Below, one piece after another: positions 1 through 43,502 of a stretch of DNA of 43,502 nt. The stretch covers positions 1 through 43,502 of the forward strand of contig JAOUCZ010000006.1 of assembly GCA_029859505.1 (NCBI GenBank), written 5' to 3'. The DNA is from Lysobacterales bacterium (GTDB taxonomy: Bacteria > Pseudomonadota > Gammaproteobacteria > Xanthomonadales > SZUA-36). The notes under the pieces are model-generated. The model made no database searches and was not told the DNA's origin. It saw only the letters and a program-made list of their open reading frames with translations. Positions within the stretch are counted from its first letter, which is position 1, and each line of letters starts with the position of its first letter. A program made the position numbers and the translations under genes.

Positions 1-1
1 A

Positions 2-334
2 CGGGACCCCGGGATCGCATTTGCAGAGGCCTGCGGGATATTGCTTGAGAGCAACCGCAGCATAGCGAACCGGATGTTCAAAGAACCACGCGGTGCATTG
101 GCACCAGGACAGCTGGCCGACATCATAATCTCCGATTACCTGCCGTTCACGCCGCTGAATGCCGATACTTTTTATGGACATCTGCTATTCGGGCTGAGTT
201 TCGCGCCTGTACGCACGACCATTGCACGTGGCCGGGTGATCATGGATGAAGGCCAGATGCCCCATCTGGATGAAGCGGCTATCCGTGCCCGTTGTACCCA
301 GCGGGCCGCCAATCTCTGGAGCCGGATTCACTAG
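2..334 (+). CDS. ssnA: SsnA-type amidohydrolase, C-terminal fragment
   Basis: This is the last 110 codons of a metal-dependent hydrolase of the SsnA/chlorohydrolase (amidohydrolase) family; the catalytic barrel lies outside the window. The visible part has the family's C-terminal composite beta-sandwich: a 'GALAPGQLADIIISDY' segment (typical 'G.l..G..ADlvv.d' motif of amidohydrolases), followed by 'NADTFYGHLLFGL' and 'VRTTIARGRVIMDEG', which match the SsnA subgroup from memory. In E. coli ssnA sits in the yge/xdhD locus, and here the next genes are ygfM-like and xdhD, which supports the name. The frame is open from base 2, so the 5' end is cut by the window edge. The deaminated or hydrolysed substrate is not known from sequence; an aminated purine-like ring is an inference from context. 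Confidence 0.82.
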   Translation, partial: RDPGIAFAEACGILLESNRSIANRMFKEPRGALAPGQLADIIISDYLPFTPLNADTFYGHLLFGLSFAPVRTTIARGRVIMDEGQMPHLDEAAIRARCTQRAANLWSRIH

Positions 335-370
335 AAGTGAGAGAAGTATTTCAACAAGAGGAATAGTGAC

Positions 371-1282
371 ATCAGAATTTGCTGGAAAAACTATCATACA
401 CCGCAGTCTATTGCCGAAGCGGTTGGGTGGCTGAAGCACTATGATGGTTCCGCCCGGGTACTCGGTGGTGGAACCGATCTTTTGCTGGATATCCAGCAAG
501 GCCGGAGCCCGGTGGAAGAGGCGATGGTGGACACCTCCCGGATTTCCGGGTTAGACCGTATCAGCATCGAACACGATCACATCGTAATTGGTTGTGCTGT
601 TACACATACACAAATTGTCCGGGAGCAATCCATTAGGCGTAGTGGCACCTGCCTGGTGGAAAGTTGCGGTGTCATCGGTGGTCCGCAAGTAAGAAACGTG
701 GCCACACTGGCCGGAAATGTTGCACATGCCATGCCGGCGGGTGATGGCAGCATCGGCTTGCTCGCACTTAATGGGGAGATAGAAGTTGCCGATGCCGCAG
801 GCTGTCGGTGGATGCCTTTGCAGGATGCCTTTCTGGGCCCGGGGAAAAGCGCAATTGATCCCCGACGGGCCCTTCTGACCCGACTACGATTCCGGCCCAC
901 AGTCGCAGGTGAGGCTTCTGCGTTTACACGCGTCATGCGACCGCAGGGCGTAGCCTTGCCAATGATATCGATGGCAGCACGATTGCAAGTTGACGGTGAC
1001 AATACCATTACCGCTGTCCGCATCAGCCTCGGCCCTGCCGGGCCGGTACCTCATCTGGCCCGTCCGGCCATGGATTTACTCAAAGGCAGGCCAGCGGTGT
1101 TGCAGGAGTTTAAAAAGGCGGCAGACGCTGTTCTTGCATCAGTTGCGTTGCGAAACAGTAAGCACCGTGCAACACGGGAGTACCGTGAAGAAATGATCCG
1201 CACACAATTGCCAATGATCCTTACCCGTGCCGCTGAACGTGCACGTGGCAGTCAGGTGGTACCACAGGGGCTTGGCTTATGA
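371..1282 (+). CDS. ygfM: YgfM-like FAD-binding subunit of a molybdenum hydroxylase
   Basis: FAD subunit (CO-dehydrogenase/xanthine-dehydrogenase medium-chain family) that would pass electrons from the XdhD iron-sulfur clusters to an acceptor. The family FAD loops are visible: 'RVLGGGTDLLLDIQ' encoded around 455–499, and 'VRNVATLAGNVAHAMPAGDG' at about 691–750; the C-terminal domain continues to the stop. The gene overlaps xdhD by ATGA (1279–1282). The start is a problem: the frame opens after a TGA at 338–340, but no ATG, GTG or TTG occurs in it before TTG 482, which lies inside the FAD loop and is too late. An AGAGGA (357–362) lies 8 nt before ATC 371, so I place the start there provisionally (about 303 aa). 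The alternative is GTG 366 with a one-base frameshift. Function is clear; the 5' end is uncertain. Confidence 0.75.
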   Translation: MRICWKNYHTPQSIAEAVGWLKHYDGSARVLGGGTDLLLDIQQGRSPVEEAMVDTSRISGLDRISIEHDHIVIGCAVTHTQIVREQSIRRSGTCLVESCGVIGGPQVRNVATLAGNVAHAMPAGDGSIGLLALNGEIEVADAAGCRWMPLQDAFLGPGKSAIDPRRALLTRLRFRPTVAGEASAFTRVMRPQGVALPMISMAARLQVDGDNTITAVRISLGPAGPVPHLARPAMDLLKGRPAVLQEFKKAADAVLASVALRNSKHRATREYREEMIRTQLPMILTRAAERARGSQVVPQGLGL

Positions 1283-4173
1283 GTCGCTTACAGATGGTGG
1301 TCAATGACAGGGCAGTGGATCTTGATGTTCCTGACTCGCGGTTCCTGTCGGAGGTATTGCGTGAGGACCTTGGTCTGACCGGTACCAAGATAGGGTGTAA
1401 CGAAGCGGAATGCGGCATTTGTACCGTGCTGGTTAATGGCACGCCAGTCGTGAGCTGCACCTACCCCGCTTTCAAGGCTTCAGGCACCCGTGTTGAAACC
1501 ATCGAAGGTCTGTCCACCGATGATAATCTGCATCCGCTGCAACAGGCATTCCTGGACCATGGTGCTGTTCAGTGCGGCATATGTACACCCGGTATGATCA
1601 TGACGTCCAAGGCCCTGTTGGATGAAAAACTCGCGATGGGCGAGGTGCCGAGTGAAAATGATATCAAGGCCGCGTTGAAAGATACCTATTGCCGCTGCAC
1701 TGGTTATCAAAGTGTCATCAGTGCCGTGAAACAGGCTTCCGGGCAGGATATTCCACCTTACATTCCTAAAACAGTTTCTGCCGGTTTTGAAGTGGGCAGG
1801 GCGAAACCCAACCCGGATGCCCTGGCCAAGATACGAGGTCAGGCAAAATTTACCGATGATTACCATTTCCCCGGAATGCTCTACGCACGTACCTTGCGCG
1901 CCGGTGTTCCGCATGCTCGTATAGGTTCGATAGATACCAGTGCCGCGCGTGCGCTGGCCGGTGTGCGTGCAGTCTTAACTCACGAGGATGTCCCAGGGCG
2001 CAACCTTCACGGAATAGTTGATCTGGACTGGCCGGTACTGTGTTCTGACAAGGTCCGTTACAGCGGGGATGCGGTGGCGGTTGTCGCCGCGGATAGTGAA
2101 AGTATCGCAACACAGGCGCTGGAGCTTATTAAGGTTGACTACGAGGAATTGACTGCGGTTACCGATGCGGTTTCTGCACTCAATTCCGGTGCGTCCGTTG
2201 TACATGAGGGCCGTGCTGATGGCAATCTGCTGAAACATATCAAGGTTAAAAAAGGTGATGTTGCCACCGGTTTTGACCAGGCCGATGTCATTGTTGACCG
2301 CACCTACCGTACACCGACCACCGAGCATATGTTCCTGGAGCCTGAGTGCGCTATAGGTGTTCCTGCAGGTTATGATCCAGCCAAATTTGGCGGGGCTTTC
2401 GATAAGGATGCAGTGCGGGGTATTACTGCCATTCATGACAAGTTATCAATTTATGTAGGTAGCCAGATTCCTTACCTTGACCGGGACCAGGCAGCCGCTG
2501 CCCTGGGGCGGGAGCCTGACCAGGTTCGTGTTGTTGCAACCCTGATGGGTGGTGGATTTGGTGGCAAGGAAGACATTGCCGGGCAGATACACGTAGCTTT
2601 GCTCAGCGAGGCGACGGACCGTCCTGTCAAAATGCTTTATTCGCGCCAGGAAAGCCTGCTTTTCCACCCGAAGCGTCACGCAACAGTCATCCGTATTCGC
2701 ACTGGTGCCACCAGCGAGGGCCGTTTAACTGCGGTCGCGGCAACACTGTATGGAGATGGTGGAGCCTACGCCAGCCTGAGTGAAAAAGTTCTCACCCGTG
2801 CCACCACACATGCTTCCGGTCCCTACGATGTGCCACATGTAAAAGTGGATTGTTTCGCCGCATATACCAACAACGCACCATGTGGTGCCTTTCGCGGGTT
2901 TGGTGTTTCACAAAGCTGCTTTGCGGTGGAAAGCAACATGGATATTCTGGCCGAGAAATTGGGGCTGGATGCCGTTGAATTCCGGCGTAGGAATACACTG
3001 GATGTGGGTTTGGTCACCGCCACCGGTCAAAAAATGCGTGAAAGCGTGGGATTGAACGAATGCATCTCGCGTGTAAACCGGGATATGCGGAACAATGATT
3101 TTCAATGGAGTTGGCAGGAAGGCCGTAGTCATTTTGCCTGGGGCTTTGCGGTCGCTTACAAGAATACCGGTCTTGGTGGGGGTGCGCCGGATAAATCCAG
3201 TGCCCAGGTCGAGCTATGGGCTGGTCCGGGCCAGGACATACGGGCCGAGGTGCGGACTACCGCAGCAGAGTTGGGGCAGGGTTTGCCGGCAGTACTGGCC
3301 GCCTGCACGGCAGAAGAGTTGGGCATCCCCGCTAAATGCGTGAATGTGCTGTTAGGTGATACCGATTATTGTCCGGATGGCGGGCCCACCACTGCCAGCC
3401 GGCAAACATTTGTTACAGGTAATGCGGCCCGCCACGCTGCGAGAAGTCTGACCGATCTACTCTCACCAGTTGCTGGTAAATTGTTGGCCTGTGATCCCGG
3501 TCAGGTTGAATTTAATGACGGCTGCTTTCGTGTAGCCGGCAACTCCATAAGCCTTGCAGAGGTAGTCAGAGCGGCCTCGGGTTCCGGTATCCCAACCGTA
3601 GCTGAATATGAGTATTGGGCTCCGAAAACCGAGCCATTAGGTACGGGCGGCGATATGCATTTTGCCTTTGGTTTCTGTGCCCAGGCTGTACTGTGTGAGG
3701 TCAACGGGGATACCGGTGAAGTTCATGTACGTAAGGTCGTTGCTGCACACGATGTTGGTCGTGCAATCAATCCGTTGACCCTGGAAGGACAGATCGAAGG
3801 TGGCATCGTCATGTGTATCGGATATGCGCTTACCGAACACTACATACAGGAACAGGCGCTGCCCTGGACCAGTGTCATGGCACGTTACAAGATGCCGGGC
3901 ATCGGGCACACACCCAGCATCATCTCGCATATCGTGGAGCACCCGACATCCAGCGGGCCATATGGAGCCAAGGGGGTAGGAGAGTTGCCAAGTATCCCCA
4001 CCAGCGCAGCCATAACCAATGCGATTTATCGTGCCACCGGCGTACGCGTACGCAGTTTGCCCGTTGATCAGGACGGACTACTGCGGGCCATGCGTGCCGG
4101 AGAGAAAGAAGTTGAACTGGGTTGGGGAGACCTCGAACCCATACCCGTGGTCACCCTTGGAGGTGAGAAGTGA
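1279..4173 (+). CDS. xdhD: XdhD-like molybdenum hydroxylase, fused [2Fe-2S] and molybdopterin subunits
   Basis: Hydroxylase of the xanthine oxidase family, 964 aa, combining the small iron-sulfur and large catalytic subunits in one chain. Residues 1–150 hold the two [2Fe-2S] domains: Cys40, Cys45, Cys48, Cys60 (plant-ferredoxin type) and Cys99, Cys102, Cys138, Cys140. The molybdopterin part shows 'GGGFGGKED' (about residue 425), 'GAFRGFGVSQ' (about 535) and the C-terminal 'GAKGVGELP' carrying the expected catalytic Glu902. No FAD domain is fused; it is the separate upstream gene, as in E. coli ygfM–xdhD. There is no signal peptide, so the enzyme should be cytoplasmic. The probable substrate is a purine or other N-heterocycle; that is inference from the neighbouring ssnA, ygeW and ygeY. 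It overlaps genes on both sides by 4 nt, so translation is likely coupled. Confidence 0.92.
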   Translation: MSRLQMVVNDRAVDLDVPDSRFLSEVLREDLGLTGTKIGCNEAECGICTVLVNGTPVVSCTYPAFKASGTRVETIEGLSTDDNLHPLQQAFLDHGAVQCGICTPGMIMTSKALLDEKLAMGEVPSENDIKAALKDTYCRCTGYQSVISAVKQASGQDIPPYIPKTVSAGFEVGRAKPNPDALAKIRGQAKFTDDYHFPGMLYARTLRAGVPHARIGSIDTSAARALAGVRAVLTHEDVPGRNLHGIVDLDWPVLCSDKVRYSGDAVAVVAADSESIATQALELIKVDYEELTAVTDAVSALNSGASVVHEGRADGNLLKHIKVKKGDVATGFDQADVIVDRTYRTPTTEHMFLEPECAIGVPAGYDPAKFGGAFDKDAVRGITAIHDKLSIYVGSQIPYLDRDQAAAALGREPDQVRVVATLMGGGFGGKEDIAGQIHVALLSEATDRPVKMLYSRQESLLFHPKRHATVIRIRTGATSEGRLTAVAATLYGDGGAYASLSEKVLTRATTHASGPYDVPHVKVDCFAAYTNNAPCGAFRGFGVSQSCFAVESNMDILAEKLGLDAVEFRRRNTLDVGLVTATGQKMRESVGLNECISRVNRDMRNNDFQWSWQEGRSHFAWGFAVAYKNTGLGGGAPDKSSAQVELWAGPGQDIRAEVRTTAAELGQGLPAVLAACTAEELGIPAKCVNVLLGDTDYCPDGGPTTASRQTFVTGNAARHAARSLTDLLSPVAGKLLACDPGQVEFNDGCFRVAGNSISLAEVVRAASGSGIPTVAEYEYWAPKTEPLGTGGDMHFAFGFCAQAVLCEVNGDTGEVHVRKVVAAHDVGRAINPLTLEGQIEGGIVMCIGYALTEHYIQEQALPWTSVMARYKMPGIGHTPSIISHIVEHPTSSGPYGAKGVGELPSIPTSAAITNAIYRATGVRVRSLPVDQDGLLRAMRAGEKEVELGWGDLEPIPVVTLGGEK

Positions 4174-5663
4174 AACTGATACCGGAAATTAACGAAGCGG
4201 TACTCAATAAGAGTATTGAGCGTGCCCGTGAGCGCAATATTATCCTGCCGACTTTTGCCCAGATGAAGAATCCCGGTCTGATTCCGGAGATGATTAAAGA
4301 ACGACTTCGTCAAGTTGGGCTATGGGATATGGATCCAGCCAACCTGTTCCGGATCACCTGGAAGAATGAACCGATAGCCCAGGGTGGCGGGTATGGCGAG
4401 GGTAACTGGATTGAGTTTCCCTCCTCAATCACGGGCGTGGATGCGAGAATCGTTGGAATCAGTGGTAAATGGTTTCCAACCGGCGCCCACAAGGTCGGAG
4501 CAGCCTATGGCTGCCTGGTGCCACGTCTGGTAACCGGAGCCTTCGACCCTGATACCCAAAAAGCAGTCTGGCCTTCGACTGGTAATTACTGCCGTGGCGG
4601 TGCTTATGATTGCGCGCTACTTGCCTGTCCCGCAGTTGCCATTCTGCCGGAGGGCATGAGCCATGAACGATTTGACTGGTTACAGAAAATTGGCACCGAC
4701 GAGATTATCGCAACACCCGGAACCGAATCCAACGTTAAGGAGATCTACGACAAATGCTGGGAGTTGCGGCGTGAGCGCGGTGATGGGGTCGTTATTTTTA
4801 ACCAGTTCGAGGAATTTGGTAACGCCATTTGGCATTACCACACCACCGGCTCGCTGATCGGGGAAACCTTCAATAACCATTACGCCCACGGCCCGAATGG
4901 AGAAGCAGGGCGGCTGTCTGCATATGTCAGCGCCACGGGTTCTGCGGGTACCTTGGCCGCCGGTGACTTTTTACGCAGACATCACCCGGGTATCCGCGTG
5001 GTGGCGACCGAAGCCTTGCAGTGCCCTACGCTATTAAGTTTCGGTTTTGGTGAACACCGTGTTGAAGGTATTGGCGACAAGCACATACCGTGGATTCACA
5101 ACGTGCGTAATACCGACATGGTGGTGGCCGTTGATGATGAGCAGACAATGCAACTGATGCGCTTGTTCAACGAAGATGAGGGCCATGCCTGCCTGCGCCG
5201 TGAGGGTGTTGATGAGGCGACTATCGGAGCACTGGGTCAGATCGGAATCTCCGGTCTTTGCAACCTCGTGGCGAGTATCAAAACAGCGCGTTATTACGAC
5301 ATGGATGGTCGTGATGTGATTTTTACCCCGCTGACCGACTCAATGGAGCTGTATTCATCACGCATGGAGGAGATGAAGGCAAAACACGGGCCATACACAA
5401 CGCACCTGGCTGACCAACACTATGGGCGCTACCTGATGGGTATAGGCCCGGATTACTTGCGGGAGTTGGGTTATGCCGATCGTAAGGCATTGCATAACTT
5501 TAAATACTTCACCTGGGTGGAACAGCAGGGCCGTTCTTCAGAGGAACTCCGGGAACTGTGGGATGAGGACTTCTGGACCGAAGTATTCTCACAGGAGGTT
5601 GTCGATGAATGGGACCAGCTTATTAACAACTTTAACCGGGCGACCGGGTTGAGTCAGCCGTGA
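4170..5663 (+). CDS. TrpB-like fold-type-II PLP enzyme of the yge cluster
   Basis: A 497-aa PLP enzyme of the tryptophan synthase beta/cysteine synthase superfamily. The likely Schiff-base lysine is Lys108 in 'PTGAHKVGAAY', resembling the TrpB 'GAHK' motif; 'STGNYCRGG' at 136–144 is the substrate-carboxylate (asparagine) loop, and 'SATGSAGTLAAG' at about 254–265 fits the phosphate-binding glycine loop. An N-terminal extension of about 90 residues and a long C-terminal part make it larger than cysteine synthase. The start is GTG 4170, overlapping the xdhD stop, with GGAGGTGA just before it. It sits where E. coli has ygeX (diaminopropionate ammonia-lyase, about 400 aa) but does not look like YgeX. 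A beta-elimination of an amino acid with a nitrogen leaving group would suit the pathway; this is inference. The reaction cannot be named from sequence. Confidence 0.8.
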   Translation: MKLIPEINEAVLNKSIERARERNIILPTFAQMKNPGLIPEMIKERLRQVGLWDMDPANLFRITWKNEPIAQGGGYGEGNWIEFPSSITGVDARIVGISGKWFPTGAHKVGAAYGCLVPRLVTGAFDPDTQKAVWPSTGNYCRGGAYDCALLACPAVAILPEGMSHERFDWLQKIGTDEIIATPGTESNVKEIYDKCWELRRERGDGVVIFNQFEEFGNAIWHYHTTGSLIGETFNNHYAHGPNGEAGRLSAYVSATGSAGTLAAGDFLRRHHPGIRVVATEALQCPTLLSFGFGEHRVEGIGDKHIPWIHNVRNTDMVVAVDDEQTMQLMRLFNEDEGHACLRREGVDEATIGALGQIGISGLCNLVASIKTARYYDMDGRDVIFTPLTDSMELYSSRMEEMKAKHGPYTTHLADQHYGRYLMGIGPDYLRELGYADRKALHNFKYFTWVEQQGRSSEELRELWDEDFWTEVFSQEVVDEWDQLINNFNRATGLSQP

Positions 5664-6886
5664 TGAGAGACAAGAACATGCAGATCAACAGCCATGATTA
5701 CGGCGATGCAAAGAAAATCGAATCCGATCTCGCTGCCTTTATGCAGGCTATCATTCGAATTCCTTCACTGAGTTCAAGGGAAGGCGCAGTTATCGAACGA
5801 ATGAGTGAGGAAATGCTGCGGGTCGGGTTTGACGAGGTAATAGTTGATCCAATGGGTAACCTGATCGGCCGTATCGGTTCGGGTCCTTTTGTGATTGCGT
5901 TGGATGGACACGCGGATACCGTGGACACCGGTGACCTGTCTTTGTGGGATCGTGACCCCCATTCCGGCGACATAGAGGACGGTGTTCTTTACGGCCGTGG
6001 CGCCAGTGACCAAAAAGGCGGAATCGCTTCTGCCGTTTATGCGGGCGCGTTGTTGAAAAAGGCCGGGATACCGGATGAGGTCACGCTGTATGTGACAGCA
6101 ACTGTGCAGGAAGAGGACTGCGATGGCTTGTGCTGGCAATACATTGTCAACGAGCTTGGGTTACGCCCGGACCTGGTCGTGATTACCGAACCGACCAGTC
6201 TTCGTCTTTACCGCGGCCAGCGTGGGCGAATGGAGATGGAAGTGCACACATCGGGTATTTCCTGTCATGGATCGGCACCGGAGCGCGGTGTCAATGCCAT
6301 CTACAAAATGGCGAACATCATTGCGGATATCGAGAAACTTAACCAAAGACTGGAGCCACGTTCACCTCTGGGCAAAGGCACAGTGACCATCAGTGAAATA
6401 CGCTCCACCTCGCCGAGCCTGTGCGCCGTCGCTGACGGCTGTACTATCCACCTGGATCGCCGTTTGACCGTGGGTGAAACGGAAGCAACAGCGGTAGCGG
6501 AAATTTACGCATTACCATCGGTTAAGGCTGCTGATGCCACTGTAACCGTTTTGAATTATGCGGTACCCAGCCATACGGGTCTGGTCTACCCGACCCGCAA
6601 ATACTACCCGACCTGGGACACCGATGAGGATGATCCTGCCATGCTGAGCGCAAAAACCGCGTACCGTGCCGCATTTGGGGAAGAGCCTGAAACGGGCTTT
6701 TGGACATTCAGCACCAATGGTGTTGCGATAGCGGGTATGCATGGGATTCCATCCATCGGATTCGGCCCCGGACATGAACACTTCGCTCATGCACCTAATG
6801 AACAGGTGGATATCGAGCACCTGGTGCGCTGCACGGCTTTTTACACCGCCCTGGTCAAGACCCTGGCCCGTCAACAAGGAGAATAA
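5663..6886 (+). CDS. ygeY: YgeY-type M20 family metallohydrolase
   Basis: Zinc-dependent hydrolase of the M20/ArgE/DapE family, about 407 aa. Metal-ligand motifs are visible: 'LDGHADT' near residues 80–86, 'GRGASDQKGG' near 111–120 and 'VQEEDCDGLCWQY' near 148–160. The stretch 'YRGQRGRMEMEVHTSG', 'SCHGSAPERGVNA' and the end 'GFGPGHEHFAHAPNEQ' match E. coli YgeY closely from memory. Start choice: ATG 5663 overlaps the upstream TGA; ATG 5678, preceded by GAGAG, is an equally good start and would shorten the protein by five residues. The family cleaves amide bonds of N-acyl or N-carbamoyl amino acids, so removal of a carbamoyl, formyl or peptide-like group from a ring-opening product is likely. 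The exact substrate is not visible. Confidence 0.9.
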   Translation: MRDKNMQINSHDYGDAKKIESDLAAFMQAIIRIPSLSSREGAVIERMSEEMLRVGFDEVIVDPMGNLIGRIGSGPFVIALDGHADTVDTGDLSLWDRDPHSGDIEDGVLYGRGASDQKGGIASAVYAGALLKKAGIPDEVTLYVTATVQEEDCDGLCWQYIVNELGLRPDLVVITEPTSLRLYRGQRGRMEMEVHTSGISCHGSAPERGVNAIYKMANIIADIEKLNQRLEPRSPLGKGTVTISEIRSTSPSLCAVADGCTIHLDRRLTVGETEATAVAEIYALPSVKAADATVTVLNYAVPSHTGLVYPTRKYYPTWDTDEDDPAMLSAKTAYRAAFGEEPETGFWTFSTNGVAIAGMHGIPSIGFGPGHEHFAHAPNEQVDIEHLVRCTAFYTALVKTLARQQGE

Positions 6887-6887
6887 A

Positions 6888-7889
6888 ATGAATCAGGAAG
6901 CATTACCGCTGACAGACCGTATGAAGGGCCGCGACTGGCTGATGACCCAGGACTGGGCGGATGACGAGATTGAACTTGTTCTGGAGACAGCCAACCAGTT
7001 AAAAACCGATTTCAAAACTGGTGTACAGACGCTACACCTGCCGCACAAAACCATCTTTCTGATATTTTTTGACAAATCCACACGCACCCGTAACTCATTT
7101 GAGGCCGGTATCACCCAGTTAGGTGGTCATGGGCACTTTATCGATTCCGAAACATCACAAATTGCCCATGGCGAAAGTCCCAAGGACATGGGAATTATTT
7201 TATCCAGCTACGGCCACGGTATAGCAATACGCCATGACACCGTACCAGGCGAAGGACAGACCTACATGCGCGAGGTGGCCGAGTGGGCCAGTGTGCCGGT
7301 GATCAACATGCAATGTGACGTGGACCACCCGTGCCAGACACTGGCCGACCTGATGACCATTCGCGAGGAGTTTGGCAAGGATCTGCGTGATCTCAAGATT
7401 GCAGTTTCCTGGGCTTACGCACCAAGTTATGTCAAACCGATGTCAGTTCCCCAGGGGTTGATCATGCTGATGACACGTTATGGTATGAATGTCACCCTGG
7501 CCCATCCACCGGAATACACGCTGATGGCCGACACCATGCGTATTGCACACGAGAACACAACGCGTTCCGGCGGTAAGTTTTCAGTGGTTAACACAATGGA
7601 AGAAGCATTCGAGGACGCGGATATTGTGTATCCAAAAAGCTGGGGTCCTGAGGCCCTTTTTTCCAATCCTGAGGAGGCGATGAAGGTGGCTTCCGGGTAC
7701 CGTCACTGGATCTGTGACGAGGCGATGATGGCGCATGCGAAAAAGCAGGCGGTTTACATGCATTGCCTGCCGGCGGATCGTGGCAGTGAAGTGACCGATG
7801 CGGTGATTGATGGACCGCAGTCGCGTGTTTACCCGGAGGCAGAAAACCGAATGCATACGGCCAAGGCCCTGATGGCCTTGACAATGTAG
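6888..7889 (+). CDS. ygeW: YgeW-type knotted carbamoyltransferase
   Basis: Carbamoyltransferase of the aspartate/ornithine carbamoyltransferase superfamily, 333 aa. The carbamoyl-phosphate-binding motif 'STRTR' is at residues 64–68, 'DHPCQTLADL' at 146–155 and the OTC-type 'MHCLP' at 291–295. The overall sequence matches YgeW, a knotted member whose acceptor amino acid in E. coli was long unknown. ATG 6888 is preceded by AAGGAG at 6876–6881; a longer in-frame opening back to 6741 overlaps ygeY and is not the start. It lies one base after the ygeY stop and 15 nt before the carbamate kinase. With the kinase downstream, it most likely works in the catabolic direction, taking a carbamoyl group from a degradation product to make carbamoyl phosphate. 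That direction is inferred from context. Confidence 0.92.
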   Translation: MNQEALPLTDRMKGRDWLMTQDWADDEIELVLETANQLKTDFKTGVQTLHLPHKTIFLIFFDKSTRTRNSFEAGITQLGGHGHFIDSETSQIAHGESPKDMGIILSSYGHGIAIRHDTVPGEGQTYMREVAEWASVPVINMQCDVDHPCQTLADLMTIREEFGKDLRDLKIAVSWAYAPSYVKPMSVPQGLIMLMTRYGMNVTLAHPPEYTLMADTMRIAHENTTRSGGKFSVVNTMEEAFEDADIVYPKSWGPEALFSNPEEAMKVASGYRHWICDEAMMAHAKKQAVYMHCLPADRGSEVTDAVIDGPQSRVYPEAENRMHTAKALMALTM

Positions 7890-7904
7890 AAGGAGACCGC
7901 CCGG

Positions 7905-8879
7905 ATGAACAAGCACGTCGACACTGGTGAGTCTCGTAAAGCACCACTTGTGGTGATTGCCGTTGGCGGTAACTCGTTGATCAAAGATGACCAGCACCGG
8001 ACCGTGTTGGATCAGTACAACGCTGTCGGTGAGACCGCTCGCCATATCGTACCGATTGTATCTGAAGGTTATCGCGTTGTTGTCACTCATGGCAACGGAC
8101 CGCAGGTGGGATTCATACTTCTGCGATCTGACCTGGCCCGTGAAATACTGCACCAGGTGCCGCTGGCCAGTTGTGTGGCTGATACACAGGGTGCCATCGG
8201 TTACCAGGTAGCGCAGACCCTGCAGAACGAACTTCTCCGCACTGGTATCGATAAGGATGTGGCTGCGGTGGTGACCCAGGTCGTTGTAGATGCGGATGAT
8301 CCGGGCTTCGAAAGACCCGACAAACCCATTGGGCCTTTCATGACTGCGGATGATGCGGCCAGGCATGCCAGTGAAGATGGTTGGATCGTGGGTGAGGACG
8401 CTGGCCGCGGTTGGCGGCGCCTGGTTGCTGCTCCCGCCCCTCGTGAGATTGTTGAGCTCAACTCCATACGCACGTTGCTTGATAACGGAACGCTGGTTGT
8501 TGCTGTGGGCGGTGGTGGGGTTCCAGTGGTTCGTTTAGCTGACGGAAGCCTCACCGGGCGAGATGCTGTGATTGATAAAGATGCTGCTTCCAGCCTATTG
8601 GCAAGTGAGCTCGGTGCCTCGGTTTTGATCAAGTCCACCAGCGTGGACAAGGTCGCATTGAACTTTGGTACACCACAACAGCAGGATATCGATCACATGA
8701 CGGCTTCGGAATGCCGCCGCTACCTTGACCAGGGGCATTTTGCCCCCGGTAGTATGCAACCCAAGATCGAGGCCGCGCTTGCCTTTCTGGAACAGGGGGG
8801 TGAAAGGGTCATTATCACTCAACCCCATCATCTTGAAGAGGCACTGCACGGTATATACGGTACCCACATTGTGCCATGA
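7905..8879 (+). CDS. yqeA: Carbamate kinase (YqeA/ArcC type)
   Basis: Carbamate kinase, 324 aa, transferring phosphate from carbamoyl phosphate to ADP to give ATP, CO2 and ammonia. The amino-acid-kinase fold motifs are 'AVGGNSL' near residue 20, 'THGNGPQVG' near 64, 'DTQGAIGY' near 95, 'AVGGGGVPV' near 200 and 'GRDAVIDKDAASSLLA' near 218; 'GSMQPKIEAAL' precedes the C terminus. The length is that expected for ArcC. ATG 7905 has a GGAG about 10 nt upstream. No arginine deiminase (arcA) or antiporter (arcD) is next to it; the neighbour is ygeW, so I use the E. coli yge-locus paralogue name yqeA. The gene supplies the energy-conserving last step for carbamoyl phosphate made by YgeW. Confidence 0.92.
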   Translation: MNKHVDTGESRKAPLVVIAVGGNSLIKDDQHRTVLDQYNAVGETARHIVPIVSEGYRVVVTHGNGPQVGFILLRSDLAREILHQVPLASCVADTQGAIGYQVAQTLQNELLRTGIDKDVAAVVTQVVVDADDPGFERPDKPIGPFMTADDAARHASEDGWIVGEDAGRGWRRLVAAPAPREIVELNSIRTLLDNGTLVVAVGGGGVPVVRLADGSLTGRDAVIDKDAASSLLASELGASVLIKSTSVDKVALNFGTPQQQDIDHMTASECRRYLDQGHFAPGSMQPKIEAALAFLEQGGERVIITQPHHLEEALHGIYGTHIVP

Positions 8880-8892
8880 AGAGATATCGAGA

Positions 8893-10176
8893 ATGAGCAT
8901 GAACGGTTATAAGTGTGTTGCCTGCTCGGTGGTGCAATCACCGGGGTTTGAAGGTTTTTTGTGTCCTGCCTGTGGCGGTAATCTTGATGTCAGCTACGAC
9001 TATGATGAAGCTGCCTCAAAAATTGACGGGCGCTTTGCTGAAGGCTCAAATGACCTGTTCCGGTTTGCAGCGTTGCTACCACTAAAATGGCCACGTTCGC
9101 CTTTTCCGCTGCGGGTAGGGGGTACACCACTGTACCCGGTACGTCCGTTGGAAGAACTGAAAGGAATGTGCAATTTGTATCTCAAGGATGAGACCCTGAA
9201 TCCCAGTGCATCGCTTAAAGACCGTGCAAGCGCTGTAACCGTTGGCCGGGCGCTGGATGTGGGTGCCGGTGTTGTAGCAGTGGCAAGTACCGGTAATGCC
9301 GGTTCCTCGCTCGCCTGCCTGGCCGCCGCCACCGGGCTCGTTTCAGTGGTATTCGTGCCCGCCAGTGCGCCCGAGGCCAAACTCACCCAGATGCTCGCAT
9401 TCGGTGCCAGAGTGATGGCAGTCAATGGTACCTATGATGATGCTTATGATCTGTGTACTGCGGCATGCACTGAATTCGGATGGTTCAATCGCAGCACAGG
9501 CTACAACGCGTTTACCCGTGAGGGCAAAAAAACCTGCGCATACGAGATATGGCAGGATCTTGGCGGCCGGGTACCGGATCGTGTCATGGTTTCCACCGGT
9601 GACGGAAATACGCTCAGTGCCATATGGAAAGGCTGGTGTGATCTGAAAGCAGTGGGTTTGATCGATAGTTTGCCAAAGATTGACTGTGTCCAGTCGCAAG
9701 CGAGTGCAGCGATCAACGATACGATTCAACAGGTTCGCAGTGTTGACGATGTTGTTGTGGACTGGTCTCGCCTGGTGGTAAGAGAGGTCAGCGCATCAAC
9801 CGTTGCAGACTCCATCTCTGTTGACAGGCCACGTGACGGTTTGGCTGCTGTTAAGGCTGTCATTCAATCCGGCGGCGAAGCGATAACAGTATCCGACCAG
9901 GAAATTCTGGCTGCCATTCCTGAAATGGCACAGCTCACTGGTGTTTTCGCAGAACCTGCAGCGGCTGCGCCATGGGCGGGTCTGAAGCATTTGCTAAAAA
10001 ATCAGATGGTAGCTCGTGAGGAATTGGTGGTATGCATTGTTTCCGGCAGTGGTCTCAAGGATATTAGCAGCGCAAGTAAGGAAGTGGGTCAGCCGTGTCT
10101 TATTGAGCCGTCACTCAAGGCCGTAAAGGAAAGTCATCCACCATTGGACGTTTTAGTGCCCTGCAACCAGGTGTAG
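8893..10176 (+). CDS. Threonine-synthase-like PLP enzyme with N-terminal zinc ribbon
   Basis: A 427-aa fold-type-II PLP enzyme of the threonine synthase branch. It begins with a zinc-ribbon-like module, Cys8/Cys11 and Cys24/Cys27, seen in one group of threonine synthases. The Schiff-base lysine is expected at Lys109 in 'NPSASLKDRAS', with 'ASTGNAGSS' at 131–139 as the substrate loop and 'VSTGDGNTLSA' near 236 as a glycine loop. ATG 8893 is the first start after the carbamate kinase stop; the reading frame runs further upstream inside that gene but only as overlap. Its place as the last gene of the catabolic operon, with no homoserine kinase or homoserine dehydrogenase nearby, argues against biosynthetic threonine synthase. 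An elimination or replacement on a pathway amino acid is more likely, for example a diaminopropionate or O-phosphoamino-acid-like substrate (inference). Confidence 0.82.
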   Translation: MSMNGYKCVACSVVQSPGFEGFLCPACGGNLDVSYDYDEAASKIDGRFAEGSNDLFRFAALLPLKWPRSPFPLRVGGTPLYPVRPLEELKGMCNLYLKDETLNPSASLKDRASAVTVGRALDVGAGVVAVASTGNAGSSLACLAAATGLVSVVFVPASAPEAKLTQMLAFGARVMAVNGTYDDAYDLCTAACTEFGWFNRSTGYNAFTREGKKTCAYEIWQDLGGRVPDRVMVSTGDGNTLSAIWKGWCDLKAVGLIDSLPKIDCVQSQASAAINDTIQQVRSVDDVVVDWSRLVVREVSASTVADSISVDRPRDGLAAVKAVIQSGGEAITVSDQEILAAIPEMAQLTGVFAEPAAAAPWAGLKHLLKNQMVAREELVVCIVSGSGLKDISSASKEVGQPCLIEPSLKAVKESHPPLDVLVPCNQV

Positions 10177-10284
10177 TGTCGCCCCTGCTAGGTAGGATCA
10201 GTGCTAACACGACACCAGATCGCCAGGCAGAAAAGGAGCTTAAAGTTGCCAAACTCAAAAAAACTATCCAAAATGATCAAATGA

Positions 10285-10306
10285 GTGCCGGTATTTTCCC
10301 CGGCAC
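10285..10306 (+). terminator. Inverted repeat between the yge operon and the sortase gene
   Basis: GTGCCGG (10285–10291) and CCGGCAC (10300–10306) form a perfect 7-bp stem with an 8-nt loop. No clear T run follows, so it may be a weak terminator, an mRNA 3'-end structure or an operator. It is the only strong hairpin found between the last catabolic gene and the sortase. Confidence 0.4.
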
Positions 10307-10336
10307 ATCCTATTGTCACCTGCAGGTAAATGATCA

Positions 10337-11020
10337 TTGAACAAAATTAGGCGCAAAAAAGCATTGCGATTTCTCGAATCAGGCTTCCTGGTGACGGGTC
10401 TGATTTTGCTCACCACCTTTGTCCTCGCCCGTGTTTGGGGCGATTATCAGAGCAAGTCTGATATTCTTGCTTTCGAGCAGGCCATCGTCACTGAATCCGC
10501 GCCAGCCGATACACTGCCGGGTGACAAAAGCACACTATCAGACGAGCCTGACTATACACTTTGGTCGAGCAAGCGCATTGATGACTACCATAAAAGCCTA
10601 ACGCAACGTGATGATGCGCCGCTGGCGGTACTGAGTATCGACAAGCTTGCATTGAAGGTCCCCGTCTATAACGGCACAGATGAGATCAACCTGAATCGTG
10701 GCGCCGGGCGAATCAAGGGTACTGCCAGGGTGGGTTCACCGGGTAACCTCGGTATTGCTGCTCACCGGGACGGGTTTTTTCGCGGACTGAAAGACATCGA
10801 GATAGGAGACAGCATCGATATGCTGACTCAACAAGGTAAATCAGAATTTGTGGTTTCTTCAATCACCATCGTTGATCCCACGGATATTAGTGTGCTCGCA
10901 CCTACCGACGATTTCACAATCACACTTGTGACGTGCTATCCCTTTTATTTTGTCGGTCATGCACCTAAGCGTTATATTGTAAAAGGTGAGTTGCTTTCTA
11001 ATCTGTTAAATAAATCATAG
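10337..11020 (+). CDS. Gram-negative sortase (class D-like)
   Basis: Membrane-anchored cysteine transpeptidase, 227 aa. Residues 1–10 are basic, residues about 15–33 form one membrane anchor, and the sortase beta-barrel follows from about 94. The catalytic triad is visible: His143 in 'GIAAHRDGFF', Cys200 in 'TLVTCYPF' and Arg212 in 'PKRYIV'. The start must be TTG 10337: an in-frame stop lies just upstream (10331) and no other start occurs before the membrane segment; an AGGT at 10324–10327 may serve as ribosome site. The next gene, 12 nt downstream, carries an LPTTAG sorting signal and is the obvious substrate. In Gram-negatives such enzymes sit in the inner membrane; what nucleophile they attach to is not generally settled. 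Confidence 0.9.
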   Translation: MNKIRRKKALRFLESGFLVTGLILLTTFVLARVWGDYQSKSDILAFEQAIVTESAPADTLPGDKSTLSDEPDYTLWSSKRIDDYHKSLTQRDDAPLAVLSIDKLALKVPVYNGTDEINLNRGAGRIKGTARVGSPGNLGIAAHRDGFFRGLKDIEIGDSIDMLTQQGKSEFVVSSITIVDPTDISVLAPTDDFTITLVTCYPFYFVGHAPKRYIVKGELLSNLLNKS

Positions 11021-11032
11021 ACGAGGATTGAA

Positions 11033-11617
11033 ATGAAAATAGCTAATTTGAAATACGGCCTTATTGCCATCGCTGGCCTGGGAATTTCAGCAAATGCCAG
11101 TGCAGCACTTACTTGTGAAGATATTGTGTTTTCTCCGGAAGCTTTTGAGGCATATGAGTTTGTAGACAAGGCGTGCCTTGAAATGGTTGATCGCAACGGT
11201 GTGATGTTTGCCAAGCTGACAGCCAGGGTCGTTGCGCAAACCGCAAGCGGCACACATCTGCGTTACAGACATGCAGACGGCCAGCTTGGCCCAAGCCACC
11301 TCTCAACTGCTCCAAACGACTTCGAGACAATGATGTCCGGTGAACCGGTCAGGATGGTAGATCTTGCGGTAAGGCAGCAGATCAATATCTATGTGGGTAG
11401 CAAGTACTGGGTGGACCCGACATTACTGGTTGAAGAAGCGATTGTTGAAGAGATGGTAGAAGAAGCAATTGTCGAAGAGGTCATCGAAGAAGAGATCATT
11501 GAAGAAGAGATGGAAGCAGAACTGCCAACGACGGCGGGTCCGTTGCCATGGCTGGCATTGTTTGGTTCCCTGTTCCTGATTCTCGGTGGCGCATTGCGTT
11601 TCTCTCGGAAGCAGTAA
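11033..11617 (+). CDS. Sortase substrate with LPTTAG sorting signal and acidic stalk
   Basis: A 194-aa exported protein without a domain I recognise. The signal peptide covers about residues 1–24 ('GISANASA' before the cut). The mature N-terminal part (25–133) has a possible disulfide pair, Cys28 and Cys48. Residues about 134–163 are a run of Glu/Val/Ile/Met repeats ('VEEAIVEE' and variants) that should be an extended acidic stalk. Then come LPTTAG at 164–169, a hydrophobic segment at about 172–188 and the basic end 'RFSRKQ', i.e. a complete C-terminal sorting signal. It follows the sortase by 12 nt with GACGAGGA as ribosome site, and a strong terminator lies 97 nt downstream, so the two form a two-gene operon. 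The function of the displayed part is unknown. Confidence 0.85.
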   Translation: MKIANLKYGLIAIAGLGISANASAALTCEDIVFSPEAFEAYEFVDKACLEMVDRNGVMFAKLTARVVAQTASGTHLRYRHADGQLGPSHLSTAPNDFETMMSGEPVRMVDLAVRQQINIYVGSKYWVDPTLLVEEAIVEEMVEEAIVEEVIEEEIIEEEMEAELPTTAGPLPWLALFGSLFLILGGALRFSRKQ

Positions 11618-11714
11618 GCAATTTACCAGACAAAAAGGCTGATCATGCCTGGTGTGTGGATTAGTTTTTTGCGAAACCAGGAGCCAAAGGTCAGATAAAG
11701 TACGTTAAATAAAG

Positions 11715-11752
11715 AAGGCAGAGAACATATGGTGTTCTCTGCCTTTCTTTTT
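11715..11752 (+). terminator. Strong, probably bidirectional intrinsic terminator
   Basis: A perfect 13-bp stem (11715–11727 with 11733–11745) and a 5-nt loop, followed by TTCTTTTT on the plus strand. Read from the other strand it is followed by CTTTATTTAA. It lies between the convergent sortase-substrate operon and the AI-2E-family gene, so it can stop both. Confidence 0.9.
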
Positions 11753-11837
11753 GCCTGCTGGAAATGGGGGTGCAAACCCTGTAGTCCTTTTTCGAGCGGA
11801 TCGGCCTACGCGAATTTAGGACTTCGCTGAGTAGTGA

Positions 11838-12929
11838 TCATACTTCCTGTTCAGGGTTTTCTGTTTCGAGTTCTCCCCACTGTAGCCATTCGCCGACCAA
11901 TTTGTAGCCTAATGCCAACACGATGGCACCGACAAATAAGCCGACAATACCGGATGTAATCATACCGCCGATGGCACCCAGCAGAATGACCAGCATTGGT
12001 ACGTCAACGCCACGTCCCAAAAATAGCGGTTTCAGTACGGCGTCACTAAAACTGACCAGGAGGCTCCAGATCAGAAAAATTACCGCAACCGTGGTGCTTT
12101 CTGCAGAAAAAACATAAAACGCCACCGGTCCGAGTATGAGTAAAGGAGGTAGTTGGGCTATGGCCAGGACCAGAATAAAAATGGCTAATAATCCAGCTGC
12201 CGGCACCCCGGCAAACATCATGCCGAGACCACCAAGTACTGCCTGGATAAATGCGATACCTATAACGCCGACCGCAACGGAACGTATCGTGGAAGTTGAC
12301 ATCTCCAGTAATTCTTCACCCTGGTTTGGTGACAGGCGGTTAGCCATTCTTTTCAGTCCTGCATTGGCGCCATCGGCGCTCACCAGGAACACCGTCGCTA
12401 TCAGAAAGGAAACAATAAACTGCAGCACACCGCCGCCTACCCCGGCAGCAGCACCAAGCATTTTCTTGCCGATGGCTGTGAGTTGATCAGGATATCGTGC
12501 CAGCACGGACCTCAGGTTGTCTGATGCCTGAAGCCACAAATTATAGGTCTTCTTACCGACAACTGGCCATTCCTCGACGTAAGCAGGTGGAGGGGGTACG
12601 TGTATCTTACCTTCGGATATCTGGTCACCCAGCTCGGTCGCACCATCAACCATCGAAGAAGACAGGGAAATAATAGGAACCAGGATGATTCCAATACCCA
12701 TAACTGCAATCAGGGTTACCGCAAGCTTCTTTCTTCCACCTAGTTTTTCAACCAGTTTGAGGTATGGATTGTAAATTGCGACAGCAATAATGGCACCCCA
12801 CGCGACGATTGCAATAAATGGTGTGAGTATTTGCAGGCACCAGGCCAGGATCAGAAAAATGAGTCCTAGCCGAATGGCAATCTCGATGGCCTGGGCTGTA
12901 CTGCTAGTTGAGTTTACGGATAAGTTCAT
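11838..12929 (-). CDS. AI-2E/PerM family membrane transporter
   Basis: An integral membrane protein of 363 aa from the AI-2E family transporter (PerM/YdiK/TqsA) superfamily. About seven to eight hydrophobic segments are visible: a pair near the N terminus ('LGLIFLILAWCLQILTPFIA'), one around 'KLAVTLIAVMGIGIILVPII', one at 'GVLQFIVSFLIATVFLVS' and a dense set in the C-terminal half. The typical central soluble stretch lies between the third and fourth. The start is ATG 12929 with GGAG upstream; a TTG at 12944 would add five residues. The family exports diverse substrates and AI-2 transport holds for only a few members, so no substrate is assigned. It is downstream of the Rrf2-type regulator on the same strand but with its own 66-nt gap. 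Confidence 0.85.
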   Translation of the reverse strand: MNLSVNSTSSTAQAIEIAIRLGLIFLILAWCLQILTPFIAIVAWGAIIAVAIYNPYLKLVEKLGGRKKLAVTLIAVMGIGIILVPIISLSSSMVDGATELGDQISEGKIHVPPPPAYVEEWPVVGKKTYNLWLQASDNLRSVLARYPDQLTAIGKKMLGAAAGVGGGVLQFIVSFLIATVFLVSADGANAGLKRMANRLSPNQGEELLEMSTSTIRSVAVGVIGIAFIQAVLGGLGMMFAGVPAAGLLAIFILVLAIAQLPPLLILGPVAFYVFSAESTTVAVIFLIWSLLVSFSDAVLKPLFLGRGVDVPMLVILLGAIGGMITSGIVGLFVGAIVLALGYKLVGEWLQWGELETENPEQEV

Positions 12930-13010
12930 GTCTGCTTGCTCCAAAAAGGTTTAATTTCCCGGAGCAAGCATACACCGACCTGACTTTGCAGGTCGAGAGG
13001 ATGAAGTTTA

Positions 13011-13454
13011 TCAGGCGGCTTTTTCGCTCAAATCCAGTAGTTGGACTGTTTCAGTTCGAGGGTCGAGAACATCAGCAAGTGTAAAACGACCCAGTGCTTC
13101 CAGGTAAGCCTGCATGGCGTTGTGAAGATAGCCCTTGAGACGGTTGTCTGCCGACAGTCCTTGTTTGTCGTAAAGGCATGCTTCGTCATTTTGATCAAGA
13201 TGTTTTTCCGTGTGACGGATTATATCATTCAGGCTTATTTCCTCAGGTTTGCGGTTCAGTCTGATACCGCCCCCGGGGCCGCGCTGAGCGCTGACAAACT
13301 TTAATCGGGTAAGATTGCTAACCACCTTCATCAAGTGGTTTTTTGAAATGCCGTATGCTTCGGATATCTGGTAAATGGTAACCCTGTTCTGGTTATTTTG
13401 TCCCAGATAGATCAGAACGCGAAGAGAGTAGTCTGTGAATCGGGTAAGGCGCAT
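13011..13454 (-). CDS. Rrf2-family (NsrR-like) transcriptional regulator
   Basis: A 147-aa winged-helix repressor of the Rrf2 family. The opening 'MRLTRFTDYSLRVLIYL', the helix-turn-helix 'ISEAYGISKNHLMKVVSNL' (about 30–48) and the wing 'GPGGGIRL' (59–66) match NsrR closely. In NsrR, three cysteines near residues 91–102 hold a nitric-oxide-sensing [2Fe-2S] cluster. Here only Cys93 remains in the whole protein; the other two positions fall on non-cysteine residues in 'EACLYDKQGLSADNRLK'. It may therefore not bind the usual cluster and may sense something else. It lies between a cytochrome c gene and the AI-2E-family gene on the same strand, but terminators or gaps separate them. Targets are not visible. 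Confidence 0.88.
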   Translation of the reverse strand: MRLTRFTDYSLRVLIYLGQNNQNRVTIYQISEAYGISKNHLMKVVSNLTRLKFVSAQRGPGGGIRLNRKPEEISLNDIIRHTEKHLDQNDEACLYDKQGLSADNRLKGYLHNAMQAYLEALGRFTLADVLDPRTETVQLLDLSEKAA

Positions 13455-13559
13455 GACGTTTTGTTCGCTCCAAAGTTGAGTCCCCCCCCAATATTGTTGA
13501 TCAATTATAGCGATGCAAACGGCTCTGTCACGGCATTGAAGCGGAAAGTTTGCGGAATT

Positions 13560-13594
13560 TATGCAGAAAAAAAGCCGGAATTAGATTCCGGCTT
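13560..13594 (-). terminator. Intrinsic terminator of the cytochrome c gene
   Basis: Perfect 10-bp stem AAGCCGGAAT (13572–13581) and ATTCCGGCTT (13585–13594) with a 3-nt loop. Read on the minus strand it is followed by a seven-T run. It starts 17 nt after the cytochrome c stop. Confidence 0.9.
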
Positions 13595-13610
13595 CTTTAA
13601 TTGGGAAAAA

Positions 13611-13913
13611 TTACTTTTGAGATGCGTAATAGGCGGCCAGGTTTTCAATGTCGGTATCACTGAGCGCCGCAACCATCGGTGCCATCATCGGATCCTGACG
13701 GGTACCATCACGAAAGGCCGTGATCTGTTTGATAAGGTATTGTTCTTTTTGACCCGCCAGGTTTGGCCATATGGGACTCATGCTGATACCCGTTGGGCCA
13801 TGACAACTGGCGCATAATGCTGATTTCGCTTTTCCTGCTTCAATGTCTCCGGCCATGGCAGATGTTGATGTAAAAACAAGCGCTGATATTAGTACAAAAA
13901 AGAAAGATTTCAT
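13611..13913 (-). CDS. Small periplasmic c-type cytochrome (cytochrome c553/c4-like)
   Basis: A 100-aa single-heme cytochrome. A signal peptide covers about residues 1–21 ('TSTSAMA' before the cut), so it acts in the periplasm. Heme is attached at Cys34/Cys37 with His38 as ligand ('CASCH'); the distal ligand is probably Met80 in 'MMAPM'. '[20 protein letters not shown]' is typical of the cytochrome c553/c4-domain group. GAGGA lies just before ATG 13913 and a terminator follows directly, so the gene is monocistronic. It would shuttle electrons between membrane complexes; the partner is not visible here. Confidence 0.92.
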
Positions 13914-14127
13914 TTGGGTCCTCTACAGGTTGTTTGAAAAGATAGAAGGTGAATCGATATTGACAGATTCTACCGGATATTGCGGTGTTAGTAACTATAT
14001 CCACACAAGCTGATGACCATCAGGATGAATTAAAAAAAGCGGGGTTTTGTATTTACGTGCGGAGTTGATCCAAAAAACTATGGAGCCTGACAAGTTAGCT
14101 TGCCAGTTCCTGCAACCGTGTAGCTAT

Positions 14128-14361
14128 TTAGGACCAGTAGTACCGGTACTTCTGGTTGCGTTTAGTCTTCACCGAATTGATAGTGGATTGAGTAGACACT
14201 CTACTATTGTTTGTTGAGATCAGCGAAGACTCAGCGGCCATCAATCCAGAATGACCCGATATAGTCAGAAAACCGCCTGAAATCTCAGATAAGGCTTTAG
14301 AGTCGGGTGACGGTGCGACCGCCAGGAAAAGCGCTGTGGATAATAGAATGGTCGACTTCAT
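14128..14361 (-). CDS. Possible small secreted protein, doubtful
   Basis: A 77-aa reading frame beginning with a signal-peptide-like stretch ('MKSTILLSTALFLAVAP'), followed by a Ser/Thr-rich sequence and a basic end. I recognise no domain. The ribosome site is weak. The last codons coincide with a 24-bp near-palindrome (14133–14156), which suggests the 3' part may be shaped by a DNA or RNA structure rather than by protein function. It lies in an otherwise gene-free stretch between cytochrome c and rpiA (13914–14517); I see nothing else there except the repeat at 14395. Confidence 0.35.
   Translation of the reverse strand: MKSTILLSTALFLAVAPSPDSKALSEISGGFLTISGHSGLMAAESSLISTNNSRVSTQSTINSVKTKRNQKYRYYWS
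14133..14156. repeat. 24-bp near-perfect palindrome
   Basis: Centre AGTACCGGTACT (14139–14150) is a perfect 12-bp palindrome; the flanks extend it to 12 + 12 bases with one mismatch. It could be an operator or the stem of an mRNA 3' end. No T run is adjacent. Confidence 0.6.
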
Positions 14362-14394
14362 GTCATTTTATCTTTGTTTAAGTTTATGAAAACA

Positions 14395-14419
14395 AACGTT
14401 TATCGTTGAGATAAACGTT
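14395..14419. terminator. 10-bp inverted repeat downstream of rpiA
   Basis: AACGTTTATC (14395–14404) and GATAAACGTT (14410–14419) form a perfect 10-bp stem with a 5-nt loop. On the minus strand TGTTTTC follows, so it may be a weak terminator for rpiA; it also lies 34 nt upstream of the doubtful small ORF and could be an operator. Confidence 0.5.
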
Positions 14420-14517
14420 GCCCCCGTTTTTCAGCCATCCTGGCCAAAAATATACCCGGGTCGGTAAATATAACCAAATTTAAGTATCGTTGCCCAATAT
14501 ATGATTTCAATAGCTTT

Positions 14518-15171
14518 TCAGAGTAGTTTGATACCGTCTTTGGTAGCCATCAGAACCATGTCAGCGGGTCTTATTGCAAACAGACCGCAAGTGACCACGC
14601 CAGCGAGGTTATTGATGGTTTTCTCCATGTCTACCGGGTCAACCAGGTCCAGGTTATGGATATCAAGAATCCAGTTACCGTTGTCGGTAGTGAAATTCTC
14701 ACGCCATTCCGGCTGTCCACCCAGGGCAACCATTCTGCGTGCTACCAGGCTACGCGCCAATGGTATGACTTCCAGCGGTAACGGGAATGTCCCCAATACC
14801 TTGACCTGTTTGCTCTGATCAGCAATGCAAACAAACTTCTTACTCGCCGCTGCAACAATCTTTTCCCTCGTCAGTGCACCACCACCACCTTTAATTAGGC
14901 GCCGATGTGCATCGAACTCATCTGCGCCGTCAATGTACACGTCAAGACCGCCGGTCTGGTTCAAATCAACGACCTGTATGCCACCTGCCTCTAAAAGCCT
15001 GGTGGTGGCCTCGGAACTGGAAACTGCCGCCTCAATACGGAGACCGCTATTGATCAATGCTTCAATGAAACAATTGACTGTGCTGCCGGTACCAACACCT
15101 ATGACGCTGTCGGCTTTTACGTAGTCCAGGGCCGCCGTACCGACGAGGCGTTTTAAGTCATCCTGATTCAT
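14518..15171 (-). CDS. rpiA: Ribose-5-phosphate isomerase A
   Basis: Interconverts ribose 5-phosphate and ribulose 5-phosphate in the pentose phosphate pathway, in the cytoplasm. At 217 aa it has the length of E. coli RpiA. Phosphate-binding '[15 protein letters not shown]' lies near residues 26–40, the active-site 'DGADEFD' near 81–87 and '[11 protein letters not shown]' near 94–104. ATG 15171 is preferred over an in-frame TTG ten codons upstream because it overlaps the preceding gene by ATGA and gives the family N terminus. The overlap with the EVE-domain gene indicates co-transcription and translational coupling. Confidence 0.96.
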
Positions 15172-15635
15172 GCTGCTCTCAACGACATGATGTAGTCCCA
15201 TTGCTCCGATGTGACGGGCATGACAGAGAGGCGGTTGCCTTTACGAATCAACGGCAGGTCACCGAGTGTTTCGCTATGTGCCTTGATGGTTTTCAGAGAA
15301 ATAGGCTGGTCCAGCTTGGTGGTCAGCCGAATATCCACGAGAAACCAACGCGGATTCTCGGGATCACTCTTGGGATCGTAGTACTTTGCTTCAGGGTCGA
15401 ATGCATCCGGGTCAGGGTATGGTTCCGATGCAATTTCGGCCAGGCCGACGATGGCGGGAATGTCGGTATTGGAGTGGTAAAAAAATACACGGTCTCCAAT
15501 CTGCATGTCATCACGCATAAAATTTCGTGCCTGGTAGTTACGCACATGTTTCCACCATCGGGTCTGGTCGGGGCAAGCCTCCAGATCGTCCACACTGAAA
15601 ACGTTCGGTTCACTTTTTACCAACCAATGTCTCAT
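15168..15635 (-). CDS. EVE-domain protein (thymocyte nuclear protein 1-like)
   Basis: A 155-aa single-domain protein of the EVE family, related to PUA folds and thought to bind modified bases in DNA or RNA. Typical features are the start '[18 protein letters not shown]', '[30 protein letters not shown]' split over residues 27–56, and '[11 protein letters not shown]' near 93–103. AGGAG lies seven bases before ATG 15635. It overlaps rpiA by 4 nt and follows fau after a 32-nt gap. Stand-alone EVE proteins are common in proteobacteria; the ligand cannot be read from sequence. Confidence 0.93.
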
Positions 15636-15667
15636 TCATATCTCCTAATAAACTGGCTTAATAGTTT

Positions 15668-16249
15668 CTAACTGACAAATGTAAACCAACCGTGTTCATT
15701 TACAACACCATGAAGTGAAATATCCCATTTATTTTTTTCAAAAGGGCAAATTTCCTGCAAACTGTACGCAATCCCGATTCTCAGCGGCCTGACCTGGTCA
15801 TGCAAGTTTTCGAGGCACCGGTCGTAGTAACCGGCACCCATACCGAGACGGTTGCCGGATCGGTCATATCCCACCAAAGGCATGAGAATTATATCGAGAC
15901 TGGATGCTGGCACAACCGCCGTTTCCAGTGGTTCAAATATTCCATACCTGTTTTTGACCAGCCTGGTTTGAGCCTGCCAAGAATGAAAAGTCATGCGGTG
16001 ATCGTTGGTGCCTGAAATAACGGGAAGTGCTAGTTCGCAGCTATTCGCCATCAGTTGTCTGAAAACCGGTGTGATGTCCGGTTCTCCATTAAATGACCAA
16101 TAGCATGCAATCCGGACAGCCTGCCGGGATTGAACCAGTTGCATCACGTGCTGACCGATGGCTTCATCATGTTCAGCACGAAGGAAGCCTGACAACCCGC
16201 TTCTCTCGGAGCGCAACCTACGGCGTAAAAGTGCTTTGGAATGATTCAC
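15668..16249 (-). CDS. fau: 5-formyltetrahydrofolate cyclo-ligase
   Basis: ATP-dependent conversion of 5-formyltetrahydrofolate to 5,10-methenyltetrahydrofolate (also called ygfA). 193 aa, the normal size. The N-terminal Arg/Lys-rich helix ('SKALLRRRLRSER') and the conserved 'MPLVGYDRSGNRLGMGAG' followed by YYDR near residues 123–144 mark the family. The start is GTG 16249; no other start occurs in frame upstream and no good ribosome site is seen. As in E. coli it is directly downstream of 6S RNA, and processing of a joint transcript is likely. Confidence 0.94.
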   Translation of the reverse strand: MNHSKALLRRRLRSERSGLSGFLRAEHDEAIGQHVMQLVQSRQAVRIACYWSFNGEPDITPVFRQLMANSCELALPVISGTNDHRMTFHSWQAQTRLVKNRYGIFEPLETAVVPASSLDIILMPLVGYDRSGNRLGMGAGYYDRCLENLHDQVRPLRIGIAYSLQEICPFEKNKWDISLHGVVNEHGWFTFVS

Positions 16250-16349
16250 GGGTTGATTGCTGGACTGACATATGCCGGTAGCATTAGTACAGAGTTCTCA
16301 CGTTGATTGTGCTTGGCATGACAGGCAAATGCCGGGGGTTGAAATGAAA

Positions 16350-16537
16350 AACCCTCCGTGGATGCCGCTGTAGACCTGATTACCTTGAACCAAAAGGTTC
16401 AAGTGGGACAGCTTCCTGGGCTTCAGGCTTTTCGCTCTAGGACGAACATGCACAACAGCATTCAGACGGGCCGTCCCGAAGTTATAAATTAGGGACAAGG
16501 CGTATATCAGGCCCACTGGCAAACACCACAGAGGGCA
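16350..16537 (-). ncRNA. ssrS: 6S RNA
   Basis: About 188 nt between zapA and fau, the standard place and strand for 6S RNA in gammaproteobacteria. The closing stem is visible: CCCTCTGTGG at the 5' end (16535–16526) pairs with CCACGGAGGG at the 3' end (16361–16352 region), with G–U pairs. The 3' half contains the conserved hairpin CTTGAACCTTTTGGTTCAAG followed by CAGCGGCATC, which parallels the E. coli end. Between the arms lies the less paired central region expected to mimic an open promoter and bind sigma-70 RNA polymerase. A TAGAAT (16548–16543) fits as -10 box with a start near 16536. Ends are approximate. Confidence 0.9.
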
Positions 16538-16545
16538 ACTTAATT

Positions 16546-16854
16546 CTATCCCAAATGCTCGTCGAGCGCATCATCAAGTTCATTTACGAGCAATCGTATC
16601 CGACTATCGACGTTTTCCTGGCGGTGTTTTTCGATGCCTTTTAGCTTGAGTAACTCGTCCGAAAGGTTCAGGGCTGTCATCACAGCAATGCGCTCAAGAG
16701 CCATTAATCTGCCGGCATCCTTGATGGATCGCATACGTTCATCGAGAAAAGCCGCAGCAGCTTTTAGTGCCTCACGTTCTCCGGTCTTGCAGGCAAACTG
16801 GTATTCCCGCTCAAGAATCTCAACCGAGATGGGTTCAGTCGTCATTTCTTCCAT
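16546..16854 (-). CDS. zapA: Cell division protein ZapA
   Basis: Cytoplasmic FtsZ-binding protein that bundles protofilaments at the division ring; 102 aa. 'ISVEILEREYQFACKTGEREALKAAA' (residues 9–34, in two parts) is the family N terminus, and a long helical C-terminal half follows for dimer/tetramer coiled coils. ATG 16854 is used; ATG 16845 three codons on is possible. It is 6 nt after the ZapB-like gene on the same strand, and 6S RNA begins just after its stop. Confidence 0.94.
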   Translation of the reverse strand: MEEMTTEPISVEILEREYQFACKTGEREALKAAAAFLDERMRSIKDAGRLMALERIAVMTALNLSDELLKLKGIEKHRQENVDSRIRLLVNELDDALDEHLG

Positions 16855-16860
16855 ATCGGC

Positions 16861-17082
16861 TCAGACCTGCTCGAGGCCCTTAAGGCGATTGATCATGGCT
16901 TCGACCTTGGTGCGAGCCTCGTCATTCTTTGCCACCAGTGAGGCGCGCTCTGTCACCAGTGCGTCCTGACGTGTGTGCAATGACTGATTTTCTTCACGAA
17001 GTTTCTGAATTTGACCGAGCAGTTTATGCAACTGCATTTCGAGTCGATGAAGGTCTTTATCTGTTTGTTCTAAGGAATCCAT
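16861..17082 (-). CDS. ZapB-like small coiled-coil protein (TIGR02449 type)
   Basis: A 73-aa, almost wholly helical protein with heptad pattern ('LHRLEMQLHKLLGQIQKLRE', then 'QSLHTRQDALVTERASLVAK'). It matches the short conserved proteins found directly upstream of zapA in many gammaproteobacteria. ATG 17082 is preferred over an upstream GTG/ATG-type opening (to 17124) because the extra residues do not resemble the family. A role in division with ZapA is suggested by position and coiled coil only. Confidence 0.85.
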   Translation of the reverse strand: MDSLEQTDKDLHRLEMQLHKLLGQIQKLREENQSLHTRQDALVTERASLVAKNDEARTKVEAMINRLKGLEQV

Positions 17083-17240
17083 GACAACACTATAATTTGA
17101 CGGCATATATGGGTCAATCGGCAATGTGAAAATGAATAACGGTAATGATCGTGCTTTGAAGCTAACTGCCCAACTGATAACATCACATCCTCCAGCGTGC
17201 GAAGACGTACCCTTATCATCCGAGATTGAGAAAACCAGTC

Positions 17241-17801
17241 ATGATTTCCACCCAATTACCCGATTTTGAACACACGCTGGCCCTGACCCAGGGAAACCTT
17301 GAGGCACCGGAACTGGCTGAGTGCCATGGTATTGGTTGTGGTTTATTGTGCCGTTTGCCGGATGCCAGCCTGGATGCCTATATGGGCTTGCTGGATATGC
17401 TTGAAGTGGTTAAGACACCAGGTAGCGGCCTTAGGCTGGCACTTGAGGATTTGCTGAATGCAACCGCAGCACAATTGTCGGATGAAGACATGAGTTTTTC
17501 CTTGTGGCTGCCGAATGACGAAGAGATTCTGGAGGAGCGAACCCTGGCACTGGCACAGTGGTGTAGCGGCTTTCTCGCAGGCCTTGGAAGTAGCGGGGAT
17601 GAAACGCTGAAAGCCATGTCCGATGAAGCCAACGATGCATTGAAGGATCTTCAGCAGATATCCACCGCAGACGTTACCGACACCACTGAAAGCGAAGAGG
17701 ATGAAATTGCCTTTGCTGAAATTGTTGAGTACATACGAGTTGTAATTTTGATGATAAGGGAAGATCTTCGCGGTCCTGAAGATCAGGATTTAATTCATTG
17801 A
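17241..17801 (+). CDS. ygfB: YgfB/YecA family protein (UPF0149)
   Basis: A 186-aa acidic cytoplasmic protein of the UPF0149 family. 'ELAECHGIGCGLLCRLPDAS' near residues 25–44 is the family's signature start, and 'LALAQWCSGFLAGLGS' near 102–117 and 'AFAEIVEYIRVVILMIRED' near the end are conserved. ATG 17241 is chosen over an in-frame start at 17226. It is the first gene of the ygfB–pepP–ubiH–ubiI series and is divergent from zapA/zapB-like. The molecular role in this organism cannot be inferred; Pseudomonas YgfB has been described as a regulator of antibiotic-resistance genes. Confidence 0.9.
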   Translation: MISTQLPDFEHTLALTQGNLEAPELAECHGIGCGLLCRLPDASLDAYMGLLDMLEVVKTPGSGLRLALEDLLNATAAQLSDEDMSFSLWLPNDEEILEERTLALAQWCSGFLAGLGSSGDETLKAMSDEANDALKDLQQISTADVTDTTESEEDEIAFAEIVEYIRVVILMIREDLRGPEDQDLIH

Positions 17802-17831
17802 GTCTTCCGCTTTCAACCTGAAAAAAGTGTC

Positions 17832-19139
17832 ATGATTAAAAATAAAGAATTTGCCAAGCGTCGTCTGCGTTTAATGGATATGGCCGGTGAGGGTTCGGTC
17901 GTCATCGTACGTGCTTCTTCTCATAAAGTTCGTAACAATGACGTTCACTACCCCTATCGTCAGGACAGTGACTTTTTGTACCTGAGTGGATTTTCCGAGC
18001 CTGAAGCCATGATTGTGCTGCTGCCCGGGGACAAAGAGGGCCGCTCAATCCTGTTTTGCCGAGAAAAAGACTCTCACCGTGAAATGTGGGATGGCGTCAT
18101 GGCCGGTATTGAAGGCGCCGTCGAACAATTTGGTTTTGACGAGGCTTTTCCGGTCAGCGAGATTCCAAAACGTCTACCGCGAATGCTGCGTGGCTGCGAC
18201 AGAATTTATTATGATCTGGGAAAAGATCCGGACTTTGATCATCTTCTGATCGGTTGGATGAATGAATTCCGCGCCAAGACACGTAAGAAATTTCAGGCAC
18301 CGGATGAAATTATCGCATTGGGACACAACCTCCACGAAATGCGACTTTTCAAAAGTCGAACGGAAATTACCGTAATGAGGAAGTCGGCGCGCATCGCCGC
18401 AAGAGCCCACCAACGCGCTATGCAAGTTTGTAAACCGGGTATGAATGAGGCGGATATTCATGCGGAGTTATTACACACTTTTACCCGGAACCAATGCGAA
18501 GTTTCTTACATTCCAATTGTTGGCGGTGGTGCAAACGCATGTGTGTTGCATTACATCAGTAATCGCGCCTCACTCAATGACGGCGATCTGTTGTTGATCG
18601 ATGCCGGTGCCGAATACGATGGTTATGCTTCGGATATCACGCGCACCTTTCCCATTAACGGTAAGTTCACCGGACCACAAAAAGACTTGTATGACGTGGT
18701 CCTGGCCTCTCAATTGGAAGCGATTGACACGGTTCGTGAGGGCAATCCCTGGGAGCATGTCCACGAAGCCGCCGTGCGTATTGCAACCGAGGGCATGATT
18801 GATCTTGGCATTCTTAAAGGCAGTCTTGATGAGGCCCTGGAAGAAGAGCATTTCAAACATTACTACGTGCACAACACGGGTCACTGGCTGGGTCTGGATG
18901 TCCATGATGTTGGAGAGTATGAAATCGATGGTCACTCGCGTGTGCTGGAATCCGGAATGGTTTTCACGGTGGAACCGGGAATCTATATCCCGGCAAACGC
19001 TACTGCGGTCGATAAAGCCTGGCGCGGAATGGGGATACGTATTGAGGATAACGTCGTGGTGACCCGGTCCGAGGCTGATATCCTTACTTCGGATATCTGC
19101 AAAACCACCTCCGATATCGAAGAATTGATGTCATCATGA
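17832..19139 (+). CDS. pepP: Xaa-Pro aminopeptidase (aminopeptidase P)
   Basis: Cytoplasmic metallopeptidase (M24B) removing an N-terminal residue in front of proline; 435 aa, as in E. coli PepP. The creatinase N-terminal domain has 'HYPYRQDSDFLYLSGF' near residues 38–53. In the pita-bread domain metal ligands are expected at Asp257 ('LIDAGAEYDGY') and Asp268 ('ASDITRTFP'), His in 'HNTGHWLGLDVHD', and Glu in 'TVEPGIYIP' and 'GIRIEDNVVV'. The stop overlaps the ubiH start (ATGA, 19136–19139). Confidence 0.95.
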   Translation: MIKNKEFAKRRLRLMDMAGEGSVVIVRASSHKVRNNDVHYPYRQDSDFLYLSGFSEPEAMIVLLPGDKEGRSILFCREKDSHREMWDGVMAGIEGAVEQFGFDEAFPVSEIPKRLPRMLRGCDRIYYDLGKDPDFDHLLIGWMNEFRAKTRKKFQAPDEIIALGHNLHEMRLFKSRTEITVMRKSARIAARAHQRAMQVCKPGMNEADIHAELLHTFTRNQCEVSYIPIVGGGANACVLHYISNRASLNDGDLLLIDAGAEYDGYASDITRTFPINGKFTGPQKDLYDVVLASQLEAIDTVREGNPWEHVHEAAVRIATEGMIDLGILKGSLDEALEEEHFKHYYVHNTGHWLGLDVHDVGEYEIDGHSRVLESGMVFTVEPGIYIPANATAVDKAWRGMGIRIEDNVVVTRSEADILTSDICKTTSDIEELMSS

Positions 19140-20353
19140 ATTGCGATATCGCCATCGTTGGCGGCGGCCTGGCTGGAGCCAGCCTGGCGGTAGCATTGGC
19201 GCCATTGGGTTATGACATCAAAGTCATTGAGGCCGTGCCCTACAAGGCAGTTGAGCAACCCAGCTATGACGACCGCACGCTGGCTTTAAGCCACAGTTCC
19301 TGTCGTATTCTGTCCGGGATCGGTTTGTGGGAAATGCTGCAAGCTGACGCGACCGCCATCCGTAAAATTTACATCACTGAACTGGCACGTCCAGGACGTG
19401 TGGTGCTGGACTCGGCTGAAATGGGGCTGACCCAATTCGGTCACGTGGTAGAGGCGCGCAGGTTTGGTGCTGCTGTAACCAGTTTACTGGAGAAAACCGG
19501 AAATATTGAAGTTATCAGTCCCGCAACTGTTAAGAACATTGAAATTGGTGGGCCAACTGCCAGCTTGAGTCTCGAATCAGCAGGAGGGTCCGAGGTGCTT
19601 CAGGCACGCCTGGTGGTTGCAGCAGATGGTGCAAACTCTTTCATCAGGGACTATTTGAAGATTCCAACAGAAAAGCGGGACTACGGCCAAACAGCCGTGA
19701 TTTGTAATATCACACCGGAAATATTCCATGAAGGAAGAGCATTTGAATGTCTGACAGATACCGGACCCTTCGCCGTGCTGCCTCACACGGGAGAACGCTG
19801 CGGGCTGGTCTGGTCGGTAGCCACTGAAACTGCAACAGAAATACTGGATCTGGATGATGAAACTTTTCTGGCACGAGCCCAGGTGCGATTCGGTGATCAA
19901 TTGGGTTCGTTTCTAAAAGCCGGTCAGCGTACGGCCTATCCATTAAAACTCGTGCGCGCCAGCGAGGATGTCCGCGAGCGGCTGGTTATCCTTGGCAATG
20001 CCGCTCACGCTATCCACCCGATCGGGGCACAGGGCTTTAACCTGGCACTGAGGGACGCTGCCGTTTTGGCGGAAATACTGGCCGACGATGATCTCGGTGA
20101 CCCCGGGGAAACCGGGCTTCTAAATACTTACAGTTCGTGGCGCCAGCAGGACCAGCGCGGAACCATTGCTGCGTCAGATGGTATGACCCGGCTTTTTTCA
20201 AATCCTTCGCCGTTTGCTGCAGGTCTGCGTACAACAGGTTTGATCGCACATGCGGTATCACCAATGCTGCGTCGTTATTCAGCTATCAAGGCCATGGGCT
20301 ATCGTGGACGGGTTCCGCGCCTGGCGTTGGGTGAGTTGTTGAGGCCTGTATGA
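19136..20353 (+). CDS. ubiH: UbiH-type ubiquinone biosynthesis hydroxylase
   Basis: FAD-dependent aromatic monooxygenase (405 aa) of ubiquinone synthesis, family UbiH/COQ6. It has the N-terminal dinucleotide fold 'CDIAIVGGGLAGASLAVALA', the middle 'VVAADGANSFIRD' motif near residue 160, and the FAD motif 'GNAAHAIHPIGAQGFNLALRD' split near 285–305. The match to UbiH rather than UbiI/UbiF rests on operon position directly after pepP. It overlaps genes on both sides by 4 nt, so pepP–ubiH–ubiI is one coupled operon. Confidence 0.92.
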   Translation: MNCDIAIVGGGLAGASLAVALAPLGYDIKVIEAVPYKAVEQPSYDDRTLALSHSSCRILSGIGLWEMLQADATAIRKIYITELARPGRVVLDSAEMGLTQFGHVVEARRFGAAVTSLLEKTGNIEVISPATVKNIEIGGPTASLSLESAGGSEVLQARLVVAADGANSFIRDYLKIPTEKRDYGQTAVICNITPEIFHEGRAFECLTDTGPFAVLPHTGERCGLVWSVATETATEILDLDDETFLARAQVRFGDQLGSFLKAGQRTAYPLKLVRASEDVRERLVILGNAAHAIHPIGAQGFNLALRDAAVLAEILADDDLGDPGETGLLNTYSSWRQQDQRGTIAASDGMTRLFSNPSPFAAGLRTTGLIAHAVSPMLRRYSAIKAMGYRGRVPRLALGELLRPV

Positions 20354-21582
20354 CGAATTCAAGTTATGACGTAGCCATCATCGGTGCGGGCATGGTTGGG
20401 GCGACTTTGGCCAGCCTGCTATCCCGTTCCGGTTTTTCCGTGGCACTGATAGAAGCTATTGAGCCTCAACCGTTTGATTCCAGAGCCGAAGTCGGTCTGC
20501 GTGTATCTGCAATTTCGCCGGGTTCCAGTGCTGTCCTGGATCAGGCGGGTGCGTGGAAGTCAATCATCGCTCAACGGGTCAGGCCATACCGTCGAATGCA
20601 GATTGAAGATGGTGTGGAGTTGGACCCCCTGTTGTTTGATGCGCCCGTATTCAATATGGAGAGACTCGGTACTATTGTTGAGAACGCATTAATTCAATGG
20701 TCGGCCTGGCAGGTGGTCAGTTCAGGCGGCATGGTGGATATCTATTCACCGGATTATCTCGATAGCCTGGAGTTTTGCGGTGAGCAGAACCAGGTTCTCC
20801 TCAATAGCGGTAAGAAAATATCTGCCAGGCTGGTGGTGGGCGCCGATGGTGCTGCGTCCCGGGTCCGGAAAACCATGGGTATCCGTCAGGATCACTATGC
20901 TTACAATCAACAGGCCCTGGTCGCAGTCGTGGGCAAACAGAAGCCCAATCCAGGTGTTGCCTGGCAACGATTTCTAAAGGAAGGCCCACTGGCATTTCTA
21001 CCCCTCGCGGATGGACGTTCTTCGATTGTCTGGACAACTTCTTCAGCAGAGGCAGGGCGTCTGCTGGTACAGGACGCTGCCACCTTCACCAGCGAGCTGG
21101 ATGCGGCCAGCAGTGGCTGGCTGGGCCGGGTTGAAAGCCTCGGACCACGGGCGACATTTCCGCTTAGCATGCGTTTGAGTGAATGCTATGCATCGCAGCG
21201 AACAGTATTAATGGGAGATGCGGCTCATGTTGTCCATCCCCTGGCCGGTCAGGGTGTCAACCTGGGTTTTGCGGATGCCGCCGCCCTGGTTGAATCATTG
21301 ATAGCGACCCGTCTTGCGGGTGCTGATATCGGTTCTGCTTCTACGTTACACGCGTATGACCGCTGGCGCAGGTCAGAATCTGAAGCCATGGCATTTGGCA
21401 TGCATGGCTTGCGTAGCCTGTTTGGTATCGAAAGCCTGTCCCCGTTAAGACGGATTGGTCTGAAACTGGTCAAGCGCAGTTGGGCGGTGAAGGATGTGTT
21501 TCTTCAACGTGCTGCCGGTGTAGGTGGCAATGCACCAAAACTGGCCAATGGTGCGACATTGAGAGACCTGCTCGGCGCCTGA
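20350..21582 (+). CDS. ubiI: UbiI/VisC-type FAD-dependent hydroxylase
   Basis: Second member of the UbiH/UbiF/VisC/COQ6 family, 410 aa. 'YDVAIIGAGMVGATLASLLS' is the N-terminal FAD fold, 'LVVGADGAASRVRK' near residue 162 the DG motif, and 'MGDAAHVVHPLAGQGVNLGF' near 287–306 the second FAD motif. In E. coli the gene after ubiH is ubiI (visC), the C5-hydroxylase of ubiquinone synthesis, hence the name. Regiospecificity cannot be read from sequence, and UbiF, UbiL or UbiM relatives look alike. Confidence 0.86.
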   Translation: MTNSSYDVAIIGAGMVGATLASLLSRSGFSVALIEAIEPQPFDSRAEVGLRVSAISPGSSAVLDQAGAWKSIIAQRVRPYRRMQIEDGVELDPLLFDAPVFNMERLGTIVENALIQWSAWQVVSSGGMVDIYSPDYLDSLEFCGEQNQVLLNSGKKISARLVVGADGAASRVRKTMGIRQDHYAYNQQALVAVVGKQKPNPGVAWQRFLKEGPLAFLPLADGRSSIVWTTSSAEAGRLLVQDAATFTSELDAASSGWLGRVESLGPRATFPLSMRLSECYASQRTVLMGDAAHVVHPLAGQGVNLGFADAAALVESLIATRLAGADIGSASTLHAYDRWRRSESEAMAFGMHGLRSLFGIESLSPLRRIGLKLVKRSWAVKDVFLQRAAGVGGNAPKLANGATLRDLLGA

Positions 21583-21589
21583 GCCGGCT

Positions 21590-21625
21590 GACTGACTCAG
21601 GCGGAAATCCGTCAGTCTATTTACT
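21590..21625 (+). terminator. Possible weak terminator after ubiI
   Basis: GACTGAC (21590–21596) and GTCAGTC (21611–21617) form a 7-bp stem with a 14-nt loop, followed by the pyrimidine-rich TATTTACTTCTCTT. It begins 7 nt after the ubiI stop. Confidence 0.45.
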
Positions 21626-21727
21626 TCTCTTCAAATGACTGGCTTATATCGGTAGCAGGTGTCAGCGCGATAGCCGAATATGTTCTATTATTGAGCCATA
21701 ACCATTTAATAATTGAAGGACGACAAC

Positions 21728-22681
21728 ATGATTTGTAACACCATTCTCGACACGATCGGTAATACGCCTGTGGTCAGCATTAACAGGCTCGCACCCGAGG
21801 GCATAGACATGTTCGTCAAGGTGGAGGCATTCAATCCGATGTCTTCGGTCAAAGACCGGCTGGCTATCGGCATCATTGAAGATGCTGAACGCAAAGGCCT
21901 GTTAAAGCCCGGTCAGACGGTTATTGAAGCAACATCCGGCAACACCGGAATTGCACTGGCCATGGTGTGCGCGGTTAAAGGTTATCCATTCGTGGCCGTC
22001 ATGGCAGAGTCCTTTTCCATTGAGCGTCGCAAACTGATGCGCGCTTTGGGAGCACGTGTTGTATTGACACCTGCAGCGGAGCGCGCCACCGGTATGTTAA
22101 AGGTTACAAAAGCACTGGCCAGCAAGCATGGCTGGTTTATGACCGAGCAGTTCGACAACCAGGCAAATCCTGATTACCACCGCAACACAACCGGTCCGGA
22201 AATTATTCGTGACTTTGCCGGTCGGCGACTGGACTATTACGTTTCAGGCTGGGGTACAGGCGGCACCATTACCGGTGCGGGTGAGATGATCAAGCTTGCA
22301 CGGCCGGACGTGCGTGTGATCGCGACAGAGCCCGAAGGTGCAGCAATGCTAAGTGGCAACGCCTGGGCACCGCACAAGATCCAGGGTTGGACCCCCGATT
22401 TCATTCCCTCGGTGCTTGACCGGAATGTGGTTGATGAATTGGTTACCGTGACGGATGATGAAGCAATCGAAACCGCAAAGGCGCTGGCGATTAAGGAAGG
22501 TATTTTCTGCGGCATTTCAGCAGGTGGAACGTTTGCCGCAGCATTGAAAGTAGCCGCTAAGGCCGACGCAGGTTCTACTATTCTGGCCATGCTGCCCGAC
22601 ACCGGTGAGCGTTATCTGTCCACACCCCTGTTTGAAGGTGTGAAGGAAGGTGGTGACGATGAATTGTTGGAAGGGCTGTAA
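21728..22681 (+). CDS. cysK: Cysteine synthase (O-acetylserine sulfhydrylase A)
   Basis: PLP enzyme forming cysteine from O-acetylserine and sulfide; 317 aa, CysK size. The Schiff-base lysine is Lys42 in 'NPMSSVKDRLA', the substrate loop is 'EATSGNTGIAL' near 67–77, and the phosphate loop is 'GWGTGGTITGAGE' near 174–186. ATG 21728 has GAAGGA about 10 nt upstream; an in-frame TTG at 21713 is less likely. 'WAPHKIQGWTPDFIPSVL' fits CysK rather than CysM. It is monocistronic and convergent with oxyR. Confidence 0.94.
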   Translation: MICNTILDTIGNTPVVSINRLAPEGIDMFVKVEAFNPMSSVKDRLAIGIIEDAERKGLLKPGQTVIEATSGNTGIALAMVCAVKGYPFVAVMAESFSIERRKLMRALGARVVLTPAAERATGMLKVTKALASKHGWFMTEQFDNQANPDYHRNTTGPEIIRDFAGRRLDYYVSGWGTGGTITGAGEMIKLARPDVRVIATEPEGAAMLSGNAWAPHKIQGWTPDFIPSVLDRNVVDELVTVTDDEAIETAKALAIKEGIFCGISAGGTFAAALKVAAKADAGSTILAMLPDTGERYLSTPLFEGVKEGGDDELLEGL

Positions 22682-22744
22682 CCCATTAGGTAATTGATAG
22701 ACGGGGCCGTATGGTGCGTAAATTTATGACGCAACATTCATCAA

Positions 22745-23647
22745 TCAGGGCTCACATAACAAAGCAGGGTCTAACTTGAGGCTATCTGCCAGCTTGCGCA
22801 AAAAACCATCCAACGGTGAGCTGTTTCTCCATACCAGTGCAATGGTGCGACTGGGTGAAGGCGGGTCAAATGGACGCAATGCGATATTATCAATAGATGG
22901 TATAGGTGGTTTTACAGATAACACAGGCATCAGGGTAACGCCGGCATTAGCTGCAACCATCTGTCGCAGGGTTTCCATGCTTGTGGCATGGAAATCGACC
23001 CGCTCATGTGCCCCGGCCAGTGCGCAGACAGCTAACGCATGCTCGCGGAGACAATGGCCTTCTTCCAGCAATAAAAGCTCTTCACCTTCCAGATCTTCCA
23101 GACAGATTGTTTGTTTATCAGTCAGCGGGTGAGATGCCGGCATGGCTGTAACGAATGGTTCTTCGAACAGGATTTCGATGTTCATGCCATACTCATCCAC
23201 CGGTAATGCAAGCAAACCCGCATCTAACCGCCCCTGATCAAGCATGTTCAATATGTCTTCGGTTTTTTCTTCGGCCAGTTGCAACCTGAGTTCCGGGAAT
23301 CGTTTACAGATGACAGGAATAACATGAGGTAGCAGATAAGGGGCAAGCGTTGGAAATATTCCCAGTTTTATGGAGCCTGTTTCGGGATTTCTGCTGCGTC
23401 TTGCCGCGTCTTTTATATGTTCTATATCGCGTAAAACATGTCGCGCACGGTGTGCAATGTCTTCACCAACGGGTGTCAGCATAACCTGCCGTGGAGCCCG
23501 TTCAACCAGTGATACACCCAGTTCTTCTTCAAGTTTCCGGATTTGTGTGCTCAATGTGGGCTGACTCACATAACAGGCGTTTGCGGCCTTACTGAAATGT
23601 TTCAGTTCTGCGAGTTTGACAAAATACTGAAGTGCACGAAAATTCAT
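22745..23647 (-). CDS. oxyR: Peroxide-sensing LysR regulator OxyR
   Basis: LysR-family activator of the hydrogen peroxide response; 300 aa. The N-terminal helix-turn-helix is 'HFSKAANACYVSQPTLSTQIRKL'-like (residues 17–39). In the sensor domain the redox cysteines are Cys199 in 'EEGHCLREHA' and Cys208 in 'AVCALAG', exactly the E. coli numbering. 'ATSMETLRQMVAANAGVTLMP' (222–242 region) is also characteristic. No ribosome site stands out before ATG 23647. A perfect ATAG-N7-CTAT half-site lies 10–24 nt upstream of the start, which fits autorepression. No catalase or ahpC is in this window. Confidence 0.94.
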   Translation of the reverse strand: MNFRALQYFVKLAELKHFSKAANACYVSQPTLSTQIRKLEEELGVSLVERAPRQVMLTPVGEDIAHRARHVLRDIEHIKDAARRSRNPETGSIKLGIFPTLAPYLLPHVIPVICKRFPELRLQLAEEKTEDILNMLDQGRLDAGLLALPVDEYGMNIEILFEEPFVTAMPASHPLTDKQTICLEDLEGEELLLLEEGHCLREHALAVCALAGAHERVDFHATSMETLRQMVAANAGVTLMPVLSVKPPIPSIDNIALRPFDPPSPSRTIALVWRNSSPLDGFLRKLADSLKLDPALLCEP

Positions 23648-23656
23648 GAGTGGATT

Positions 23657-23671
23657 ATAGTTTATAGCTAT
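23657..23671. promoter_or_regulatory. OxyR half-site upstream of oxyR
   Basis: ATAGTTTATAGCTAT matches every fixed base of the OxyR half-site ATAGnTnnnAnCTAT. The neighbouring half-site expected seven bases away is poorly conserved (only the ATAT-type end is present). It overlaps the likely oxyR promoter/leader and sits between oxyR and trpS. Confidence 0.65.
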
Positions 23672-23841
23672 GTATTTTTGCCAATCAATATATAAGAAAT
23701 ATCAAACCATGTAGGGTGCATTACTTGTGAAGCACCGTTTAGAGGTAAGTTTTCCGGGAGGCATTAATTAATGCAACTATTTAACTGTTGATTCGCTTAG
23801 AATGTCGCATTCAAAAAATCACACAGGCAGATAGACCCATC

Positions 23842-24849
23842 ATGAGCAAACGTACGGTTCTCACAGGTATCACAACCACCGGCACACCACACCTGGGAAA
23901 TTATGTCGGGGCGATAAAGCCAGCCATCCTGGCGAGTCGGGTTGAAGGTGTCCAGTCATGTTATTTCCTGGCGGATTATCATGCGTTGATCAAATGCCGT
24001 GAGCCCGAAGTCGTACACCGGTCCACTCTCGAAATTGCCGCTACTTGGCTGGCCCTGGGACTGGATACCGACAAGGCCCTTTTCTATCGCCAATCAGATA
24101 TTCCTGAAATTTTAGAGCTCACATGGCTTCTGACTTGCGTCACTGCCAAAGGTCTGATGAATCGAGCCCATGCCTACAAGGCCGCTGTGCAGGAAAACCT
24201 GGAAAAGGGCGAAGATGCAGATTATGCGGTTGCCATGGGTTTATTCAGTTATCCCATACTGATGGCGGCTGATATTTTGATGTTCAATGCCCACGATGTA
24301 CCGGTTGGCCGGGACCAGGTTCAGCACCTGGAAATGGCCCGGGATATTGCACAGCGGTTCAATCACTTTTTTGGTGAGCACTTTGTTTTGCCGGAGGCTG
24401 TTGTCGATGATAGCGTTTCGGTATTGCCCGGTCAGGATGGCCGTAAGATGTCAAAGAGTTACAACAATACGATCCCGTTATGGCTGCCTGAAAAGAAGCT
24501 TCGAAAATCGATCATGAGGATTGTCACCAACTCGCTTGAGCCCGGTGAACCCAAGCAGACAGAAGGTTCTGCGTTATTTGCAATTTATTCTGCATTTGCA
24601 AGTTCGGAGCAGCGTCAGGATATGAAGGAGGCATTTGCGGATGGAATAGCCTGGGGTGAGGCCAAACAGCAGTGTTTCGAATTGATCAATGATGAGCTCT
24701 CAGGTGCGAGAGCGGCTTATGAAGAGTTAATTTCAGATCCCGCCAGGATTGAAGAGCGCCTGTTAGAAGGTGCAAGCCGGGCGCGTGAATTGACGGCGCC
24801 ATTTATACAGGAGTTACGTTCCGCAGTAGGCATCAGGTCATTGACCTAA
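23842..24849 (+). CDS. trpS: Tryptophanyl-tRNA synthetase
   Basis: Class I aminoacyl-tRNA synthetase charging tRNA-Trp; 335 aa, as in E. coli (334). The HIGH-type motif is '[11 protein letters not shown]' near residues 14–24 and the signature is 'KMSKSYNN' near 198–205. ATG 23842 is the family start; the frame is open upstream to 23788 but the extra residues are not conserved. No strong ribosome site is seen. trhO follows after a few bases. Confidence 0.96.
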
Positions 24850-24863
24850 ATGGTGTGACTGGT

Positions 24864-25805
24864 ATGACAGCTGATTCAACCTCTCAAAGCAATCAAGCCG
24901 CTGTGCAGGTAGCAGCATTTTATAAGTTTGTTCCTTTGGATGATATCGAGGGTCTGCAGCAGGAAATACGCGAAATCTGCAATGCATCGGACGTGTTGGG
25001 TACGATACTGCTGGCACATGAGGGCATTAACGGCACCATCGCCGGACCTTCGGCAGACCTGGAAAAACTATTCGCACATTTGAGTCAGTACACGGGTCTT
25101 GAGGATTTGAGCAAGAAAGTTTCATACTGCAACCGAAACCCGTTTTACCGGATGAAGGTGCGCCTCAAGAAGGAAATTGTAACGCTGGGTGTTGAAGGAA
25201 TCGATCCAAGACAGGATGTGGGTGAGTACGTTGCACCTGAAGTCTGGAATGAATTGATCAGCCAACCGGATGTCCGCCTGATTGATACCCGCAATGACTA
25301 TGAGGTTGGCCTGGGTACGTTTGCCGGAGCGGAAAATCCGGAGACCCGGTCCTTCAGGGATTTCCCTGCCTGGGTTGAAGCAAACCTTGATACCAACAAG
25401 GATCAAAAGGTCGCGATGTTTTGTACGGGCGGTATCCGCTGTGAGAAATCGACTGCTTTGCTGAAAGAACTGGGTTACAAAAATGTCTACCACCTTGAGG
25501 GCGGCATACTTAATTATCTCGAAAAAGTACCGGTCGATGAAAGTATGTGGCAGGGTGACTGTTTTGTTTTTGATAACCGTGTGACCGTGGATCATGATCT
25601 AAGTGAAGGTCAGTATGAACTTTGCCCGGCGTGCCGTATGCCCCTGTCTGAAGAAGATCGCAGCTCACCAAAATTCGAAAAAAACGTTTCCTGCCCAAAA
25701 TGCTTTGACCGTCTGACGCCCGAGAGACGGGCCAGCCTGGAAGAGCGGGGCCGCCAGATTGAACTGGCAGCGGCGAGAGGTGAAAAACATATAGGTAGTC
25801 GTTGA
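24864..25805 (+). CDS. trhO: tRNA uridine(34) hydroxylase TrhO (YceA), rhodanese family
   Basis: Oxygen-dependent hydroxylase making 5-hydroxyuridine at the wobble position of certain tRNAs; 313 aa. The N-terminal acylphosphatase-like domain has 'LLAHEGINGTIAG', the central rhodanese domain has 'LIDTRNDYEVGLGTF' and the active-site loop 'MFCTGGIRCEKS', and the C-terminal part has a cysteine set ('CPACRMPL', 'CPKCFDRL') that looks metal-binding. ATG 24864 is used; GTG 24855 would add three residues. It lies just after trpS and may be co-transcribed. Confidence 0.94.
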   Translation: MTADSTSQSNQAAVQVAAFYKFVPLDDIEGLQQEIREICNASDVLGTILLAHEGINGTIAGPSADLEKLFAHLSQYTGLEDLSKKVSYCNRNPFYRMKVRLKKEIVTLGVEGIDPRQDVGEYVAPEVWNELISQPDVRLIDTRNDYEVGLGTFAGAENPETRSFRDFPAWVEANLDTNKDQKVAMFCTGGIRCEKSTALLKELGYKNVYHLEGGILNYLEKVPVDESMWQGDCFVFDNRVTVDHDLSEGQYELCPACRMPLSEEDRSSPKFEKNVSCPKCFDRLTPERRASLEERGRQIELAAARGEKHIGSR

Positions 25806-25876
25806 CTGTTCCACCGACTGGCAGGCTTTCCTGATCACGGATACTATAAACCCAGACTCGATACCAGGTGTTACGA

Positions 25877-27031
25877 ATGCAAGAAACTGAAACAGCTCAG
25901 GCGGCAGAAGAAACAGTATTGGCTCCGGAGGTAAGACCGGATCTGGATATGTCACAATTTATTCCAGACGATATCCAGCCGTTCTGGGATTTATTGGCAC
26001 CATACCCTGGTTTACTGACCTTGCTGTTGGTCGCATTAGCTTATGTTTTTGGCAAATTGATCAAGATGTTGGTCTATCGCAGCTTGATGAAGATAGCCTC
26101 TAAAACCACTACCAAGGCCGATGATCACCTGATTACGCACCTCACCAGGCCGTTGGTGCTTACTACCGTTACGCTGGCATTGATGATGGTGGTGTCCGTC
26201 TACAATTTGCCAAAGGGCCTGCAAGACGCAACCCTGTCGGTGTTGGCGACGATTCTATTATTTTCATGGCTGAGGGTAGGCTTGCGTGCGGCTCGTATCA
26301 TGCTTGAACTGGTGGCCAGTAACCACCATCGGTTTGAAATCGTACAGGAACGAACCATTCCCATATTTGACATGACCATCAAGATATTACTGGTGGGACT
26401 GGGTGCCTATGTCTTCCTGATGATCTGGGGGATAAATCCTACTGCATGGCTAGCTTCTGCCGGTGTTATTGGTATTGCGGTGGGTTTTGCCGCCAAAGAT
26501 ACCCTGGCAAACCTGCTTTCCGGAATTGCTATTGTTGCGGACACACCTTACAAGATTGGTGATTATATTGTTATTGATACCGGGGAGCGCGGCAGGGTCA
26601 CAAACCTGGGTATGCGCTCGACGCGCTTGCTCACCCGTGATGATGTAGAGGTTACTGTTCCCAATGCGGTCATTGCCAACGCAAAGATCATCAACGAAAG
26701 CGGTGGACCGTGGGTGAAGCACCGTATTCGTGTGCCCGTAGGTGTGGCTTATGGCAGTGATGTTGACGAGGTTTGCAGCATTCTGGAAAAGATATGCGAA
26801 GACCTGCCGGGAATCGTAAAGCAGCCGGCACCCCGTGTACGGATGCGTGCACTGGGCGCCAGTTCGCTCGACTTCGAATTACTGGCCTGGATTAACCATC
26901 CTGAATTACGTGGCCGGGTCCGGCACGACCTGCTGATGAAAATCTATAAAACGCTCAACGAGAAAGGCATTAAAATCCCATTCCCGCAAACCGATATTCA
27001 CGTGCGTAGCTTGCCGGATACCGACAAGTAG
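25877..27031 (+). CDS. MscS-family mechanosensitive ion channel
   Basis: A 384-aa inner-membrane channel protein. After an acidic N-terminal tail of about 40 residues come four to five hydrophobic segments; the last, 'GVIGIAVGFAAKDTLANLLSGI', is the pore-lining TM3 of MscS with its glycine/alanine pattern. The beta-domain follows ('DTPYKIGDYIVI', 'RLLTRDDVEVTVPNAVI'), then the alpha/beta C-terminal domain to 'INEKGIKIPFPQTDIHV'-like end. It is longer than E. coli MscS (286 aa), closer to YbdG/YnaI-type relatives. ATG 25877 has AGGTG upstream. It protects against osmotic downshock by family role. Confidence 0.92.
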   Translation: MQETETAQAAEETVLAPEVRPDLDMSQFIPDDIQPFWDLLAPYPGLLTLLLVALAYVFGKLIKMLVYRSLMKIASKTTTKADDHLITHLTRPLVLTTVTLALMMVVSVYNLPKGLQDATLSVLATILLFSWLRVGLRAARIMLELVASNHHRFEIVQERTIPIFDMTIKILLVGLGAYVFLMIWGINPTAWLASAGVIGIAVGFAAKDTLANLLSGIAIVADTPYKIGDYIVIDTGERGRVTNLGMRSTRLLTRDDVEVTVPNAVIANAKIINESGGPWVKHRIRVPVGVAYGSDVDEVCSILEKICEDLPGIVKQPAPRVRMRALGASSLDFELLAWINHPELRGRVRHDLLMKIYKTLNEKGIKIPFPQTDIHVRSLPDTDK

Positions 27032-27080
27032 TCAAACCCGGCAGACACCTGAGTATTTCGAGTAGTGGCTGTTGGTAGAC

Positions 27081-28802
27081 TTATTTGTTACCCAGTTTTT
27101 TCAGGATGCTGTCCAGTGCACCATCTAGCGGGATTTCAGAGTTTTCTGAATCTCTGCGGTAACGGTACTCCAGTGCACCACTGTCCAGACCCCGCTCTCC
27201 GATAACAACACGGTGTGGAATTCCAATCAATTCCATGTCCTTAAACATCACGCCCGGTCGTAAGTCGCGGTCGTCATATAAAACCTCCACGCCTGCTTCA
27301 AGCAGCTCTGCGTACAGCTTTTCTGCTGCCTCGCGTACCCGGTGTGACTTTTTGGCATTCATAGGCAGTACAACAACCTGGAAGGGAGCGATAGGCTCAG
27401 GCCAGCAGATTCCACTCTCATCGTTGTTCTGTTCAATTGCTGCGGCAACAATGCGTGTAATACCGATTCCATAACAACCCATAGGCATGACGTGAGATTT
27501 ACCATCTTCGCCAAGCACAACGGCATTCATGGCCTCGGAGTAGGCTGTTCCCAACTGAAATATATGTCCAACCTCGATACCACGGGCCATTTGTAAGATG
27601 CCTTTGCCATCCGGGCTTATATCACCCTCGACTGCAGTTCTCAGATCAGCCGTGGCAGGTACCTCGACGTCCCGGCCCCAGTTGATGCCGAAAAAGTGCT
27701 GATCATCGGTGTTGGCCCCGGCAGCGAAGTCGGACAAGCAGGCAACCTCATAATCTGCAATCACAGGTATGGACAGTCCAACTGGCCCAAGCGAGCCCGG
27801 ACCCGCTCCAATGGCATCGCGAATCTCCTTGTCTGTAGCGAACAACAACGGACTGGCAACCTCTTCCAGCTTTTCCGCTTTGAGGGTGTTGAGTGTGCGG
27901 TCACCGCGAATCAGTAAGGCAACAAAATCAGCTGTCTGCTCTTCGCCTGCATGAACGATCAATGTCTTAATGGTCTTCTCGACTGGTACGCCGTATGCAT
28001 TGACCAGTTCATCAATCGTATGGGCGTCGGGTGTATCTACCGTTCGAAACTCTTCGGCTGGCTCAGCCGGACCGGTTTCCTCTTGTTTAATGGGGGTTAA
28101 CTCCACATTGGAGGCATAATCTGACTGATCGGAAAACGCTATCTGGTCTTCGCCAGAATCGGCCAGTACATGAAACTCATGTGACTTGTTGCCGCCAATG
28201 GCTCCGGAGTCAGCCTCTACCGAGCGGAATCCCAGTCCCAGGCGGGTAAATATACGTGAATATACCTCATACATTTCCCAGTAGGTCTTGTCGAGGCTGG
28301 CATGGTCGATATGAAAGGAATAAGCATCTTTCATCAAAAATTCACGTGAGCGCATTACACCAAAACGCGGACGGATCTCATCGCGGAACTTGGTTTGAAT
28401 CTGGTAGAAAGTGATTGGTAACTGTTTGTAGCTGCGAATTTCGCTGCGAACAAAATCTGTTATTACCTCTTCGTGCGTTGGACCAAAACAGTAATCCCGA
28501 CCGGCACGGTCTCTTATCTTCAGCAACTGAGCACCAAATTTTTCCCAGCGGCCGGTTTCCTGCCATAACTCGGAAGGCTGGACGGCGGGCATCAATAGTT
28601 CCTGGTATCCGGCCTTGTCCAGTTCGTCACGGACAATACCTTCGACCTTACGCAGTACACGCAAACCCAGTGGGGTCCATGTATATATGCCCGAGGTGAG
28701 TTTGCGAATCATACCGCAGCGCAGCATGAGTTGATGACTGACGATTTCTGCTTCGGCCGGCGTTTCCCGGGTCGTGAACAGGTGGAAATTACTGGTTTTC
28801 AT
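27081..28802 (-). CDS. proS: Prolyl-tRNA synthetase, bacterial type with editing domain
   Basis: Class II synthetase charging tRNA-Pro, 573 aa, the size of the bacterial type. Motif 1 region '[20 protein letters not shown]' starts near residue 26, motif 2 is around '[21 protein letters not shown]' and motif 3 around '[17 protein letters not shown]'. Between motifs 2 and 3 (about 225–380) is the INS editing insertion, with '[16 protein letters not shown]', that clears mischarged Ala-tRNA. ATG 28802 has a weak GGAA upstream. The gene is convergent with the MscS gene; no strong terminator is seen in the 49-nt gap. Confidence 0.97.
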
Positions 28803-28911
28803 TGTGATTCCGATTGTTGACCGGCAGGATCTGCTGCCCCAAAAGGCGATATTCTAGCTTGCTACGCTAGCGAGTACACGTTTCTATTCAAATCGCTGGT
28901 CTGAAGGGGGG

Positions 28912-29394
28912 TTATTTATCGCAATTATTGGCGATATAGGTTTTGGCTTCGTCGAGCGTTTCGAGACGCACATTGTCATCCAGGCGGGTGACCGTACCAT
29001 CTTCCATTTTCACCATTACCCTCGTCGAAGGCTCCAATTGGGAAACAAGAGTTCGCCTTTGTGCACAGGCTTCGGCGACTATTCTCTCGTTTTCCTCAGC
29101 TTCTGCACGTTTCTCGGCACGGGCATCCCGCAGTTGCTGGGCGACAGAAGGTTGTGGTTCAAGAGGGTCTTCGGGGTTGGCCGGATTGGCGTCAGCAGAA
29201 GGCTGGGCATCGATTCCCGCACTTTGTGGTATGGAAACACTTTGCGCATTTCCCTTTTCAGGCGGTTGCTCGCCAAAATGAATAACACCGTTCTCATCGA
29301 CCCATCGATAAATTTCATTATCTGCCATGGCATCCATTGCCAAAAACAGCAGTGAGGTAAACAGAACCGCTATGATATTCGTCGCAATACGCAT
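28912..29394 (-). CDS. DUF4124-domain exported protein
   Basis: A 160-aa exported protein. The signal peptide is residues 1–24 ('LLFLAMDAMA' before the cut). The DUF4124 domain follows at once: 'NEIYRWVDENGVIHFGEQPP', typical of many gammaproteobacterial envelope proteins. A Pro/Ala/Asp-rich linker (about 50–85) and a charged helix ('RDARAEKRAEAEENERIVAE') lead to a C-terminal part with Cys109 and a terminal Cys158, which could be disulfide-linked. AAGGA precedes ATG 29394. The function of the domain is unknown. The gene is divergent from pssA. Confidence 0.87.
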   Translation of the reverse strand: MRIATNIIAVLFTSLLFLAMDAMADNEIYRWVDENGVIHFGEQPPEKGNAQSVSIPQSAGIDAQPSADANPANPEDPLEPQPSVAQQLRDARAEKRAEAEENERIVAEACAQRRTLVSQLEPSTRVMVKMEDGTVTRLDDNVRLETLDEAKTYIANNCDK

Positions 29395-29514
29395 CTTCGT
29401 TTCCTTTTTCGAAGAACTTCACTCTCGTTTATATCATAGTTCAACCGATCTCCCCAATAATTTGGAAGAATTGCATGCTATTATCGACATTAAAATATTG
29501 CTGTGGAATTCTGA

Positions 29515-30375
29515 ATGAGTCCGGACAAAATAATACGCAGACGTGGAGTCTACCTGTTACCTAACCTGTTGACATCGGCAGCAATGTTTGCCGGGTTTTA
29601 CTCCGTTATTTCAGGTATTAATGGTAAGTTTGAGGCTGCAGCAATAGCTATCATCGTTGCAGGCTTCCTCGACGGGCTGGATGGACGCGTGGCGCGCATG
29701 ACCAACACGCAAAGTGATTTCGGTGAGCAGTACGACAGCCTGTCTGACCTCATATCTTTTGGGTTGGCGCCGGCGTTGCTTGCTTTTAACTGGTCACTTT
29801 CGAGCCTGGGTGAAATCAGCATCCTGGCAGGCAAGCTGGGCTGGCTCGCTGCATTCCTGTTTATGGCTTGTGCCGCGTTGCGCCTGGCTCGATTTAATAC
29901 CCAGGCAGGTATCGCTGACAAACGTTACTTTCAGGGTCTGGCAAGTCCTGCGGCGGCGGGGACTCTTGTCTTTACGATATGGTTTTTTGTTGATAACGGT
30001 GTCGCGGGCGAGACCGTCAGGTGGTTGATTTTCTTTGAGGTGATCGTGCTTGGAATACTGATGTTTTCCAATGTCCGTTATCTCAGTTTCAAGGGTGGTT
30101 CGGGCGGCGAGAAAGTGCCTGCGGTCTGGCTGCTATTGGCGGTGCTGATTATAGTTTTGGTGGCCCTTGATCCACCCATCATGGGAATGATACTGGGCAG
30201 TGTTTATGTGTTATCCGGATTAGTCATTACGGTGGCAGGTCGACGTAGCTCGAAGCTAAAACGGGATCATCGCTTACCAAAAGAAAACAAAATTGAACCG
30301 CAGATAGATTCAGTGCCTCCATTGACAGAAGATGGTCATGATCAGGAAGCGGATGTGAATTCCCGGGATGCATAG
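29515..30375 (+). CDS. pssA: CDP-diacylglycerol–serine O-phosphatidyltransferase
   Basis: Integral membrane enzyme making phosphatidylserine, the precursor of phosphatidylethanolamine; 286 aa, the Bacillus-type PssA of the CDP-alcohol phosphatidyltransferase family rather than the E. coli phospholipase-D type. The catalytic signature DG-x2-GR/AR-x8-G-x3-D-x3-D is seen from 'FLDGLDGRVAR' to 'GEQYDSLSDLISF' (about 52–82). Some seven hydrophobic segments follow and the last 40 residues form a charged cytoplasmic tail. The stop overlaps holD by 8 nt. Confidence 0.94.
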   Translation: MSPDKIIRRRGVYLLPNLLTSAAMFAGFYSVISGINGKFEAAAIAIIVAGFLDGLDGRVARMTNTQSDFGEQYDSLSDLISFGLAPALLAFNWSLSSLGEISILAGKLGWLAAFLFMACAALRLARFNTQAGIADKRYFQGLASPAAAGTLVFTIWFFVDNGVAGETVRWLIFFEVIVLGILMFSNVRYLSFKGGSGGEKVPAVWLLLAVLIIVLVALDPPIMGMILGSVYVLSGLVITVAGRRSSKLKRDHRLPKENKIEPQIDSVPPLTEDGHDQEADVNSRDA

Positions 30376-30835
30376 CAGTTTACAACTGGCTTATCTCGAA
30401 GCGATGGATATTGCCGTCTGGAGTTCGCGTAAACCGGCTTCTCGCGAATCAGGTGCTGTAACAAGCCACATCAGCTTGAAGCTGGGTCCGGGCAATGCCG
30501 GATCATTGCTGATTTGCCAGGCTGATACTGATTCAGCCGGTCGCCTCGCCAATGACATCAGTCGAACCCTGGGTCGCGCCCCTGTCTGGGCCTGGCCTTC
30601 TGACGATACCGGTACGGTTGATTTACCCCGTGCTGTTGACGACAAACTTTTCACCACGGTTGCAATTTTCGGAGAGGAACTGGCAATGCAATTATTTGAA
30701 GGTGAACTCCCGGATCAACTGAATTCAGCAAAGTTGGTATTGTTACCATCCTTGCGGGATATCCAGAACACCTCTGAGGCTCGCCGGAATCTTTGGGCCA
30801 CCCTTTGTCTCTCCGGTATGCTTGAACAGGGTTAA
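30368..30835 (+). CDS. holD: DNA polymerase III psi subunit (HolD)
   Basis: A 155-aa protein that I assign to HolD, which links the clamp loader to the chi subunit. Sequence support is at both ends: 'YLEAMDIAVWSSRKP' matches the E. coli N-terminal 'LQQLGITQWSLRRP' pattern, and 'VLLPSLRDIQNTSEARRNLW' matches the C-terminal 'SPALTDLRANPTARAALW'. The position next to rimI is the classic holD–rimI order. HolD is poorly conserved, so the middle gives little support. It overlaps pssA and is followed by rimI after 6 nt. Confidence 0.82.
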   Translation: MHSSLQLAYLEAMDIAVWSSRKPASRESGAVTSHISLKLGPGNAGSLLICQADTDSAGRLANDISRTLGRAPVWAWPSDDTGTVDLPRAVDDKLFTTVAIFGEELAMQLFEGELPDQLNSAKLVLLPSLRDIQNTSEARRNLWATLCLSGMLEQG

Positions 30836-30841
30836 GCTGTA

Positions 30842-31327
30842 TTGGCAACGAGGCCCGACAAGATACATCCCCTGATCCGGCGTCTTGGCCATGAAGACGT
30901 TGACCGGATCTATGCAATAGAGAAACTTGCCTATCCTTTTCCATGGACACGCAGTCTCTTTGAAGATTGTATGAATGCCGGCTATACATTTTTTGGGCTT
31001 CAAATAGGGAAGGATCTGGCGGGCTACACGGTTATTAACTGGGCCGCCGGCGAGGCGCACCTGCTAAACCTTTGTGTGCACCCCGATTGGCAACATCGTG
31101 GCTACGGCAGCCTGTTACTGGAATATGCGATCAATCACGTGGCAAGGCATGACAATGACTCCATGTTTCTCGAGGTGCGCACGAGTAACACACGCGCAGC
31201 AACGCTCTACCAAAACAGGGGTTTCGAGGTTATAGGAAAACGGTCTGCTTATTATCAGGCGGGCGACAGCCGCGAGGATGCAATTGTCATGCGCCTGGTA
31301 ATTCGTCCCGTGAACCCGGCGTACTAA
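30842..31327 (+). CDS. rimI: Ribosomal protein bS18 N-acetyltransferase RimI
   Basis: GNAT-family acetyltransferase, 161 aa, acetylating the N-terminal alanine of ribosomal protein S18. The acetyl-CoA loop is '[15 protein letters not shown]' near residues 77–91 (Q/R-x-x-G-x-G/A type), and '[20 protein letters not shown]' near 118–137 is a hallmark of RimI. The start is TTG 30842; the upstream stop of holD in the same frame leaves no other choice. The gene converges on valS and overlaps it by 4 nt at the 3' ends. Confidence 0.93.
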
Positions 31328-34074
31328 TCAAGTAACTTTTCGAGCTTTTTAATCTGTGCCCTGAAGCCATCGACTTTTTGATTGTGTGCGGCCAGTCGCT
31401 GGTGTTCTTTTTCCACTACAGCGGGCGGCGCATTATCAACAAACCGGCTGTTGCCCAGTTTGGCTTCGGATTTTTTCAAATCTGTCAGTTCACGCTCGAG
31501 CAGTTTGCCAAGGCGTGCCAACTCGTCTTCCAGATCTACCAGGCCCTTGAGCGATACCAGGACTTTCAGGTCTGCCACCAGCGCTACTGAATATTCAGAG
31601 GTGTCGGCATCAGCTTCCAGCCATTGGTTCATATTGATTTTTCCGACACCCGAGAGCAAGGTTGCAAAACGTTTTTGTCGCTCCCTGTCAGTAGCGGTGC
31701 CCGCCTGAAATGTGACATCCAGGACTTTGCCCGGTGACACATTCAGTTCTGCACGAATATTCCTTACACCTTGAAGTACCTTTTGTAGCCACTCGATATC
31801 ATCTTCTGCCTGCTGATCAATGTCACCGGCAACAGGAAATGGCTGCAACATGATGGTTTCGCCATCGATTCCGAGCGGGGCTTTCAGTCGTTGCCAGATT
31901 TCCTCGGTAATAAACGGCATCATCGGGTGCAGTGTTCTCAGACTGCATTCAAGGACATGCAACAAAGTATAACGGGCTGCGTTCTGCTCATCGGCGCTGC
32001 CCTTCTGGAAAACCGGCTTGGACAATTCCAGGTACCAGTCACAATATTCGTTCCAGATAAACTCATACAGGCGTTGAGCTGCCAGATCCAAACGGTATTC
32101 ATTGATGTGAGCTCTTACATCGCCAATCATTTTATGCATACGCGATATGATCCAGCGGTCAGCTGCGCTGGACTGAGGCACGGCATGGACCTCGTGATCG
32201 GAGGTGCTCATCAGGACATACCTTGCCGCGTTCCATAGCTTGTTGCAGAAATTCCGGTTGCCATCAATTCGCCCAAGATCGAATCGAATGTCGCGGCCAT
32301 TGGTGGCCAGAGCTGCAAACGTAAAGCGAAGTGCATCACAGCCGAAGGCGGAAGTACCTTCCGGAAAATCCAATCGAATGTTCTTCTCAATCAACGGCGC
32401 CATATGCGGTTGCATCAGGCCGCTGGTAAGCTTTTCTATCATTTCCTCTAGGCTGATGCCATCAATCAGGTCAATAGGATCGAGTACATTTCCTTTGGAT
32501 TTGGACATTTTTTGCCCATGGGCATCACGGATCAGGCCGTGAACATATACCTCACGGAAAGGTACATCACCCATAAACTTCAGACCCATCATGATCATCC
32601 GGGCGACCCAAAAGAAGATGATATCGAAACCGGTCACCAAAACATTGGTTGGGTAATATTTGTCCAGACGTGGTGTTTTATCGGGCCAGCCGAGCGTGCT
32701 GAAGGGCCACAGGGCTGAAGAAAACCAGGTGTCGAGCACATCTTCATCCTGTCTCAGCGGAATATCATCATCAAGACCGCTCCGCTGACGGGCATCCGCC
32801 TCATCATATCCAACATGGATAGAACCATCCGGGGCGTACCAAGCGGGTATGCGGTGGCCCCACCACAGCTGACGTGAAATACACCAGTCTTCAATCCGAT
32901 GCATCCAGTCGAAATAGGTCTTGTTGTAGTTTTCGGGGACGAAGCGTATATCTCCGTTTTCTACAGCTTCAATAGCAGGTTTGGCGAGTGGTGCAATTTT
33001 CACATACCACTGATCAGTGAGGTAAGGCTCAACAACGGCCCCGGATCTGTCGCCATGTGGAACCATCAATACGTGCGGTTCAATTTTTTCCATCAGGCCG
33101 GCGGCTTCCAGGTCAGCCACGATCTTCTTACGTGCTTCAAAACGGTCAAGTCCGCGGTATGCCTCCGGTGCATCATCATTGATGCTGGCATCATCGTTGA
33201 GAACATTAATCACCGGTAACTGGTGACGTTTACCCATTTCATAGTCATTAAAGTCGTGCGCCGGGGTGATTTTTACACAGCCCGAGCCGAATTCGATGTC
33301 CACATAGCTGTCTGTTATGACCGGGATGCGACGTCCGGTTAACGGCAGTTCCAGTTCAATACCATGCAGGTCAGTATATCGCGGGTCATCAGGGTTGACC
33401 GCAACCGCGGTGTCACCGAGCATGGTCTCCGGACGGGTAGTGGCAACCACTATGTAACCCTTGCCGTCAACTCTCGGGTAGCGGATGTGCCAAAGGTGGC
33501 CGTTTTCCTCTGTTGAAACAACTTCCAGGTCGGACAGGGCTGTATGCAGTACCGGATCCCAGTTCACCAGGCGTTTACCCCGGTAAATCAAATTCTCATG
33601 GTAAAGCTCAACAAATACTTTAGTCACCGCACGAGACAGATCCTCATCCATCGTAAACCGATCATGTTCCCAGTCAACTGATGCACCCAGCCGGCGCATC
33701 TGCTTTTCGATCTGACCACCGGACTCACTTTTCCAGTCCCAAACCGACTCAACAAACTTTTCTCGACCGATATCGTGACGGGAGACACCTTCATTGGCCA
33801 ACTGACGTTCAACCACCATTTGAGTTGCGATACCGGCATGATCCATACCGGGTTGCCACAATGTAGAATCGCCCTGCATCCGGTGAAAACGTGTCAGGAC
33901 ATCCATGATGGTGTCCTGAAAGGCATGACCCATATGCAGGTTGCCTGTCACATTGGGCGGAGGCAGCATGATGCTGTATGGCTGGCCTGTTTGATTGGGT
34001 GAAAAATAGCCTTTCTCTTCCCACTGTTTGTACCAACGTCCTTCGATGGCGTCAGGTTGATAACTCTTTTCCAT
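31324..34074 (-). CDS. valS: Valyl-tRNA synthetase
   Basis: Class I synthetase charging tRNA-Val; 916 aa, normal length. '[15 protein letters not shown]' near residues 37–51 is the HIGH motif and '[12 protein letters not shown]' near 520–531 the KMSKS loop; between them lies the CP1 editing domain ('[17 protein letters not shown]'). The C-terminal anticodon domain and a final coiled coil ('[20 protein letters not shown]') complete the protein. The start codon overlaps the holC stop (TAATG), so expression is coupled to holC. Confidence 0.97.
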
Positions 34075-34526
34075 TACTTATTGATCTCATGGGTATGGGG
34101 ACTGATGCCCAGGTTACGATAAATTCTATACTTCACTCTGGAGGCTTCTTTCTCGCTGTCGGCGCAAGGAACAATTTCCAGTACCCGGCGAAACCTTTCC
34201 GGTTGCAGTACGGCCTCGAGGCCCAGGTTAATCACCAGGTCTGCCTGATTCAAACCGGAAAGCCTGCCAATGGTCACAGGCGCCTTTTCGGCATCCCTGT
34301 CTCCGGCTTTGGCATGAGGAATAAAGCGCCCCTGCGGATATTCCCACATCAACTCATCAAGTCGTTTTCCAGACACTTCAGTGTCTGTGACGACGAAAAT
34401 GGTCTGCTTTCTTTCAAGCGCCATCAAAGCCAGGCGACAGGCTAGTTTTTCAGCCCCTGGTGATGACTCTCCCAGCAGGTAAAAATCGACCTGACAGGGT
34501 TCAGTTTGAGTGGTTCCGCCGGACAA
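34074..34526 (-). CDS. holC: DNA polymerase III chi subunit (HolC)
   Basis: A 150-aa protein of the HolC family, which binds single-stranded-DNA-binding protein and connects it to the clamp loader through HolD. '[20 protein letters not shown]' near residues 13–32 and '[20 protein letters not shown]' near 55–74 match the family start and the conserved 'LW..P..F.PH....' block. The start is TTG 34526; an in-frame TAG lies four codons upstream, so no earlier start exists. The order pepA–holC–valS is that of E. coli. Confidence 0.93.
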
Positions 34527-34552
34527 GGTGTAATACTACGACATCGGGCTGA

Positions 34553-36025
34553 TCAGGCCTGGTTAATCAGGAACTGGGTCAGCAGGCCAACCGGTCTGCC
34601 GGTTGATCCTTTATCACCACCCCATATCCAGGTTGATCCAGCACAATCAATATGTGCCCAGCGCTGGCCTTTGGTAAAGCGCGATAGAAAACAGCCTGCC
34701 GTAATACTACCTGCTGCCATGCCACCGACGTTTTTCATGTCTGCGTAGTCGGACTTGAGTTGTGACTGGTAGTCGTCCCAGATCGGCAGTCGCCAACCAC
34801 GGTCAACAGCGGTGTCGCCCGCTTCGATTAACTCATTGACGAGCTCGTCATGTTTACTCATGATCACCGACGCATGGTGCCCGAGTGCGACCACAGCCGC
34901 TCCAGTGAGGGTCGCTACGTCAATTAGAACTGCCGGATTGAACCGTTGGCAGTAGGTCAGTGCATCGCACAATACGAGCCGGCCTTCTGCATCGGTATTG
35001 AGGACTTCAATAGTTTTTCCTGACATGGATGTGAGAACATCACCTGGCCGGTAGGCATTGCCATCCGGCATATTTTCCGCAGCGGCTACAACACAAATCA
35101 GGTTGATGGGCAACTGCATCTCCGCACAGGCTTCGAAGGTACCGATCACGCTGGCTGCGCCCCCCATATCGTACTTCATCTGTTCCATGTTCGCGCCGGG
35201 TTTTAGTGAGAGACCACCGCTGTCAAAAGTGATTCCCTTACCAACCAGGACGGCGGGTTGGCTGCTTTCATCTTTGCCCTGGTACTTGAGAATTATTAAC
35301 TTTGAACCATTGTCACTTCCACGCCCGACTGCCAGTAAGGCCGACATCTTAAGTTCGGCCATTTGATCCTCGTCCAGAATCTCTAAACTAACGTTGTCAT
35401 AGCTATTCGCAATTTCCCTTGAAGTGTCTGCGAGGAAGGCGGGATTGCAGATATTGGGTGGCAGATTACCGAGTTCCTTTGAGCGCAAATAGCCCTTGGC
35501 AAACCCCCTGGCTTCTTTCAGTGCGGCGTTCATTTCAGCACCGCCACTAAATGTGGCGCTGGTCATTGGCTGATTGTCATCATCCTTAGGCACCTTGGTG
35601 GTCGTGTAACGGTAATTGGCCCGCTCCAGGTTGACTGCTGCCTGGCGAATACGCCAGTAATCAGTCGTTTGGCTGACTTCAATATCGTGCAAACAGACGT
35701 GCGCACTAGTGACGATATGATCCCTCAGGAACCGGCCTGCAATAGCGCAGACATTATCAAAGCGAACACTGTTGAATTTTTCAGACTCACCACAGCCCAA
35801 TACAAGGATACGTTTCGCAGCAACACCCTCGAGTCCATGCAAGAGCGTGGCATCTTTCCAGTCCGTGCTAACATCACCGCTCTCAATCAACTGTTGTAAT
35901 GCGCCGGCACTGGCTTGATCGACCAGTTCCGCTGCACCTTGTAAGGGTGCTTTCTCAAAAACTCCGATAACCAGGCAAGCTGTTTCAATGGCTGTAGCCA
36001 GGGTTGAGTCTAGTGTAAATTTCAT
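34553..36025 (-). CDS. pepA: Leucyl aminopeptidase A
   Basis: Cytosolic M17 aminopeptidase, 490 aa, with two metal ions per site; in E. coli it also serves as a DNA-binding factor in Xer recombination and carAB control. The catalytic domain has 'VGKGITFDSGGLSLKPG' near residues 263–279, 'VVAAAENMPDGNAYRPGD' and the signature 'NTDAEGRLVL' near 345–354. AAAGGA lies 8 nt before ATG 36025. It is the first gene of the pepA–holC–valS operon and is divergent from lptF. Confidence 0.95.
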   Translation of the reverse strand: MKFTLDSTLATAIETACLVIGVFEKAPLQGAAELVDQASAGALQQLIESGDVSTDWKDATLLHGLEGVAAKRILVLGCGESEKFNSVRFDNVCAIAGRFLRDHIVTSAHVCLHDIEVSQTTDYWRIRQAAVNLERANYRYTTTKVPKDDDNQPMTSATFSGGAEMNAALKEARGFAKGYLRSKELGNLPPNICNPAFLADTSREIANSYDNVSLEILDEDQMAELKMSALLAVGRGSDNGSKLIILKYQGKDESSQPAVLVGKGITFDSGGLSLKPGANMEQMKYDMGGAASVIGTFEACAEMQLPINLICVVAAAENMPDGNAYRPGDVLTSMSGKTIEVLNTDAEGRLVLCDALTYCQRFNPAVLIDVATLTGAAVVALGHHASVIMSKHDELVNELIEAGDTAVDRGWRLPIWDDYQSQLKSDYADMKNVGGMAAGSITAGCFLSRFTKGQRWAHIDCAGSTWIWGGDKGSTGRPVGLLTQFLINQA

Positions 36026-36110
36026 TTTTTGGATCCTTTGATGAGCTTCCGGTTCCGAAAGTGGACGATCGGCCCCGTAACACTGCTAGAATGCGGATTA
36101 ATCGCACATT

Positions 36111-36126
36111 CTACAAGATTTTGTAG
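36111..36126. repeat. Inverted repeat in the pepA–lptF divergent region
   Basis: CTACAA (36111–36116) and TTGTAG (36121–36126) around GATT form a 6-bp dyad in the 125-nt gap between divergent pepA and lptF. It may be an operator or leader hairpin for lptF. Confidence 0.4.
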
Positions 36127-36130
36127 TGAA

Positions 36131-36150
36131 GATACTAAAAGATACTAATA
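36131..36150 (+). repeat. Tandem decamer abutting the lptF start codon
   Basis: GATACTAAAA is followed directly by GATACTAATA, two copies differing at one base, and the TTG start codon of lptF comes next at 36151. The repeat occupies the place of a ribosome site, and no clear Shine–Dalgarno sequence is seen. Confidence 0.8.
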
Positions 36151-37236
36151 TTGAGCATATTGCAAAAATATATATTCCGTGAATGGTTCTGGACTGCGCT
36201 GGCTGTCACTATTGTACTTGTCATCGTACTGCTTGGAGCGTATCTGAGCGATATATTGAGGGACATTGCAGGGGGCCGTGTACCGGCAGGGCTTTTGGGA
36301 CTTCAGGTACTGCTGCACATGCCGGAAACACTTGGCAATATATTGCCACTGGCGGGCTTTGTTGCGGTCATGTGGGGTCTGGGCAGGCTTTACAGGGACC
36401 AGGAAATGGCCGTCATGCGGTCCAGTGGTTTTGATTGGAGAAAGCTATTAAAACCCCTGTTCAGCCTGATGATTCCAATGGCGGTTGCATTGCTGGTGTT
36501 GGGCCTGGTGATAGCCCCCACTGCGGCACGCATGGCCCAGGAGCAACTGGAAGCGGCATTTCGTTCGGCTGCAGTCTGGGGTTTGCAGGCAGGAAAGTTT
36601 CACGTTCTGCGGCAGGGTGAGCTGATCTTGTATGCCGAAGCTATTGGGGATGACGGAAGCACACTTAAAAACATTTTTATCAAACAACGAAACGAGGAAA
36701 GAGAGCAGATTTGGGTGGCGCAGAAAGGCCGTTACTGGATGGACACTGTTACCGGGGATCGTTACCTGGTTCTAGAGGATGGCAAAGTCACAGATGTTGC
36801 CCCCGGACAGCTGGATTTACGGGTTTTAAGTTTTGCCCGCAATGATTTGCGTTTACCGGAGCCGGAATTTCGTAAGCGAAAAAGCAAAAAAATGAATTCA
36901 GTTTCATCAGCTGATTTGTTCAAAAATGGAAATAGGGAATCCATTGCTGAATTGCAATGGCGATTGTCCCCCGCCATCACTGTCATCATTCTCGGCTTGC
37001 TGGCCATACCCCTGGCGCATTCTGAGCCCCGGGAGGGCAGGGGTGTCAGGATTGTTCTCGGCATACTTGTCTATATTCTTTATGGCAATTTGCTTTATTT
37101 GTGTCGTTCATGGGTGATTGAAGGCATTCTGCCAACTTACATTGGTATGTGGTGGGTTCACCTGGTTTTCCTCATCATCAGTTTTGCATGGGTCCGGCGG
37201 CAGGGGCGGTTTCCGGTAAAGGCGAAGTCGACTTGA
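36151..37236 (+). CDS. lptF: LPS export ABC transporter permease LptF
   Basis: Inner-membrane permease of the LptB2FG complex that extracts lipopolysaccharide and feeds it to the LptC–LptA bridge; 361 aa. Three N-terminal membrane segments (about 10–32, 50–75, 98–122), the periplasmic beta-jellyroll (about 130–260) and three C-terminal segments are visible. 'LGRLYRDQEMAVMRSSGF' near residues 76–93 is the coupling-helix region contacting LptB. The start is TTG 36151 (a second TTG at 36160 is possible). The stop overlaps the lptG start. Confidence 0.93.
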   Translation: MSILQKYIFREWFWTALAVTIVLVIVLLGAYLSDILRDIAGGRVPAGLLGLQVLLHMPETLGNILPLAGFVAVMWGLGRLYRDQEMAVMRSSGFDWRKLLKPLFSLMIPMAVALLVLGLVIAPTAARMAQEQLEAAFRSAAVWGLQAGKFHVLRQGELILYAEAIGDDGSTLKNIFIKQRNEEREQIWVAQKGRYWMDTVTGDRYLVLEDGKVTDVAPGQLDLRVLSFARNDLRLPEPEFRKRKSKKMNSVSSADLFKNGNRESIAELQWRLSPAITVIILGLLAIPLAHSEPREGRGVRIVLGILVYILYGNLLYLCRSWVIEGILPTYIGMWWVHLVFLIISFAWVRRQGRFPVKAKST

Positions 37237-38318
37237 TAAGGACGATAGATAAATACATCGGCAAGACGGCAATTCTTGGGATTTTGCTTGTCTGGTCCAG
37301 CCTCACTGTCCTGATGATGATGTTTAGCATCCTGGGTGAGTTGCGTGATACAACGGGTAATTATGGCGCATCTGACGTTTTCTGGTTTGTGTTGCAAACA
37401 GGCCCGAGAATGGCTTACCAGATTTTTCCGGTATCAGCCTTAATGGGTTCACTGCTGGGTATAGGAAGCCTGGCGAGTGCAAATGAATTGGTTGCATTCC
37501 GGGTATCGGGCGCTTCAAGACTCAGGCTTGCTATAGCCGGAATGGCCGGAACCCTGATCATCACAGTTCCTGTAATGGCAATCGGGGAGTGGGTTGCTCC
37601 CGATGCGGAGCAGCAGGCTCGGGCATTCAGATCAAGTCAGCTTGTTGGCCAGGTGATTATTGGTGGATCATCAGGTATGTGGATAAGGGATGGTAATAAT
37701 ATTGTCAATATCCGCCGGCCTTTACTTACTGCAGACCGGGGGCAACAGTCCATAAATTTCCAGGAAATTGAGATTCATCATTTTGGTGGTTTTGCCGAGT
37801 TACAGAAAATCACCCGTGCTGAAAGTGCTTTTTTCGATGGTGACCAGTGGACCCTGGAAGGGGTTTCTATAGTCGAAATAAGTCAGGCGGAAGTGACTCC
37901 CTTGAAGCTGGAACGAACGCCATGGGTTTCAGGGGTCAAACCGGAGTTGGTCGAGGCGGCTGTCACGCGCCCTGTCTACCTGTCGATAAGGGCCTTGTGG
38001 GACCAGTTAAATTATCTGCAAAGTAACGGGCTTGATGACAGGATTTACCTATCCGCGTTTTGGGAAAAGGTTTTGTATCCACTTGCAATTATTGCACTTG
38101 TCATGGCTGGCATGCCTTTTGTTTTTGGTTCTTCCAGGCAACACAACCATGGGTTCAGACTTTTCATTGGCATGACACTCGGTGGTGTTTTCATGCTGAT
38201 AAATTCGGCAGCACAAAATCTTGCAACGGCATATTCATTGCCGGTTGCATTAAGTACGGCCATGCCGTCAGCGGTTTTGATGGTCATTGCGGTCACGATA
38301 TTGCGCCGTTCGGCCTGA
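37233..38318 (+). CDS. lptG: LPS export ABC transporter permease LptG
   Basis: Partner permease of LptF, 361 aa, the E. coli length. It shows the same layout of three membrane segments, a periplasmic jellyroll and three more segments; 'GSLASANELVAFRVSGASRL' near residues 72–91 is the coupling-helix region. The start is TTG 37233, overlapping the lptF TGA, with GGCGAAG about 7–12 nt upstream; the frame is open further upstream but lies inside lptF. lptF and lptG are therefore co-translated. Confidence 0.93.
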   Translation: MIRTIDKYIGKTAILGILLVWSSLTVLMMMFSILGELRDTTGNYGASDVFWFVLQTGPRMAYQIFPVSALMGSLLGIGSLASANELVAFRVSGASRLRLAIAGMAGTLIITVPVMAIGEWVAPDAEQQARAFRSSQLVGQVIIGGSSGMWIRDGNNIVNIRRPLLTADRGQQSINFQEIEIHHFGGFAELQKITRAESAFFDGDQWTLEGVSIVEISQAEVTPLKLERTPWVSGVKPELVEAAVTRPVYLSIRALWDQLNYLQSNGLDDRIYLSAFWEKVLYPLAIIALVMAGMPFVFGSSRQHNHGFRLFIGMTLGGVFMLINSAAQNLATAYSLPVALSTAMPSAVLMVIAVTILRRSA

Positions 38319-38357
38319 GATTCAGTTACTGCAGGTGCACCAGGGCAGAATCGGCTT

Positions 38358-38804
38358 TTAGCGATTTGCGTCTTTAATCAATATTGTACGCGCGGCCAGA
38401 TCATGCCAGCCCCGGTTTTTGGAATCCAGCAGCGACCAAAAAATACCCAGACCAAAAGCGCCCAGTGAAACCAGGCCAATCAGGAAGCGCAAAAGGCACC
38501 TGGGCCAGGAAACCATCTGTTCATCATCACCGATGAGTCTTACCCTCCAGGCGCGCATCCCGACCGTCATGCCACCATATCTCCAGCAGGCTCCAAGATA
38601 GGCACAACAAACTGCCAGTAGCCAGAGGGTGAACCAGGCATGATGGAGTGCAACTTTTTCAGGATCGCCAAATGGTAACGCAAGTGCAGTCGCCAGGATC
38701 AGCAAGCCTAGCAAAATGAAAGCGTCATACAGCATGACCAGCAACCTTCGTGGTAACGAACAGAAGGTGTGTTCAGGTTTGGATGATGATTGGTCAGGTC
38801 TCAA
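38358..38804 (-). CDS. RDD-family membrane protein
   Basis: A 148-aa inner-membrane protein with the RDD domain. 'PRRLLVMLYDAFILLGLLIL' (about 18–37) carries the Arg and Asp of the first segment, a second segment is at about 55–72, 'GGMTVGMRAWRVRLI' near 78–92 is the typical loop, and a third segment is at about 108–127. The start is TTG 38804 with AGAGG upstream. Proteins of this family are small membrane proteins of varied role, some reported as ion exchangers; function here is unknown. It converges on lptG. Confidence 0.87.
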   Translation of the reverse strand: MRPDQSSSKPEHTFCSLPRRLLVMLYDAFILLGLLILATALALPFGDPEKVALHHAWFTLWLLAVCCAYLGACWRYGGMTVGMRAWRVRLIGDDEQMVSWPRCLLRFLIGLVSLGAFGLGIFWSLLDSKNRGWHDLAARTILIKDANR

Positions 38805-38943
38805 TACTCATGCCTCTTAACTGGTCAGTTCAAAAAATGCACCACGGCATCTTACCGGCCTGACCCATCTATATCATATTTCTGCACATGATTAAGTTAT
38901 CATTGATGAATCATATGTACTGGGACAGGGGCGAGAAATTAGC

Positions 38944-39867
38944 GTGAAAACCGGATCTCATCACTCTGCCGGGGGCATGAAGGAAGATCCGGTCATTGAA
39001 CGGTTTCTGGATAACCTTTGGGCAGAACGGGGATTAAGCGACAACAGTCTGCAAAGTTATCGTCATGACCTGTTGCATTTACAAAGCCGGCTTACGATTA
39101 GAGGCAAGCCAATATGTGATGCAACCCGGGAAGACCTTTTGGCGATACTTGCCGCCGAAATGCAGCAGGGCAAAAGCCCCCGTTCGATATCAAGGTACTT
39201 ATCTGCTTATCGTCAATTTTATCGCTGGTTGGTAAGGGAAGGAAAAATTGACAGTGATCCCGTGGCCTTGATCGAAAGTCCTAAAACCGGACGCGGGCTA
39301 CCCAAGGCCCTTACGGAAGAGCAGGTTGAATCCCTGCTGGCAGCGCCGGATACCGGCACGACACTGGGCCTGCGTGATAAGGCCATGCTTGAATTGATGT
39401 ACGCGACTGGTTTGAGGGTCAGCGAACTGGTCAATCTTGAACTATCCAATATTAATCTGAACCAGGGCGTTGTCCGAGTGATGGGCAAGGGGCGAAAAGA
39501 AAGACTGGTGCCGATAGGGGATGAGGCACATGAAAGTTTGAAAGCCTATTTGTCAGGCGGGCGGCCCGAATTTTTACAGGGTGTGCAAACCGATAGCGTA
39601 TTTGTTACCAATCGCAAATCCGGAATGACACGCCAGGCATTCTGGTACATGGTACGCCGCTATGCCCTCCAATGTGATATTTCACTTAAGCTGTCACCGC
39701 ATATGTTACGTCACTCTTTCGCGACTCATTTGCTCAATCATGGGGCTGATTTGCGTGTTGTCCAACTGTTGTTGGGGCATAGCGATCTCTCCACTACACA
39801 AATCTACACGCATATCGCACGTGAAGGTTTGAAACGCATGCATGAGTCCCATCATCCCCGTGGTTAG
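38944..39867 (+). CDS. xerD: Site-specific tyrosine recombinase XerD
   Basis: With XerC, resolves chromosome dimers at dif under FtsK control. At 307 aa from GTG 38944 (or 296 aa from ATG 38977, closer to the E. coli 298) it has a SAM-like N-terminal domain and the catalytic domain with Arg158 ('ATGLRVSELV'), Lys182 ('GKGRKERLVP'), His253 and Arg256 ('HMLRHSFATHLLNHGADLR'), His279 and the nucleophile Tyr288 ('QIYTH'). The ending 'HHPRG' is that of chromosomal XerD. The neighbour dsbC is the usual one in gammaproteobacteria, so this is not a mobile-element integrase. Confidence 0.95.
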   Translation: MKTGSHHSAGGMKEDPVIERFLDNLWAERGLSDNSLQSYRHDLLHLQSRLTIRGKPICDATREDLLAILAAEMQQGKSPRSISRYLSAYRQFYRWLVREGKIDSDPVALIESPKTGRGLPKALTEEQVESLLAAPDTGTTLGLRDKAMLELMYATGLRVSELVNLELSNINLNQGVVRVMGKGRKERLVPIGDEAHESLKAYLSGGRPEFLQGVQTDSVFVTNRKSGMTRQAFWYMVRRYALQCDISLKLSPHMLRHSFATHLLNHGADLRVVQLLLGHSDLSTTQIYTHIAREGLKRMHESHHPRG

Positions 39868-39968
39868 GTGGCCCGGCAGAGACTCCCTGATTTATTGGTT
39901 GAACTTTTCCCGGCATACATGTCAAATGCAACCAGAGCACAGAATTTATACTGAACCGGAGAAAAAAA

Positions 39969-40709
39969 ATGAATCGTTTACCGCTGATAGTTGCGGCTTT
40001 TGTCACTTGTTTGATGATGACAACAGTTTATGCCAGCACTGAGGAAGATAGCTTTAGTGCGGTTGAGGCCAAAGTTCGCGCTTTGGTTCCAAATGCAACA
40101 ACAATTGCGATATCGGAAACACCGATCGAAGGTGTTTTGCAGGTTCAGATCAACAGTGACATAGTCTATGTGACCGATGATGGCAAATACCTGGTGCAGG
40201 GGCAGATCATGGAAATGGATACCCGTACCAATATTACCGACCAGGCCAAATCCGGAATCCGGTTGAGTTTGCTTACCGATTTAAAACGCGAAGAGCAAAT
40301 TTCATTCGAGCCAGAGAAAGCTGATTATGACTTGCTTGTATTTACCGATATTGACTGTGGCTACTGTCGAAAGCTTCATAACCAGATGGAAGGTTACAAC
40401 GAACAGGGTATAGCGATACATTACATGGCATTTCCGCGGGCCGGCATTGGCTCAAAATCATATGACAAGTTTGTTTCCGTATGGTGCGCCGATGATCAGC
40501 GCGGAGCAATGACGTTGGCCAAAAATGGTACCGACCCTGAACCCCAGAAATGCCCGAACCCGATTGCTGATCAGTATGAACTGGGTCGTGACGTTGGTGT
40601 GACAGGCACGCCTGCGTTGCTGACAAGTGACGGCACATTGATACCCGGTTACATGCCTCCGGAACAATTACGTCAAAGGCTGGATTCGCTAGAGGCATCT
40701 GCTGAGTAA
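39969..40709 (+). CDS. dsbC: Periplasmic disulfide isomerase DsbC
   Basis: Dimeric periplasmic thiol:disulfide isomerase/reductase, 246 aa. The signal peptide is about residues 1–22 ('TTVYA' before the cut), followed by the N-terminal dimerisation domain and the thioredoxin domain with active-site Cys130-Gly-Tyr-Cys133; the cis-proline loop is 'GVTGTPAL' near 209–216. An extra cysteine pair ('VSVWCADD' and 'PQKCPNP') matches the structural disulfide of DsbC. GGAG lies 7 nt before ATG 39969. A strong terminator follows. Confidence 0.95.
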   Translation: MNRLPLIVAAFVTCLMMTTVYASTEEDSFSAVEAKVRALVPNATTIAISETPIEGVLQVQINSDIVYVTDDGKYLVQGQIMEMDTRTNITDQAKSGIRLSLLTDLKREEQISFEPEKADYDLLVFTDIDCGYCRKLHNQMEGYNEQGIAIHYMAFPRAGIGSKSYDKFVSVWCADDQRGAMTLAKNGTDPEPQKCPNPIADQYELGRDVGVTGTPALLTSDGTLIPGYMPPEQLRQRLDSLEASAE

Positions 40710-40745
40710 ACTGGCTACATTCGGGAGTTCAACGTTTGAATTGAG

Positions 40746-40776
40746 AGGCCCCGCCGGCCATGGCGGGGCCTTTTTT
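40746..40776 (+). terminator. Intrinsic terminator after dsbC
   Basis: Stem AGGCCCCGCC (40746–40755) with GGCGGGGCCT (40762–40771), a 6-nt loop, then a T run to 40776. It lies 37 nt after the dsbC stop and separates the xerD–dsbC unit from purL. Confidence 0.93.
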
Positions 40777-40905
40777 GTTGCGGAGAAAATGAAAGTGAAC
40801 CTAAACGGGAAGCCAACCGGGCCTCGTGCCGGGACGGTCTCATCCGGAAACTTACAGTATTTGATAAATCACCAAATTACTGATCATTTTTCAACCCTCA
40901 ACCGC

Positions 40906-40911
40906 TATAAT
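40906..40911 (+). promoter_or_regulatory. Probable purL -10 box
   Basis: A perfect TATAAT 28 nt before the purL start codon. The -35 region about 17 nt upstream (around 40883) is poor. A start near 40918 would give a 20-nt leader that still contains the AAGGGAG ribosome site (40925–40931). Confidence 0.6.
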
Positions 40912-40938
40912 GTTGGCTGCTAATAAGGGAGTGATACT

Positions 40939-43502
40939 TTGACGGGGTTTACCTGCCTGCTCGGTGGTCCGGCTTTTTCAGAATTCCACACGCAAAAACT
41001 CGTAGATGAGTTGCGTCGGCGCACGGACCAGGAAATTTTGATCTCCGCGCAATTTATCTATTTTGTTGAAAGCCCGCAAGACCCCTCGCAAGAAGAGATA
41101 AAGCGGCTTGAAGCGCTATTGCATGCGCAGTTGATGGTGGACCCTGACGCTCTTTCCCATCCGGGCCAGTCTTCAGACCCGAATACGGATTCAGCTTCGG
41201 TTACGTCCTCAGACTTTTTGCTGGTAGTGCCCCGTTTGGGAACGCAGTCACCCTGGTCTACCAAGGCAACAGATATCGCACACAGGTGCGGGCTGGATAC
41301 GATCAGCCGTATTGAAAGGGGCATTCTGTTTCATCTTCCGGCGCAAGCGTTAGAAGCACGAATGGCTACTACTATCAAAGCCCTGATTCACGACCGCATG
41401 ACGCAAACGGTACTGAGTGATCTGGAATCAGCGAAGGCACTATTCGAACACCACGAAGCCAGGCATCTCGGTATTGCAGATATTTCAGTGGATCCTCAGT
41501 TAGTTCTTGAGAAGACCAATCGTGAATTGGGCCTGGCACTGTCTGCTTTTGAGATTGAATACCTGATTACAGCCTATGAAAAGCTTGGGCGGAATCCAAC
41601 CGATGCGGAACTGATGATGTTTGCCCAGGCCAACTCTGAGCACTGTCGTCACAAGATATTCAATGCCAGTTGGACGCTGGATGGTGAGCCTCAGGATCTC
41701 TCCCTGTTTTCCATGATCAGAAATACGCATGCTCAGAGCCCGGAGGGTGTACTGTCCGCTTACCACGACAACTCTGCTGTTATCGAAGGACGTCCTAACC
41801 GGCGCTTCTTTACAGAGCCCGGAACCGGCGAATATGTTTGGCTGGATGAGGATGTGGGTATACAGATCAAGGTGGAAACCCATAATCACCCCACGGCCAT
41901 TTCACCATTTCCCGGTGCGGCAACCGGTTCCGGCGGTGAGATTCGTGATGAAGCGGCAACCGGACGCGGCGCGCGTCCAAAATTCGGCCTGACCGGATTC
42001 TCGGTTTCCAATTTGCTGTTGCCCGACAGGCCCCGTAACTGGGAGGAGAACTCCGGAAAACCTGACCGTATAGCCAGTGCGCTGGATATCATGATAGAAG
42101 GTCCGGTAGGTGCTGCATCTTTTAACAACGAGTTTGGCCGCCCGGCACTGACAGGTTATTTCCGAACTTTTGAACAATCCATTGGCGGCCGGCTTTGGGG
42201 TTACCACAAGCCTATTATGCTCGCCGGCGGCCTGGGGAATATTCGTCCCGGACATATCGAAAAGTTGCGCTTGTCTGAAGGTTCTGCAGTGATCGTACTG
42301 GGTGGACCGGCGATGTTGATTGGACTCGGTGGCGGAGCAGCGTCCTCGGTAGGCAGTGGCCAGGGAAACGAAGAACTGGATTTTGCTTCGGTTCAACGCG
42401 GCAACCCTGAAATGCAACGACGATGCCAGGAAGTCATTGACCGTTGTTGTGCGCTGGGAGATGCTAACCCGATCGTTTCTATCCACGATTGTGGTGCGGG
42501 CGGACTATCCAATGCCTTGCCTGAGTTGCTGAATGACAGTGCTCGCGGCGGCAAGCTTGAGCTGCGTGAAATACCCAGCGCAGATGGTGCGATGTCACCC
42601 ATGGAGATCTGGTGTAATGAATCGCAGGAACGTTATGTGCTTGGTGTTGAGCGCGATAACCTGGAAGAGTTTGAGTTGCTCTGCCAGCGGGAACGCTGTC
42701 CTTATGCCGTACTGGGAACAGTCACTGAAGAAAGAAATCTGCATTTAAGTGATGCCTTGTTGCATAAACCACCTGTCGATCTCCCCTTGGAAGTACTCCT
42801 CGGGAAAACACCCAAATTACATCGGGATGCCGTCTCAGGAACGGTGGGTCCGTTAACAGGGTTGCCCGCCCATACCCCGTTGGAAGAGGACCTTTTCAGT
42901 GTCTTGCGCTTCCCGGCGGTGGGCAGTAAGTCTTTTTTGATCACCATCGGCGACCGTTCGGTCGGTGGGCTTGTGGCGCGGGATCAGATGGTCGGGCCAT
43001 GGCAGGTACCGGTGGCGGATTCGGGTGTAAGCCTGCATAGTTTTCATGGTTATGCGGGTGAAGCCATGGCAGTGGGTGAACGTACACCACTGGCGGTGGT
43101 AAACAGCCCGGCCGCAGCCAGGATGGCTGTCACCGAAGCGATTACCAATATTGCGAGTGCACCTATCGCCAGTCTCGCTGATGTGAGGTTATCTGCGAAC
43201 TGGATGGCAGCCGCCGGAGAAGATGGTCAGGATGCAGCGCTGTACGCAGCAGTCAGGTCCGTCGGTATGGAGTTATGCCCGGAGTTGGGTATCGCCATTC
43301 CGGTAGGCAAGGACTCCCTGTCTCTCAAAACAGACTGGACTAAAGGGGGCCGGCCAAGACATATGCTTGCACCGGTTTCATTGGTGGTGACGGCTTTTGC
43401 ACCGGCCACCGATGCCCGCCTGGCACTTACCCCGCAGTTGAAAATCAGCGATGAAGCCAATTGTCTTTTGCAGATTGACCTGGGTCGTGGACAGGACCGT
43501 TT
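40939..43502 (+). CDS. purL: Phosphoribosylformylglycinamidine synthase, 5' two thirds
   Basis: The large single-chain PurL of gammaproteobacteria, which converts FGAR, glutamine and ATP to FGAM in purine synthesis. The frame stays open to the window end (854 codons; the full protein is near 1,290 aa), so the C-terminal glutaminase domain is outside. 'LLGGPAFSEFHTQKL' starts the PurS-like domain; 'FAQANSEHCRHKIFNA' is near residue 228, 'ETHNHPTAISPFPGAATG' near 313, 'DCGAGGLSNALPEL' near 517 and 'TIGDRSVGGLVARDQMVGPW' near 670. The start is TTG 40939, 7 nt after AAGGGAG; GTG 40931 is out of frame. It is an independent transcription unit after the dsbC terminator. Confidence 0.96.
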   Translation, partial: MTGFTCLLGGPAFSEFHTQKLVDELRRRTDQEILISAQFIYFVESPQDPSQEEIKRLEALLHAQLMVDPDALSHPGQSSDPNTDSASVTSSDFLLVVPRLGTQSPWSTKATDIAHRCGLDTISRIERGILFHLPAQALEARMATTIKALIHDRMTQTVLSDLESAKALFEHHEARHLGIADISVDPQLVLEKTNRELGLALSAFEIEYLITAYEKLGRNPTDAELMMFAQANSEHCRHKIFNASWTLDGEPQDLSLFSMIRNTHAQSPEGVLSAYHDNSAVIEGRPNRRFFTEPGTGEYVWLDEDVGIQIKVETHNHPTAISPFPGAATGSGGEIRDEAATGRGARPKFGLTGFSVSNLLLPDRPRNWEENSGKPDRIASALDIMIEGPVGAASFNNEFGRPALTGYFRTFEQSIGGRLWGYHKPIMLAGGLGNIRPGHIEKLRLSEGSAVIVLGGPAMLIGLGGGAASSVGSGQGNEELDFASVQRGNPEMQRRCQEVIDRCCALGDANPIVSIHDCGAGGLSNALPELLNDSARGGKLELREIPSADGAMSPMEIWCNESQERYVLGVERDNLEEFELLCQRERCPYAVLGTVTEERNLHLSDALLHKPPVDLPLEVLLGKTPKLHRDAVSGTVGPLTGLPAHTPLEEDLFSVLRFPAVGSKSFLITIGDRSVGGLVARDQMVGPWQVPVADSGVSLHSFHGYAGEAMAVGERTPLAVVNSPAAARMAVTEAITNIASAPIASLADVRLSANWMAAAGEDGQDAALYAAVRSVGMELCPELGIAIPVGKDSLSLKTDWTKGGRPRHMLAPVSLVVTAFAPATDARLALTPQLKISDEANCLLQIDLGRGQDR

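Follow-up and report, generated by a model that had tools for sequence, protein, structure and literature searches.

The gene cluster and its upstream contig

The window, i.e., the whole stretch of 43,502 nucleotides that was analysed, belongs to the genome of a Lysobacterales bacterium, a marine-type organism, whose assembly is 88.7% complete. It starts inside ssnA and continues with seven further genes on the same strand (Table 1); all eight were confirmed, and their order agrees with that proposed in an earlier, sequence-only reading of this DNA. The same reading held that neighbouring genes overlap or are at most 15 nt apart: this is so from ygfM to PLP2, with 4-nt overlaps or gaps of 1 to 15 nt, but the gap between ssnA and ygfM is 147 nt when standard start codons are used. 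There, homology to YgfM starts near position 383, and ATG, GTG and TTG are absent before 482; as for the carbamoyltransferase, its ATG has AGGAG upstream.

Table 1. Genes of the operon and the separate cysK of the window
Feature	Position (nt)	Strand	Family matches
ssnA, last quarter (C-terminus)	2-334	+	TIGR03314, 86 bits, profile positions 334-441 of 441
ygfM-like, FAD subunit	482-1282	+	PF00941, PF03450
xdhD-like molybdenum hydroxylase, Fe-S and Mo domains	1279-4173	+	TIGR03311, 749 bits (cut-off 830); TIGR03313, 298 bits (cut-off 1102)
PLP1, 497-aa fold-type II PLP enzyme, unnamed family	4170-5663	+	PF00291 as the only Pfam match
ygeY, M20 hydrolase removing ureido group	5660-6886	+	NF009555, 549 bits (cut-off 321)
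Carbamoyltransferase, YgeW sister	6888-7889	+	PF02729, PF00185
Carbamate kinase, carbamoyl phosphate to ATP	7905-8879	+	NF009007, 390 bits (cut-off 266)
PLP2, threonine-synthase-like fold-type II PLP enzyme, four-cysteine N-terminus	8893-10176	+	TIGR00260, 172 bits (cut-off 167)
cysK	21713-22681		408 bits (cut-off 351)

The rest of ssnA was found on another contig of this genome, C59, which, once reversed, overlaps the start of the window by exactly 27 nt and carries the first 338 residues of the protein (TIGR03314 profile positions 1-339). SsnA, the amidohydrolase to which the opening of the reduced purine ring is assigned, is present and split over the two contigs; scored as separate parts, its pieces reach 86 and 360 bits, each below the cut-off of 455.5. 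Upstream of ssnA, C59 encodes YgfK (887 bits, above the equivalog cut-off of 835), preceded by narG and narH; the pathway genes lie beside a nitrate reductase.

Of the three genes that the sequence-only reading would have looked for upstream, ygfK is thus in place, and E. coli HyuA and YgeX gave no match in the 11.1 kb of C59, where a true ygeX would have counted against that reading; a hydantoinase (HyuA) was not found within the window either. Its statement that no YgeX-like protein is seen extends to the genome as assembled, where the best match to YgeX (TIGR03528) has 54.8 bits against a cut-off of 532.

Regarding the other enzymes, the XdhD-like protein scores nearer TIGR03311 than TIGR03313. 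The region of E. coli Glu606 could not be aligned with confidence, that position being at the edge of an insertion absent from the protein of the window, and this residue was dropped as a marker of urate reductase since it is uninformative here. The gene first called ygeW does encode a carbamoyltransferase, but its product falls short of both YgeW models (263 and 244 bits, where 453 and 500 are required). In a tree, drawn without support values, it branches outside the YgeW clade, as its sister.

Features of PLP1 and PLP2

PLP1 is about 180 residues longer than CysK, and its best NCBIfam match is weak (88 bits; TIGR01139, 87.7) compared with a cut-off of 351, so that it misses the cysteine synthase threshold; the best of 49 PLP1 members matched the cysteine synthase model with an E-value of 4.1e-33. 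It has the motifs TGAHK and STGNYCRGG, of which TG-HK and STGN-CRGG are invariant in all 49 aligned members; the TGAHK stretch presumably holds the PLP lysine, and we take it to resemble the motif of TrpB. The structure model (pLDDT 90.9) has a cysteine-synthase fold, with Z up to 36; beta-replacement enzymes are closest to it, O-ureido-serine synthase among them (Z 34.3, rmsd 2.8 Å over 310 residues). The label TrpB-like suits the TGAHK stretch, but sequence and fold best match cysteine synthases. As for YgeX, PLP1 did not match TIGR03528 at E ≤ 0.001 in the genome search, and the alignment is too weak to read the residues of PLP1 at the columns of YgeX D120 and D189; YgeX was also absent among the best 50 matches listed for the model, which excludes nothing.

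Distant relatives of PLP1 (43-45%) occur on two rhizobial plasmids, with pathway genes not listed beside them, and they yielded no clue to the substrate; nor did the neighbours of PLP1 at loci L052 (aconitase family, alanine racemase, peptide-binding protein) and L062 (CpXC and poly(A) polymerase domain proteins).

PLP2 had been described as threonine-synthase-like, and both the narrow pass of TIGR00260 and the threonine synthase fold of its model (pLDDT 90.4) bear this out. All 33 aligned members have C8, C11, C24 and C27, and PLP2 also shares the motifs S-KDR and STGN with threonine synthase. The NSVNPxR stretch of threonine synthases, which we take to bind the substrate phosphate, was aligned with the solved enzymes 2d1f, 2zsj and 1uim: N, S and R are replaced in PLP2, NP is mostly kept, and the position of the arginine holds T in 19 members and L in 14 (n = 33); R200 and K212 are gained and invariant.

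The PLP2 model matches threonine synthases (Z 42-44) better than the solved 2,3-diaminopropionate (DAP) ammonia-lyases (Z 34.1, 311 residues, rmsd 2.8 Å for one; Z 33.7, 310 residues, rmsd 2.7 Å for the other). The PLP2 profile aligns with that of YgeX over 299 columns; at those of D120 and D189, in our assumption the catalytic aspartates of YgeX, PLP2 has Thr and a gap, so that both are missing, and in the genome search it reached 24.7 bits against TIGR03528 (cut-off 532). A literature search for the catalytic residues of YgeX returned nothing relevant.

Co-occurrence with the pathway and with YgeX

At 43 of 80 PLP1 loci there is one or more of the genes ssnA, ygfK, xdhD, ygeY and that of the carbamoyltransferase; PLP2 is found at 36 and a YgeX match over 200 bits at none. 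Where both are present, the distance between PLP1 and PLP2 is below 400 nt at 19 loci of the 36 and, in spirochaetes, at 9 of 16. The two families occur in records named Gammaproteobacteria, Planctomycetota, Kiritimatiellae, Elusimicrobia, Bacteroidetes and Spirochaetota. PLP2 usually accompanies PLP1: with a threshold of 390 bits, it was found in 25 of 30 genomes in which PLP1 is not next to pathway genes, none of which had contributed to the profile, and, among the remaining 50, in 15 of the 18 that had likewise not contributed; it is also present in 16/20 PLP1 stretches versus 0/8 stretches from six YgeX genomes; it was not found in the genomes of loci L050, L060, L034 and L065. YgeY is over its cut-off in 33 of 40 PLP1 genomes.

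SsnA was detected (E ≤ 1e-60) in 27 of those 30 genomes, compared with 4 of 398 from the phylum of the window, its own genome counted, a set that is not taxon-matched to the 30. This phylum was rejected as a sample for the co-occurrence test because SsnA genomes were too few, and two of the four hits best matched guanine deaminase. The test was run on 296 genomes drawn from one phylum, the spirochaetes, 53 with SsnA and 243 without: PLP1 is present in 27 of the former and in one of the latter. Of the 26 SsnA genomes devoid of PLP1, 22 have YgeX above its cut-off, versus none of the 28 genomes with PLP1; four of the 53 have neither. A wide occurrence of the PLP enzymes outside the pathway would have spoken against the sequence-only reading; for PLP1 in this phylum the outcome favours it, as 27 of 28 genomes with the enzyme carry SsnA.

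That reading had ygeX replaced by two other PLP enzymes. YgeX is not found in this genome, the operon contains PLP1 and PLP2, which accompany the pathway in many bacterial groups, and in a first sample none of 50 PLP1 genomes has YgeX over the cut-off. However, strict replacement as a universal rule is ruled out by relatives of YgeX found in 3 of these 50 genomes and in 13 of the 28 PLP1 genomes of spirochaetes, with 347-526 bits for a cut-off of 532. In the 13, they are mostly far from pathway genes, with a copy beside PLP1 or pathway genes in three (L148, L156 and L171); the 11 relatives from PLP1 genomes that were aligned all keep K77, D120 and D189. Their presence implies that PLP1 and PLP2 may do something besides cleaving DAP.

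Putative route and relation to known systems

From the association observed we infer, as a probable reading, that the operon serves a version of the reductive (oxygen-free) uric-acid pathway that does not depend on YgeX and would rely on PLP1 and PLP2 to finish the C3 amino acid; each reaction is assigned on the model of the published E. coli pathway. XdhD-YgfM would reduce uric acid to yanthine, YgfK would reduce the ring and SsnA would then open it, and a hydantoinase encoded elsewhere would open the second ring. The carbamoyltransferase, carbamate kinase and YgeY would take off two ureido groups, making ATP and leaving DAP, and PLP1 and PLP2, instead of YgeX, would convert this diamino acid or its ureido precursor into pyruvate and ammonia. 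Most likely, the two are beta-eliminating lyases that share the job of YgeX, with, for example, one per stereoisomer, an idea suggested by YgeX, which reportedly handles the two isomers of DAP equally well (PMC12507026). The sequence-only reading had left a choice between a different amino-acid route and a different substrate; the route fits better because SsnA, YgfK, YgeY, the YgeW-sister carbamoyltransferase and carbamate kinase are all kept. More tentatively, and with somewhat more doubt than belief, PLP1 and PLP2 might form a two-enzyme terminal module with new chemistry for urate breakdown (e.g., DAP lyases each specific for one isomer, or a ureido amino acid cleaved directly) that replaces YgeX in a large part of SsnA-bearing bacteria. 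A literature search found no activity test of either enzyme and nothing on them in the urate pathway, the cluster papers of Liu et al. and Kasahara et al. being outside its reach.

It is unlikely, yet conceivable, that just one of the two PLP enzymes is the lyase and that its companion acts as a racemase or as an isomer-specific partner, e.g., by turning D- into L-diaminopropionate. The dual specificity of YgeX would agree with it, as would the fold-type II serine and aspartate racemases, which match the PLP2 model at Z 34-35, but dehydratases and DAP lyases match about as well and nothing points to a racemase specifically; at the spirochaete locus L052, PLP1 is directly 3' of the alanine racemase gene, but such a neighbour was identified at this one locus only.

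To the same low degree, PLP1 or PLP2 might act earlier, cleaving the ureido amino acid albizziin directly by beta-elimination or replacing the beta-nitrogen in the manner of CysK or TrpB to give, e.g., serine, which would then be deaminated. The resemblance of PLP1 to beta-replacement enzymes, O-ureido-serine synthase included, suits this reading, and so do the YgeX relatives of some PLP1 genomes, where DAP may be handled separately; against it, YgeY, which converts albizziin to DAP in E. coli, is kept in most PLP1 genomes, as counted above.

A substrate other than uric acid, with the PLP enzymes serving a different end product, is rather improbable: the distance of XdhD from TIGR03313, with its poorly alignable Glu606 region, and the lack of a hydantoinase in the operon would allow it, but YgfK passes its equivalog cut-off, both SsnA and YgeY have been retained, and the XdhD of C. 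difficile, too, is just 26% like that of E. coli (PMC12507026). Finally, it is very improbable that PLP1 and PLP2 are housekeeping genes for amino-acid biosynthesis lying here by chance, a reading rejected for this genome, which has its own cysK and, on contig C290, a thrC (324 bits) adjoining thrB; PLP2 barely passes TIGR00260 and is the sole threonine synthase match in 7 of 43 genomes, but 34 of the 43 have at least two thrC-family matches, and PLP1 co-occurs with SsnA.

If the YgeX-independent route is correct, two enzyme families spread across many bacterial groups gain a pathway and a testable reaction, and urate-degrading laboratory strains gain alternative parts. The pathway itself was worked out only in 2025, and the published survey marks YgeX by PF00291; since both PLP1 and PLP2 match this domain, clusters devoid of YgeX could be scored as having it.

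In comparison with the E. coli reductive uric-acid cluster, composed of xdhD, ygfM, ygfK, ssnA, hyuA, ygeW, yqeA, ygeY and ygeX (Li et al. 2025, PMC12507026), the genes described here likewise group YgfK, SsnA, a YgfM/XdhD-type Mo enzyme, YgeY, a carbamoyltransferase and carbamate kinase; unlike it, the operon is without YgeX and HyuA, has a YgeW sister for YgeW and an XdhD nearer TIGR03311, and holds two extra PLP enzymes. YgeX (TIGR03528; PDB 4d9m, 5ygr) is a fold-type II PLP enzyme like PLP1 and PLP2, neither of which reaches its family. PLP1 shares its fold with cysteine synthase and cystathionine beta-synthase, differing by its length, low score and TGAHK stretch, while PLP2 departs from threonine synthase (TIGR00260) in NSVNPxR, R200 and K212. 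In the UacX/UacY variant of C. difficile (PMC12507026), known steps are likewise done by other enzymes; there, YgeX is retained while YgfK and YgeW are exchanged, whereas the variant described here keeps YgfK and lacks YgeX.

Operon structure and its upstream contig

The contig holding the operon is the window in full, and its first base already lies within ssnA; from ssnA onward, the eight genes of the operon are all on the + strand of the window. Another contig of the same genome, C59, once reversed, has its terminal 27 nt identical to the first 27 nt of the window, and it encodes SsnA residues 1 to 338. Upstream of ssnA, C59 contains ygfK (887 bits, against a cut-off of 835) and then, further upstream, a small gene without a family match, two genes that resemble narI and narJ in size and position, and narH and narG, each above cut-off. 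Regarding gene order, the comparison covered five related gammaproteobacterial loci having sufficient flank (L002, L004, L007, L008 and L013), and all have ygfK-ssnA-ygfM-xdhD-PLP1-ygeY-carbamoyltransferase-kinase-PLP2. Six Woeseiaceae-named records are among the closest PLP1 relatives listed, with 78-81% identity, which makes the host a Woeseiaceae-like bacterium.

Two further features of the window were recorded. YgfM homology reaches upstream of the first ATG/GTG/TTG, and therefore suggests an unusual start codon or faulty base calls. Downstream of the operon, a sortase scored above the cut-off of the general sortase model and 124 bits with the SrtD model (cut-off 140); it is directly followed by an acidic protein with a C-terminus made of LPTTAG, a hydrophobic stretch and RKQ, which from sequence is likely a sortase-substrate pair in a Gram-negative.

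Features and their positions in the window and in stretches from other contigs
Feature	Position	Strand	Source
YgfM homology before the first start codon	335-482		window
PLP1, 497-aa fold-type II PLP enzyme	4170-5663	+	window
PLP2, threonine-synthase-like PLP enzyme	8893-10176	+	window
Sortase (likely sortase-substrate pair)	10337-11617		window
DNA-3-methyladenine glycosylase gene, between ygfK and ssnA	L094:1073-1804	opposite	C59
Nitrate reductase genes, upstream of ygfK	L094:5800-11100		C59
Distant PLP1 relative	L087:11977-13476		conjugative rhizobial plasmid
Distant PLP1 relative	L088:12070-13404		conjugative rhizobial plasmid

Linkage of PLP1 and PLP2 to the uric-acid genes

The PLP1 loci studied were the best 80 of at least 589 confirmed relatives, several of them on short contigs. 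With set score thresholds, these loci contained ssnA (33), xdhD (30), carbamoyltransferase (27), ygfK (26), ygeY (23) and kinase (17) genes, together with PLP2 (36) and hyuA (3); 43 loci carried one or more of a set of five core genes, and 35 carried two or more. Where PLP1 stood apart (30 genomes), SsnA was detected in 27 (E<=1e-60, lowest 285 bits), and PLP2 reached at least 390 bits in 25, with fragments in 2 and none in 3. The other 50 genomes had been hand-picked because pathway genes or PLP2 lie next to PLP1, with L059 and L072 added; PLP2 reached at least 400 bits in 47 and was a fragment in 1, the profile being built partly from 32 of these same genomes, and it was present in 15 of the 18 outside this building set. 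In many of 40 stretches around PLP2 genes, PLP2 adjoins carbamoyltransferase, kinase, YgeY or SsnA.

As for YgeY, 33 of 40 PLP1 genomes had it above cut-off. Three spirochaete stretches (L145, L146 and L149) hold PLP1-type clusters with 2-3 carbamoyltransferase paralogues and no YgeY within the stretch, and the genomes of L015 and L048, whose stretches hold two carbamoyltransferases each, gave no YgeY match; in these cases without YgeY, both ureido groups are perhaps removed via phosphorolysis. The rhizobial plasmid relatives of PLP1 (43-45%) have M20 peptidases and sulfite exporters nearby, with a RidA protein in L088, and no uric-acid genes are listed beside them.

Distribution of YgeX

The sequence-only reading had two other PLP enzymes in place of ygeX, and the search of the same genome (assembly 88.7% complete) with the YgeX family TIGR03528 is consistent with it, the best match reaching only 54.8 bits. 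E. coli YgeX gave no match above 200 bits in the best 80 of at least 589 PLP1 loci; among the 50 picked genomes, none had YgeX above the cut-off of 532 bits, and three (L012, L059 and L072) had a relative at 504-524 bits.

A sample of 296 genomes, not selected by PLP1, was spread evenly over the phylum to which a spirochaete genome with PLP1 belongs, its centre genome G461 being itself PLP1-positive. SsnA was present in 53 (E<=1e-80) and PLP1 in 28, of which 27 had SsnA and 1 did not (Fisher p about 2e-22, kinship uncorrected). YgeX was above cut-off in 24: 22 of the 26 SsnA genomes without PLP1, 2 genomes without SsnA, and none with PLP1; 4 SsnA genomes had neither enzyme. YgeX relatives at 347-526 bits occurred in 14 genomes, and the 13 of these having PLP1 and SsnA count against the contrast between PLP1 and YgeX: when such relatives are scored as YgeX, the contrast within SsnA genomes drops to 13/27 vs 22/26 (p 0.008). 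In stretches from 12 of these 13 genomes, the relative adjoins PLP1 or pathway genes in L148, L156 and L171; in L160-L169 no pathway marker lay by it, save for weak matches, one PLP2-like in L160 and one to a permease in L167. The L160-L169 proteins are spirochaete relatives just below the family cut-off, apart from the uric-acid genes in genomes that also have PLP1, and K77, D120 and D189 are kept in six aligned ones (seven with L160). PLP2, counted in fetched stretches only, was found in 16 of 20 PLP1 stretches, 2 of the remaining 4 being contigs below 7 kb, and in none of 8 stretches from 6 YgeX genomes.

Proposed role and comparison with known enzymes

In the published route, XdhD-YgfM turn urate into yanthine, YgfK reduces, and SsnA and HyuA open the rings; then YgeW with the kinase, and YgeY, strip two ureido groups, and YgeX converts 2,3-diaminopropionate (DAP) into pyruvate (Li et al. 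2025, PMC12507026; commentary PMC12990295). Compared with this E. coli pathway, this operon keeps all save HyuA and YgeX, the place of YgeW being taken by a carbamoyltransferase that a tree puts as its sister. This leaves the last step, DAP to pyruvate, for PLP1 and PLP2, which would act in place of YgeX. According to PMC12990295, in what order and with what stereochemistry the ureido groups leave is still unsettled, and PMC12507026 describes YgeX as acting equally well on either DAP isomer; hence, the simplest guess for the existence of two enzymes is that they would be a pair of isomer-specific lyases. In the text consulted, Li et al. name no alternative to YgeX, and their network coloured YgeX by PF00291 (Figure 3 legend, PMC12507026), a domain present in both PLP1 and PLP2; ygeX/dpaL is listed with the cluster in other bacteria (PMC6615313; PMC2276186). 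Searches of the open-access literature turned up no paper that places PLP1 or PLP2 in the uric-acid pathway.

Structure prediction (pLDDT 90.9) gives PLP1 the cysteine synthase / cystathionine beta-synthase fold, with matches at Z up to 36 across about 310 residues and additional segments at the termini. Its 49 aligned members have a mean column identity of 69%, with TG-HKVGA and VWPSTGN-CRGG invariant; no NCBIfam model reached its own cut-off with the window protein, and the alignment of the PLP1 and YgeX profiles was weak (E 1e-5). PLP2 is predicted to have the fold of threonine synthase (pLDDT 90.4, best Z 42-44), and further matches of its model, at Z about 34, include solved structures of diaminopropionate ammonia-lyases alongside dehydratases and racemases; its profile aligned with that of YgeX over 299 columns (E 5e-18). 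R200, K212 and K213 are invariant in PLP2. Regarding the residues that we take to be functionally meaningful in the known enzymes, the YgeX columns D120 and D189 correspond to Thr and a gap in PLP2, and in the NSVNPxR stretch common to three solved threonine synthase structures, PLP2 has N, S and R replaced, with NP mostly kept.
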